A stretch of 42,925 nt of DNA from a virus, in IMG/VR virus record IMGVR_UViG_3300009506_000075, positions 1 through 42,925 of that record. One strand, given 5' to 3'. Below, one piece after another: positions 1-42,925 of this stretch. Position 1 is the stretch's first letter; each line of letters opens with the position of its first letter. The notes under the pieces were generated by a model. The model was given only the letters and a program-made list of their open reading frames with translations. It had not been told where the DNA came from and did not search any database. The translations under genes were made by a program, and so were the position numbers.

Positions 1-398
1 ACAAACGCCAAACACGTCCGACAACTTATTTCAGATTCCATCATTTCCTTTTTTTCCTTCTTCTTTAAGTAAAGCCTTATTTCTCCAGTTTTTGGGTATA
101 TAACCACCTGAGAATCTGGGATAAATCTTACGTCTGCGGTCCCCAATATGGGGGGAGATTTGATGAGGGGATCTCTTAACGGTTTTGAGTTGCCACATTC
201 ACCGCACAGAACATGGATAGTCCTATCAAATCCACATCGCCCGAAGATGGTAACATAAAAACCAGATTCTCTTTTTATGGTTAGAGTTGGTTCCTCATAA
301 GAAACTTCCAACGGATGACGATGTTTTCTGGCGAACGCACTCCATTGGTCAATCTCTGGCGGGGTAAGACTGAAATAATCCTTCCCGAGCTTACTCAT
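1..398 (-). CDS. Partial cysteine-motif protein, runs off left edge
   Basis: The frame is open from an ATG at 398 down to the window edge (at least 132 residues), so the C-terminus is missing. The start is preceded by GTAGGAGGTGGGA, a strong ribosome binding site, and overlaps the stop of the gene upstream by ATGA. The protein begins MSKLGKDYFSLTPPE. It carries a CGEC pair near residue 55 and a CRTC pair at the visible end, which together could bind one zinc ion. I recognise no family. It is the last visible gene of the leftward early operon. Confidence 0.72.
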   Translation of the reverse strand, partial: MSKLGKDYFSLTPPEIDQWSAFARKHRHPLEVSYEEPTLTIKRESGFYVTIFGRCGFDRTIHVLCGECGNSKPLRDPLIKSPPILGTADVRFIPDSQVVIYPKTGEIRLYLKKKEKKEMMESEISCRTCLAF

Positions 399-682
399 TC
401 CCACCTCCTACAGAACCGAGTTAGGGTGTTGAGCTTATCTTGAAGCAACTCCATCTGGCGGCAGATCTTCTCGATCTCTTCCTTGATTTCGAGCAGGATC
501 TCCTCAGATGGAGCCACGCGGACTCTGAAATCGGTATCCAGGATCTCACCTGACTTCCTCCCGAGAATAAGAGCGTCCACAGCATCAGCATAGCTTATGG
601 CAAGCGCACACTTCTGGAGGTGTATAGTGTTGAGTCGGTCGGCCTCTTCCTGGGTTGGCACTCTGATCTTTATTGTCTCCAT
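395..682 (-). CDS. Small helical protein, coiled-coil C-terminus
   Basis: A 95-residue acidic protein starting METIKIRVPTQEEADRL. The second half is a run of charged heptads, likely a coiled coil, ending in FCRRWE. I chose the ATG at 682 over an in-frame ATG at 724 because GGTGGAAG precedes 682 and the longer form would overlap the upstream gene much more. It overlaps the upstream zinc protein by 13 bases and the downstream gene by ATGA. Family unknown. Confidence 0.65.
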   Translation of the reverse strand: METIKIRVPTQEEADRLNTIHLQKCALAISYADAVDALILGRKSGEILDTDFRVRVAPSEEILLEIKEEIEKICRQMELLQDKLNTLTRFCRRWE

Positions 683-822
683 GTCTTCCACCGTCCGTTC
701 GAAAGATATTGGTGTTTTCCACATCGGCTACACGATCTGGTAGCATGTAGCTTGCGGTCGTAGGGAAAATACGATCTACAGACATGCCACTCATGACATC
801 CGAGCCAACATTTTAAATTCAT
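670..822 (-). CDS. Mini zinc-finger protein (DUF1660-like), copy 2
   Basis: A 50-residue protein with the pattern CWLGCHEW, then CSRCGKHQ, then NGRWKTW. This is the layout of small phage proteins of the DUF1660 kind (a C-x-x-G-H/C-x-W motif followed by C-x-x-C-G). The ATG at 822 is preceded by GGGAGATGG and overlaps the stop of its upstream paralogue by ATGA. The paralogue at 819-962 has the same motif order and the same GRW ending, so the pair looks like a tandem duplication. Function unknown; a single structural zinc is likely. Confidence 0.75.
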   Translation of the reverse strand: MNLKCWLGCHEWHVCRSYFPYDRKLHATRSCSRCGKHQYLSNGRWKTWRQ

Positions 823-962
823 GTTATCCATCTCCCGCGGATAAGAACCTGGAATTTGCGACATCTTACACAAGCTCTGATGGCGCAATTCTTACCGTTG
901 GCAACTTGAAATCGATCATAGATCCAGTTATGCCATCCCAACAAACAAAGTAAGTACCCCAT
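819..962 (-). CDS. Mini zinc-finger protein (DUF1660-like), copy 1
   Basis: A 47-residue frame starting MGYLLCLLGWHNW, with CVRCRKFQ in the middle and RGRWIT at the end. The ribosome binding site GAGGAGGCGTAAA sits just before the ATG at 962. The stop overlaps the start of the downstream paralogue (670-822) by ATGA. The shared pattern is C-L-x-G-W/C-H-x-W, about 18 residues, C-x-R-C, then GRW. The gene is easy to miss because of its length. Function unknown. Confidence 0.72.
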   Translation of the reverse strand: MGYLLCLLGWHNWIYDRFQVANGKNCAIRACVRCRKFQVLIRGRWIT

Positions 963-980
963 TTTACGCCTCCTCTACGC

Positions 981-1199
981 TTACCCGGTCAATCTTTTGG
1001 CTTCATCCTCGTGCATAGTGGCGTCGGTCAAGAGGTAGATCGCCTTTTGTGTTTCTTCCACCTCTTGAATCGCATGGTTGAGGTTATTTCGCATCTCTTC
1101 TAGCTTCGCTTCGAATTCAAGAATCTTTCTTGAAAAGTCGTCCGCGCGTTGCAGTTGGTAATCTCGATGTATGGTAAGTCGTTTGATGACTGTTTCCAT
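981..1199 (-). CDS. Small coiled-coil protein
   Basis: A 72-residue protein starting METVIKRLTIHRDYQ. Residues 20-55 are strongly heptad-like (ILEFEAKLEEMRNNL), so it is probably a dimeric coiled coil. The ATG at 1199 lies directly against the stop of the gene upstream (1200). No catalytic motif is visible and I do not recognise the family. Confidence 0.65.
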   Translation of the reverse strand: METVIKRLTIHRDYQLQRADDFSRKILEFEAKLEEMRNNLNHAIQEVEETQKAIYLLTDATMHEDEAKRLTG

Positions 1200-1427
1200 T
1201 TAATACCCCCTATAGATAGCGAACCACCCGAGCCCGATAGACACGTATGGGCCGCGCCCTTCATGCCAGATCGGTGTCCAGTAATGTAGCCACCAGTTTC
1301 CTGGTCGAGGATCTGAGGCACCGAGATTTTCGAATCGGCACATACCCCATTTGGGTTTGAGCCGATCTGTAGGATACGGTCGCCGCATGGCGAGGATGCC
1401 CTTTATAGTACTTTTAATAGATCGCAT
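1200..1427 (-). CDS. Small aromatic-rich phage protein
   Basis: A 75-residue protein from an ATG at 1427 with ribosome binding site ATAGGAGAACGGAT. The C-terminal half is full of W, Y, P and G (GNWWLHYWTPIWHEGRGPY), a composition seen in small hypothetical phage proteins. The first half is basic. Longer in-frame starts up to 1511 lack a binding site and would run into a hairpin. Function unknown. Confidence 0.62.
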   Translation of the reverse strand: MRSIKSTIKGILAMRRPYPTDRLKPKWGMCRFENLGASDPRPGNWWLHYWTPIWHEGRGPYVSIGLGWFAIYRGY

Positions 1428-1622
1428 ATCCGTTCTCCTATAACCACCTCTTTGTCTAGTGGTCCAGTCTAGTGCGCTTTCGACCAGACCACCTACCCGA
1501 GATACACGCACAACGGGTATTAACTCGCGGCCTGGAGATTGCGACCGCTTCTGCTCGCCACCGCGATGACGAGGGAGTCAATGGGGCTTTTCTCATCTCC
1601 ACCCATTTCTGGAGCGCAAACT
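1428..1622. other. Non-coding gap in the early operon
   Basis: No convincing gene lies here on either strand. Short minus-strand frames exist (ATG near 1605, 28-46 residues) but their composition is poor and the two candidates conflict. Together with the tRNA-like element to its right this makes about 320 bases without a protein gene, unlike the tightly packed operon on both sides. It contains the hairpin at 1459-1492. Structured RNA is the likeliest content. Confidence 0.5.
1459..1492 (-). other. Strong RNA hairpin upstream of the 1200-1427 gene
   Basis: On the minus strand GTGGTCTGGTC pairs with GACTGGACCAC around a 12-nt loop, giving an 11-bp stem with two G-U pairs. No T run follows, so it is not a standard terminator. 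It lies about 30 bases upstream of the ribosome binding site of the downstream gene. A processing site or leader structure would fit; this is inference. Confidence 0.45.
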
Positions 1623-1746
1623 TGGTGCGGCGGGTCGGACTTGAACCGACTCTCTCTCGTACCCATTACAGCGGGCCGCTTGCGGTCTCACGTCCCAATG
1701 GACTGCCGACACGAGAGAAATTCCCACTAAATTAATAAACCGCCGC
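1623..1746 (-). tRNA. Unusual 124-nt tRNA-like RNA with encoded CCA
   Basis: The 5' end GCGGCGG (1746-1740) pairs 7 of 7 with CCGCCGC (1633-1627), followed by discriminator A and CCA. A canonical T arm is present: GTCGG, loop TTCAAGT, CCGAC. A D-loop-like TTTAGTGGGA follows the acceptor strand. Where the anticodon arm should be there is instead a 10-bp helix, TTTCTCTCGT with ACGAGAGAGA, enclosing about 50 nt. The element is some 35-45 nt too long for a tRNA, and I cannot assign an anticodon. It starts 5 bases after the stop of the upstream gene. It could be a tRNA with an insertion, a degraded tRNA, or a tRNA-mimicking RNA. Confidence 0.45.
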
Positions 1747-1751
1747 ATTTC

Positions 1752-2147
1752 TTATTTCTTCTCACCAAGATCATGCTTCCGATGGTCCGCTTCCTCACAC
1801 TCTGGACACAGTTCCATAATCTTTACTGGTGGCGACCAGAACCAAACCTTCCGCTCGTGCTTGATGGTAACTGTGCGCCCACATATCGGACATTCCAAAA
1901 CGGTTTTCATTCTTTCCACTTCCCCCCCCATATCATACGGACTAGTGCTCTTACTGTTTCTCCACATCTTGAGATACTCGATGAGCTTATCCACCTGACC
2001 ACGGGTAACCGTAATTTCGGCAACACTGTCGGCTATTCCGAGCAGGTCATCATCATCGATTAACTCAAGTGTATTATCTACCTCATAAGGTTTCCCTGTG
2101 TCATACTCTACGGTTGTATAGCAGCCCGGTATTGGGTCAAACTTCAT
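1752..2147 (-). CDS. Zinc-ribbon protein, 131 residues
   Basis: The N-terminal two thirds are acidic, and a four-cysteine zinc ribbon lies at the C-terminus: CPICGRTV, then about 24 residues, then CPECEE. It starts MKFDPIPGCYTTVEYD at 2147 and overlaps the upstream gene by 11 bases. The middle (TVTRGQVDKLIEYLKMW) is probably helical. No known family is recognised. It is one of more than a dozen small cysteine-pair proteins in this operon. Confidence 0.7.
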   Translation of the reverse strand: MKFDPIPGCYTTVEYDTGKPYEVDNTLELIDDDDLLGIADSVAEITVTRGQVDKLIEYLKMWRNSKSTSPYDMGGEVERMKTVLECPICGRTVTIKHERKVWFWSPPVKIMELCPECEEADHRKHDLGEKK

Positions 2148-2325
2148 TACTCACCTCGTCAAAATGAAATTTCCCGCATTTGGGACATGCGCCAGCTACG
2201 ATGTGGCCGTCAGGTATGATTTGTGGTGGTGTTGCAATATAGGCCCACCAAAATTCGAGATTCTTAGTACGTCCCTCCCACCCACAAGCTCGACACCTCA
2301 CGAAATAGACGGTGTTGGTCTCCAT
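2137..2325 (-). CDS. Small zinc-ribbon protein
   Basis: A 62-residue protein with two cysteine pairs, CRACGWEG near residue 11 and CPKCGKFHFD near residue 48, forming a classic rubredoxin-like zinc ribbon. The ATG at 2325 is preceded by GGGGGTGAG, made by the end of the tiny gene upstream. Such ribbons can bind nucleic acid or a protein partner; no specific role can be read from it. Confidence 0.7.
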   Translation of the reverse strand: METNTVYFVRCRACGWEGRTKNLEFWWAYIATPPQIIPDGHIVAGACPKCGKFHFDEVSNEV

Positions 2326-2326
2326 C

Positions 2327-2410
2327 TCACCCCCGAAACAGCATCCAGGCGAAATAGATGATCGCCGGAATGCCGCGGATTACGTTATAGATTCCTGTCA
2401 GGATTTGCAT
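2327..2410 (-). CDS. Putative 27-residue membrane peptide
   Basis: The frame MQILTGIYNVIRGIPAIIYF continues for seven more residues to a TGA one base before the next gene's ATG. It is almost entirely hydrophobic and could form one membrane helix. AGGAGACAACA provides a good ribosome binding site, and its stop region supplies the binding site of the gene at 2325, which suggests coupling. The length alone makes it uncertain. Confidence 0.45.
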   Translation of the reverse strand: MQILTGIYNVIRGIPAIIYFAWMLFRG

Positions 2411-2419
2411 TGTTGTCTC

Positions 2420-3685
2420 CTATTCCATTTCTTCCATGATCTGAATGAGTCGTTTAAAGGTTACCCTCTCAAGTAATTCATCAAGTTGATTTGGTTTGAA
2501 TTGGGCCTTTAGCGCATCCCACCGCTCTTTCCATGGATCTTTAGGATGAACTTTGCAGAGGTTATCGAGGCCAGCAAGTCGCAGAGCGTGTTCGTAGAGT
2601 TGTTTTTCGGTATTATGAAGTGCCACCCGGCAAGCGTCGATCTTCTTTTCCAGCAATACGTCTCCTGCCTCGACTGCCATCTCTAACGCATTTGTGTAAT
2701 TTGCGACCCGCAATGTTACCTCTTCCTGACCGGCCCAACACGCGTCAATCTTCTTTTCCAGTTCGGCATACGCACAATGATCCTGCTCTAAAAGTTCGAC
2801 GCTCCGCTGCAATTCATTGACCCGCTTTTTGAAGTAATCGAAGTCCGATGCCAAGTGTCCAGGCACATCGACTTCCAGAGAGGTAAGCTGGGTTTGTTGG
2901 GCCTTGTAGTCGGCTTTGATGGTTTCGATCTCTTTTTCCAGCCCATTCAATCGCCCGGTAATGGCCTGGTTGGAGAACTGAACACCATCAGTTTTCCGCT
3001 CGAAATGACCGGTGAATCCGTCAAGTCTTCTCTCCAACTCGTTCATACGGTTAGTATCTTCGACCTCACGGTAACTAAGATGATAGTTGATGGTTTCGAT
3101 CTCTTTTCTTATCGGTTCAAGAAGTTTTGTGACATCCCCTGCCGTGTTCCCGATACGTCTGAATGCCTCATTAATCCTGGTTTCCAGCTTTTGAAATTTG
3201 AGATGCGCCCCAGCCTTCACAGCATCTTTGGCCCACTCAGCCCTATCGTCTTCAAGGCCATCGACACGTTTCACAAGGTTGCTGTGCCATGTTCCAGCAT
3301 TGTCGAGTCTTTTCTCAAGACCCTCAACGCGTTTTCTCAGGGCTGAGAGTTCGCCTTGTACCTCCAGCGCAAGAGTATGAGCATCACAGGCTGCACCATT
3401 TAATTCCCGTATCTCGTTAAGTAGTTTGTGATTTGAATCATCAAGTTCTTGTGTTTTCTTCTCTAATTCCTTGAGCCGTTCATGGTTGTGATATGCGCCA
3501 ACACCATAATCAAAGCGTTTCTCCAAACCATCAATCCGCTCCCTCTGGGCCTTCGAGATCGCCGTCATGGTGTTTGTAGCCGCATCTAAATCGTGTTTTA
3601 AGGCATCGATCTGCCGCTGGAGCGAGACCGGCATCTCGTCTGAATCAGGCAATGTCGATCGTTTCCTGTCTTCAGGATATCCCAT
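2420..3685 (-). CDS. Long coiled-coil protein, 421 residues
   Basis: Almost the whole protein is heptad repeat with recurring phrases such as KRVDGLE, LEKRLD and LEKKIDA about every 40-50 residues, so it is probably a long parallel coiled coil built from repeats. I chose the ATG at 3685, six bases after GGAGG; a GTG directly before it (3688) is possible. It overlaps the upstream gene by 14 bases. It lacks a signal peptide and membrane segments. The position among early genes argues against a tail fibre or tape measure role. Its function is unknown. Confidence 0.72.
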   Translation of the reverse strand: MGYPEDRKRSTLPDSDEMPVSLQRQIDALKHDLDAATNTMTAISKAQRERIDGLEKRFDYGVGAYHNHERLKELEKKTQELDDSNHKLLNEIRELNGAACDAHTLALEVQGELSALRKRVEGLEKRLDNAGTWHSNLVKRVDGLEDDRAEWAKDAVKAGAHLKFQKLETRINEAFRRIGNTAGDVTKLLEPIRKEIETINYHLSYREVEDTNRMNELERRLDGFTGHFERKTDGVQFSNQAITGRLNGLEKEIETIKADYKAQQTQLTSLEVDVPGHLASDFDYFKKRVNELQRSVELLEQDHCAYAELEKKIDACWAGQEEVTLRVANYTNALEMAVEAGDVLLEKKIDACRVALHNTEKQLYEHALRLAGLDNLCKVHPKDPWKERWDALKAQFKPNQLDELLERVTFKRLIQIMEEME

Positions 3686-3866
3686 CACTCACCTCCGGGA
3701 AGAGTTGTCTCCGCGCCTCTTTTTCGGCACTCTCTTTGTCTGGTGCATGGACGAGAACTACTTTGAGAGTTCTTGGGTCTTGGATATCATCCTCCAGATC
3801 TTTTTTGTTAAAGAAGGGACGAATGATAAGATCACCATTTTTGAAAAGTTTTCCTATCCAATCCAT
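3672..3866 (-). CDS. Small phage protein, 64 residues
   Basis: It starts MDWIGKLFKNGDLIIRPF at 3866, eight bases after AGAGGAG. The C-terminal part (APDKESAEKEARRQLFPE) is a charged helix. It lies just downstream of the tRNA-like element at 3886-3965 and overlaps the coiled-coil gene by 14 bases. No family is recognised. Confidence 0.6.
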   Translation of the reverse strand: MDWIGKLFKNGDLIIRPFFNKKDLEDDIQDPRTLKVVLVHAPDKESAEKEARRQLFPEVSDGIS

Positions 3867-3885
3867 TATCTATTCTCCTCTTCTG

Positions 3886-3965
3886 TGGAGCCGGTGGGGG
3901 GATTCGAACCCCCTACCTGGTGATTACAAGGCACCTTTTCTTATATTCCCTCGGTAATCATCGCC
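3886..3965 (-). tRNA. tRNA-Thr(TGT)-like element, 3' half well formed
   Basis: The 3' half is convincing. The anticodon loop CTTGTAA gives anticodon TGT (threonine), the T arm is GGGGG TTCGAAT CCCCC, and the element ends CACCGGC-T-CCA as in bacterial threonine tRNAs. The 5' half is poor. The best acceptor strand, GGCGATG, pairs at only 5 of 7 positions, no normal D arm forms, and these bases also encode the end of a small membrane peptide (3941-4042). The base pair next to the anticodon loop is C-T. It may be a degenerate tRNA, a tRNA fragment or an integration relic. Confidence 0.45.
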
Positions 3966-4042
3966 AAAACCATCCCAATAACCGCGACCGCTGCCATGGC
4001 GACTAAGCCAAGCAGTAATCCTAAGAATGCGTAGTAGGTCAC
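3941..4042 (-). CDS. Putative 33-residue membrane peptide
   Basis: From a GTG at 4042 the frame reads a tyrosine pair and then about 25 hydrophobic residues (FLGLLLGLVAMAAVAVIGM), ending TEGI and TAA. One membrane helix is clear. The start lies one base past the TGA of the gene upstream, which suggests coupling, but the ribosome binding site is weak. Its last 25 bases overlap the apparent 5' half of the tRNA-like element. Confidence 0.42.
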   Translation of the reverse strand: MTYYAFLGLLLGLVAMAAVAVIGMVLAMITEGI

Positions 4043-4043
4043 C

Positions 4044-4304
4044 TCAAGAATCTTTCTCATCTTTGCGTTCTTTCCGACTCTTGAGCCGATCGAAATAATA
4101 GACAGTGGTAGCACGGTTATGGTTATCTACTTCCCCCGGCTCGCTATACTTGGCACCGAATGGTATCCAGGGATTCTGGCCTGGGATGATGAAGACTTGG
4201 AGAGCGCAAACGTCCTCGTCAATCTTACATCGCACGGGAATATCGGATGGGATGGTTACTCCGAAGTCCCGCTTAACTTCTCTTCGCTGTTTATTCGTCA
4301 CCAT
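4044..4304 (-). CDS. Small phage protein, 86 residues
   Basis: It starts MVTNKQRREVKRDFGVTIP. The start is ambiguous among GTG 4307, ATG 4304 and GTG 4301, all just after GAGGAGG; I give the ATG. The middle (FIIPGQNPWIPFGAKY) is aromatic and the C-terminus is very charged (RLKSRKERKDEKDS). It overlaps the membrane-protein gene upstream by 14 bases. No family is recognised. Confidence 0.6.
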   Translation of the reverse strand: MVTNKQRREVKRDFGVTIPSDIPVRCKIDEDVCALQVFIIPGQNPWIPFGAKYSEPGEVDNHNRATTVYYFDRLKSRKERKDEKDS

Positions 4305-4518
4305 CACCCTCCTCTTTTCCTTTCAGATAGTCAGCGACCGCTGCTATCATGTAAATGCAGACAAGGAGCACAAGACCTGCCGCCGTTGGCATCCATATTG
4401 GCCCAAGCACCCACCACCATGACCAATCAATGTAATGGGTCAGTTTAAGAGCGATGAAGAGTATGGAAAGGTGCCCCAAATACTCCATCGCCACCGCTTC
4501 TCTTACGTCTGAGTTCAT
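4291..4518 (-). CDS. Small membrane protein, two helices
   Basis: A 75-residue protein with two hydrophobic segments, about residues 14-38 (HLSILFIALKL, then WSWWWVLGPIW) and about residues 44-64 (AAGLVLLVCIYMIAAVADYL). It ends in an acidic tail, KGKEEGDGDE. It starts at 4518 with an ATGA overlap on the upstream stop. Two helices with a charged tail resemble holins, but the early-operon position makes that unlikely. Function unknown. Confidence 0.62.
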   Translation of the reverse strand: MNSDVREAVAMEYLGHLSILFIALKLTHYIDWSWWWVLGPIWMPTAAGLVLLVCIYMIAAVADYLKGKEEGDGDE

Positions 4519-4781
4519 TCGTTATCCTCCTTTGTATTTGCAATGATTCTGGTTGGATACCTCGGCTCACAGACGAGCTTTATGGCATTTGCCGCTTCGA
4601 GAATCTCCAGGGCCATGTTGTCGTAGTACACGTATGCGCCGACCTCCAGCCCATAGTGAGAGAGCAAAGCCTTGGCGTGACGCTTGAATTCCCGCATCGT
4701 AACTCCGTTGGGAAATTGGTAGACAAAATCGAGAAGATCCTGCGTCACTTGAAGAATCCGCTTAAAATCATTCTTTTCCAT
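4515..4781 (-). CDS. Small phage protein, 88 residues
   Basis: It starts MEKNDFKRILQVTQDLLDF at 4781. A mixed helix-strand pattern is visible (GVTMREFKRHAKALLSHYG), but there is no known motif and no signal peptide. It is tied to the downstream membrane protein by an ATGA overlap. Family not recognised. Confidence 0.62.
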   Translation of the reverse strand: MEKNDFKRILQVTQDLLDFVYQFPNGVTMREFKRHAKALLSHYGLEVGAYVYYDNMALEILEAANAIKLVCEPRYPTRIIANTKEDNE

Positions 4782-4788
4782 GCTTACC

Positions 4789-5133
4789 TCAGTTGTTCAT
4801 ACGTGGAATCTTGAATTCCGGGCCTGACCAGTTCTCGATATTGCGAAGTTCGTAATATCGCCCGATTTCAATTCCAAAAATGATCAAAGCCATGACAAAA
4901 TCATGTGTCTGTTCGGAAGACATTCTAAACTGATCGTGTTCCGTGATGCTCGTCTGGCCCGTTATTTGTGCCAACGCTCCCCTGACATACGGTGCCGCAA
5001 AGCTGGAAAGCACCTCAATGGATTCAACCGTCCAGGCTTTGGTCGCATCCTCGAAGGGATGTTGAGCGATATAATCGACTATTGCCCTCATAGCATCCAC
5101 CAACTGCTCTTCATCTATCTTTTTCAGGCCCAT
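4789..5133 (-). CDS. Helical phage protein, 114 residues
   Basis: It starts MGLKKIDEEQLVDAMRAIV at 5133, after a purine-rich AAGGAGGTCAAGT. It is mostly helical, with a hydrophobic segment near residues 80-92 (FVMALIIFGIEIGRYYEL). No cysteine motif or catalytic signature is seen. Family not recognised. Confidence 0.62.
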   Translation of the reverse strand: MGLKKIDEEQLVDAMRAIVDYIAQHPFEDATKAWTVESIEVLSSFAAPYVRGALAQITGQTSITEHDQFRMSSEQTHDFVMALIIFGIEIGRYYELRNIENWSGPEFKIPRMNN

Positions 5134-5148
5134 ACTTGACCTCCTTGG

Positions 5149-5445
5149 TTATTTCGTACCGCGTTTGGATTTCTTAATCGGATTCACCTTTTTCTCCTGT
5201 GGTTCAACCCGTTTTTTAAGATGTGTGGCAGTATTACAGATCGTTCTCCATTTGATTAAGGGCTGAGGGTAAGCGCCACAATAAAGCCCATCGGGCCACT
5301 CCTCAACATGCTTGCATCCCTCGCAAAGCACCAAAATTGGTTGGCATCCTCCCTCAAAGTCACATCCATCCAATGTCATGAACGGACAGGGCCTTCCGGG
5401 GCGAATGGTTCCGCATTCCATATAGCGATGTTTTCCCATCGTCAT
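5149..5445 (-). CDS. PxKW-type cysteine-rich protein
   Basis: A 98-residue protein with about ten cysteines arranged as in the PxKW family: CPFMTLDGCDFEGGCQP, LCEGCKHVEE, GLYCGAYPQPLIKW, then CNTATH and a basic NPIKKSKRG tail. As I recall, this family is found mainly in sulfate- and metal-reducing Desulfobacterota as a small cytosolic metal-binding protein of unknown function. Finding it in a phage operon is unusual and is the best host clue in the window. The start at 5445 overlaps the upstream stop by ATGA. Confidence 0.75.
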   Translation of the reverse strand: MTMGKHRYMECGTIRPGRPCPFMTLDGCDFEGGCQPILVLCEGCKHVEEWPDGLYCGAYPQPLIKWRTICNTATHLKKRVEPQEKKVNPIKKSKRGTK

Positions 5446-5624
5446 AGCCTCTTCGATTTCTGTGTCCGGCTCGATTGGGAAGTTTGCGATTTAATCCTTA
5501 CTCCGCACACCGGACAAAACACCACGAGTGTTGCAATATTCGCGTGAGTAAATAACTGTCGGTCGGCCTCGTATTCCGCTCCTATCCAATTACAATGTTC
5601 ACATAACAGGTCTATCTCAGCCAT
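5442..5624 (-). CDS. Small zinc-ribbon protein, 60 residues
   Basis: It starts MAEIDLLCEHCNWIG. I chose the ATG at 5624 because GAGGAGGAAAGGGA precedes it, rather than the in-frame start at 5666. It has two cysteine pairs, CEHC and CPVCG, about 30 residues apart, a zinc ribbon. The tail is basic and serine-rich. Function unknown. Confidence 0.66.
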   Translation of the reverse strand: MAEIDLLCEHCNWIGAEYEADRQLFTHANIATLVVFCPVCGVRIKSQTSQSSRTQKSKRL

Positions 5625-5925
5625 TCCCTTTCCTCCTCGACCATCGTGCGGCGATATCATCGTCATAGAATTGCTGGAGGTGCATCCAGGTTTGTGCGCT
5701 TGTTTGGGTAATTGGGGCCAAACGCTGCGCTAGTATTGGGGTTATGCGGACCCGTCCTTCAAAGATACAGAGAACATGGAAGATTGAGATCCCGAGTTCT
5801 TCCGCAAGTCGCTGGACGGTAAGCTGGCCGCTAGTTACATACTCATAGAGGATCTCTCCAGGCGGGACCGCTTGTTTTCGCTTTGCTCGCGGATTATATT
5901 GATTACTTGCCACGAGCTGCCTCAT
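5617..5925 (-). CDS. HigA/VapI-like helix-turn-helix protein
   Basis: About 100 residues with the HigA-type layout: PPGEILYEYV near residue 21, then a helix-turn-helix (QRLAEELGISIFHVLCIFEG), RITPILAQRLAPI and a WMHLQQFYD end. Family members are antitoxin-like or stand-alone repressors. No HigB-type toxin lies next to it, so it is more likely a phage regulator. The start may be ATG 5925 or an in-frame GTG about five codons later that has GAGG in front of it. Confidence 0.72.
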   Translation of the reverse strand: MRQLVASNQYNPRAKRKQAVPPGEILYEYVTSGQLTVQRLAEELGISIFHVLCIFEGRVRITPILAQRLAPITQTSAQTWMHLQQFYDDDIAARWSRRKGNG

Positions 5926-6484
5926 CGATTTTGGGAATCCTTACCGATCCCAGAAACGCCTTTATTTCCTTGACGTGGGCATCTTGACAATCCATAGTGG
6001 AAAGGGCCACGGCATGTCCCGGCATGACAAACACGCCACAGAAGAAACGACATCCATCCTTCAGAAAGTGCGTGAAGAACATATCGGCATCAATACCGGG
6101 CCAACGAATCTTTTCAATCGCCATGTGAGATACACCCTTTTTAGATGCCTCTTCAAGTGGGGCCAACATACGAATAGCAATGTCTTTTGCGGTTTGTTCT
6201 ACGAGCATCTGAGCAGGGATGGCCGCATGGCGCGCATGAAGCCAAAGACCGTCCGTGTTATACTCTGCCTCTTCGATAAGGACATCTCCGTATGGAGACC
6301 CCACTTTTCCTTTTTTTGAGGTGTATTTGCCGGGAAAGGTCACAGACATCTCTTTAGTAACAAAGGTGTAGGGTTTGGGTGCCAGGTTGAGTTCTGCACC
6401 ATACAGGATTTGCGCTGCCAAAAGCACGCAGAAACACACGAATATGGTCACCCCGACGACGAATATCTTTTCATTTCTGGTCAT
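5903..6484 (-). CDS. Exported protein with signal anchor or signal peptide
   Basis: A 193-residue protein. The ATG at 6484 has AAAAAGGAGAACAAA in front of it; the in-frame start 29 codons upstream does not. A basic N-terminus (MTRNEKIF) is followed by about 20 hydrophobic residues, then YGAELN, a plausible signal peptidase I site near residue 31. The rest looks like a soluble periplasmic alpha-beta domain (YTFVTKEMSVTFPGKY at its start). It is one of three exported proteins in this early operon. No family is recognised; roles such as superinfection exclusion are only guesses. Confidence 0.66.
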   Translation of the reverse strand: MTRNEKIFVVGVTIFVCFCVLLAAQILYGAELNLAPKPYTFVTKEMSVTFPGKYTSKKGKVGSPYGDVLIEEAEYNTDGLWLHARHAAIPAQMLVEQTAKDIAIRMLAPLEEASKKGVSHMAIEKIRWPGIDADMFFTHFLKDGCRFFCGVFVMPGHAVALSTMDCQDAHVKEIKAFLGSVRIPKIDEAARGK

Positions 6485-6504
6485 TTTGTTCTCCTTTTTA
6501 TCAA

Positions 6505-6714
6505 TCATACCCATGCGCCTCTCGCGCGAGTTCGATAATGGTGGCGCAATGACCACCAGATGCCTCGGCAAAATTCTTCTGGGAATGATGTTTTTAAGAA
6601 AGCGCCAACAGCATCGTTGGCAGGGTCGATTACAACAAAGATATCGCCATAATCCACCCCGACATCGATGAAACGCTGCACTTCGCTCACGAGATTTTCA
6701 TACATTTTGCTCAT
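6505..6714 (-). CDS. Small phage protein, 69 residues
   Basis: It starts MSKMYENLVSEVQRFIDVG at the ATG at 6714, which overlaps the upstream stop by ATGA. A short acidic helix is followed by VDYGDIFVVIDPANDAVGA and a basic aromatic end. No cysteine or nucleotide-binding motif is visible. Family not recognised. Confidence 0.58.
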   Translation of the reverse strand: MSKMYENLVSEVQRFIDVGVDYGDIFVVIDPANDAVGAFLKTSFPEEFCRGIWWSLRHHYRTRARGAWV

Positions 6715-7175
6715 GTTGCACCCCCGATCGGGCAATAGCCTTCAGCCCGCAGCAAGACATCCACAATATGGTTGTCCATGTCATCAGATTTCCAAACAAG
6801 CACCGGGACACCTTTACGGAACTCTACACATGCGAGTTCTCGATTCATTGCCATCAGTGGATGTGATGAGCCCTGCATTCTCAAGGTGATCATGATCGCA
6901 TCGGGTTTCGGATGCACAATGCGCCTAATTACCCAGGCCGCACTCCCCGGCATGTGGTTTGGTCGTGCCTTGAGCGTTGTAATTCGCCAGTGATAAGTAT
7001 GGTACGAGTACACAATGTATCTGATCATGTCTATTCGCTTATAATCCTCAATCCTGACATGATCTTTCGACCATTTCTCTTGGAATTCACCAGGACTAAT
7101 GGCATAGGCGTAGGTTGCCCCAAGCATTATTGCCAACATCATTATCAATGAGCGCAATCCTACTAATTTTTTCAT
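6711..7175 (-). CDS. Exported protein, 154 residues
   Basis: A clear signal peptide: basic MKKLVGLRS, a hydrophobic stretch to residue 23, and cleavage at AYA before ISPGEF. No lipobox cysteine is present. The mature part is about 130 residues with two cysteines (ELACVEF and EGYCPIGG) that could form a disulfide in the periplasm. It lies between a one-helix membrane peptide (7179-7331) and a small cytosolic gene. Function unknown. Confidence 0.66.
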   Translation of the reverse strand: MKKLVGLRSLIMMLAIMLGATYAYAISPGEFQEKWSKDHVRIEDYKRIDMIRYIVYSYHTYHWRITTLKARPNHMPGSAAWVIRRIVHPKPDAIMITLRMQGSSHPLMAMNRELACVEFRKGVPVLVWKSDDMDNHIVDVLLRAEGYCPIGGAT

Positions 7176-7178
7176 AAT

Positions 7179-7331
7179 TTACCCCGCTATTTTTTGGATT
7201 GCGTACATCATGAGCCCGACTGAAAGCCCTATTCCGAGCCCGAGAACGATAAGACACGCCATGGTTCCCAAGAGTCCAAAAAATAACTCCCAGATGAATT
7301 CCCGAAACCATAATAGGTGCTCAATTTTCAT
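7179..7331 (-). CDS. Small membrane protein, 50 residues
   Basis: The frame starts MKIEHLLWFREFIWELFFG and contains one long hydrophobic segment (about residues 16-44) rich in G and L, ending QKIAG. GGAGAAGGGAT is an excellent ribosome binding site, and the ATG at 7331 overlaps the upstream stop by ATGA. It sits immediately upstream of the exported protein at 6711-7175, so the two may act together at the membrane. Function unknown. Confidence 0.62.
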   Translation of the reverse strand: MKIEHLLWFREFIWELFFGLLGTMACLIVLGLGIGLSVGLMMYAIQKIAG

Positions 7332-7735
7332 ATCCCTTCTCCGTCTCCCCGTTCGGCGGCGTAGCGTGAATTACAAGGAAAGCCAGCCGCTTCCCAGCGG
7401 TTTCTTCGATCTTCTTCCTCTAAATCCCGCTGTTTTTGATCTTCCAGCCACGCGTCGAGGATTCCCAGGTAATTCTGGGCATCAGAGATCGTATCGTTGA
7501 TGGTTTCGTCCTTAACAGCCGGGTAAAAGTTGATGAGGTTCGAAATCCGGCTTATTTTGTCTGTGAGCCGAACCATGATGCCAGTTTCAACTGAACAAAG
7601 GCCCAAGACTTGACACAAACGGAAATTAGCGAAAGGATCATGCGAAGCAGCATAATCGTGACTTTTGGCACGAACGATTTTGATGTTTTCGGCATATTTC
7701 CGTTCGATATGGTCAATGTATTCTTTTTGATCCAT
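7328..7735 (-). CDS. DUF1599/Nmad1-like nucleotide-metabolism protein
   Basis: A 135-residue helical protein with the family landmarks: KSHDYAASHDPFANF near residues 21-35, VETGIMVRLTDKISRI in the middle, and DETINDTISDAQNYLGIL later. This all-alpha MazG-related fold is found next to phage nucleotide-modification genes. The ATG at 7735 follows TGGAGGAGTTGTTCA; a frame extending to 7870 lacks that support. It may act on modified nucleotides. The enzymatic role is inferred from the family only. Confidence 0.74.
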   Translation of the reverse strand: MDQKEYIDHIERKYAENIKIVRAKSHDYAASHDPFANFRLCQVLGLCSVETGIMVRLTDKISRISNLINFYPAVKDETINDTISDAQNYLGILDAWLEDQKQRDLEEEDRRNRWEAAGFPCNSRYAAERGDGEGI

Positions 7736-7932
7736 TGAACAACTCCTCCAAAGGTTTGTGGGGCTCGGTGCTCGAAATCCGTACACCAGCGGTCTCCTGT
7801 GACATAGAGATCCTGAAGGGCGCACCACCCGCTGTCGTAATACCCGATATAGTTGTGGCATTGGCGACATTCGAGCTTCTTGTCAGCTACGAGATGGCCG
7901 GTGGGCTCTTGCCATTCATGAGAATCGCTCAT
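7552..7932 (-). CDS. Cysteine-motif protein, possibly frameshifted
   Basis: It starts MSDSHEWQEPTGHLV at 7932 (TAATG with the upstream stop). The core has CRQC, then GWCALQ, then DRWCTDFEHR, the same C-x-x-C...C...WC-x-D/A-F plan as the protein at 13269-13592. After the motif the frame runs 184 bases inside the DUF1599 gene, where the reading looks out of frame. Removing one base in a run of four identical bases (7760-7763) would end it at 7713, with an overlap like that of its neighbours. So the true gene is probably 7713-7932, or it is broken. Confidence 0.5.
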   Translation of the reverse strand: MSDSHEWQEPTGHLVADKKLECRQCHNYIGYYDSGWCALQDLYVTGDRWCTDFEHRAPQTFGGVVQWIKKNTLTISNGNMPKTSKSFVPKVTIMLLRMILSLISVCVKSWAFVQLKLASWFGSQTK

Positions 7933-8276
7933 TAGCAATCCCAATACCCTTTAAGCCTGATGGGGTGATGACCCGTTTTCGACATATAGCGCACGGTCTC
8001 TCGTATCCACTCCTCTACCTTGTGCCCACCAGCCTCATACATGCAGTAATAAAGGATGGATGCGACATTCTGCATTTCTTCATCTCGCAAAGTCCGGCTA
8101 AACACCTTGAGTTCGTTTTCCAGGTAGTTGAGAACCTCTTGAGCGGCATAACCGGCACGCGCACCAAATATATACTGGTAGAGCTGTTTACGACCGCGCT
8201 CTGTTTGTTTCAGCTTTGCTATCTCTGCTTTTGTGAGAAGGCGACCTTCCCAATCAATGATCAGTTCTTCAGTCAT
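7932..8276 (-). CDS. Helical phage protein, 114 residues
   Basis: It starts MTEELIIDWEGRLLTKAEI at 8276, directly against the stop of the gene upstream (8277). It is mainly helical with a conserved-looking YCMYEAGGHKVEEWIRE stretch. No motif identifies the family. Confidence 0.62.
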   Translation of the reverse strand: MTEELIIDWEGRLLTKAEIAKLKQTERGRKQLYQYIFGARAGYAAQEVLNYLENELKVFSRTLRDEEMQNVASILYYCMYEAGGHKVEEWIRETVRYMSKTGHHPIRLKGYWDC

Positions 8277-8840
8277 TTAAAAGCCCCTCTCGTCCTTTCC
8301 ATCAGTGGTAAGGCGCTTTGCTCCCCACACGCCCCGATATGGATCAGTGAGAATAGAATCAAATTCAGCGAAGATCACCGCCGCAAACCTGGCTTCTTGT
8401 TCCAGCCATAAACCGCGCCAGTGGCGCACATCAATCCCGGCAGTAATCACGCCAGAATAACCTGGATCAATAACGGTGCCGATCAACCGGGCCGCGCCAC
8501 GAAAGATAGAAGTGCGACAGAAAACGATCCCGAGATATTCGCGCGGCACACTGATGATTTCTCTGGATTGCACCAAATAAGGGAACCAGGGCCAAAGTCG
8601 ATACCATCCAGGTCCGGTAACTGTGGGGCTCATCACATCAAGCTCATCAGCCGCGGGAAGATTACGATGGTTGCGACCAATCACTGGCACCTTCCCAAGC
8701 ATGCGCTGACGAAAAACCTTGGCGACGGTGAGGTCATATTTCGAGCCCTCGATAAAAGCGATACGATCCTTATCGAATGGAGCGATGAGACTTTCTTGGG
8801 TAATTAATTCCTTGAGGGTGGCTGCGGAAAGAAAGGACAT
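8277..8840 (-). CDS. dCTP deaminase/dUTPase-fold protein
   Basis: A 187-residue protein of the trimeric Dcd/dUTPase fold. Landmarks are SIFRGAARLIGTVIDPGYSG near residues 111-130 and PYRGVWGAKRLTTDG near the end. In E. coli Dcd the catalytic Glu138 lies just after the DPG-x-x-G motif (IVLEF); here the same place reads ITAGI, so the glutamate is glycine. It may be a dUTPase-like enzyme or a non-catalytic nucleotide sensor. The ATG at 8840 (TGATG junction, GGGGGTG in front) is preferred to the longer frame starting at 8861. Confidence 0.76.
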   Translation of the reverse strand: MSFLSAATLKELITQESLIAPFDKDRIAFIEGSKYDLTVAKVFRQRMLGKVPVIGRNHRNLPAADELDVMSPTVTGPGWYRLWPWFPYLVQSREIISVPREYLGIVFCRTSIFRGAARLIGTVIDPGYSGVITAGIDVRHWRGLWLEQEARFAAVIFAEFDSILTDPYRGVWGAKRLTTDGKDERGF

Positions 8841-9070
8841 CAGACACCCCCACACGAACATTCACGATGTCGATCGATGTCTGCGGTAAGTTCATCGACC
8901 CTATCTCGCAGCCGATTGTTCTCCGCTCGAAGGCAGCGGGCCTCGCTTTCATAATAGGCCGCAGACGCACGCCAATCGAGCACAACACTCAAGGCGCACT
9001 GGAGATCGGGATCTTGAGTGCCCAGCCGATACTTCTCCAATGTCTCAAGCACTTTCACTTCTGACATCAT
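8840..9070 (-). CDS. Small coiled-coil protein
   Basis: A 76-residue protein beginning MMSEVKVLETLEKYR after GGAGGTGCCTA. Residues 40-65 form a short leucine-zipper-like coil (ENNRLRDRVDELTADID), and it ends in CSCGG. It overlaps the metallophosphoesterase gene by 26 bases and joins the next gene by TGATG. Function unknown. Confidence 0.6.
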   Translation of the reverse strand: MMSEVKVLETLEKYRLGTQDPDLQCALSVVLDWRASAAYYESEARCLRAENNRLRDRVDELTADIDRHRECSCGGV

Positions 9071-9908
9071 TAGGCACCTCCTTTCCGATGGCGGCAAGTC
9101 TCTTCGCCAAATCGATATATTTTTGATCGACTTCTGGTTGGGTTGGTTCGGGCCTAACTACACCCTGTTTCATGATGGATTCAAAATTGTAGCGGTTCAC
9201 GATCTGGAAGGCCCCACCCATAACCAGTAAGAAGCCATGATTCCACTTTGGCATCCGGTTTTGACGCAGGTTGATGTATGGTGTTTGCTCCACAGATCGC
9301 CCATGGCCGCATTCAGCAATTTGGAACGAGTTGGATCGATCCATACCGAGAGCGAGCCGATGAGTATGGGTACATGCTACGTGACATAATTGATTTGACG
9401 CTATCTCGTAAGGCACTGATAGCGGCACTTTTGAGTAGTTGTCTTGGTGCATTACCCGTATTCTGCCGGTGCAGCTTTCCACGTCACAATGGGCATACTC
9501 TGAGAACTCTACGTCAGTCTCACTTTGAATGAGGTCTCCAACAGTAAGCTCACCGTCACACTGGTAAGCGAAGCGACGTTCGTGGTTGCCGGTAATCCAT
9601 TTGATCCGCTCATAGATACGCCGGAATTTGTTGACAAGATCAATGGTCGGCCCAAGTTCTTCGCGGTAAGAAACAGCCGTGCGGGTCATCTTGGCCCATT
9701 TTGACCATGTATCGTTGGCAATAATATCGCCACCAAGGATAAGATCCTCAATGCCGAGTTCTGACCCCATCCAACATACCATATTAAGCACTTTGGCATC
9801 GTATCCAGGGCTCTCACAATCAGATAGGACGATAAAATTATCACTCTTGAGTGTAATCCAGTTAGTGTAGTATGGTAGTGTGGATTCTTGAAAGATTGCT
9901 TCTCTCAT
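9045..9908 (-). CDS. Calcineurin-like metallophosphoesterase
   Basis: A 287-residue protein with metallophosphoesterase motifs in order: LSDCESPG (in place of D-x-H), LGGDII (GD), GNHERR (GNHE), an MHQD segment and a late ACTHTHR (GH/H-x-H type). These residues bind two metal ions. Phage members act as nucleases or phosphodiesterases in DNA metabolism. The first motif has Cys where His is common, so metal site 1 may be altered. The ATG at 9908 overlaps the upstream stop by ATGA. Confidence 0.82.
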   Translation of the reverse strand: MREAIFQESTLPYYTNWITLKSDNFIVLSDCESPGYDAKVLNMVCWMGSELGIEDLILGGDIIANDTWSKWAKMTRTAVSYREELGPTIDLVNKFRRIYERIKWITGNHERRFAYQCDGELTVGDLIQSETDVEFSEYAHCDVESCTGRIRVMHQDNYSKVPLSVPYEIASNQLCHVACTHTHRLALGMDRSNSFQIAECGHGRSVEQTPYINLRQNRMPKWNHGFLLVMGGAFQIVNRYNFESIMKQGVVRPEPTQPEVDQKYIDLAKRLAAIGKEVPNDVRSESA

Positions 9909-10558
9909 CCAAATATGACCTCCGTCCCTTCTTTACGGCATCGGTGGGCACGACTTCTTGCGCTCCCCTCCGTTATGCCTTCTAATTGTGCCACCCATGC
10001 TGGTGACACTTTCGCGCACCGCTCAATGTAAGAAGTCCGATCATAAAATCGTTTACCTTTATTCCACGACTTTCGCCCAATCTGAGGGTAATGATCAGTT
10101 GAGAGTGGATGCCCTTTCTTTCGTAATCGGAACCTCATACTCGATAGGGCGCTGCGTGTGATCGCAAATCCCTCCATGAGAAGTTTCGCATTGAGGATTC
10201 GTTCCCACCATGCAAACTCAATTTGGTAAGTCCGTTGGCATTTATACGGGAGATCGTGGCCGTGTTGTCGCAACCATACCGCCCATTTTGAAACTGTAAC
10301 TTCGGTCACTTGGTACTTCACAGATAATTCTCGCAGAGTCATGTTGGGCCAATCTTTGATAAATCCATATATATCATTCCAGGGAGATGGTTGGTTTATT
10401 TCACCTTGTTGTTTTCTCCATTGTGCATATTCACGAAAACAATCTCGGCACCAAGGCGTAAGGCCGTCAAGCTGTGAACGATTTTTATAGTAGCTATCTA
10501 CTCCTTTCCACCTTCTGCACCTCGGACAGTATTTCATATCACCAACCGCTCTAGGCAT
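9905..10558 (-). CDS. Zinc-finger and helix-turn-helix DNA-binding protein
   Basis: A 217-residue protein. The N-terminus has a zinc finger typical of phage proteins: YCPRCRRWKGVDSYY, then DGLTPWCRDCFREY. A helix-turn-helix follows (MTLRELSVKYQVTEVTVSKW), then a basic region with SWNKGK, like the NUMOD3 modules of homing endonucleases. No HNH or GIY-YIG catalytic site is seen. The ATG at 10558 lies after GGAGGTTGTG and overlaps the reductase gene by 8 bases. It could be a regulator or a remnant of a homing endonuclease. Confidence 0.66.
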   Translation of the reverse strand: MPRAVGDMKYCPRCRRWKGVDSYYKNRSQLDGLTPWCRDCFREYAQWRKQQGEINQPSPWNDIYGFIKDWPNMTLRELSVKYQVTEVTVSKWAVWLRQHGHDLPYKCQRTYQIEFAWWERILNAKLLMEGFAITRSALSSMRFRLRKKGHPLSTDHYPQIGRKSWNKGKRFYDRTSYIERCAKVSPAWVAQLEGITEGSARSRAHRCRKEGTEVIFG

Positions 10559-12398
10559 CACAACCTCCTCCCACGCACGCGTATTCCCGAGCGCCGGTTG
10601 TTTGGTCACTCCTCTCGTAGTCTCTCAGTCGAGTGAAATCTATCTCTGGAAAGGCTTTCTCGGCCCTCATATATTCTTCTTCGGTGATCTCTTCGAAAGG
10701 CAACCAGTCATAGGACGGGCTTTCTTTCGGCAGGAACGAAACACCCTTCACCCTGTCCCAATGGTCATAGATCCAATCAGCAACCTTGATCCATTCATCC
10801 TCAGCCACATAGACGGTGCAGGAAGCGTTGTGCTCACACCAGTTTTCAGTGACCGAGAGATACCATTCAAGTTGATCCATGGCTGTCATATCGTGACGGG
10901 TGATCGCTCCGTCTGGTGAACGGACTGGAAAGCTCACGAGAGCATGAGTGGCCTCGTGGCCTGGGAGGTCGCGGAAAGGGACTCCTTGATCCGCGATGCA
11001 CTGGAAAAGCGGATCATTCTTTTCAATCTGCATATTTCTGAGATAAAACTTTGACCATCGAGGATGAAGCCCAGAGGAGCACCCGGCTACTTCGCTTACC
11101 GTGCCGGATGGCTTCTCACAGGTACACGCCTTGGATTCTGTGATCTCCAGTGTCTTACATGCCTTCCGCATGGTCCGCAAACAGGTGGCGAGGAGGAGCC
11201 GTTGCACTTCATCGGTGAGCACACCTGGATTGTCCATGGCTCCAGTGAAAGACACACCAAGAAGGTGCTCCTCTTCGCAATTCTGAGCCCATTCCGGTCG
11301 AAGATGTGGAAAGTTGTGCATGGTGGACTGAATTACGCCCAACCACGTCGCCGTCCGCACTTTGTCCTGAAGATCCTCGAAATCGTCTCCAGGCCGAATG
11401 GTCACTGTCGTCACATTGCAGAACTCGCGCGGTCGCGCGCTAATTTCAGCGCAGGGATTAAAACCTTTGATCAGTTTGGAACGACGGCGATGGGGTGCGT
11501 TTTTCTGGGCTGCGTAGAGATTTGCTATTCCTCGCTCACCGTTGTTGGATTTGGCGAGCTGATACCATTCCCTCATAAAATCAATCTGAGATGGCCTCTC
11601 GTGATAAATAGCCGAGTTGTTGGCATATCCGCGCCGCGGATGGTAGCCGTCAGATTTACAATCCCTCATCTGCTCATCCCAAAGATCGGAAAGAGAGATA
11701 AGGGCGCTGCGACGCACACCTCCCACCACTACCACTGAGGCGATCTCGCAGAGAATGTCATGGCACTCTAACGGGGTGAGTTTTCGGCCACCGGCACGAG
11801 AGATCTTGGTACGGGCATAGGAAAGTAATTGAAGAAGAACCTCACCACCAGAGGAGCGACCACCCATTGTGCGTAATGGCGCTCCCATTGGGCGAAGCTG
11901 GGAAGCATCGAAATAGACATCACGCCCCGAGTACCAGGTATCAATCCCGAACTGGAGGGCTTGCATCCAACCCTCTCGTGAATCCTCGATGCAGTATTTG
12001 AACGGCGTTGCGTTTTTCTGGCTTTTGATGGTCGGAAGCTGGTTGATATATTCTTCTTCTATTGAGAAACCAACTCCACACCCACACATAAGCAAATAGA
12101 GCGTCTCACTAAAAGAATCGAGGGCATCAATGGGAAGAAAGCTGCAATTATAGATACAGGCATTTTGACGCTCCGCAGCCTCTCCTGCCGTCCAGACAAG
12201 TCTCATGCTCGGAAAAACATCGAGATTCAAAAGGAACTGACGTGCCTTTTTCGCCACCTTCGCTGGGATGCGAGGATCTCTAAAAAGGAAGCCGAGAGAT
12301 CTTTCCGCTGTCTCTTCCCAGGTCTCTCGTCTGCCCTCATCCCATAGGAAGCGGGAATAATTCCTCAATGTAACAAACTGGCCCAACTGATCCATCAT
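10551..12398 (-). CDS. Adenosylcobalamin-dependent ribonucleotide reductase (class II)
   Basis: A 615-residue enzyme that reduces ribonucleoside triphosphates to deoxy forms. Active-site residues match the monomeric Lactobacillus type: N314, C316 and E318 in FNPCAEI, the redox pair C85 (NACIYNC) and C327 (FCNVT, 11 residues after C316, as in the family), and the C-terminal shuttle pair CVGGGC (608-613). It is shorter than the 739-residue prototype and has no ATP cone. It lets the phage make dNTPs without oxygen, given host coenzyme B12. It overlaps the upstream membrane-protein gene by ATGA. Confidence 0.9.
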   Translation of the reverse strand: MMDQLGQFVTLRNYSRFLWDEGRRETWEETAERSLGFLFRDPRIPAKVAKKARQFLLNLDVFPSMRLVWTAGEAAERQNACIYNCSFLPIDALDSFSETLYLLMCGCGVGFSIEEEYINQLPTIKSQKNATPFKYCIEDSREGWMQALQFGIDTWYSGRDVYFDASQLRPMGAPLRTMGGRSSGGEVLLQLLSYARTKISRAGGRKLTPLECHDILCEIASVVVVGGVRRSALISLSDLWDEQMRDCKSDGYHPRRGYANNSAIYHERPSQIDFMREWYQLAKSNNGERGIANLYAAQKNAPHRRRSKLIKGFNPCAEISARPREFCNVTTVTIRPGDDFEDLQDKVRTATWLGVIQSTMHNFPHLRPEWAQNCEEEHLLGVSFTGAMDNPGVLTDEVQRLLLATCLRTMRKACKTLEITESKACTCEKPSGTVSEVAGCSSGLHPRWSKFYLRNMQIEKNDPLFQCIADQGVPFRDLPGHEATHALVSFPVRSPDGAITRHDMTAMDQLEWYLSVTENWCEHNASCTVYVAEDEWIKVADWIYDHWDRVKGVSFLPKESPSYDWLPFEEITEEEYMRAEKAFPEIDFTRLRDYERSDQTTGAREYACVGGGCDA

Positions 12399-12721
12399 TT
12401 TCCCCTCGGTTCTTGGAATGGATCGCGGACATTCGACCCGTCAAAATACTCTTTTGCCGTGTTTTCTGCGGTGGCCTTAAGTTTCTCCTGTAAGTTCTCA
12501 GACGTTCCTTGCGGTGGAATGATGTGGATATTGATTGGCCCGCGGAAGATTGCCGGTCCTTCCTTGGTTGTTGCTCCGGGCCAAAAAAGCACGTACCCGA
12601 TAAACATTACGAGAAGAAGCGCGGCTAAAATGAAGAGTGTTTTAAGCCCTTTGAGGACTCCGAAAAAGATCATGGCCGCTACGATGGCTCCAAGAGCTAA
12701 AGCGACGAATGGTGTGATCAT
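12395..12721 (-). CDS. Small membrane protein, two helices
   Basis: A 108-residue protein with two hydrophobic helices (about residues 4-22 and 29-47; AALLLVMFIGYVLFWPG), then a 55-residue soluble tail (NIHIIPPQGTSENLQEKL). It starts at 12721 after AGGAGGATACAAC and just downstream of a strong hairpin. The tail probably faces the periplasm or cytoplasm as one domain; topology is not certain. Function unknown. Confidence 0.64.
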   Translation of the reverse strand: MITPFVALALGAIVAAMIFFGVLKGLKTLFILAALLLVMFIGYVLFWPGATTKEGPAIFRGPINIHIIPPQGTSENLQEKLKATAENTAKEYFDGSNVRDPFQEPRGK

Positions 12722-12734
12722 GTTGTATCCTCCT

Positions 12735-12756
12735 GGGGTGCCCGTGAAGGCACCCC
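12735..12756. other. Perfect 8-bp inverted repeat (hairpin)
   Basis: GGGGTGCC and GGCACCCC flank a six-base loop. It lies between the tiny gene at 12764-12850 and the ribosome binding site (AGGAGG) of the gene at 12721, three bases from it on the transcript. No T run follows, so a classical terminator is unlikely. It could lower read-through or protect the mRNA. Confidence 0.5.
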
Positions 12757-12763
12757 TGCGATT

Positions 12764-12850
12764 TTAGAACGTGAACAAGGTGATGCCGTAGACGTAGTAG
12801 TAGTAATATCCTGGCACCACAAGAGCGTCGATCATCCACGGAAACATCAT
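12764..12850 (-). CDS. Putative 28-residue peptide
   Basis: The frame starts MMFPWMIDALVVPGYYYYYV and ends TLFTF with TAA. The ATG at 12850 overlaps the stop of the exported Q-rich protein (ATGA). It is hydrophobic and has five tyrosines in a row. Overlap coupling supports it, but the length leaves real doubt. Confidence 0.38.
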   Translation of the reverse strand: MMFPWMIDALVVPGYYYYYVYGITLFTF

Positions 12851-13272
12851 CGGCAACTACTCCCCTGGAAAAACCGCTTTACAGTTCCCTGAAGACCAGG
12901 CTTATAGTTGGGATTGAGGGACTGTTGCAGTTGTTGGTTGTAGCCTTGAACCTTGCCCTGGAATTGCTGCTGGGCTTGCATCTGCTCCTGGTTGAGTTGC
13001 TGGAACTGCTGCTGCTTCTGCTGAGGTGGAAGGGTGGGGTTAGTCGCAAGCGTCTGACGGCGAAAATTGATATCTTGAAGCTTCCGCTGGAGGTCTTGCT
13101 GGGCCTGGAGCATATTCCGCTGATGTTGCTGTTGGGCCTGGATACGGTTCTGGAGGGCCTGATACTGCGAATTGTTGGCCTGTCCATACACCTGTCCAGG
13201 GGCAAGTTGGGCGAGGGCCATAGTTGACCCCAAGGTTAAAATAATGGTCGCAACGACGAGAAAAACTTTCAT
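12847..13272 (-). CDS. Exported glutamine-rich protein
   Basis: A 141-residue protein with a signal peptide (MKVFLVVATIILTLGSTMALA, cleavage before QLAPGQ). The mature part is about 30 percent glutamine with heptad-like runs such as QQQHQRNMLQAQQDL and is probably a helical or low-complexity periplasmic protein. It ends FFQGSSCR. It overlaps the upstream gene by ATGA. No family is recognised. It is the third exported early protein in the window. Confidence 0.66.
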   Translation of the reverse strand: MKVFLVVATIILTLGSTMALAQLAPGQVYGQANNSQYQALQNRIQAQQQHQRNMLQAQQDLQRKLQDINFRRQTLATNPTLPPQQKQQQFQQLNQEQMQAQQQFQGKVQGYNQQLQQSLNPNYKPGLQGTVKRFFQGSSCR

Positions 13273-13592
13273 TCGACATCCTCCTGTAAGTCGGCTGGGG
13301 TCTCAGTGGGAAAATCCAAAGACCGGGGTTTAAAGTCTGCACACCATCCATCGCCATCAACCTGCGGCCAGACATAACTTCCCTCCTCGGTGGAGTCTCG
13401 GTTAGCCTTGGCGGGCTCCCGATGGCAGAAGCCGTACAGATTTTGGGCGACCAACTCATCCTCCTTTTCCAAATCATCATAGAGATAGGGACCATCGAGA
13501 TATTCACAGTCCCAGCATTTCGGCCTTCTGAGTTCGCGATCGATAGCCTCGGAATAAAGGACTTCCTTCAGATCAATAACGGGATCGGTCAT
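13269..13592 (-). CDS. Cysteine-motif protein (C-x-x-C...C...WC-x-D-F)
   Basis: A 107-residue acidic protein with CWDC, YGFCHRE and DGWCADFKPR. This four-cysteine plan, with a WC-x-D-F end, is common in small phage proteins thought to hold one metal, and it recurs in the protein at 7713/7552-7932. The start at 13592 follows AGGAGGCCGCGT. Function unknown. Confidence 0.66.
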   Translation of the reverse strand: MTDPVIDLKEVLYSEAIDRELRRPKCWDCEYLDGPYLYDDLEKEDELVAQNLYGFCHREPAKANRDSTEEGSYVWPQVDGDGWCADFKPRSLDFPTETPADLQEDVE

Positions 13593-14037
13593 ACGCGGCC
13601 TCCTGGGTTGTGGGGCCTACATAATGTCCATAGGCTCCAGGGTCATAACCTTCTTCTGTTTCGTTAGCGTGACAGAAAGCACAAATTCGAATAGAGGTGG
13701 GATTTTCGGAGATAAAGAGATCGCCACATCGCAAACACTCCACTTCGTCTGGGTCTGGGAGTGGCCTCATTCCCCCACTGGCTCTTAATTGTTGGATTTC
13801 GCGCCGGATTATTTCTGGCTCAAGTTCTCTCGATGGCCCGATTTCCCGGCAAAGCTCAGAACAGTACTCATACTCCTCCAATGTGGGGTAGAAAACAGCA
13901 TGACAACACTTACATTCCATGCGCTGGTTATTGCGCATGCGAAAATTGCGAAGGTGAATAAGATCAGCGCACTCCTTTGAACAGTATTTCTGGTTGTGAA
14001 CTCGTTTTTTGAACTCTTTTCCACATTCACATTTCAT
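13573..14037 (-). CDS. Triple zinc-finger protein
   Basis: A 154-residue protein with three zinc-binding units in a row: CECGKEF...YCSKEC near residues 3-23, CKCCHAVF...YCSELC near 42-63, and CLRCGDLF...ICAFC near 99-119. The first two have the spacing of short treble-clef fingers found in DNA-binding phage proteins. It overlaps the methyltransferase gene by 11 bases. A nucleic-acid-binding role is inferred from the fingers only. Confidence 0.66.
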   Translation of the reverse strand: MKCECGKEFKKRVHNQKYCSKECADLIHLRNFRMRNNQRMECKCCHAVFYPTLEEYEYCSELCREIGPSRELEPEIIRREIQQLRASGGMRPLPDPDEVECLRCGDLFISENPTSIRICAFCHANETEEGYDPGAYGHYVGPTTQEAAYDRSRY

Positions 14038-15034
14038 CCTCTATCTCCCTTCTCAGCCTGGTCTCTGTGGCTCGCAAATAATCCACATTGATGTCAATGC
14101 CGATGGAATTGCGGCCCCAGCGCCTAGCTGCAACGAGCGTGGTTCCAAACCCGCAGAATGGGTCAACGATAGTGCTGTTTGGTTTGCTGCCGATGTTCAC
14201 ACAGATTTCGGCAAGCAATTCAGGGAAAGCTGTGAATGCTCGGATTACTTCCCCATTGACAATGACTGAAGGCTGACTGCCGGAATTAATTGACCAGACG
14301 CTTTTGAGGTAGGCCCCAGGCCGATCCCGCATAGCTTCGATCATTCTTCGTTTGGCATCGCTGGGATTCTCCAGGCCGCGGTCACCATAATCGATCATTC
14401 CTTGTCCGCTGTACTTCTTCTTGAGTTGAGGCCGGGTAGCTCCAGAGAATGGGGTCAATACGGCATCTCGATTCCAGTAATGGGTGGGGCTGGCCGCAAA
14501 AATAAGAACGTGCTCATAGGAATAAGAGGGGCGATCGTGTGATCCGCGACGAGCATCCTTCTTGTCCCAAATAACACTGAGCGTTGGCACCCAGCCGACA
14601 TCATGAAAAGCGATCCTGGTTCTTTCGGGGATGAGGAGTTGAGACTTCAGCTGCACACCCTTCTGGAGCGGAGGCCGCGGAGCACGCTCTTTGATGTTGA
14701 TTACTCCGCTATAATCTCCACCGAGACCACCAGAGCCGTTAAAAGTGTCTCTGATTACCCAAAAGAGATTGGCGGTGGGCTTTGATGCCCTCAGCATCTC
14801 TTGAGCGAGTTGCTGCATATAATCGATGTATTGATCGACCGTTTCCTCAAGGCCGACCTGATGGGGCGACCCATAGGAGAACTGGTTAAAATAGGGCGGG
14901 CTCGTAATCCAGCAATCCATAGAAGCATCAGCAAAGCCTCGAACCACCTTCAAGGCATCACCGTAAAAAGTTCTCCATTCTCCCTTTTTCAAGGGTGGTT
15001 CTTTGGTGAAGATGAAGCCATGTTTCACGATCAT
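14027..15034 (-). CDS. DNA methyltransferase (N6-adenine or N4-cytosine, beta type)
   Basis: A 335-residue amino-methyltransferase. Motif IV, TSPPY, is at residues 44-48 and motif I, DPFCGFGTT, is near residue 300, so catalytic comes before SAM-binding, the beta-class order. TSPPY is common in N4-cytosine enzymes but also occurs in adenine enzymes. There is no restriction partner beside it, so it is probably an orphan enzyme protecting or marking phage DNA. The ATG at 15034 follows AAAGGAGGTCAAAGA and overlaps the upstream stop by ATGA. Confidence 0.86.
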   Translation of the reverse strand: MIVKHGFIFTKEPPLKKGEWRTFYGDALKVVRGFADASMDCWITSPPYFNQFSYGSPHQVGLEETVDQYIDYMQQLAQEMLRASKPTANLFWVIRDTFNGSGGLGGDYSGVINIKERAPRPPLQKGVQLKSQLLIPERTRIAFHDVGWVPTLSVIWDKKDARRGSHDRPSYSYEHVLIFAASPTHYWNRDAVLTPFSGATRPQLKKKYSGQGMIDYGDRGLENPSDAKRRMIEAMRDRPGAYLKSVWSINSGSQPSVIVNGEVIRAFTAFPELLAEICVNIGSKPNSTIVDPFCGFGTTLVAARRWGRNSIGIDINVDYLRATETRLRREIEDEM

Positions 15035-15228
15035 TCTTTGACCTCCTTTACATCGAAGCCACACTTCGGGCAGATTGTGAGATCAGCATCTTCGCGGCCA
15101 ATAATGTGAAAGGTGACGTGCTCGGGATCGGAACCGTACCATTTGCAGTTTGGGCAGCACCACAATCCCTTAATCACTTTTCTCTTTCTCCCTACATCCC
15201 AAATAGTGCCGGGTCGGAAAACTCCCAT
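15031..15228 (-). CDS. Small zinc-ribbon protein
   Basis: A 65-residue protein with CCPNCKWYG and CPKCGFDV, about 28 residues apart, a zinc ribbon. A basic patch (GRKRKVIKG) lies before it. It is tied to both neighbours by one- to four-base overlaps. Function unknown. Confidence 0.66.
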   Translation of the reverse strand: MGVFRPGTIWDVGRKRKVIKGLWCCPNCKWYGSDPEHVTFHIIGREDADLTICPKCGFDVKEVKE

Positions 15229-15653
15229 TAGGCACCTCCATCGTCTTCTTGGTCGTAGGGGCTGTACGGAGCCCGCCCTGCCTCAACCTCTTTTCCCCAT
15301 TTCCAGAGCATTAGTTCCGCGAGTTTGCTTTCCATGAAGATAGGGATGCCGTTGTAGAAGCTGGTGGCAAGCTCATCAATGGTCCCGCCGCTATCCTGCC
15401 ATCGTGGATGGAGATCTCCGATGACGATTGCGTCTGATCGGAGCAGTTCCTCCATAGCCTCGTCTTTCCATTCCTCTGCCGAAATCCCTGGAAGGAAGAG
15501 TGCTTGAAGAAAGTCATCCCACGGGCAATAGGTGTAGAAACCAAGCAGTTTGACCTTCGCGTTGAGCAGCAAGCCGTGATGGATGTTCTCGATTACCTCA
15601 ATCACGTTATCGCCGTTATACGGGCCAGCGATATAGATTCTTGGTTTTCTCAA
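15228..15653 (-). CDS. DUF4406/nucleoside 2-deoxyribosyltransferase-like protein
   Basis: A 141-residue protein with the N-terminal IYIAGPYNGD motif, a YTYCPWDDF strand and a conserved acidic region (SDAIVIGDLHPRWQDSGGT), matching the DUF4406 branch of deoxyribosyltransferase-like folds. Family enzymes move or cleave bases on deoxynucleosides. It lies between the helicase and methyltransferase genes, consistent with a role in nucleotide metabolism, but activity is inferred. Confidence 0.72.
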   Translation of the reverse strand: MRKPRIYIAGPYNGDNVIEVIENIHHGLLLNAKVKLLGFYTYCPWDDFLQALFLPGISAEEWKDEAMEELLRSDAIVIGDLHPRWQDSGGTIDELATSFYNGIPIFMESKLAELMLWKWGKEVEAGRAPYSPYDQEDDGGA

Positions 15654-17086
15654 AATATCTCCTCCTCTCCAAAGAGGTCGAATTCGCCCTCTTGAGTTGA
15701 TAGAGTCATCGTTGGCTCTGCGTATGATGGTTGGTCGGCAGGAAGAGGCTCCATTGGCTCTGGACGATCAGTCTTTTCTCGATTGGTAAATGAGGCCCAT
15801 TCTGGCTTGAAGGTCAGTTTAATTCTTCCGGTTGCCCCGTCGCGATTCTTAATGATGACCCCATCTGCGTCGTACTTGTCTTTTTCGTCCTTTGAATCCT
15901 CGTACTCTCTGTGGACCCCGATGATTACGTCGGCGTTTTCCTCAATCGCGCCAGAATCACGGAGATCCGCTCTGGTGGGTATTCCCGATCGGCCCTTCTC
16001 AGATACCCTGCGATTGAGTTGGCTGAGGACGATGACGACCAGGCCGAGGTTTTTCGCCATTTCCTTCAATTGGCTCATGTAGGCTCCGAGTTGCAGGTCG
16101 CGCCTTTGATAATTCCTAGTGTCACGGACTCCCATTAACTGAAGGTGATCAATACCAACCACCTTGATTGGGTTGTCTGGGTGGCGGTTGTTCAGCCGGG
16201 TGACTTGAGCGGCGATCTCAAAAGGTGTGAGGTTTCTCTCATCAATAATAAATGGAGCGTTACTCCAGCAGCTCATCTTGGCCCGGATCTGATCTAATTC
16301 GTGCTCGGTGATGGTGTGTCGTTTGAGATCGAGAATATCGACCCGGCACTCCTTGGCGACAATACGGCGGGCGACCTCTGGCCGAGTCATCTCAAATGAT
16401 TGGTACAGGCACGGATTCCCTTCCTTTGCCATCGTCCACATGATATCGAGGGCCATCGCTGTTTTGCCATGCCCACTTCGACCGGCGACCACAACCACGT
16501 TGCCCGCATAGAATCCTCCGGTATAGTGGTCGATATCGAGAAAACCGGAAGCCAATTTCTCCTCAACTATTTCTTTTGCCAAGATCTTCTCTTCGAGGTT
16601 GAGCAGTGTCTCTGTGTCTTTTTTGAGTCTCCAAAGCGTATCCTCGCTAATTGCTACGTAGTTGAGTCGCACATCACCGAGCATCTCTTCACACTCGAAG
16701 ATCAATTCCCCGGCATCCTTCTCATCTTGAAGGGCCAGCTTCGCCATCTCTTTAGATATGCCGATAATTTGACGCTTGAGGGCTCGATCCTTGACGTGTC
16801 CGGCATAATGCAGCACGTTGGCTGCGCTCGGAACCTCATCGATCAGATCGAGGATGTAAGGCACATCGTCTTTACCCTTCATTGCGCCGCTCAAGGTTAC
16901 GAAATCGATAGGCTCACCCTTCTCTCGTAACTCGGCCATAGCGGTGAAGACCTTCCGATTTCTGGAGTCATGGAAGTCTTCCGGCACTAAAACACCCTGA
17001 ATACGGCCATAGCTCTCGTTGTCCACGATGAGAGCGCCGAGGACCGCTCGTTCTCCTTCAGGAAATTGTGGTAATGCTCGTGCCAT
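15650..17086 (-). CDS. dnaB: Replicative DNA helicase, DnaB type
   Basis: A 478-residue hexameric helicase. The N-terminal domain begins ALPQFPEGERAVLGALI. Walker A is GRSGHGKTA at residues 202-210, Walker B is in VVGIDHLQLM, and RDSGAIEENADVI carries the late conserved motif. It unwinds the phage replication fork. Length is normal for DnaB. It sits downstream of the probable initiator/loader gene (17095-17841), the usual order in replication modules. Confidence 0.93.
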   Translation of the reverse strand: MARALPQFPEGERAVLGALIVDNESYGRIQGVLVPEDFHDSRNRKVFTAMAELREKGEPIDFVTLSGAMKGKDDVPYILDLIDEVPSAANVLHYAGHVKDRALKRQIIGISKEMAKLALQDEKDAGELIFECEEMLGDVRLNYVAISEDTLWRLKKDTETLLNLEEKILAKEIVEEKLASGFLDIDHYTGGFYAGNVVVVAGRSGHGKTAMALDIMWTMAKEGNPCLYQSFEMTRPEVARRIVAKECRVDILDLKRHTITEHELDQIRAKMSCWSNAPFIIDERNLTPFEIAAQVTRLNNRHPDNPIKVVGIDHLQLMGVRDTRNYQRRDLQLGAYMSQLKEMAKNLGLVVIVLSQLNRRVSEKGRSGIPTRADLRDSGAIEENADVIIGVHREYEDSKDEKDKYDADGVIIKNRDGATGRIKLTFKPEWASFTNREKTDRPEPMEPLPADQPSYAEPTMTLSTQEGEFDLFGEEEIF

Positions 17087-17094
17087 GAGTCTCC

Positions 17095-17841
17095 TTAGTA
17101 CGTCTGTTTGAGGTAGCCGACATCGGAGCGTTCGTCTTTTTGAGGAGCCGCTCCGTAGGCGTTGATGCGTGTCTGGATTAAAGCAATGCTGTGACCGTTG
17201 TTAACCAGGAAGGGATCGTCATCTCTCAGGTATTGCAGGATGCGAAGTTTGAGGTCACCAAGGGACATCTTCTTGAGGAGTCGCGAAATCGCGGCGAAGT
17301 CTTTGACCTGTCCGACATACTTCCGGTTGAACCGTTTTTCGTATTCGGTGTAAAAGAAGTCTACGGCTATCTGGTGCTGGGTTTGTGGCTCTTTTTTCTT
17401 TTTTGCGCGAGTATTCTTTTCTTTTTCTTCAGGACAAGGAATAAGAGAGGCTTGGGGCTGTGCTTGGGCTTTTTCAAACCCGTCACCTTGATATTCCTCG
17501 TATTTTAGGATAGTTATTTCAACTCCTTTATGGGCTTTCGCTTGCACATGCCCTTCAGCAAAAACCGATGGCACCGTACATGCAGAGAAATCAACATCAG
17601 CGCGATAGACGGGCGTGACACGAATCATGCCTCGATCTATCCAAGCATCAAGAATGCCCCTGACTTGGTATCGAGTCATATTCCAATGTTCGGCAATTGA
17701 GACAATAGTGGTGACAAGTTTTCCGCGGTAATCTCCCTCATATTCAGCCGCGCAGAGAAGCCACAACCAGGCACCATTCTCGGTAATGTCCGGGTGCTCT
17801 TGCCATGCCTTACGATAGAATTTGATCCATCCAGGCCCCAT
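17095..17841 (-). CDS. Replication initiator or helicase-loader-like protein
   Basis: A 248-residue protein. The N-terminal domain starts GPGWIKFYRKAWQEHPD and looks like the winged helix of phage replisome organisers (AEHWNMTRYQVRGILDAW). A basic linker (KKKKEPQTQH) leads to a helical C-terminal domain like those that contact DnaB. Its place just upstream of the helicase gene supports this. The family name is not certain. Confidence 0.7.
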   Translation of the reverse strand: MGPGWIKFYRKAWQEHPDITENGAWLWLLCAAEYEGDYRGKLVTTIVSIAEHWNMTRYQVRGILDAWIDRGMIRVTPVYRADVDFSACTVPSVFAEGHVQAKAHKGVEITILKYEEYQGDGFEKAQAQPQASLIPCPEEKEKNTRAKKKKEPQTQHQIAVDFFYTEYEKRFNRKYVGQVKDFAAISRLLKKMSLGDLKLRILQYLRDDDPFLVNNGHSIALIQTRINAYGAAPQKDERSDVGYLKQTY

Positions 17842-18470
17842 TAAGCACTCCTTTTCAAAGATGCAAGCAGGGAAGTGTGTTGGTATATTGCTTCATGGTT
17901 CTCTACATAGACCCTCGCTTTTTCGATAATACCTGGGTCATCTTGCAACCAACCAATCCCCAGGTTGCATTTCTGACACAAAAAACCGCGAACCCTGTCA
18001 CATCCATGACAATGATCAACATGACAATTGAAAAGGTTAATCTCGGCACCACAAACTGCACACAGAGACGATTGCCTTTGAAGGATTTCCCATACCTCAC
18101 TCTCACACAATCCATAATTATTACGGATTGCTTGGAGTCGCCTCTTGAGCTTATCGGTATTCTTTTTAGTGAATCTTGAGATGTCTGCTAGTGCCTTTTT
18201 TGGAGGAATTTTGTTAGCGGCCTTACAGGGCAAGCATAGAAAACTGCCATACACAGGGCTCCATACGGCATCAAAAATACTGATCTCAGCATCACAAATA
18301 CAACACCGAGACCGTTGCTGGCGTAGTTTTATCCAAACTTGCCTTTCGTGGAGTTTGAAATGCTTCAAAAAATAATCTAGTCGGATACAAAGGCGGCACC
18401 ATTGTTCTCCAGAACTAAAATCCTCATCTGGCCCAATATCGCCACATCTCAAGCATTTCCTCATTCGCAA
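17841..18470 (-). CDS. Recombination endonuclease VII-like nuclease with duplicated domain
   Basis: A 209-residue protein. The C-terminal half is a complete endonuclease VII His-Me finger: C137 and C140, H150-V-D-H-C-H155, and C165 and C168 followed by N169. The family (T4 gp49) cuts branched DNA. Residues 40-85 repeat the same layout (HERQVWIKLRQQRSRCCIC, then CLPC) but the catalytic stretch is replaced by DAVWSPVY. A further CLRC...CRLC ribbon sits at the N-terminus. The neighbouring RuvC-like gene suggests both work on replication or recombination intermediates. Confidence 0.85.
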   Translation of the reverse strand: MRMRKCLRCGDIGPDEDFSSGEQWCRLCIRLDYFLKHFKLHERQVWIKLRQQRSRCCICDAEISIFDAVWSPVYGSFLCLPCKAANKIPPKKALADISRFTKKNTDKLKRRLQAIRNNYGLCESEVWEILQRQSSLCAVCGAEINLFNCHVDHCHGCDRVRGFLCQKCNLGIGWLQDDPGIIEKARVYVENHEAIYQHTSLLASLKRSA

Positions 18471-18763
18471 TCATCCTCCTCGTTTTCGTTAAATTCACCG
18501 TCCAGCATTGATGTATCAGAAAGTGTTTCTGGTGGTAGGTCTTCGATAAAAACCTCTTCAAAAACGATTATTTTGTTGCAGCTTGGGCATAATCGGTTGT
18601 AGATCCTGTCTCGTGAATAAAAACGACTATCACATCGCAAACATTTCAGATATGCTGGTTCTGATTCTTTTAATCCGAGTCGTTTTCTCAGTGCCTCCAT
18701 CGAAACGTAGAGATCGGAAGTCTTGTGCTCAGTATTTTTGCGTTTGATCCTACGTTTGGTCAT
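18461..18763 (-). CDS. Small zinc-ribbon protein, 100 residues
   Basis: It starts MTKRRIKRKNTEHKTSD at 18763, with GGGGAAAG in front. A basic N-terminus and a possible helix-turn-helix (YVSMEALRKRLGL) precede a zinc ribbon, CLRCDSRF...RLCPSC, and a very acidic tail. It overlaps both neighbouring genes. A DNA-binding role is likely from charge and ribbon; nothing more can be said. Confidence 0.64.
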   Translation of the reverse strand: MTKRRIKRKNTEHKTSDLYVSMEALRKRLGLKESEPAYLKCLRCDSRFYSRDRIYNRLCPSCNKIIVFEEVFIEDLPPETLSDTSMLDGEFNENEEDDCE

Positions 18764-19235
18764 AATGGTCTTTCCCCGCTTGGTCGAATCCGGCAATCTG
18801 GCCGAGACGAAACGCATCCGCTTCGTGTTCGTTGATTTTGCCCGTCAGATGCTTGCGAGCCTCAGCCATTGCTACGGCTTTAGATTCGTTTCTCTTGTTC
18901 ACCAAGATCACGTTTGCCGTGAGTTCGTAAGAGACGGCTATGAGGGCACCCTGCGCCGCCGAACACTTCATCATCTTGAGCATGTTGTTTGCTCGGTGAC
19001 CCTGGAACTCTTCTACTGCAACCGCTGTAATCGTCCTTCCTCCAACAAACGCCTTGAGACCGCACAAAAGAAATTCAATGCGTGTGGCAAGGTTGTTTCT
19101 AACCGGGGTTACGAGGGTGTGATACTTCACAACCTCACCACACGACCACAGACACAGACCCGTGTTGGCAATGCTCGGGTCTATGGAGAGTTGGAACTCA
19201 GAAGGGGATATCGTCTTCTTGCGTGCGCGAGCCAC
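18750..19235 (-). CDS. RuvC-like Holliday-junction resolvase
   Basis: A 161-residue RNase H-fold nuclease. The acidic residues are in the expected order: D19 in LSIDPSIANTG, E75/E76 in VAVEEF, and E138/D140 in NEHEADAFRLG. It cuts four-way junctions during recombination or before packaging. The GTG start at 19235 lies right after GGGGGAGGTA, inside the end of the SSB gene. It pairs functionally with the endonuclease VII-like gene two places downstream. Confidence 0.85.
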   Translation of the reverse strand: MARARKKTISPSEFQLSIDPSIANTGLCLWSCGEVVKYHTLVTPVRNNLATRIEFLLCGLKAFVGGRTITAVAVEEFQGHRANNMLKMMKCSAAQGALIAVSYELTANVILVNKRNESKAVAMAEARKHLTGKINEHEADAFRLGQIAGFDQAGKDHYDQT

Positions 19236-19596
19236 TACCTCCCCCTCTCTGTTGCTGATCCCGACCGTCCAGCATCAGCATTTCATTCATGACCACCTTG
19301 GCGGTGCGCCGGGTGACACCCTCCCGATCAGTGTATTCGTCGTACCGCATCTCGCCAGCCACATAGAGCTTCGAGCCCTTTGCTACGTACTGAGCACAAA
19401 TATCAGCAAGGTTTCTCCATGCCTCAACTCGATGCCATTGGGTGTCCTGTTGTGTTTCTCCGTTGTTATCCTTCCAGACGCGATTAGTAGCGAGGGAGAA
19501 TGAAACTACTGCTACCCCGCTCTGTGTGTGGCGCAAATCTGGATCTTGACCAACCCTTCCAATCAATAGAATTTTATTAAGACCTCTTTCTGGCAT
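19198..19596 (-). CDS. ssb: Single-stranded DNA-binding protein
   Basis: A 132-residue SSB with an OB fold: LNKILLIGRVGQDPDLRHT at the N-terminus, then VVSFSLATNR and WHRVEAW. A short G/Q-rich linker leads to the acidic tip EDDIPF that docks replication partners. I chose the ATG at 19596 (AGGAG in front, TAATG with the upstream stop) over the longer frame from 19680, which lacks both. Confidence 0.94.
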   Translation of the reverse strand: MPERGLNKILLIGRVGQDPDLRHTQSGVAVVSFSLATNRVWKDNNGETQQDTQWHRVEAWRNLADICAQYVAKGSKLYVAGEMRYDEYTDREGVTRRTAKVVMNEMLMLDGRDQQQRGGGSGSRTQEDDIPF

Positions 19597-20390
19597 TACG
19601 ACTCCTTGAGCTTCTTTTCCCAATACGGACACGTAGCATCCGCATAGAACTGGCACGGGCTCCCATAATGCTTCTTGCAATGGGCTCCATGACGTGGGAT
19701 GGGCTTGGCCGATTCCATATCGGCCACGATGTTGTTCACTTCTTCGAGGAATGGATTGCCGCTCCTGACCCGCACAGTGACTTCTTGAGACGGATCAGTA
19801 ATAACGACGGTGTTTTTGGTGGATGAAAATTGGTAGGTAGATTTGAGAACATTCCCAGACCTCATGAATCGAAGGGTAAAGACGATAGTTGAGGCATTTG
19901 GGAATAGGGCGGGACCAATAACTCCTGCATAAAGATCCCGCTCAAAAGGATCATCTGACTCCCATTTTCCGCTCTTCCAATCATCTATGTAGGCAAGGGA
20001 TGGTTCTGGGGAAATACCCATATCTATAATCCCCATTACCGCGGCTGACCTCCGCGTCTTTACCCTTTTGCCCGTCTTGGTCGCATATACAGTTTCCTCG
20101 ACCAAGAGGTTCCCTTCATTGTAATGATGAGCGAGCGTTTCAAGAGGCCACCAGGTATTGGTGGCGGTGATAATGTCACGAACGTCGGCGGTTTGTGCAG
20201 CATCGAGAGCGCCCTGGAGGTCGAGTTCGCCCTTTATAACCTTAGCGACCAAATCATGGGCATTAATCCCATTCATGGCGGCAATCCCGACCTCCTTTTT
20301 GCGTTTCAGTACCCGGAGGGCAAACCAAAACCACTCACAAAAGCGGAAATCTCCCACCGATGTTTTACTGATCGGTGTTACGTTTTCCAT
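19596..20390 (-). CDS. RecB/Cas4-type PD-(D/E)XK nuclease
   Basis: A 264-residue protein with the nuclease core GIIDMGI (D123) followed by YIDDWKSGK (D136/D137, K139), the D...(D/E)XK signature of RecB-type exonucleases. C18 plus C238, C246 and C254 could hold an iron-sulfur cluster, as in Cas4 and AddB, though the spacing is wider than usual. Together with the RecA-fold ATPase upstream and SSB downstream (TAATG junctions on both sides) it forms a recombination cassette. Confidence 0.8.
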   Translation of the reverse strand: MENVTPISKTSVGDFRFCEWFWFALRVLKRKKEVGIAAMNGINAHDLVAKVIKGELDLQGALDAAQTADVRDIITATNTWWPLETLAHHYNEGNLLVEETVYATKTGKRVKTRRSAAVMGIIDMGISPEPSLAYIDDWKSGKWESDDPFERDLYAGVIGPALFPNASTIVFTLRFMRSGNVLKSTYQFSSTKNTVVITDPSQEVTVRVRSGNPFLEEVNNIVADMESAKPIPRHGAHCKKHYGSPCQFYADATCPYWEKKLKES

Positions 20391-21412
20391 TACGCAGCCT
20401 CCGGTACGAAAGATTTCAAGCGTTCTTTCATCTCGCCTCGCATGAATAACCGTAGGTTTGCCGCCTCGGTATCCGGTATGTCATCCACCTCATCGACTTC
20501 CCATTTTTCCCGCATGAGTAGCGACGCTGCTTCGACTGCCTCGGGAATATCGTTGGCCGGAACGCCAATTTGCGCTAATCCTGCGGGTAATCTATTAAGA
20601 AGGAATTGAACGGTGAGTTCTTGATCGTCGGCAGGTTGGGAAGAAGAAGGAGGTGGTTCCTGGGTGGTGGAAGTGCTCGACGCGTTGCGTGAGGGTTTGG
20701 GCTTCGCGTCTATGGGTTTATCCCCAGGAACCACACCAGCCCAATCGAGAAGGATGGCGGCGACCTCCTCACCGGGCAAATGGAAGACTTTGCCGTCGAG
20801 TTCACTACAGCGTGTCTTGGTAAAGAAGATGTGATGCTCCTGATCCATCTCGCCCACAACATCGAATTCATACTCGATGCCGTCGCGCTGGATAATTGCG
20901 AGCCCCACCTTTTTGACATTCTTTCGACCCTTCTCCCCATCTTCAATCACGTAGTCCATCTTCATTCTCATGGTCACAATTAGATGGCACTCGCATTGCA
21001 GCATTGCATCGACCAGGGCATTGTGCTGGGGTGTGACATCTCGCCACGCAGTAAATTTGTTGCCCTTGCCCTTGATGACAGCCTTGTCCACAAGTTCCAG
21101 AGCGCCACCCCTCCCTGCCCACGCGGGACTAATTCCGTCCACGATGAGCACATTAAAGAGCTTTCCCCCCTCTTGGATCTTTCTTGTGAAGGTGAGCGGA
21201 CTAAAATCTGAATCGGCCTCAAAGGAATCGATGTCGAAATCGAATTCATCAGCGTAGCGCAGAGATGACTCCCTTTCAGCATCGATTACCCCGATTGGCC
21301 CACCGATCGCCTTGGCAATCTTGAGGGCGGTCTTGGTCTTTCCCGATCCGGTTGGGCCGCAGATAGCAAGACGGATTTTAAAGCCTGTCTTTTCAGCTTT
21401 CCTAAATGGCAT
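20390..21412 (-). CDS. RecA-fold ATPase (AAA_24/Sak4-like recombination protein)
   Basis: A 340-residue protein. Walker A is ICGPTGSGKTKTA near residue 17, Walker B is FNVLIVDGISP near residue 87, and VIDAERESS follows the first strand. A low-complexity PSSSQPADD linker near residue 255 separates a helical C-terminal domain. Phage relatives act as single-strand annealing or recombinase-like ATPases and lie beside SSB and a RecB-type nuclease, as here. Exact class (Sak4 or other) is not certain. Confidence 0.75.
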   Translation of the reverse strand: MPFRKAEKTGFKIRLAICGPTGSGKTKTALKIAKAIGGPIGVIDAERESSLRYADEFDFDIDSFEADSDFSPLTFTRKIQEGGKLFNVLIVDGISPAWAGRGGALELVDKAVIKGKGNKFTAWRDVTPQHNALVDAMLQCECHLIVTMRMKMDYVIEDGEKGRKNVKKVGLAIIQRDGIEYEFDVVGEMDQEHHIFFTKTRCSELDGKVFHLPGEEVAAILLDWAGVVPGDKPIDAKPKPSRNASSTSTTQEPPPSSSQPADDQELTVQFLLNRLPAGLAQIGVPANDIPEAVEAASLLMREKWEVDEVDDIPDTEAANLRLFMRGEMKERLKSFVPEAA

Positions 21413-21643
21413 TCATCCTCCTCTAATTCGTCTCTTCAGTGGACCGGAAGCCTTGAACTTGATGACGGGTCCGAGACCCCAATCGTGTATGGAGAACTTT
21501 CCGAATCCTCTCAATTGAACAGTTCCTTCTGCTACTAATGCGTCTTTCAAGAGTTCGAGTAGGGTGTTGACAATTTCAGTGGATTGATCTATGGTGATGT
21601 CGAGCTTGTTTGTTAGGCGAATGATTAGGTTGAGTTTATCCAT
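21413..21643 (-). CDS. HU/IHF-family DNA-bending protein
   Basis: A 76-residue protein starting MDKLNLIIRLTNKLDI. It has the two N-terminal helices, then VQLRGFGKFSIHDWGLGPV, the strand and glycine pattern of the HU/IHF saddle. It lacks the full DNA-clasping arm proline motif and is shorter than typical HU (about 90 residues). It could assist integration/excision, as IHF does, given its place beside the excisionase-like gene. Confidence 0.78.
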   Translation of the reverse strand: MDKLNLIIRLTNKLDITIDQSTEIVNTLLELLKDALVAEGTVQLRGFGKFSIHDWGLGPVIKFKASGPLKRRIRGG

Positions 21644-21818
21644 TGCGCGCAATCCTCTCCAGGTCGGTTACTGGAATCCGAATGAGAGGACGAAGGGTTT
21701 TTCCGGCATTGAGATCGATTGCTTGGATAATCTCCTTCTTAATTAGATTCCTGACGGTGTTTTCACAGATTCCAAGAAAATCGGCAGCTTCTCGAATTTT
21801 CAATAGACGCTTCTGCAT
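21636..21818 (-). CDS. Excisionase/AlpA-like helix-turn-helix protein (Cox analogue)
   Basis: A 60-residue MerR/HTH_17-type protein: LLKIREAADFLGICENTVRN is the helix-turn-helix, with a wing (LRPLIRIPVTDLERI). It is the first gene of the leftward operon, directly downstream of the regulated promoter at 21930-21902, the place of Cox in P2-like phages. It may act both as excisionase and as repressor of the lysogeny promoter. GGGAGGT lies 12 bases before the ATG. A longer frame reaches 21911 but would start before the likely transcript. Confidence 0.76.
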   Translation of the reverse strand: MQKRLLKIREAADFLGICENTVRNLIKKEIIQAIDLNAGKTLRPLIRIPVTDLERIARNG

Positions 21819-21825
21819 TTTTTTC

Positions 21826-21854
21826 TTGACACCTCCCTTCTTCTGTGATATGAT
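21826..21854 (+). promoter_or_regulatory. Rightward lysogeny promoter (sigma-70 type)
   Basis: TTGACA at 21826-21831 and TATGAT at 21849-21854 are separated by exactly 17 bases, near consensus. It points toward the repressor gene at 21949. Its leader would pass through both CTAATTAG operator sites and across the facing leftward promoter, so transcripts from the two promoters collide or overlap, as in the P2 switch. Confidence 0.72.
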
Positions 21855-21900
21855 GCCGTTAAACTTAGGTTTGATGACTCTAAAAATTTCCGTCGAGACT

Positions 21901-21921
21901 CTAATTAGCACATCTAATTAG
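21901..21921. promoter_or_regulatory. Paired operator sites, CTAATTAG x2
   Basis: The palindrome CTAATTAG occurs at 21901-21908 and 21914-21921, 13 bases apart centre to centre, over the leftward promoter. A third exact copy is at 21994-22001 inside the start of the repressor gene and a 7-of-8 match is at 21739-21746. Position and symmetry suggest binding sites for the repressor dimer; the binding protein itself is inferred. Confidence 0.6.
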
Positions 21922-21930
21922 ACCTGTCAA
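21902..21930 (-). promoter_or_regulatory. Leftward early promoter
   Basis: On the minus strand TTGACA (21930-21925) is followed after 17 bases by TAATTA (21907-21902). The -35 is perfect and the -10 moderate. It faces left, toward the excisionase-like gene and the whole early operon. One CTAATTAG palindrome covers the -10 and another lies in the spacer, so repressor binding would block it directly. Confidence 0.62.
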
Positions 21931-21948
21931 GCTTACTATAAGGAGCGG

Positions 21949-22743
21949 ATGAAAAAAAAATTCAACCGATTGAAATCAATGAAGAAAAAAATTCTAATTA
22001 GCGATTTGGAGGCATTGGGAAAGGGGGGAAGTGAAATGACACCAGATTTTCATAGTATTATCGAGACGTACCGATATGAAGATGAGAATAATTCGCAGTT
22101 TGCAAAACGCTTGGGAGTTCACCCATCTATGATTAAGTATTGGGAAAAAGGGATGATTCCAAAGCCAGCAACCGTGCGAAAGATCATCAAGTCGCTAAAG
22201 CTTGACAATCACACAGCAAAGGTACTAAAAGATGCTTTTTCGTATTGTTCTGGGAAAGGGGAAGATGGGGGGATGAAACCCAAAACGACCCCCCTTCTGC
22301 CCACAATTCACACCGATGAGCGCGCTCAAATCCTGGGAGATACCTTTGTACAGGTGCCCGTAGCGGACGCGGTGACCAAGAATAACGCGGTGGTGACCGC
22401 GCCAGAACGATCGTGGCTCAAATTCAAGATCGAGTATTTGGATGATATTGGCACACGGTATAGGAATCTCTTCCTGTTTGAAATTAGAGAGCGAACCATG
22501 GTGCCGTCGTTTATGCCGGGTGATTGTGTGTTGGTGGATACAGGGAAGCGGGTTTTGGCCGATGATGAGGTCTACCTTGTTAATTTGGAGAATGTGCTGA
22601 GACTGAAGAGATTGACCCTGCTCCCCGATGGGAAGGTGAGATTGGTTACTGATGCTGATCCTCATGGCTTCTTAGATGGAGATCCAGAGACAGACCTTGA
22701 TATTGTCGGACAAGTAGTCTGGCTTTGCAGGAAGGTGGCATAA
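21949..22743 (+). CDS. Phage repressor, helix-turn-helix plus S24-type domain, Ser replaced by Thr
   Basis: A 264-residue protein. A helix-turn-helix (NSQFAKRLGVHPSMIKYWEKG) lies near residues 48-68 and an S24/LexA-like domain near 155-262. The catalytic region reads RERTMVPSFMPGD, where the usual serine (D-S-M-E-P) is T183. The lysine is kept (K220 in RLKR), 37 residues later as in LexA. No Ala-Gly cleavage site is visible in the linker. So it may not self-cleave, and induction may use an antirepressor. The ATG at 21949 follows AAGGAGCGG. Confidence 0.85.
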   Translation: MKKKFNRLKSMKKKILISDLEALGKGGSEMTPDFHSIIETYRYEDENNSQFAKRLGVHPSMIKYWEKGMIPKPATVRKIIKSLKLDNHTAKVLKDAFSYCSGKGEDGGMKPKTTPLLPTIHTDERAQILGDTFVQVPVADAVTKNNAVVTAPERSWLKFKIEYLDDIGTRYRNLFLFEIRERTMVPSFMPGDCVLVDTGKRVLADDEVYLVNLENVLRLKRLTLLPDGKVRLVTDADPHGFLDGDPETDLDIVGQVVWLCRKVA

Positions 22744-23849
22744 TGAGCATTGAATTCCGGTGCCAATCCTGCCGTGCTTGGAACGCGCTCTCCCGGACCA
22801 CATGCCGGTCTTGCGGGAGCGCGCTCTTGCGGTATGGTCGTCGTTATCGGGTCGAGGTGCGCCGACCTAACGGTGACAAAGTGCGAAAGAGCGCGGGGAA
22901 GCGCGCAGGACTGGAAGAAGCTCGCCAGCTTGAGCATGAATTAAAAGAAATGATGAAGCGGGAATTGGGCGAAAGGTCTGAGGAACTGACATGGGGGCAA
23001 GTAACGCAGCGATATCTTCGCCAATTGGAGATTCAGGGACGTTACTTAAAGAATGCCATTCTCCACATGAGATCCAGCCTTCAGATTTTTGGTAATTGCC
23101 CGGTTTCCCACATCACCGCAGAGCGCGCCCGTGAATGGCACCTGGAACTGAGATCAAGACTCAGCCCCAAAACGTGTGACTGCTATCTTCAAAGTTGCAG
23201 GGCTGCGTGGAATGCTGTGGTGGGCGAGAAGAATCCATTTCAACAGGTTCGGTACTTTAACCCCAAGAATGAGGTAACTCGCTATCTCCATCCAGAAGAG
23301 CGTCAGCGCCTTCTTGATGCAGCGCGCCAATTTGGTAATCGATGGTATGAGTGGGTAGCGATTGGAATGGGCACCGGGTTGCGCCAAAAGAACGTCACCA
23401 GTTTGCGCCGGGACGAGATCGATTGGAAATCTGGGTATGTCAGAGTCACTGAGAAAGGTGGAGATATCTATGCCGCTCCATTGTCACCTGGGATTATGGC
23501 CCTCCTTAGATTGATCCCTGACAACGGCACTCCGTACTTTTGGTTCAATGAGAGAACAGGCAAACCGTTCTCTCACGATTGGAAGACGTGGACAAAGATC
23601 AAATGCCTTGCCGGAATCGATCCCAAGTTCAGGTGGCACGATCTTCGTCATGACTTCGGCACCAACCTCTTGAAGCACACCGGAAACCTCAAGGTCGTTC
23701 AAGATGCGCTCGGCCATGCCAATATCAAGACGACAGAGAGATACGCTCACCTTCTTCCTGAAACCCTCCGCTCGGCAATTAATGAAGTTGATCCGCTCAA
23801 ACCCCATATTGCCCACCCCCCTGCCCACCTTCACCAAAAAGATGAGTAA
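22743..23849 (+). CDS. int: Tyrosine integrase with N-terminal zinc ribbon
   Basis: A 368-residue site-specific recombinase. Catalytic residues are R214 (GTGLRQKNV), H299 and R302 (WHDLRHDFG), H325 (LGHANIKTTERYAH) and nucleophile Y334. An unusual N-terminal zinc ribbon, C7-C10 and C21-C24, precedes the arm-binding region (YRVEVRRPNGDKVRKS). The ATG at 22743 overlaps the repressor stop as TAATG, so integrase is made with the repressor from one transcript. A start six codons earlier is possible but less likely. Confidence 0.93.
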   Translation: MSIEFRCQSCRAWNALSRTTCRSCGSALLRYGRRYRVEVRRPNGDKVRKSAGKRAGLEEARQLEHELKEMMKRELGERSEELTWGQVTQRYLRQLEIQGRYLKNAILHMRSSLQIFGNCPVSHITAERAREWHLELRSRLSPKTCDCYLQSCRAAWNAVVGEKNPFQQVRYFNPKNEVTRYLHPEERQRLLDAARQFGNRWYEWVAIGMGTGLRQKNVTSLRRDEIDWKSGYVRVTEKGGDIYAAPLSPGIMALLRLIPDNGTPYFWFNERTGKPFSHDWKTWTKIKCLAGIDPKFRWHDLRHDFGTNLLKHTGNLKVVQDALGHANIKTTERYAHLLPETLRSAINEVDPLKPHIAHPPAHLHQKDE

Positions 23850-23869
23850 TATCAAAGCCGCTATCGAGT

Positions 23870-23905
23870 GAGCCCCTCTACTGGTTGGCTGGGGTAGTGG
23901 GGCTC
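23870..23905. other. Large inverted repeat after the integrase gene
   Basis: GAGCCCCTCTAC and GTAGTGGGGCTC form a 12-position stem with a single T-T mismatch around a 12-base loop. It lies 20 bases after the integrase stop. No T run follows on either strand. It may be part of attP or a transcription-slowing structure. Confidence 0.5.
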
Positions 23906-23985
23906 GCAAACCCTCTCGATACCAGGCTTAGATTTATGCCGGCGCTGCTCCCAACCTGGCATTTATGATCTTTTCCCGTCCTCAA

Positions 23986-24015
23986 ATAATACCAGATAAT
24001 ACCATATCATACCAC
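23986..24015 (+). repeat. Three tandem 10-bp repeats (ATAATACCA type)
   Basis: The units are ATAATACCAG, ATAATACCAT and ATCATACCAC. One helical turn spacing puts all three on the same DNA face, typical of binding sites for a recombinase, excisionase or origin protein. They lie between the two candidate integrase arm repeats. Confidence 0.55.
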
Positions 24016-24082
24016 GGTGACTCGACGCTCACGCCCACCCCTTTTGCCCACCCCCTTGTTTTGGAATTTTCGGCCAATAACC

Positions 24083-24103
24083 GGGGAATAATCCCCTGTT
24101 TTC
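24083..24103 (+). terminator. Weak intrinsic terminator after repressor-integrase
   Basis: GGGG, loop AATAAT and CCCC are followed by TGTTTT and further T-rich sequence. The stem is only four G-C pairs, so it may be partial. Its position fits the end of the lysogeny transcript before the structural genes. Confidence 0.4.
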
Positions 24104-24291
24104 TCAATCTTGTTTTTACTTTTCTGCTTTCGTGTGAGAAAATGAATATATCAAGCCAGAATTGCGCCTAATTTTGGCATGGGGCACGGAATCTCAAAGC
24201 CTTCGCAACATAATGAATAAAAATTGGGAGCATAGGAGATCCGGTAAGCCCCCTACCCCCACCAACTTCATTCAACCAAAGGAGTAGAACT

Positions 24292-24465
24292 TTGCTCGAA
24301 GGGTACAAAACCTTTATCACTGCGGCTGTCGCTGCGCTGGTCGCTGGACTGGCTGCATTTGGTGTTGTGGATCAGGCCACATCCACCGAGCTAGGCGGCA
24401 TTCTCGTGCCCCTGGCGCTCATCTTCCTCCGAATGGGAGTCAAGAACGAGTCGGAGAAAGCTTAA
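24292..24465 (+). CDS. Small membrane protein, holin-like, TTG start
   Basis: A 57-residue protein from a TTG at 24292, after AAAGGAGTAGAAC. It starts LEGYKTFITAAVAALVAG, then a turn (VVDQATSTELGG), then a second hydrophobic segment (ILVPLALIFLRMGV) and a charged end. This pattern is common in small phage proteins, often labelled holin-like. It is the first gene of the rightward structural module. No lysin gene is next to it. Confidence 0.66.
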   Translation: MLEGYKTFITAAVAALVAGLAAFGVVDQATSTELGGILVPLALIFLRMGVKNESEKA

Positions 24466-24473
24466 TCTGAGTC

Positions 24474-25199
24474 ATGGCTCGACCTAAGAAACCCAAAGTT
24501 CCGCTGATGGCGATCCTCAGCATGGAACGCCTACCCAGAGATGTGCTAGAGCAACTCGAAGAGATGGCCGCGAAGGGTGTCTCTGTTGAGAACCTCCAGA
24601 GACACATCGCCAATAATGGTTTTCAGGTCAACAAGGTCACGATCAAGCAGTGGCGAAAACGCCTCCCATTGAAAAAGGTCCGACACCTCGATGATCTACC
24701 GGAAGATTTGCGCGCGCAAATTGCTTCTTGGTGGCTTTCAAGACGAGAGTACGCAGCTTGCGTTAAGGATCTGAACGATCTGGGATACCGGGCAGATAAC
24801 ATGCTCCTAGATCGACTTTACGGTGAACTGCTACGTGACGAAACCCAATCTGAGATCAACGGTGATTTTGACCCGATGCGGGCACCGATCTCGAAAGAAT
24901 TGGAAGCATGGGCGCTAACTGCCACACTGGATAAAGTTGTCGATGCGATTATGCGAAGCACCTATAAGCCAGTTCCCTCTTCTCCAGGGGAGTTCGCAAA
25001 GATGGCAGATGTGCTGCTCAAGGTTGTTAATTCAAATATTTCTCGACGTAAACTTGACCTTGACGAAGAGCATTTAATGGCGCGTGCCAGATCTGAATTC
25101 GAACACAAAATTACGGAGATGTTGTCGGCCCATCCTGAATTAGTGAAAGCTATTGCTGAAATTGCTGATGAGGCCAATGTGGAATTGGTAGCGAAGTAA
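24474..25199 (+). CDS. Terminase small subunit-like DNA-binding protein
   Basis: A 241-residue protein directly before the large terminase. The N-terminal half has two similar helix-turn-helix-like units, MERLPRDVLEQLEEMAAKG with ...QWRKRLP and LDDLPEDLRAQIASWW with ...DRLYGELL, a pattern like the Mu gp27/DUF3486 small terminases. The C-terminal half is helical. It would recognise phage DNA for packaging. Assignment rests on position and fold pattern. Confidence 0.68.
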   Translation: MARPKKPKVPLMAILSMERLPRDVLEQLEEMAAKGVSVENLQRHIANNGFQVNKVTIKQWRKRLPLKKVRHLDDLPEDLRAQIASWWLSRREYAACVKDLNDLGYRADNMLLDRLYGELLRDETQSEINGDFDPMRAPISKELEAWALTATLDKVVDAIMRSTYKPVPSSPGEFAKMADVLLKVVNSNISRRKLDLDEEHLMARARSEFEHKITEMLSAHPELVKAIAEIADEANVELVAK

Positions 25200-25219
25200 G
25201 CTCGACGCGCGTTGAATGC

Positions 25220-25247
25220 GGGGCAGTGGTTTCCCCCTCACTGCCCC
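25220..25247. other. Inverted repeat over the terminase start
   Basis: GGGGCAGT (25220-25227) and ACTGCCCC (25240-25247) form a perfect 8-bp stem around 12 bases. The proposed GTG start of the large terminase (25226) lies inside the left arm, so folding would hide it. It could act as an attenuator or as a translation switch, or the true start is further downstream. Confidence 0.5.
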
Positions 25248-26923
25248 TGCAATTATTTCGGATTTGCTTGGAAACTTTAAGAGACATACTGCCACAACGA
25301 TCCCATTTGGCAAACACCCGTCGTCTCGGGTTAATGGACTGGATTGATCGAAGCGGGATTGTTCTGCGGGGTCAGCGGTATTCGACTGCACGTCATGAAT
25401 ACTTGGATGGGATCATTGCGGACAATCATCCTGACCAAACCTTCATGAAGGGCGCACAGGTCGCAATTAGTACCACAACCCTACTCAAGTCTCTTTATGT
25501 AGCCGATCATCTTGGCAAAAAGACGGTCTATTATTTTCAAGATGATTCGGCGGTTTCCGACTTCAGTAACGACCGCGCCCAGGTCATGATCGATGAGACA
25601 CCATATTTACGGCATCGTCTTGGCTCCATTAATAACGTCGGTCTGAAGCATATCGGTCCAGGGAGTATCTATTTCCGTGGGCTTTTCACGAAGGGCAAGG
25701 CCAAGAGTATAGACTGTGATTTCGTGGTGATAGACGAAGTTGATGAAGTAAGATCCGCGGAAACAATGCACTTCGCTCTCGACCGGCTTATGCACTCCGA
25801 ATTAAACTGGACCGTCCTTCTCTCCCAGCCTTCACTCCCAGGCTTTGGAATCGATCGCGAGTTTGCCGAGACCGATCAGCATTATTGGCATCTGATTTGT
25901 CCTAGCTGCAACCACGAGAATATCCTCGAACTCACCTTCCCCGACAACTTCCTTCCCATCCCCAGCAATAAAAAGAAACTATTCCCGGAAAGAGCGACTC
26001 ATTACCGTGGTTGTACGCGATGTGAGACTCATCTTAACCCGGCAGACGGAAAATGGATTCCGCTTCAACCCTCTCGCTTTAAGCGCGGCTATCACCTTTC
26101 GCAGCTCTTTACGCAGATTTGCGACCCCAAATATCCTAATGTCGCGACAAGAATCATGGATGAATGGGAGACGCACCGACGTTCCCAGACACTCATGGCG
26201 AGATTCACGATTTCGATCCTGGGGTATCCTTTTGCTGGGGGCATGGCCCGCATAACGGAGGAATTGTTAGAGTTTTGCGAGGGAGCTTATAAGCCACAGC
26301 TTAAAGGCACGGGCGCTTTTATGGGGATTGACCAAGGTGACAAACTGCACGTTGCTGTTGGGGTTTGGTCGGGCCGCATATTCAAATTCATCTGGTTTGA
26401 AGAGTTGGATAATTGGGACAAACTTGACCTCCTGATGGAGCGATATGGTGTGCGCTATGTCGTTATTGATGCCCAGCCCAACAAACAACCCGCCAAGACT
26501 TTCGCTGCAAGGCATCCCGGTCGAGTTAGCATCCAGTACTTTGGCTCCAAGGAGATGAAAGAGGGAACGGAACTCCACGAGAATAAATGGGAGATTCCTA
26601 CGGTAGTTGTGGATCGAACCGAATCCATCGATGCCATGATCGACAGGATGGAAATGGGGCAAATTCAGATTCCAAGTAGGCGCGGCCTAGAGGGAGAGAT
26701 CGCGTTTCAGCTTGAAAATGTGCGCCGACACCTCAAGAAGCTCGTAGCAAAACACGAAGAGAATAATGATGGTATTTTGAAACGAGTTTACCTTCGAGGT
26801 AGAAGCATAGAGAATCATTATGGTATGGCCGCTAACAATTGTACGCTCGCGGCCTTCGAAATGGGGAAACAGGGTGCTGGCCCCATGGTTATGCCGATTT
26901 TCAAGAAAATGGGGAATGCGTAA
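25226..26923 (+). CDS. Terminase large subunit (GpA-like ATPase-nuclease)
   Basis: A protein of up to 565 residues. The ATPase domain has a deviant Walker A (KGAQVAISTTT, residues 75-85) and Walker B DFVVIDEVDEV near 170. A zinc-binding insert follows (CPSCNHEN and GCTRCETH). The nuclease domain includes GIDQGDKLHV and VVIDAQPNKQ. It packages DNA into the prohead and cuts it. The start is unsure: GTG 25226 is in a hairpin with weak binding site, and TTG or ATG codons up to 25334 are possible. Confidence 0.88.
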   Translation: MVSPSLPLQLFRICLETLRDILPQRSHLANTRRLGLMDWIDRSGIVLRGQRYSTARHEYLDGIIADNHPDQTFMKGAQVAISTTTLLKSLYVADHLGKKTVYYFQDDSAVSDFSNDRAQVMIDETPYLRHRLGSINNVGLKHIGPGSIYFRGLFTKGKAKSIDCDFVVIDEVDEVRSAETMHFALDRLMHSELNWTVLLSQPSLPGFGIDREFAETDQHYWHLICPSCNHENILELTFPDNFLPIPSNKKKLFPERATHYRGCTRCETHLNPADGKWIPLQPSRFKRGYHLSQLFTQICDPKYPNVATRIMDEWETHRRSQTLMARFTISILGYPFAGGMARITEELLEFCEGAYKPQLKGTGAFMGIDQGDKLHVAVGVWSGRIFKFIWFEELDNWDKLDLLMERYGVRYVVIDAQPNKQPAKTFAARHPGRVSIQYFGSKEMKEGTELHENKWEIPTVVVDRTESIDAMIDRMEMGQIQIPSRRGLEGEIAFQLENVRRHLKKLVAKHEENNDGILKRVYLRGRSIENHYGMAANNCTLAAFEMGKQGAGPMVMPIFKKMGNA

Positions 26924-26924
26924 A

Positions 26925-28346
26925 ATGAGTTTTTGGAGCAGAGTTCGCGATGTGTTACTTGGACCGCAAACGCAAGTCGCAAGCGCATATCCCAAGGTAA
27001 CAACGAGAAAGTCGATTGATGAGGAACTTCCAGCGGTTCCCAACTTCAAAAATCTCGCTCTTGGGGCAAATTCGATTGAGGCGAAATTCCCCTTTGAGAT
27101 CTATGAAGTAATCGACAATCTTACCTTTCTCGATCCTTACGTCAACAAATTCCATACCACCACGATTAGTATGGGCAATACGGGACATAACCTTGTGCTG
27201 GATGCCACGAGCCAGGAGCAAGCCGATCAAGCAATAGCGGTAGCAAATCAATTCGCTGCCCGAGCTTTCCCGCTTGGGGGTGGCCTTGACGGTCTCGTCA
27301 ATGCCATGTTCAGCCAGATTGCACGTTCTGGTGGCCTCTGTGTTGAGTGGGTGCCGGATATGCGGCTAACCCAAATTCAGCGTGGCTTCATGATTCCCAT
27401 GAAGACGATCCGGTTTATCTACAATAGCAAGAAAGAAATGATCCTGTGCCAGACACAAGGTATGGATCTTGTGCCTCTGAATCGCGTTCAAACCTCCTTT
27501 CATAATGTTGTGGCTCGGGATACAAACCCCTATCCCGTTCCTCCCGCTATCGCAGGATTAGAGCACGCATCGATTCTGAGAAATGTGATTCTCAAGGTCA
27601 AAGACTGGATGGAGAAAGTAAGTGCGATGGGTATCCTGCTCGCTACTATAGAACGCCCACCCCGCGAACCGAATGAGACACAAACAGAATATGATCAAAA
27701 GGCCCAGCAATATCTCGATCTCATTGCAACAACCATTCAAGAAAATATGAGCAATGGCATTGGGGTTGGGTACGACAACATTGCGTTTCAATTCAACAAT
27801 ACACAGGCATCGGCCCAAGGCGCAAAAGATGTGCTCCAGATAGTGCTTCAAGGTTTGTTTGCCGGATTACAGACTGACCCAATTTTTATGGGTTGGAACT
27901 TTAACTCTACGGAAACATTCGCAAAAGTTGTCTATGAGGAGATGCAACAGCGCATAAAGACCTATCAGTTGGGGGTCAAGCGTGCATTAGAACATGCCCA
28001 CCGATTGAATTTTGCGATGCAGGGTATGGGCGATATTGGTGTCAGTGTTCAATTTAAGGCGAACCGCTCCCTTGACGCATTCCGTGATGCCGAGGCCGAA
28101 ATGATGATGACCAACAAATATGTTGCTGAAATTGAATCCGGCATCATTACCGCTGAAGAAGCGCGTAAGTTTCTTGGTTATGAGGATAAAGCGGCTGAGG
28201 CGGGTGAATTTGTTGCGACCTTCAATCGGCGTACCAACACCTATGAATTTGGGTTACCGGAGGAGCCAGTACGCATTGATAGGAAGCCATTATCTCCGCA
28301 AGGATTTGAGGAATTGAAACTTATTCAAGGAAATGCCAATGCTTAA
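26925..28346 (+). CDS. Portal protein
   Basis: A 473-residue protein starting MSFWSRVRDVLLGPQ two bases after the terminase stop. It has the portal pattern of an extended N-terminus, a middle rich in polar residues (ASILRNVILKVKDWMEKV), and the TDPIFMGWNFNSTETFAKV stretch before helical segments that contact DNA, then an acidic end. Twelve copies would form the DNA channel at one capsid vertex. The in-frame extension to 26820 overlaps the terminase and is not used. Confidence 0.82.
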   Translation: MSFWSRVRDVLLGPQTQVASAYPKVTTRKSIDEELPAVPNFKNLALGANSIEAKFPFEIYEVIDNLTFLDPYVNKFHTTTISMGNTGHNLVLDATSQEQADQAIAVANQFAARAFPLGGGLDGLVNAMFSQIARSGGLCVEWVPDMRLTQIQRGFMIPMKTIRFIYNSKKEMILCQTQGMDLVPLNRVQTSFHNVVARDTNPYPVPPAIAGLEHASILRNVILKVKDWMEKVSAMGILLATIERPPREPNETQTEYDQKAQQYLDLIATTIQENMSNGIGVGYDNIAFQFNNTQASAQGAKDVLQIVLQGLFAGLQTDPIFMGWNFNSTETFAKVVYEEMQQRIKTYQLGVKRALEHAHRLNFAMQGMGDIGVSVQFKANRSLDAFRDAEAEMMMTNKYVAEIESGIITAEEARKFLGYEDKAAEAGEFVATFNRRTNTYEFGLPEEPVRIDRKPLSPQGFEELKLIQGNANA

Positions 28347-29691
28347 AGGTTTAGAGAACATTCCAGTCAAAATTGACAATGAGACAGGGGAGGAGATCTT
28401 TACGCTGGATTGCACCATCGATGCCTCGCGACGACCGTCCGAAAAACAAAATGATCATGAGGATGAGTCAGAAGAGGGAGAGGTGCCGGTTGATCAAACA
28501 GATCCACCCGACTCTAAGGTAGAGAATGAGGGTGAGTCTGTAGATGATGGAATGGTACATGATGACTGGAGATTGATCAGTGCTGTAAAAACATGGCCCA
28601 ATACTGGTTTTTTCAGGCCACAATTGGTTGATTACAGTCACAACTATGGCAAAGTGTTACGGCAAGCCATTCCACTCATCAACGAAAATCATCCCGATCT
28701 CATGTGGGACCACAGTGGTAGTAGCCGAGATATCGCCGGGTATGTCGAAAATGCCCGCTGGGAAAACTCGCGAGACATTCCCCCTGGTGTGAATGCCAGT
28801 CTTGTTGTCGATCCCACTTTCGATCAACGGGCCGCTATCGGCCTTGCAAATAAAACGCTTCGCAGCGGCTCTATCGGTTTCACGATGGAGCTTCGGAAGT
28901 CGCACCCGAAGATGGAGTTCTCTGACTTCGTTGAGAGACAGGGCGAAGTAATTGATGACGAGGAGGTCCGCTGGATTCCCAAAATCATCAAAGCAGTGCG
29001 ACACATGGCGCTTGTTCCGGCTGGTGCTGGAGCTGATCCACACGCAGGGCGACGCGTCAGTGCTACTAAGAGCACGATTCAAAATAAAAAAGTGGAGGAA
29101 CATGACATGGCTGAATATGTCGCCCTCCTGTGCCAGATCTGCGAGAAGATGGGGCTCGATGTCATATTGGATGAGAAACATCCTATTCCAGAAGCCCTGC
29201 CAGAGAAGATTTTCGCAGCCCTGGACCGTTATGAGGGAGCATACGAGAAACACAATGATCTCGTAATGAAACTTGCGAGCATCTCGGAAGAGCACCTCAA
29301 AAACGAGGATGGCAAAGCGCCTACGGTGGCCGAGCTTGTTGGGATGTTGCCTGGGAAGTTATCCATGGCCGCACAAGCTGACGTGATTATACGGCACCAG
29401 AAAAGCGAAGCCCTGAGACTCTTTGATCTCGCAAAGCTGGTTGAGGGCAAAAGCGACTTTACTCCAGCCGAGCGGCGCATCCGCGCCCGCATCGAAGAGT
29501 CGAGTGATCTCGAATTTCTCAACGACATGATTGCGGAGTACGCTCCGATTGCCGAAGAGAAATTTGGCCGCAGATCGTCTCTTCAGGAGGAGTTGCCCGA
29601 GGACAAGATAAAAGATCCTGATCTTTCCGGTCACGAAAAAGATATCCGGGAAAGCGTGAGAAGGATCTTCCCGAAGAAGGAGAACAAGTAA
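28339..29691 (+). CDS. Prohead protease, probably fused to scaffold
   Basis: A 450-residue protein. Residues about 85-245 look like a serine prohead protease, with INENHPDLMWDHSG supplying the histidine and TLRSGSIGFTMEL the nucleophile serine, plus an N-terminal acidic linker. The C-terminal 200 residues are charged and helical (EKIFAALDRYEGAYEKH), as expected for a scaffold domain. The second ATG (28339) fits AAGGA better than the one at 28333. The gene lies between portal and decoration genes, the usual place. Confidence 0.72.
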   Translation: MLKGLENIPVKIDNETGEEIFTLDCTIDASRRPSEKQNDHEDESEEGEVPVDQTDPPDSKVENEGESVDDGMVHDDWRLISAVKTWPNTGFFRPQLVDYSHNYGKVLRQAIPLINENHPDLMWDHSGSSRDIAGYVENARWENSRDIPPGVNASLVVDPTFDQRAAIGLANKTLRSGSIGFTMELRKSHPKMEFSDFVERQGEVIDDEEVRWIPKIIKAVRHMALVPAGAGADPHAGRRVSATKSTIQNKKVEEHDMAEYVALLCQICEKMGLDVILDEKHPIPEALPEKIFAALDRYEGAYEKHNDLVMKLASISEEHLKNEDGKAPTVAELVGMLPGKLSMAAQADVIIRHQKSEALRLFDLAKLVEGKSDFTPAERRIRARIEESSDLEFLNDMIAEYAPIAEEKFGRRSSLQEELPEDKIKDPDLSGHEKDIRESVRRIFPKKENK

Positions 29692-30059
29692 TGAAACAAA
29701 GCCTGGTAGATCTGATCGCGATCGACGTTACTTGCCCTTCCTCCATCGACATCGGTGATCCGGTGGTCATGAGCGACGACCTCACTGTGGCCGCTATCAG
29801 CGGAGCCGGTCAGTTTATCGTGGGGGTAGTGTGCAAGCATGAGGCGAGCGCGACCAAATGCACAATTGAGACGCGATTTCGGGAACGACGAGACGATCGC
29901 GTGTCTGGGGCCGCGGCTGCGGTCGGACCTTTTGTGTTTGATGCCGCGGGTAAAGTTATCGCCTATTCGAGTGGCTCACATGATGCCTCTGCTATCGCTG
30001 GCGTGATACTGGAGGCGGCAACGGGAGCTGACGAAGTGGTGGATACGCTTGAATATTAA
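29691..30059 (+). CDS. Capsid decoration-like protein (DUF2190 type), short paralogue
   Basis: A 122-residue beta-rich protein: GDPVVMSDDLTVAAISGAG, then TRFRERRDDRV, VGPFVFDAAGKVIAY and the end VVDTLEY. It is like the DUF2190 capsid proteins that sit before the major capsid gene. The next gene is a paralogue with the same blocks. TAATG joins it to the protease gene. Confidence 0.72.
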   Translation: MKQSLVDLIAIDVTCPSSIDIGDPVVMSDDLTVAAISGAGQFIVGVVCKHEASATKCTIETRFRERRDDRVSGAAAAVGPFVFDAAGKVIAYSSGSHDASAIAGVILEAATGADEVVDTLEY

Positions 30060-30071
30060 GAGGAGACTCGT

Positions 30072-30743
30072 ATGAAGCAAATCAAAGAAAACACGCTCGC
30101 AGTCTCCTTCGTGTGCCCAACCGATGTTGTCGAGGGTCAGCCGGTAGTCATAACAGACGATCTTGAAGTGGCTGCAATCAGTGGCGCTGCCGACGATGGC
30201 CTTGTCGGGAATGTTGCAGCGCACGAGGCTGGCGCAGCGTCATGCACCGTTTCCACAAGATTTCGGGAGCGGCGTGATGATCGCGTGGCCGACCAGACCG
30301 ATGCGCCAGATGTGGGTCCGTTTGTTTATGATGATGCTGGTGCTGTAATCGGGTACGTCGAAGCATCGCACGTCAATCTGCCCGCTGGATTGGTGATCAA
30401 GAAACCTGCCACAATGGAGATATATTGTTCCAAACAAGGCCCATTCACCATTACCGGCAGCACCAACGATGGTTTCAAGATGCAGATTGGTGGCGAGCTT
30501 GCGGACACCATCACGCTTGCTGCGGGCAGTGATCTGACTGCGGCTGAGATTGCGACAGATATAAACGGTAAAATTAGTTACGGTACGGTGGTCGCCTTAC
30601 CGGGAAATCGGCTCAAAATTGTTGCTGACTCACCCTACCAAAACATCGCGATTCAAACCGTCGCGAACGATTGCTACTCGACCCTCGGGCTGCTTGTGGC
30701 TGACAACCAGTGCTCGCTCGTGGTCGAAACACTCGAATACTAA
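30072..30743 (+). CDS. Capsid decoration-like protein, long paralogue with inserted beta module
   Basis: A 223-residue protein. Residues 1-110 repeat the neighbour block by block (GQPVVITDDLEVAAISGAA, TRFRERRDDRV, VGPFVYDDAG), and its last residues VVETLEY match the neighbour's VVDTLEY. Between them lies an insert of about 100 residues (113-214) that has the same motif order as the repeats in the tail sheath protein: GPFTITGSTND, TLAAGSDLTAAEIATDIN, then CYSTLGL. A surface-exposed extra domain on the capsid is likely. Confidence 0.72.
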   Translation: MKQIKENTLAVSFVCPTDVVEGQPVVITDDLEVAAISGAADDGLVGNVAAHEAGAASCTVSTRFRERRDDRVADQTDAPDVGPFVYDDAGAVIGYVEASHVNLPAGLVIKKPATMEIYCSKQGPFTITGSTNDGFKMQIGGELADTITLAAGSDLTAAEIATDINGKISYGTVVALPGNRLKIVADSPYQNIAIQTVANDCYSTLGLLVADNQCSLVVETLEY

Positions 30744-30760
30744 GACAGGAGAATTAGTAA

Positions 30761-31894
30761 ATGTCTGGTGAACTCGGATTGGCGAATTCATTCTATCGCA
30801 GGGTGTTTCGCCCGCTTCAGGAGTACCGAGGCAGTGATGCAGCTCCGGGTCATGAAATTGATCTGATTGAATTCATGCAGACTCGGGCTCTGAACGAAGA
30901 TAGCAAACCCGTTGGCCTGAAGAATACATCGGGACAGCCGATTGATTGGGAGGATATCTGGAGTGATCTAGGTCTCGATCCCGCAGGTGCCAACCTGAAC
31001 AACCTCATCTCCTACCAGGGAGATGATATGAAATATCTCGCCCCAGAGATGGTCCGCGCCTTTGTCCTTGAGGGACTTGAGGCAGACGCGAATCACATGG
31101 ATCTCTGCGCCGGTCAGGAGAATGTTGACAGTTTTCTGATCACTGCTCCTTGGATCGAAATGCAGAACGAGACCCCACAGACGGTTGCAGAAGCCGAGCG
31201 TATTCCCGAGTCCGGGGTTACGTGGGGTGAAAAATCGGTCAAGCTGACCAAAGATGCGATCGCATTTCACTGGACCGATGAACTGATGCTGACCGTTCGT
31301 CTTCCTCTCCTTCGTTACTGGCTGAGGAAGGTGGGTGCTCGCCTCGCGGAGCGGCTGTACACCCGTGCAGTTACCACGCTGCTCAATGGTGATCAGGCCG
31401 ATTCCAGTGATGTCTGTTCTGAGATTGGTGTTGATACCGCAGGAACCATCGCTTTCAAGGATTTCCTGAGAGCATGGCTTCGTGGTCGTCGGATCGGTCA
31501 GCGATGGGAAACCCTCATTATGAATGAGGTTACCGCTTTTGACGTGTTTCAGATTTCGGAATTCAGTGACCCGCAGGGCGCTGGTTCTGTTGTGACACGT
31601 CTTGAGCAACGCAACCGGATCATCCCGGCAAATATGCCGTCCTTCATTACGGGCGTGCTGGATGACAACAATGTCATGCTGCTCAACCGTGCGTTCGGGA
31701 TGCTTTTCCTCTCGATGCGTGGCCTTATGGTTGAGAGCGAGCGGATCATCATGCGGCAGATCCAGGGAACCGCGGCCTCGATCATAAGTGGTTTCTTGAC
31801 CATAGACAACAATGCTCGACTGATACTTGATGGAGAGACCGCATACTCCAGCAAGGGCTTTGATCTGCTTACCAACATGACACCGACCGTGTAA
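30761..31894 (+). CDS. Major capsid protein (HK97 fold)
   Basis: A 377-residue protein following the decoration genes, with AGGAG in front. It shows the major-capsid pattern of an extended N-arm, a long helix (LTVRLPLLRYWLRKVGARLAERLYTR split by short breaks) and a mixed C-terminal domain (GMLFLSMRGLMVESERI). The high-expression position and size fit. No delta-domain-only start is seen because the protease-scaffold is a separate gene. Assignment is by order and fold pattern. Confidence 0.8.
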   Translation: MSGELGLANSFYRRVFRPLQEYRGSDAAPGHEIDLIEFMQTRALNEDSKPVGLKNTSGQPIDWEDIWSDLGLDPAGANLNNLISYQGDDMKYLAPEMVRAFVLEGLEADANHMDLCAGQENVDSFLITAPWIEMQNETPQTVAEAERIPESGVTWGEKSVKLTKDAIAFHWTDELMLTVRLPLLRYWLRKVGARLAERLYTRAVTTLLNGDQADSSDVCSEIGVDTAGTIAFKDFLRAWLRGRRIGQRWETLIMNEVTAFDVFQISEFSDPQGAGSVVTRLEQRNRIIPANMPSFITGVLDDNNVMLLNRAFGMLFLSMRGLMVESERIIMRQIQGTAASIISGFLTIDNNARLILDGETAYSSKGFDLLTNMTPTV

Positions 31895-31907
31895 TCGGGG
31901 GTGAATC

Positions 31908-32261
31908 ATGGCGCGTAAGATGGTTCGTCTAAGAAACGAGCAAGGTTCATTTTACGATCCAGATACGGGATTCCGGCTGCGCGGGGCGAAGGCTGTGCCT
32001 CACCCCGCAAGCGTCGGAGCACTCACTCGGGAATGGATAGCGGCTGGCGGTATTGTGGTTTTTGACCCCAAACCGCCACCGCCCCCAAAAGCCAAGCCAG
32101 AAGTGCAAGAAATCCCGTTTGAGGAGCGTGTACGGGCAGTGCTAGAGCAGTACTCCCTTGCTGAAATGCGCCTCAAGTTACGAGATAACGAGATTCGTTT
32201 CTCATGGAACGCAAAAGAGCAGAACTTAGCCGAGAAGATTGTCGAGGCTGGGCTGGAATAA
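31908..32261 (+). CDS. Small head/connector-region protein
   Basis: A 117-residue protein starting MARKMVRLRNEQGSFYDPD, with a FYDPDTGFRLRG motif and ASVGALTREWIAAGG near residue 38, then a proline-rich linker (PKPPPPPKAKP) and a helical end. It follows the capsid gene with a good ribosome binding site (GGGGGTG). A role in head completion is inferred from place only. Confidence 0.6.
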   Translation: MARKMVRLRNEQGSFYDPDTGFRLRGAKAVPHPASVGALTREWIAAGGIVVFDPKPPPPPKAKPEVQEIPFEERVRAVLEQYSLAEMRLKLRDNEIRFSWNAKEQNLAEKIVEAGLE

Positions 32262-32264
32262 TCT

Positions 32265-32669
32265 ATGGCAATTGATGTTTCCACTCTTGTTATGGATCAA
32301 TTAGACCCGGTTTCCTTGCTCGATAGCACTATCCAGCAAGCTGTTGGTCGAGCAATCGAGGCCCAGACTGCCCTACATGGCTTTACTGGCACAATTGACG
32401 ACCAGCAAAAGGCGCTCCTCGCTCTTTATGTACTAAGAAATCTCATTCCTCGGCTTTCCTTGAAATTCGCGATGAAGATCAAGGATGTAAAGTCGGTTAA
32501 GGCTGAGGCAAAATACGACAGAGCTATTCAATATCTTGAGCTACTTGCCAAGAAAGTTGAGCAAGAAATTGACGATGCCGAACGAGAGGTTTCGCCCGAG
32601 AGTGTGGAGGGAGAAAATCCTGCGTGGCCTGGAATTGGTCCTGTAGCATGGCTGGGGCCTGACGACTGA
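32265..32669 (+). CDS. Putative head-tail connector protein
   Basis: A 134-residue helical protein (VLRNLIPRLSLKFAMKI, then YLELLAKKVEQEIDD), three bases after the previous stop. Its position, size and helix content fit the adaptor that binds beneath the portal. The end is proline/tryptophan-rich (PAWPGIGPVAWLGPDD). No family name is certain. Confidence 0.55.
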   Translation: MAIDVSTLVMDQLDPVSLLDSTIQQAVGRAIEAQTALHGFTGTIDDQQKALLALYVLRNLIPRLSLKFAMKIKDVKSVKAEAKYDRAIQYLELLAKKVEQEIDDAEREVSPESVEGENPAWPGIGPVAWLGPDD

Positions 32670-33082
32670 TGGAAACCTGGATGAGAGATGCCATAGCCGA
32701 CGCATTTGCGGAGGTTTGGGAATTGATCGCTGGTGACCTCGTGACGCATGTTACCACTGGCGGTACTCAAACACCACTCTTGACCATCATGGATGATGCG
32801 ATGGTGGGCGAAGGGATGCTTTTCGATCCCGCTGGAATTCGTGATCAAAACTCACGAGATCTTTGCTTCCTCAAGACCTATCTCACTGCCAACAGTGTGA
32901 GCATTGAGCCGACAGATCATTATCTCATTAATGGTGAGCGTTGGGATTATGTTGAAAACGTTCCACTCAAGGATGCTACAAATCCGCTCGGCGGGATTCA
33001 GGATGTTGTCATTGTAAGGGTGAGACGGGCCGCAGAATTGAATCATTCTGACGCTGGCACGAATTGGGGCTTCAGTCCATAA
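32669..33082 (+). CDS. Putative head-tail joining (stopper) protein
   Basis: A 137-residue protein joined to its neighbour by TGATG. The second half is beta-rich and resembles small head-tail joining proteins (LTANSVSIEPTDHYLINGE, then VRVRRA). It comes between the connector and the gpG/HK97gp10-like gene, the normal place for the stopper. The role is inferred. Confidence 0.6.
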   Translation: METWMRDAIADAFAEVWELIAGDLVTHVTTGGTQTPLLTIMDDAMVGEGMLFDPAGIRDQNSRDLCFLKTYLTANSVSIEPTDHYLINGERWDYVENVPLKDATNPLGGIQDVVIVRVRRAAELNHSDAGTNWGFSP

Positions 33083-33627
33083 TGCAAGTTAAGGCTCGGA
33101 TAACAGGTTTGCGAGAGCTTCGCACAAAATGTGAACGCTTTCCGACACATTTCAAGCTTGAGATACTGCGGGCAACTCACCAAGCCGGGAAGTTTCTTCT
33201 GAAAGCTGTTCAGCGTCGGTTTAAGCAGCAAGGCCCTGGATGGAAACCCCTGCACCCCAACTATCGTGACTGGCGCAAGCGGGTCGGCCTTGGAACTGCC
33301 ATTCTAATGAGGACACTTCGTCTTTATCGCAGTATCCAATTTGTGCGGAGTAGCTATACTGGTGGATTTATTGGTGTTCGAGATGGTCATTATCCCCCGA
33401 TTAGAGCAACGCTTCCCCCGTGGCGCAAGAAGAAGTACCGCAGATTTCCAAGTCACATATTCAAATTGAGACGAGAACAACACTCAGTAGCTTATGTGGC
33501 AAAGATTCACGAACTCGGGCTCGGCATGTCACCGCGCCGCTCATTCTTTGGCCCCGCGGCACATGATTCCAGAAAAGCTGTTAGAAAAATCTATCTTAAT
33601 GCTGTGAAGAGGGCACTTAGGAAGTGA
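33082..33627 (+). CDS. Tail completion/virion morphogenesis protein
   Basis: A 181-residue basic protein from the TAATG start at 33082. It has the phage morphogenesis pattern (P2 gpS, Mu gpG): an N-terminal helix, QQGPGWKPLHPNYRDWRKR with a SIQ strand after, and the C-terminal IHELGLGMSPRRSFFG. It helps join head and tail. The frame start at 33064 is not used because TAATG coupling is clearer. Confidence 0.76.
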   Translation: MQVKARITGLRELRTKCERFPTHFKLEILRATHQAGKFLLKAVQRRFKQQGPGWKPLHPNYRDWRKRVGLGTAILMRTLRLYRSIQFVRSSYTGGFIGVRDGHYPPIRATLPPWRKKKYRRFPSHIFKLRREQHSVAYVAKIHELGLGMSPRRSFFGPAAHDSRKAVRKIYLNAVKRALRK

Positions 33628-34199
33628 TTGAGCTGATAGATCAGCACATCGTCAACCGCATTGGAATTATTACATTTGAAGGTGAGCCGGTGCGTGTTTA
33701 CCCCAATGAGCCAGAACGCGATCTTGGCGAAACTCAGTTTCCCTGTGTGGTTGTAAAGCGCCATGAAGTTGTTATGGGCATTGAGGATGCGCGTCCGAAC
33801 TGCGTGCTCTACACCGCCAGTGCCGAAGAAACAGAGATAGATGTGCCACTCAATATGGGTGGTGGATCTCTTACCGGGCCAGTTAGCTATACACGAAAAC
33901 CTTTTCCCGTGCCGGTCGATGTTGTTTACGAGATTCAGGCACGGTCAACAAACGAAACTGATTCAAAGAAATTGATAGAGTCTCTTTTCGCGGTATTCCC
34001 CACGGGATACATGCCGCAAATTGGAAGCCAATTTCCACTCTTCCTCCATAGCGAGGACACCAATCTCGATGAGCTAGAAAAGCCACTCTTTATCGATGCC
34101 TTTCTCCTCACGGTCTGTGATTTGTGGATCGATCGTTTTGAGGCCGAGACCTATCAATCAATTAGGACAATAGACTTTGATGCAGAATCCCTTGAATAA
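33624..34199 (+). CDS. Tail terminator-like protein
   Basis: A 191-residue protein four bases overlapping its neighbour. The order and content (FPCVVVKRHE, then FPVPVDVVYEIQARSTNETD) fit the tail-terminator family that caps the tail tube and sheath. It precedes the sheath gene. Confidence 0.62.
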   Translation: MIELIDQHIVNRIGIITFEGEPVRVYPNEPERDLGETQFPCVVVKRHEVVMGIEDARPNCVLYTASAEETEIDVPLNMGGGSLTGPVSYTRKPFPVPVDVVYEIQARSTNETDSKKLIESLFAVFPTGYMPQIGSQFPLFLHSEDTNLDELEKPLFIDAFLLTVCDLWIDRFEAETYQSIRTIDFDAESLE

Positions 34200-34214
34200 A
34201 CGGGAGGACATTGA

Positions 34215-34421
34215 ATGTTACAAGGGCAAGTGAAATTGAAAAACTTGCGACCAGAACCTCGGGATATCACATTGACAGATGGGACCAATTTGCGTCTCGG
34301 CCCAAGATCCAAAGTGAATGATCGCGATACTTCGGCCCCCATCTCAAAGCGACTCCTCCCGATGAAGGCAATCAAGGGAATGGTTCGCAGAAAAGAACTG
34401 AAACTGATCGAGGAGGATTAA
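34215..34421 (+). CDS. Small phage protein before the sheath gene
   Basis: A 68-residue protein, MLQGQVKLKNLRPEPRDI, with a strong ribosome binding site (CGGGAGGAC). It has a beta-like N-terminus (ITLTDGTNLRLGPRSK) and a basic helical end. Such short genes often sit before the sheath gene in myophages. Function unknown. Confidence 0.6.
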   Translation: MLQGQVKLKNLRPEPRDITLTDGTNLRLGPRSKVNDRDTSAPISKRLLPMKAIKGMVRRKELKLIEED

Positions 34422-34425
34422 ACAG

Positions 34426-36978
34426 ATGGGACTTGGCGCTGCACGAGTTATCTATACAATCCAAGACCTTAGCCTGTATATCGATCAATTACTGCGTGGT
34501 TACGTCATCGCAATTGTTGAGGCCGAACGCGGACCCCTTTGGGAGCCCACTCCGGTCACAAGTTGGGATGAATATGAGAGACTTTTCGGTCGCACATTCG
34601 ACGGATCTACAGATCCACTGGTACTGAAAACAGGGCTCCAGCAAGGGGCGAAGTTTTTAGTGATAAGGATCGTTAATTGTACCGATACCTCTGATCCATC
34701 CTCGATGACCGCATCTGCCGCATCAGTAACTCTGGTCGATCGCAACGACTCAGCAACCCCCGGCTCAATCCGCAGTGATGAAGGACCGTTCAATATCGTT
34801 GCTCGTGAAGGTGGAAGTCATACTGGTTCCGAAGCTGGTGACTTCACGTTTTCGAGCGGCGTGAATGACGATATTTCGCTAAAGGTATGGGGAGAGGCAT
34901 CGTCCCAAGATGTCACCCTGGTTGGGGCAAATCAAACAGCGGCAGAAGTAGCCGCACAGATCAACGCTGGCACCACAGGCATAACTGCTTCTGTAGTAAG
35001 TGGTGCTGGAGCCGTTGAATACGTTAAAGTCAAGGCAAATCCAGTTCAGGTTGACGGAACCGTTGCCGAGACATTTGCCATTACTACCGATTCCAATGAC
35101 AAGGTGAAGGTAAAGGTCGGTGGTGCGGCAAGTCAGACCTTCACGCTCACTCAGGGAGCCACACAAACCGCTCAAGATATTGCGGACGACATCAACGCCA
35201 CAGCGATAGATCTCACTGCATCGGACGATGGTTCTGGTCATGTAAGACTTACGTGTGACAATGATGGCGATAGCCTTGAGATCGAAGCTGTCACCTATGA
35301 TGCTTATTCTACTCTGGGATTCAGCACGGGCACCACGTCTGCTTCCCTGGAAATCGTGACTTGCTCCACAGATGCCTATGATGTGTTGGGGTGGACGGTA
35401 GGAGTCTACAGCGCCATCGAAGGCACTGATCGTCTTGTTGTGGCGGTAGATGGTGGAAGCGACCAGACCTTTGTGTTGTCAAGCGGCCTCACACGTACCG
35501 CCTACCAGATCGCAACAGAGATTATGCAGAGCCTCTCGGGTGCCACAGCTTATTCAAGCGGCGGCAAGCTCACCATTGTCTCTGACACCTCTGGAGCTTC
35601 GTCATCTGTTCAGGTGCAGACGCTTTCTACCGCAGACACACCGCTCGGATTCGATAACTCCCTTCACAGTGGGAGCGATTCTGGAACACCGCAAAACACC
35701 TTGACGTTCAATTCGAAGAATCCTGGCGCATGGAGTAACTACCTCAAAGTTCACATCTACGAAGCTGACCTGAATCCAGGCACCGCTTTTGATGTTCGGA
35801 TCTCATACTCGAATCAGGGTGGCCTGAATGAATATTTTGCCGAGCTGGATATGGACCCGACCTCGGATAGGTACTGCGTCGATTACATCAATGAGCGATC
35901 TCGTCTTGTTGAGGTGGAGGATGAGGACTCTTCGAGCACTGGCTACAAGAATCGGCCCGCCGAGAACGAAGATGGATCTGCATTGACTGGCGGCGGCGAC
36001 GGAAATGCTTTGACTGACGCTGATTATATCGGTGATGAGAATGCTCAGACCGGCATGTATGCGGCAGACAAAACGGATTTGTCCATCGATATCATGATTC
36101 CGGGCAGCTCCAGCAATACCGTTATTGCGGCTCTTGCTGCTTACTGTGAAAATCGTGGTGATCTCGTCGGCTACGCTCAGATACCGGCAGGTCTTGATCC
36201 GGGCCAAGCTGAAGATTGGAGAATGGGCAATTCGCCATATTCTCATGAGGCATTCAATTCCCATAGGCTGGCACTGTTCTTTGGGCGACCGCTAGTCTAC
36301 GAATCCCGAACCGATTCCAAGAAGTACATTCCTGCGCTCGGCATGCTGGCTGCGTGTATTAGTAAAACGGATACCTATTACAATTACTCTTACGCGCCGG
36401 TCGGTCCACGTCGAGGTACTGTTGATTTTGTTGAGGGTCTTGACTTCAACCTGGGCGACTATCCTGGTTATCAGGATGAAATGGCCGAGTTCCAGATCAA
36501 CAGTTTGATCATATCCAGAAAACAAGGTATTGAGGGCGCTGTATTTTGGGAGCAATATACGACACAACGAGCGGCATCGGCACTGCGCGATCTCAATGTT
36601 GTGCGGTTCCTGACGATGATGAAAAAGGTGCTCCTTCCCGCGCTTCGCATGTTCTTGTTTGAGCCCAACCACCCGGATACATGGCGCGAACTCCATCGGA
36701 CCATCGAACCACAGCTTCAGCTTTGGAAGGCCCAAAGCGCCATCTATGATTATTACCTGCAAACTGACCGCGATGCCTGGTTTGATGGCGGCGAATTGGT
36801 GAACGCGGTGCTCAACACTGGTCTGGAAATCGATCAGGGCATCTACCATGCCAGAGTACTTGTCCAGCCTACACGGGCAATTCGTTATCTCATGTTCGAA
36901 TGCGGCGTGATGAGAACCGGCGAGGCATTCAGTAACTATACTGAGATGAAGACATTGCCAGGTTGGGCGAGACGATAA
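34426..36978 (+). CDS. Contractile tail sheath protein with triple inserted repeat
   Basis: An 850-residue protein. The sheath core is at the ends: residues 1-105 (PLWEPTPVTSWDEYERLFG) and about 422-850 (KNPGAWSNYLKVHIYEAD, then the C-terminal QPTRAIRYLMFECG). Between them lie three copies of a beta module of 80-110 residues (about 139-219, 220-327, 328-415). Each carries TL-x-x-G...TA-x-x-IA-x-x-IN or a close variant, and two end with LGF/LGW. The same module is in the long decoration protein. The sheath shortens to drive the tube through the cell envelope. Confidence 0.88.
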   Translation: MGLGAARVIYTIQDLSLYIDQLLRGYVIAIVEAERGPLWEPTPVTSWDEYERLFGRTFDGSTDPLVLKTGLQQGAKFLVIRIVNCTDTSDPSSMTASAASVTLVDRNDSATPGSIRSDEGPFNIVAREGGSHTGSEAGDFTFSSGVNDDISLKVWGEASSQDVTLVGANQTAAEVAAQINAGTTGITASVVSGAGAVEYVKVKANPVQVDGTVAETFAITTDSNDKVKVKVGGAASQTFTLTQGATQTAQDIADDINATAIDLTASDDGSGHVRLTCDNDGDSLEIEAVTYDAYSTLGFSTGTTSASLEIVTCSTDAYDVLGWTVGVYSAIEGTDRLVVAVDGGSDQTFVLSSGLTRTAYQIATEIMQSLSGATAYSSGGKLTIVSDTSGASSSVQVQTLSTADTPLGFDNSLHSGSDSGTPQNTLTFNSKNPGAWSNYLKVHIYEADLNPGTAFDVRISYSNQGGLNEYFAELDMDPTSDRYCVDYINERSRLVEVEDEDSSSTGYKNRPAENEDGSALTGGGDGNALTDADYIGDENAQTGMYAADKTDLSIDIMIPGSSSNTVIAALAAYCENRGDLVGYAQIPAGLDPGQAEDWRMGNSPYSHEAFNSHRLALFFGRPLVYESRTDSKKYIPALGMLAACISKTDTYYNYSYAPVGPRRGTVDFVEGLDFNLGDYPGYQDEMAEFQINSLIISRKQGIEGAVFWEQYTTQRAASALRDLNVVRFLTMMKKVLLPALRMFLFEPNHPDTWRELHRTIEPQLQLWKAQSAIYDYYLQTDRDAWFDGGELVNAVLNTGLEIDQGIYHARVLVQPTRAIRYLMFECGVMRTGEAFSNYTEMKTLPGWARR

Positions 36979-37009
36979 TAATATAGAGCACTTAGGCTAG
37001 GAGGTTAAA

Positions 37010-37489
37010 GTGCCAGTAAACACAATTGCACATACTAAGCTGAAGGAATTCAAATTCCGTGTTGAAATCAACGGCTTTGAAGCGGCTTTTGTGCAGGAAT
37101 TCGATCCAGGCAAACGCACTATTGCATCGGTTGAGCACGCTGGAGCTGGGCAGAATCACCCGGATAAAGAGCCGGGGATGCTTTCCTTCGATCCTTGTGT
37201 GCTCCGCAATGTGGTGCCGGTCGATGGACCGGGAAGAACTTTCTTTGATTCTTGGATGGATGAATGCCAGGACGCTTTGACTGGAAACGGTCTTCCGGTC
37301 GAACAATGCCGCCGAAACTTCTCGATGTACGAGCTGAATTCTGAGGGCAACCCTGTCCGCGTGTGGGAGTTCTACCATGCGTTTCCCACGGGCTTTACGC
37401 CGGGAAACCGTAGTGCTCTTACCGCTGACGCGAATGTCATTGATGAAATCGAGTTGACGTACATCTCACGAGAAATGCGGGAGTTGTAA
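37010..37489 (+). CDS. Tail tube protein
   Basis: A 159-residue protein from a GTG at 37010, just after TAGGAGGTTAAA. It has the T4 gp19/Mu gpM-like pattern: LKEFKFRVEINGFEAAFVQE at the N-terminus and VWEFYHAFPTGFTPG near the end, followed by EIELTYISREM. It is directly after the sheath gene. It makes the inner tube that the sheath wraps. Confidence 0.85.
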   Translation: MPVNTIAHTKLKEFKFRVEINGFEAAFVQEFDPGKRTIASVEHAGAGQNHPDKEPGMLSFDPCVLRNVVPVDGPGRTFFDSWMDECQDALTGNGLPVEQCRRNFSMYELNSEGNPVRVWEFYHAFPTGFTPGNRSALTADANVIDEIELTYISREMREL

Positions 37490-37492
37490 TTT

Positions 37493-38179
37493 ATGGAGAA
37501 AATTGAAAGGACAATCACGCTACCTGTCTGTGGGCTTGAGGCTGTCATACGTGAGGGAGACGGGTATTCGGATCGTGCTCTTCTAAAGAAAAAGAAGAGG
37601 CTGTACGAGGTAGTCCCTGACTATCTCGCATCCATGACGGTATCGATAGGTGGCGAAAAAGCGTCGCGAGCATCTATTCTGGATCTCGTAGCGCCGGACC
37701 AAGAATTTCTCGCGATTGAGATTTACAAGCTCAATTATGGCGAGGTTTTTGAGTTCCGTTTCACCTGTCCTTTCTGTAGTCACGAACAAGATGGAGAAGC
37801 TGATCTTGACTCACTGGAATTCACGCCGCCACCTGATCCCCCTACCGTGAGCGGCGTGCTTCCCAGGTCTCAACAGGAGTTTACGGTCGGGATGTTGACC
37901 GGCAAGAAAGAGCAGTTGCTCTTCAAGCGGGCCATTGAAGCCGGTCCCGACGTAAATCAAGCCGACTATCTCAGTTTGGTGAGCCTTGATGGATCGAAGG
38001 ATTTTTCCTATGAGGATGTGGTATCACTTCCTTTGGCCGATCACAAGGCAATCCGCAAGGCACGCAAGAATCTGATATGCGGATATGACACCGTGCTGAA
38101 TATCGAGTGTGAGAAATGTGATGAGACCTCTGCCATCAATATGCTGATGCACAGCGATTTTTTTCTTGCAGGGGGTTAA
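37493..38179 (+). CDS. Tail assembly chaperone, short (0-frame) form
   Basis: A 228-residue protein between tail tube and tape measure genes, the conserved place of tail assembly chaperones. It holds two cysteine pairs (TCPFCSHE and IECEKCDE) that may bind zinc, as in T4 gp26-like relatives. Near its end, seven T residues (38158-38164) in the right phase permit a -1 shift, giving a longer form. The short form should be the major product. Confidence 0.8.
   Translation: MEKIERTITLPVCGLEAVIREGDGYSDRALLKKKKRLYEVVPDYLASMTVSIGGEKASRASILDLVAPDQEFLAIEIYKLNYGEVFEFRFTCPFCSHEQDGEADLDSLEFTPPPDPPTVSGVLPRSQQEFTVGMLTGKKEQLLFKRAIEAGPDVNQADYLSLVSLDGSKDFSYEDVVSLPLADHKAIRKARKNLICGYDTVLNIECEKCDETSAINMLMHSDFFLAGG
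38158..38164 (+). promoter_or_regulatory. Slippery heptamer T TTT TTT for -1 frameshift
   Basis: The zero-frame codons are GAT TTT TTT CTT, so the seven Ts fit the X XXY YYZ rule exactly. The zero frame ends 15 bases later at 38179. After the shift, reading goes on in an open frame to 38424. Confidence 0.75.
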
Positions 38180-38424
38180 GTCAAACCATCCACAAAGCCC
38201 CCTCTCAATGGGGGCTTACCGACCTGACCCCCCTCATTCCCATCCTCAATCACACACTCGATAGTTTCGAGAAAGAAATCTTCAATATCTCAATTCATAT
38301 TCCCAACTGCACCAGGAGTGAGGTTTATTCGTGGCCTACTGGCGAGCGACATCGCTGGTGGAAGATGTGGCAGCAACAGAGGCACATTGAGGAACAGGCC
38401 ATTAAGAACGCGGCGAGAAAGTAA
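38164..38424 (+). CDS. Frameshift extension of the tail assembly chaperone (GT-like)
   Basis: After a -1 shift at 38158-38164 the ribosome reads 86 more residues (SCRGLSQTIHKAPSQWGL at the start, KNAARK at the end) to a TAA at 38422-38424 that overlaps the tape measure ATG. The full product would be about 310 residues. This frame has no good start of its own, and its content (SEVYSWPTGERHRWWKMW) is protein-like. This matches the G/GT arrangement of lambda and its counterparts in myophages. Confidence 0.75.
   Translation, partial: SCRGLSQTIHKAPSQWGLTDLTPLIPILNHTLDSFEKEIFNISIHIPNCTRSEVYSWPTGERHRWWKMWQQQRHIEEQAIKNAARK
38195..38217 (+). other. Hairpin downstream of the slippery site
   Basis: AAGCCCCC and GGGGGCTT form a perfect 8-bp stem with loop TCTCAAT, starting 30 bases after the heptamer. 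That is further than the usual 5-9 bases. The GGGGG at 38171-38175 could pair with the same C run, giving an alternative or pseudoknot fold closer to the slip site. It may stimulate the shift. Confidence 0.5.
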
Positions 38425-40718
38425 TGGATCAGACCATCGGAATACAATTTGAGGCTAAGGGCTCACAAAAGGTCATTGACGAATTTGACCGTATAGAGCG
38501 TGGAGCTATTCGCCTCAGTAATAATTTCCGCATGATCGCTACCTCATTGGGTGAGATGGCGGGAGCGGTGAGGACGCTGAGTTCTGCGGTTGGGATTTTT
38601 AACAACCGCATGAAGAGTATGACCGGGTTTATGCCCGCCAGAGGGCGAGGTCGAGGGATGACCTCTTTCTCTCATGCGGCATGGGCCATGGCTGGCGGTC
38701 GTCGCGGGAAGCAGACCATGATGTATGCACCGCAGCCTGTTGCGATGGCACCGGCACCGATTCCTGGTTTTGTGATGCCACCCTTTGAGCAACCTTCAGT
38801 TGGGGGTGGTGGCAAAGGCAGGGGTAGGGGCACTGCCAAGGGAGGGCAAGAGCGTGGTTTTCTCAAGCGGTTTATGTTCGGTGGGCCTGGTTCGATGATG
38901 GGCGCTGGCTTCTTTCTTGTGCGGTGGATCATCTACCACCAGATTTTTAAAGGCTTGAGCAATTTGCTGACCGAGGTTGTGCTCGGAGGTGCTAGAGAAG
39001 CAGTTGATACTGCCCTCGTTGAACTTTCTGCTATTGGATTCGATAAAAGACAGAAAGATATGGCTTTCCGGGCTGGTGCTAACTTTGCCCGCAATTTCCC
39101 CATGTTTACGACTGAAGGTTACATCCAGGCCATGTCCCAGATCGGGTCGGCCATGGGTGTTAATGAGGTGGGCTTTGGAACACTGCAAAGGGGCACTGAA
39201 TTAGCATTTATGGGTGGTGCCTTGAGCAAGATGTCGCCAGAAGAATTTGGCAAACTCCTTGCCACAACCCTAGAAGCCACGCGCAGGAATAAAGAATTCG
39301 AGGGCATGGGGAGCGTTGAGCGGATGGAGCGAATAACGGCGCAACTGATTAAGGCGATTGAGGTATCCATGGCATGGGGGCCAGACTTTGCCAGTGCTTT
39401 TCGCCACATGCTTCCCGGCTTCCAAATGATGGGATGGGATCTCTCTCGATCGCTTGCTTTTGTCGGATCGCTCAAAACGGCTGGCTTCCATCCAGGCCAG
39501 GTTGGTCGATTTGGAAGGTATCTAGCAAGTCAAGGTATCGAGCCCATGGCGAAGATGTATATTCGCGAAGCTGGGGTTGGTATGAAGGTTCAGGGCACGC
39601 CTGAACAGAAGCGATACGCGAAATCATATAATGCGGCTCTTCAATTGGCAGCACAGAAGATTATTGCAGAAAACCTCAAAGAAAATATGGATAAAACCGT
39701 CATCTGGTACAGCAAAGCCCTAAAGAAATGGCGAGACAAAGGGTTCACCTATAAGCAACTTGGCGAGGCAGAACGTTGGGGTCCAATGATGTCGAAGATA
39801 GGTGAGGTCTATGAAGATGTGGCCCGAGAGACAGAGCACAAACTCAAAATTGCCAATATTGGGGAGGTAGAACAGAGGTTCCAAGAATCTATGGAAGCGG
39901 TGGGATTGATCAAAAAGAAGATCATGGCAAATATGATGTTCTTTTTTCAATCGCTTATCGACATTCCTCGCGCACTTAAAGTAGGTGAATTTTTCTCTGC
40001 AACTTTTGGAGATATTGCTGATTTGCGTTTTATGCTGCAAACATGGCGCAAAGGTGAATATAAAGGTAATCTAGCAGAGGATATCGCTGTTGGCGGGAGA
40101 GTCTGGCAGGAGATGGCAAATAGATGGGGTGTTGATGCGGCAAACCTGCGAGCAGAATATGTGAGACTTGGTATGGCTGGCGAGGGATGGAAGCAAACAT
40201 TTACCACATTTAAGATCTTTATTGACGAAATTGATAATCTCTTTGGTCAGCGTGGAGTCAGTAAACCCCTACAAGAAGCTTATCAATCTATTGTTTCAAT
40301 GAACGCTGGCACAATAGGAGAGGGCGCGAAGAGTATTGCTGAATTTATTGGTATGACAAAGAGGGAGATTGACGCAATTAACCAAGATATTGCTAAGGCG
40401 GCGCAATTACTCAAGGGCGCACCGCCAGCAACAGAATTTTACAATGTGCCAGAAGGGTATGAAGACCCGATCACGCGCGGGATTAAAGAACTACACAAGG
40501 GCATTGCTCAACGCCATCGAGAGTCATTTTTGATGCCGGGGAACGATATAACCTGGGGTAGTAGCGCCGATATTTATGGGACCGCCGCACCACGAGTGAA
40601 TGTGAACGTCTGGGTTGGCAATCGAGAGATAAAAGATCTTGTAGTGGAAACCATTCAAGAAATGGCAGAAACTACGGGCCAATCTGCTTCCAGTCAATTT
40701 GACTACCCTGTGCAGTAA
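38424..40718 (+). CDS. Tape measure protein
   Basis: A 764-residue protein starting from TAATG at 38424. The N-terminus is helical (VIDEFDRIERGAIRLSNNFR), followed by a G/P/M-rich region near residues 75-155 and a hydrophobic segment near 160-185 (MGAGFFLVRWIIYHQIFKGL). The rest is helical. It sets tail length; at the general 0.15 nm per residue the tail would be near 115 nm. It is directly after the chaperone genes. Confidence 0.88.
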   Translation: MDQTIGIQFEAKGSQKVIDEFDRIERGAIRLSNNFRMIATSLGEMAGAVRTLSSAVGIFNNRMKSMTGFMPARGRGRGMTSFSHAAWAMAGGRRGKQTMMYAPQPVAMAPAPIPGFVMPPFEQPSVGGGGKGRGRGTAKGGQERGFLKRFMFGGPGSMMGAGFFLVRWIIYHQIFKGLSNLLTEVVLGGAREAVDTALVELSAIGFDKRQKDMAFRAGANFARNFPMFTTEGYIQAMSQIGSAMGVNEVGFGTLQRGTELAFMGGALSKMSPEEFGKLLATTLEATRRNKEFEGMGSVERMERITAQLIKAIEVSMAWGPDFASAFRHMLPGFQMMGWDLSRSLAFVGSLKTAGFHPGQVGRFGRYLASQGIEPMAKMYIREAGVGMKVQGTPEQKRYAKSYNAALQLAAQKIIAENLKENMDKTVIWYSKALKKWRDKGFTYKQLGEAERWGPMMSKIGEVYEDVARETEHKLKIANIGEVEQRFQESMEAVGLIKKKIMANMMFFFQSLIDIPRALKVGEFFSATFGDIADLRFMLQTWRKGEYKGNLAEDIAVGGRVWQEMANRWGVDAANLRAEYVRLGMAGEGWKQTFTTFKIFIDEIDNLFGQRGVSKPLQEAYQSIVSMNAGTIGEGAKSIAEFIGMTKREIDAINQDIAKAAQLLKGAPPATEFYNVPEGYEDPITRGIKELHKGIAQRHRESFLMPGNDITWGSSADIYGTAAPRVNVNVWVGNREIKDLVVETIQEMAETTGQSASSQFDYPVQ

Positions 40719-40727
40719 AGGTACGCC

Positions 40728-41180
40728 ATGCTCGCACAACCAACACAAGCATTTGTTAAAGGAATGGTGATTCCTACTGAGGGAGGTGGCGGGCCGATTC
40801 TCTTTCAATGGAATCCCAGAACAGTAAAAGAAGATAAGGGTGCGCGGTGGGCCAAGCTCCAACCGATAGGACGCGAGCAGCCAATTCTTCAGTTTTCTAT
40901 TGGGCAAGCCAGGGTGATATCTTTCAATATCGATGTCTCTGAGCCCGGTGGTACTGGCATGTCGGCCAAATCCTACATTGATCAGTTCATAGAATTGACA
41001 AAGCCGAGCGTCGGCGGCAACGTGAAGCGTCCACCCAAATTACAGCTCATACTTGGTCAAGCTATTAAGATGACCTGCGTGCTAACTGCCGTCTCAAATG
41101 CTTATGGCCCTCTATTCCACCCAATGACCTTGGGGCCGCAGCAATCGACCGTAAGGCTCACCTTTACCGAGTTTATCTAA
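40728..41180 (+). CDS. Tube-cap/hub adaptor (CIS_tube, gp53-like without LysM)
   Basis: A 150-residue protein with the FQWNPRTVKEDKGARWAKL and ILQFSIGQARVISFNIDV pattern of the contractile injection system tube-associated family (LysM gp53-like and Afp7-like). The usual C-terminal LysM domain is absent, so it ends at LTFTEFI. It should link the tube to the baseplate hub next to it. Confidence 0.76.
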   Translation: MLAQPTQAFVKGMVIPTEGGGGPILFQWNPRTVKEDKGARWAKLQPIGREQPILQFSIGQARVISFNIDVSEPGGTGMSAKSYIDQFIELTKPSVGGNVKRPPKLQLILGQAIKMTCVLTAVSNAYGPLFHPMTLGPQQSTVRLTFTEFI

Positions 41181-42412
41181 TGCCCCTGGATCTGGATTTC
41201 TACATCACCATCGGCGGGACGGATGTAACAAAAGACACAACGTCTTGGTCGCTGGATGACAACGAGGAGAAGATTTCCACAATCACGGTAATCCTGGTAT
41301 CGCCGGACAACCGCTATTTTGGAAAATTCTCCACGCAAGATGAAATTTCTCTTTCCTGGGGATCAAGCTCGAACATGATGGGGCCTGTCGAGTTTAAGGT
41401 GCGTCACATTAAGGAGCAGTGGCATAAAGATGGGGCGATGGTGCTGGTTCGGGCGCTTGATTGGACTGAGCGGCTCACTGGCTTGAATTACAAAGGGATG
41501 TTTCCTCATGGTGATCCTGTTAAGGCCGCGGAGGAAGCACTCAAAAAAGCTGGACTCAAGCCGGAAGTCCAAATGAAGGCTGGCAAGACCCCGAAGGACT
41601 TCAAGGAACAGGCCAACAACCATAGCGGTCATCGTCTCCTCGATAAGCTCCAAGAGAAATGTTCCCCCCTCTCGTACTATGGCGACGAGGAGCCGTATCC
41701 AGAAGTTCAAAAGGCCGACAAGACCTCTGGCGGTGGCGGCGGTGGCGTTAGCATTAAGAAGGGACCGACTGTCCATGGCGGTACGGCTAAATCTCCCATC
41801 GATCCAAAGGCTGGAGCAGGGGCACTTGCCAAAGAAGCCAAAGATACCATGGAGGAGTACCGGGTTGGCAATCAGGCCAAAAATGCTGGCTCGCTTTCCA
41901 TTCGTGGCAATCTGATCCTGGCCGACTACCCCTACATGAAAGCCAAAGAGTGTGTCACGGTTTTAGGTGTTGGCGGCGCTGGCTCTGGCATCTGGTACGT
42001 GGCCTCCGTGAAGCATAATTGGAATGTTCGGTCGGGATATCATGCCCATTGTCACTTGCTCCGAATCGATACCAAGAAAGACAAAAATAAAACCGCTCCA
42101 GCACAATCGGGCAGCGGGAATGCAAAACCCATGTCGATGAAGGGTGCTCCCATAGTTCGTTATGCCAAGATCTTCGAGAAGAACGCAGTCTACATTGGGC
42201 CACGCAAACTCAATGCCGGATCTCAGGCCACCTTTACGGTTGGTGATGGAAAGAATGTCACATCGTGGGATTGGACGGTTAATGTCCAAGTTCCAAAAGA
42301 TTCCGGCGATCAGGCCACTCACGAGAAACTCGCGCCCAACCTCCCCAATAAGAAATATGAAGTTGAAGCGTGGCAGGGAGCTGTTCAGCCCCACGGAGAA
42401 CCGACCACATGA
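41180..42412 (+). CDS. Baseplate hub protein (gpD/gp27-like)
   Basis: A 410-residue protein from a TAATG start. The N-terminal half is the late-control D type beta domain (DLDFYITIGGTDVTKDTTSW, then RALDWTERLTGLNYKG), followed by a G-rich linker and SIRGNLILADYPYMKAKECV, typical of hub domain 2. The last 85 residues are extra (after DTKKDKNKTAPAQ) and lack an obvious match. It forms the hub between tube and spike. Confidence 0.82.
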   Translation: MPLDLDFYITIGGTDVTKDTTSWSLDDNEEKISTITVILVSPDNRYFGKFSTQDEISLSWGSSSNMMGPVEFKVRHIKEQWHKDGAMVLVRALDWTERLTGLNYKGMFPHGDPVKAAEEALKKAGLKPEVQMKAGKTPKDFKEQANNHSGHRLLDKLQEKCSPLSYYGDEEPYPEVQKADKTSGGGGGGVSIKKGPTVHGGTAKSPIDPKAGAGALAKEAKDTMEEYRVGNQAKNAGSLSIRGNLILADYPYMKAKECVTVLGVGGAGSGIWYVASVKHNWNVRSGYHAHCHLLRIDTKKDKNKTAPAQSGSGNAKPMSMKGAPIVRYAKIFEKNAVYIGPRKLNAGSQATFTVGDGKNVTSWDWTVNVQVPKDSGDQATHEKLAPNLPNKKYEVEAWQGAVQPHGEPTT

Positions 42413-42436
42413 TCCCTCGTAAAGTTATGATCTGAG

Positions 42437-42925
42437 GTGTACCACATCGTCCAGGGCTGCACCTTTCACATTGGGCGGGTAAAGGATTTGAAAGATCCTG
42501 ATGGCAGGGGCAGAATTCGTGTGGAGATTCCATCCATCCTGGGGGAAGGTCAGCAAAACTGGTCAAATTGGGCCGAGCCTATCTTTAACAATATCAGCAC
42601 CGAGGACAATGAGGGCGATATGGGCACATGGTCGCTCCCATTCGTCAACCAGTTGGTCATGGTCACCTTCCAGGGCGGTGACTACGACTATCCTATCTAT
42701 GTCCCTGGACCGCCGTGGCAAGAGAAACTCGAAGAGTTCTCCCCTATGGTGCCAAAAGAGGCGAAGAAACTCTCCGAGCAGGATCGAAGAAAAGGTACGC
42801 GACTCCGCATTGCCAAAACAGAAGCCGGTCATTCATTAATCATGGATGACAATGGAAAGCAGGAGAAGGTTGCCCTCATCGACTGGACGGGAGCAGGGCT
42901 TTACTTGGTTGCGCCGGGTAAAGAA
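42437..42925 (+). CDS. Baseplate spike protein (gp5/gpV OB fold), partial
   Basis: The frame is open from GTG 42437 to the window edge (163 residues). It starts YHIVQGCTFHIGRVKDL and continues DPDGRGRIRVEIPSI and LPFVNQLVMVTFQGGDYDYP, the OB-fold domain of gp5/VgrG/gpV spikes. An in-frame TGA at 42428 rules out an earlier start. It is the needle base that follows the gpD-like hub. The C-terminal spike lies outside the window. Confidence 0.82.
   Translation, partial: MYHIVQGCTFHIGRVKDLKDPDGRGRIRVEIPSILGEGQQNWSNWAEPIFNNISTEDNEGDMGTWSLPFVNQLVMVTFQGGDYDYPIYVPGPPWQEKLEEFSPMVPKEAKKLSEQDRRKGTRLRIAKTEAGHSLIMDDNGKQEKVALIDWTGAGLYLVAPGKE

Follow-up and report, generated by a model that had tools for sequence, protein, structure and literature searches.

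A domain inserted in a contractile tail sheath has been described for phage XM1 (InD of gp6; 7kh1, PMC10457771), and the module reported here matched it in both profile and Foldseek comparisons. The XM1 authors likened InD to domain D3 of the flagellar cap protein FliD (PMC10457771), and called it unique to XM1, where it is present as one copy, with neither self-nesting nor a capsid copy described. FliD D2/D3 and the outer domains of flagellins (6iwy, 5h5w, 8erm) also matched the module in profile and fold. FliD resembles it further in having a nested chain path, D1>D2>D3, and the Helicobacter pylori protein carries two extra similar domains, D4/D5 (PMC8306008), but these are axial proteins of the flagellum rather than of virions, and are not known to have passed from gene to gene. 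According to the paper on phage Adele, the same fold occurs in tail sheaths, podovirus nozzles, auxiliary capsid proteins, FliD, and flagellin (PMC12846349), and the lateral domain of phiTE/Adele-type sheaths, together with auxiliary capsid proteins (9khy, 7qof, 8giu, 8i4m), has the fold of our module. Phage Ig-like domains, in the account of Fraser 2006 given by PMC9230969, are likewise exchangeable accessory domains carried by several virion proteins; our module, however, is not Ig-like by Pfam and has a helix.

That this fold decorates the heads and tails of different phages is therefore already known (PMC12846349). Those cases are fold likenesses across phages, whereas the locus described here holds sequence homologues in the head and tail genes of a single genome, with one copy nested in another and a likely move from head to tail, and these three features are new here. 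No description of a self-nested insertion in a sheath was found in the literature searched, which took in few subscription papers.

The stretch analysed (hereafter the window) is the whole 42,925-base IMG/VR virus record IMGVR_UViG_3300009506_000075. It probably belongs to a temperate myovirus, judging by eye from its ORFs, which include an integrase-like (22725-23849) and a repressor-like one (21949-22743). Among the virion genes, those for the portal and head protease come first, followed by the two decoration genes and then by those for the major capsid protein, sheath, and tail tube; PHROG matches back each of the portal, protease, capsid, sheath, and tube assignments. In the early region, a 615-aa ORF on the minus strand (10551-12398) looked ribonucleotide reductase-like by eye only. 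The features relevant to this study are listed in the table.

Table. Features of the decoration, capsid, and tail sheath genes in the window, with the evidence for each.
Feature	Position	Strand	Evidence
Short candidate decoration paralogue without module, 122 aa	29691..30059	+	Phage_cement_2 E 0.0043, under Pfam cut-off; synteny
Long candidate capsid decoration (cement-like) paralogue, 223 aa	30072..30743	+	N-terminal part and VETLEY tail common to short paralogue and relatives
Decoration module, residues 113-214 (core 133-213), insertion site 2	30408..30713	+	iE 1.6e-16, relatives-only profile; genome search E 4.7e-30
Major capsid protein (context)	30761..31894	+	PHROG 3922 E 8e-24; PF25209 E 4.3e-6
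Tail sheath protein, 850 aa (744-746 aa in relatives)	34426..36978	+	PHROG 23 tail sheath E 2.7e-41; alignment with relatives
Separate lead-in strand DEGPFNIVA, sheath residues 118-126	34777..34803	+	Lead-in profile 12.6 bits
Copy 1, N-terminal part, residues 133-204, sheath type 1	34822..35037	+	Profile positions 1-47 at residues 148-194; right end approximate
Copy 2, a whole module of decoration type within copy 1, residues 205-306 (core 225-306)	35038..35343	+	Relatives-only profile iE 2.1e-22; classifier; no counterpart in relatives' sheaths
Copy 1, C-terminal part, residues 307-330, after copy 2	35344..35415	+	Profile positions 55-81
Copy 3, residues 331-416 (core 335-415), sheath type 2	35416..35673	+	iE 8e-22, relatives-only profile; tree with relatives' second sheath module

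The sheath assignment covers the core of the protein, as PHROG 23 matched over residues 25-835 and PDB sheaths matched at E 3e-17. The first-pass annotation had placed three repeats at 34840-35671 of the sheath ORF (residues 139-415) and a fourth at 30408-30713, within the long decoration paralogue, and both locations were correct. The repeats proved to be real when searched with a profile built from nine modules of relatives only, without any window sequence, and the same profile gave no convincing fifth copy in the window. A profile made from sheath modules alone scored the window decoration protein at 43.8 bits, while 500 shuffles of the insert reached at most 9.0 bits; with the matches to the relatives-only profile, this puts the repeats well beyond chance. 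The sheath and decoration modules are homologous, their profiles being significantly related in hhalign (99.7%, E 5e-26).

In one respect the earlier description of the sheath was mistaken: copy 1 had been taken to lack its last element, but that end, 'SLEIV..DAYDVLGW', lies beyond copy 2. Copy 1 is split, with profile positions 55-80 resuming at residues 304-329, and copy 2 is thus nested within it; the 'LGW' is part of copy 1. When rejoined, the halves span profile positions 1-81 at 62.1 bits and group with the first sheath modules of relatives (support 91/79, not starred), while copy 3 groups with their second modules (100/100). The window sheath was aligned first with four and later with six relatives, and it exceeds theirs by 106 residues. 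Every fully covered relative (L001, L002, L003, L009, L018, and L021) has two sheath modules, and the truncated sheath of L010 has two in its covered part. Given the two-module relatives and the additional 106 residues, the simplest explanation is a single insertion into copy 1. The sheath gene of L004 (L004:8001-10108) is in two frames, with the break midway through the second module, which is either a sequencing error or genuine.

The decoration genes lie between the protease and major capsid genes, the long paralogue directly preceding the latter. Family matches, including that of the L018 orthologue to a PHROG head decoration family (E 3.6e-4), and synteny make both paralogues candidate decoration proteins of the PF09956 cement type, a weak assignment. 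Scans of viral contigs with the decoration proteins returned nothing, or the same contig only. The module had been proposed to be an insertion in the long paralogue, which was borne out, and alignment with short paralogues added that relatives use two separate sites in this protein: the window has the second only, and L010 and L021 the first only, with no short paralogue observed beside the decoration gene of either.

Module number in the decoration protein varies from 0 to 4 among relatives, with none in L003 and L018. The 522-524 aa decoration proteins of L001 and L004 have two N-terminal halves, a whole module, and two C-terminal halves, with the halves joining at profile position about 20-22. 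This pattern, A,A,[AB],B,B, reads as a putative nest three deep, A1[A2[A3B3]B2]B1. The phage of L018 has a module elsewhere, in a 624-aa tail-fibre-like DUF4815 protein (L019:2025-3896; record G007, 40206-40457); it classifies as sheath type 1 (see below) and shares 'GTSVTADAIA' with the first sheath module of the same phage. A phage of this group also begins L021 (CAJBEZ010000060.1), a 137-kb contig assigned to a bin of uncultured Desulfomonile sp., and its sheath is 99% identical to that of L009. The bin hints at the host but does not prove it. A tblastn search of 50,697 phage records with a consensus module and the decoration proteins gave no match, the lineage or the required sensitivity lying beyond its coverage.

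The source of copy 2 was examined with a classifier based on profiles of first sheath, second sheath, and decoration modules, which, with each module's own lineage left out, assigned 23/23 known modules correctly. Rejoined copy 1 was classified as sheath type 1 and copy 3 as sheath type 2, while copy 2 scored 96.3 bits as a decoration module against 78.7 and 20.1 bits for the sheath types. Its best pairwise matches were six decoration modules (57-47% identity), followed by sheath modules (best 44%). As copy 2 goes with the decoration modules, and copies 1 and 3 with the two sheath types, a capsid module has probably moved into the tail gene. AU tests did not reject copy 2 as a sister of sheath modules (p 0.09-0.24), so that derivation from the decoration gene is likely but not proven.

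A tandem duplication within the sheath gene would dispense with any transfer from the capsid: copy 1 would have given rise to copy 2, lost its own end, and acquired a duplicate of the end of copy 2. The two ends do match, as the 24-residue C-terminal piece of copy 1 has 12 residues identical to the end of copy 2, including SLEI and DAY, and placing copy 2 with sheath copy 1 was among the groupings that the AU test tolerated (p 0.24). However, this requires three events where a single insertion would do, copy 2 fits the decoration type better by 17.6 bits, and the ends have different affinities, the resumed end of copy 1 being nearer to sheath type 1 (mean 49.0, against 41.9 to decoration modules) and the inner end of copy 2 nearer to decoration modules (mean 57.0, against 45.8). 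At the DNA level they are only 47% identical. Nesting also arose again, independently, in L001 and L004. Duplication within the sheath gene is for these reasons considered unlikely.

We regard it as fairly probable that a single module of flagellar fold has been copied in frame into loops of virion proteins and into its own copies, and that a decoration-type copy 2 entered copy 1 in this way. The module, of roughly 80-100 residues with beta-alpha structure, would have been copied inside the genome, both to exposed loops of virion proteins that are not related to each other and to loops of copies already present. The window sheath would have inherited two modules and then acquired a third, of decoration type, in the loop that joins strands 4 and 5 of copy 1, so that the order became copy1-N / copy2 / copy1-C / copy3, and the long decoration paralogue would have received one more copy in its last loop. 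Additional copies may be tolerated because the loops that hold them are remote from the working core.

The proposal of the first-pass annotation, a mobile module common to capsid and tail, is well supported, as the number and insertion sites of modules vary among close relatives, copies lie within copies, and the extra copy in the window is of decoration type. 'Mobile' here means in-frame duplication into loops. At the junctions of copy 2 there was no direct repeat of at least 6 bases, and its GC content showed no clear difference and no sign of recent import, and so gave no indication of a mobile element; likewise, neither an element nor a target-site repeat or recombinase could be found for the module. 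These phages indicate that one surface part can be reused across the whole particle, and that the traffic of a domain between head and tail genes can be traced within a genome while intermediates survive in relatives. It becomes possible to test how phage surface domains are built up, and how modules can be nested without breaking the sheath or capsid.

Strands of the form GPFxI stand before the modules, and the likeness noted earlier between EGPFNIV and QGPFTIT, ahead of the sheath and decoration modules, was upheld by a profile of this lead-in strand. The window sheath has exactly three strong lead-ins, at residues 118, 136, and 213 (12.6, 11.9, and 14.9 bits; next best 4.7), and the one at residue 118 has no module immediately after it. 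A comparable series of lead-ins precedes three successive modules in the decoration protein of L002. One possibility is that the residue-118 strand belongs to copy 3 as its first strand and has been displaced, in which case copy 1 would itself be nested in copy 3. A broader reading, to which we give slightly less than an even chance, is that the module multiplies inside a single phage genome through insertion into itself and moves among head, sheath, and tail-fibre genes, building nests three deep; the window sheath insert would then be copy3[copy1[copy2]] with a displaced GPFNIV strand. The 'GTYAV/GVYSA' segment right before copy 3 could instead be the first strand of that copy; it scores 10.1 bits in L001 but falls outside the best six lead-in sites of the window sheath. 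Since a match to so short a strand carries little weight, and this second candidate is at hand, the nesting of copy 1 in copy 3 is put forward as a conjecture.

The function of the modules may be adhesion to the host or to other surfaces. Copies facing outward on both capsid and tail would give many weak contacts with host or environmental surfaces, and the decoration proteins of L001 and L004, with roughly 400 residues added, presumably extend these outward; the inserts of the decoration proteins are placed in loops near the C-terminus. In known structures, extra sheath domains are situated at a distance from the tail tube, and stability or weak adhesion has been suggested as their role; for similar sheath domains authors have proposed adhesion as well as virion stability (PMC9230969). 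The modules might instead be structural filler, neutral or stabilising for the virion and without an adhesive role, which would be compatible with the evolutionary account above. Their freely varying copy number and position, down to the decoration proteins that have none, would suit this, as would the additional sheath domains of T4, which are reported to be nonessential, and those of phage 812, reported to be stabilising (PMC9230969). Against it stand the retention of two sheath modules in every fully covered relative and the conserved core motif, although stabilisation is still compatible with both. Such filler is a serious possibility that we rate somewhat short of even, and weak multivalent surface contact appears to have a slight edge over stabilisation alone or neutral tolerance.

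Profiles and Foldseek support assignment of the module to the outer-domain fold of flagellar proteins, as in FliD D2/D3, FliC D2/D3, and the XM1 sheath InD. The AlphaFold model of the window sheath has a strand-strand-helix arrangement followed by further strands, with pLDDT of about 65-86 in the modules and 56 overall, and in Foldseek it matched FliD 6iwy (E 4.9e-4, prob 0.99), the XM1 sheath 7kh1 (prob 1.00, 69 columns, rmsd 2.9), FliC D2/D3, and more FliD structures; TM-scores across the whole model were low for these flagellar-fold matches. The model of the L004 decoration protein (pLDDT 51) matched FliC D2/D3, Vibrio flagellins, the XM1 and phiTE sheaths, and a Patience capsid entry, with no E value under 0.001. 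MAFFT misaligned the split relatives, and alignment A4 was therefore used for the sheath model; it sets the copy-1 end of relatives on copy 2, which disfavours showing the nest. Neither model resolved the nests, and with models this weak the nesting is a matter of sequence comparison. An Ig-like identity was considered and rejected, as no curated Pfam Ig-like family reached its cut-off and every module has a predicted helix.

By sequence, the module profile reached FliD (E 1.8e-9) as well as FlgL, FlgK-, and FlgE-like genes in genomes related to the Desulfomonile bin (Pfam identified FliD and the flagellin-type ends; FlgK and FlgE were assigned by eye), and the XM1 sheath was found by PDB sequence search (E 3.4e-4). 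With hhalign, sheath modules aligned to FliD modules at 96.6% (E 6.7e-10) and to all flagellar modules at 98.2% (E 5.6e-14). The presence of the module in these flagellar genes, and the proposal of the XM1 authors that their domain was acquired from a host flagellar cap, would fit separate gains from host flagellar genes, or from other phages, in place of copying within the genome. The modules of this group are, however, 40-64% identical to one another in their best matches, with a sheath-decoration E of about 1e-26 compared with 1e-9 to 1e-14 for flagellar modules, and repeated horizontal gain is judged very unlikely. Under the preferred account of copying within the genome, the first module may still have been gained from flagella in an ancient event, and a common origin of flagellar outer domains and phage surface domains becomes testable.

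No window module matched Pfam Flagellin_IN (PF07196), and the protein nearest to its cut-off (20.3 of 22.7 bits) was a membrane protein of L026. This is one of two genomes, L026 and L029, of the set related to the Desulfomonile bin that encode proteins of 210-227 aa (L026:1174-1854, L029:1387-2016) with a lysine-rich N-terminus and a module between apparent membrane helices. Single modules were also present in proteins of 424-689 aa from L027, L028, L030, and L042, which have motifs like 'ENLFPHVTEEERTTGLLRYRKFFIKK' and are possibly prophage structural proteins.
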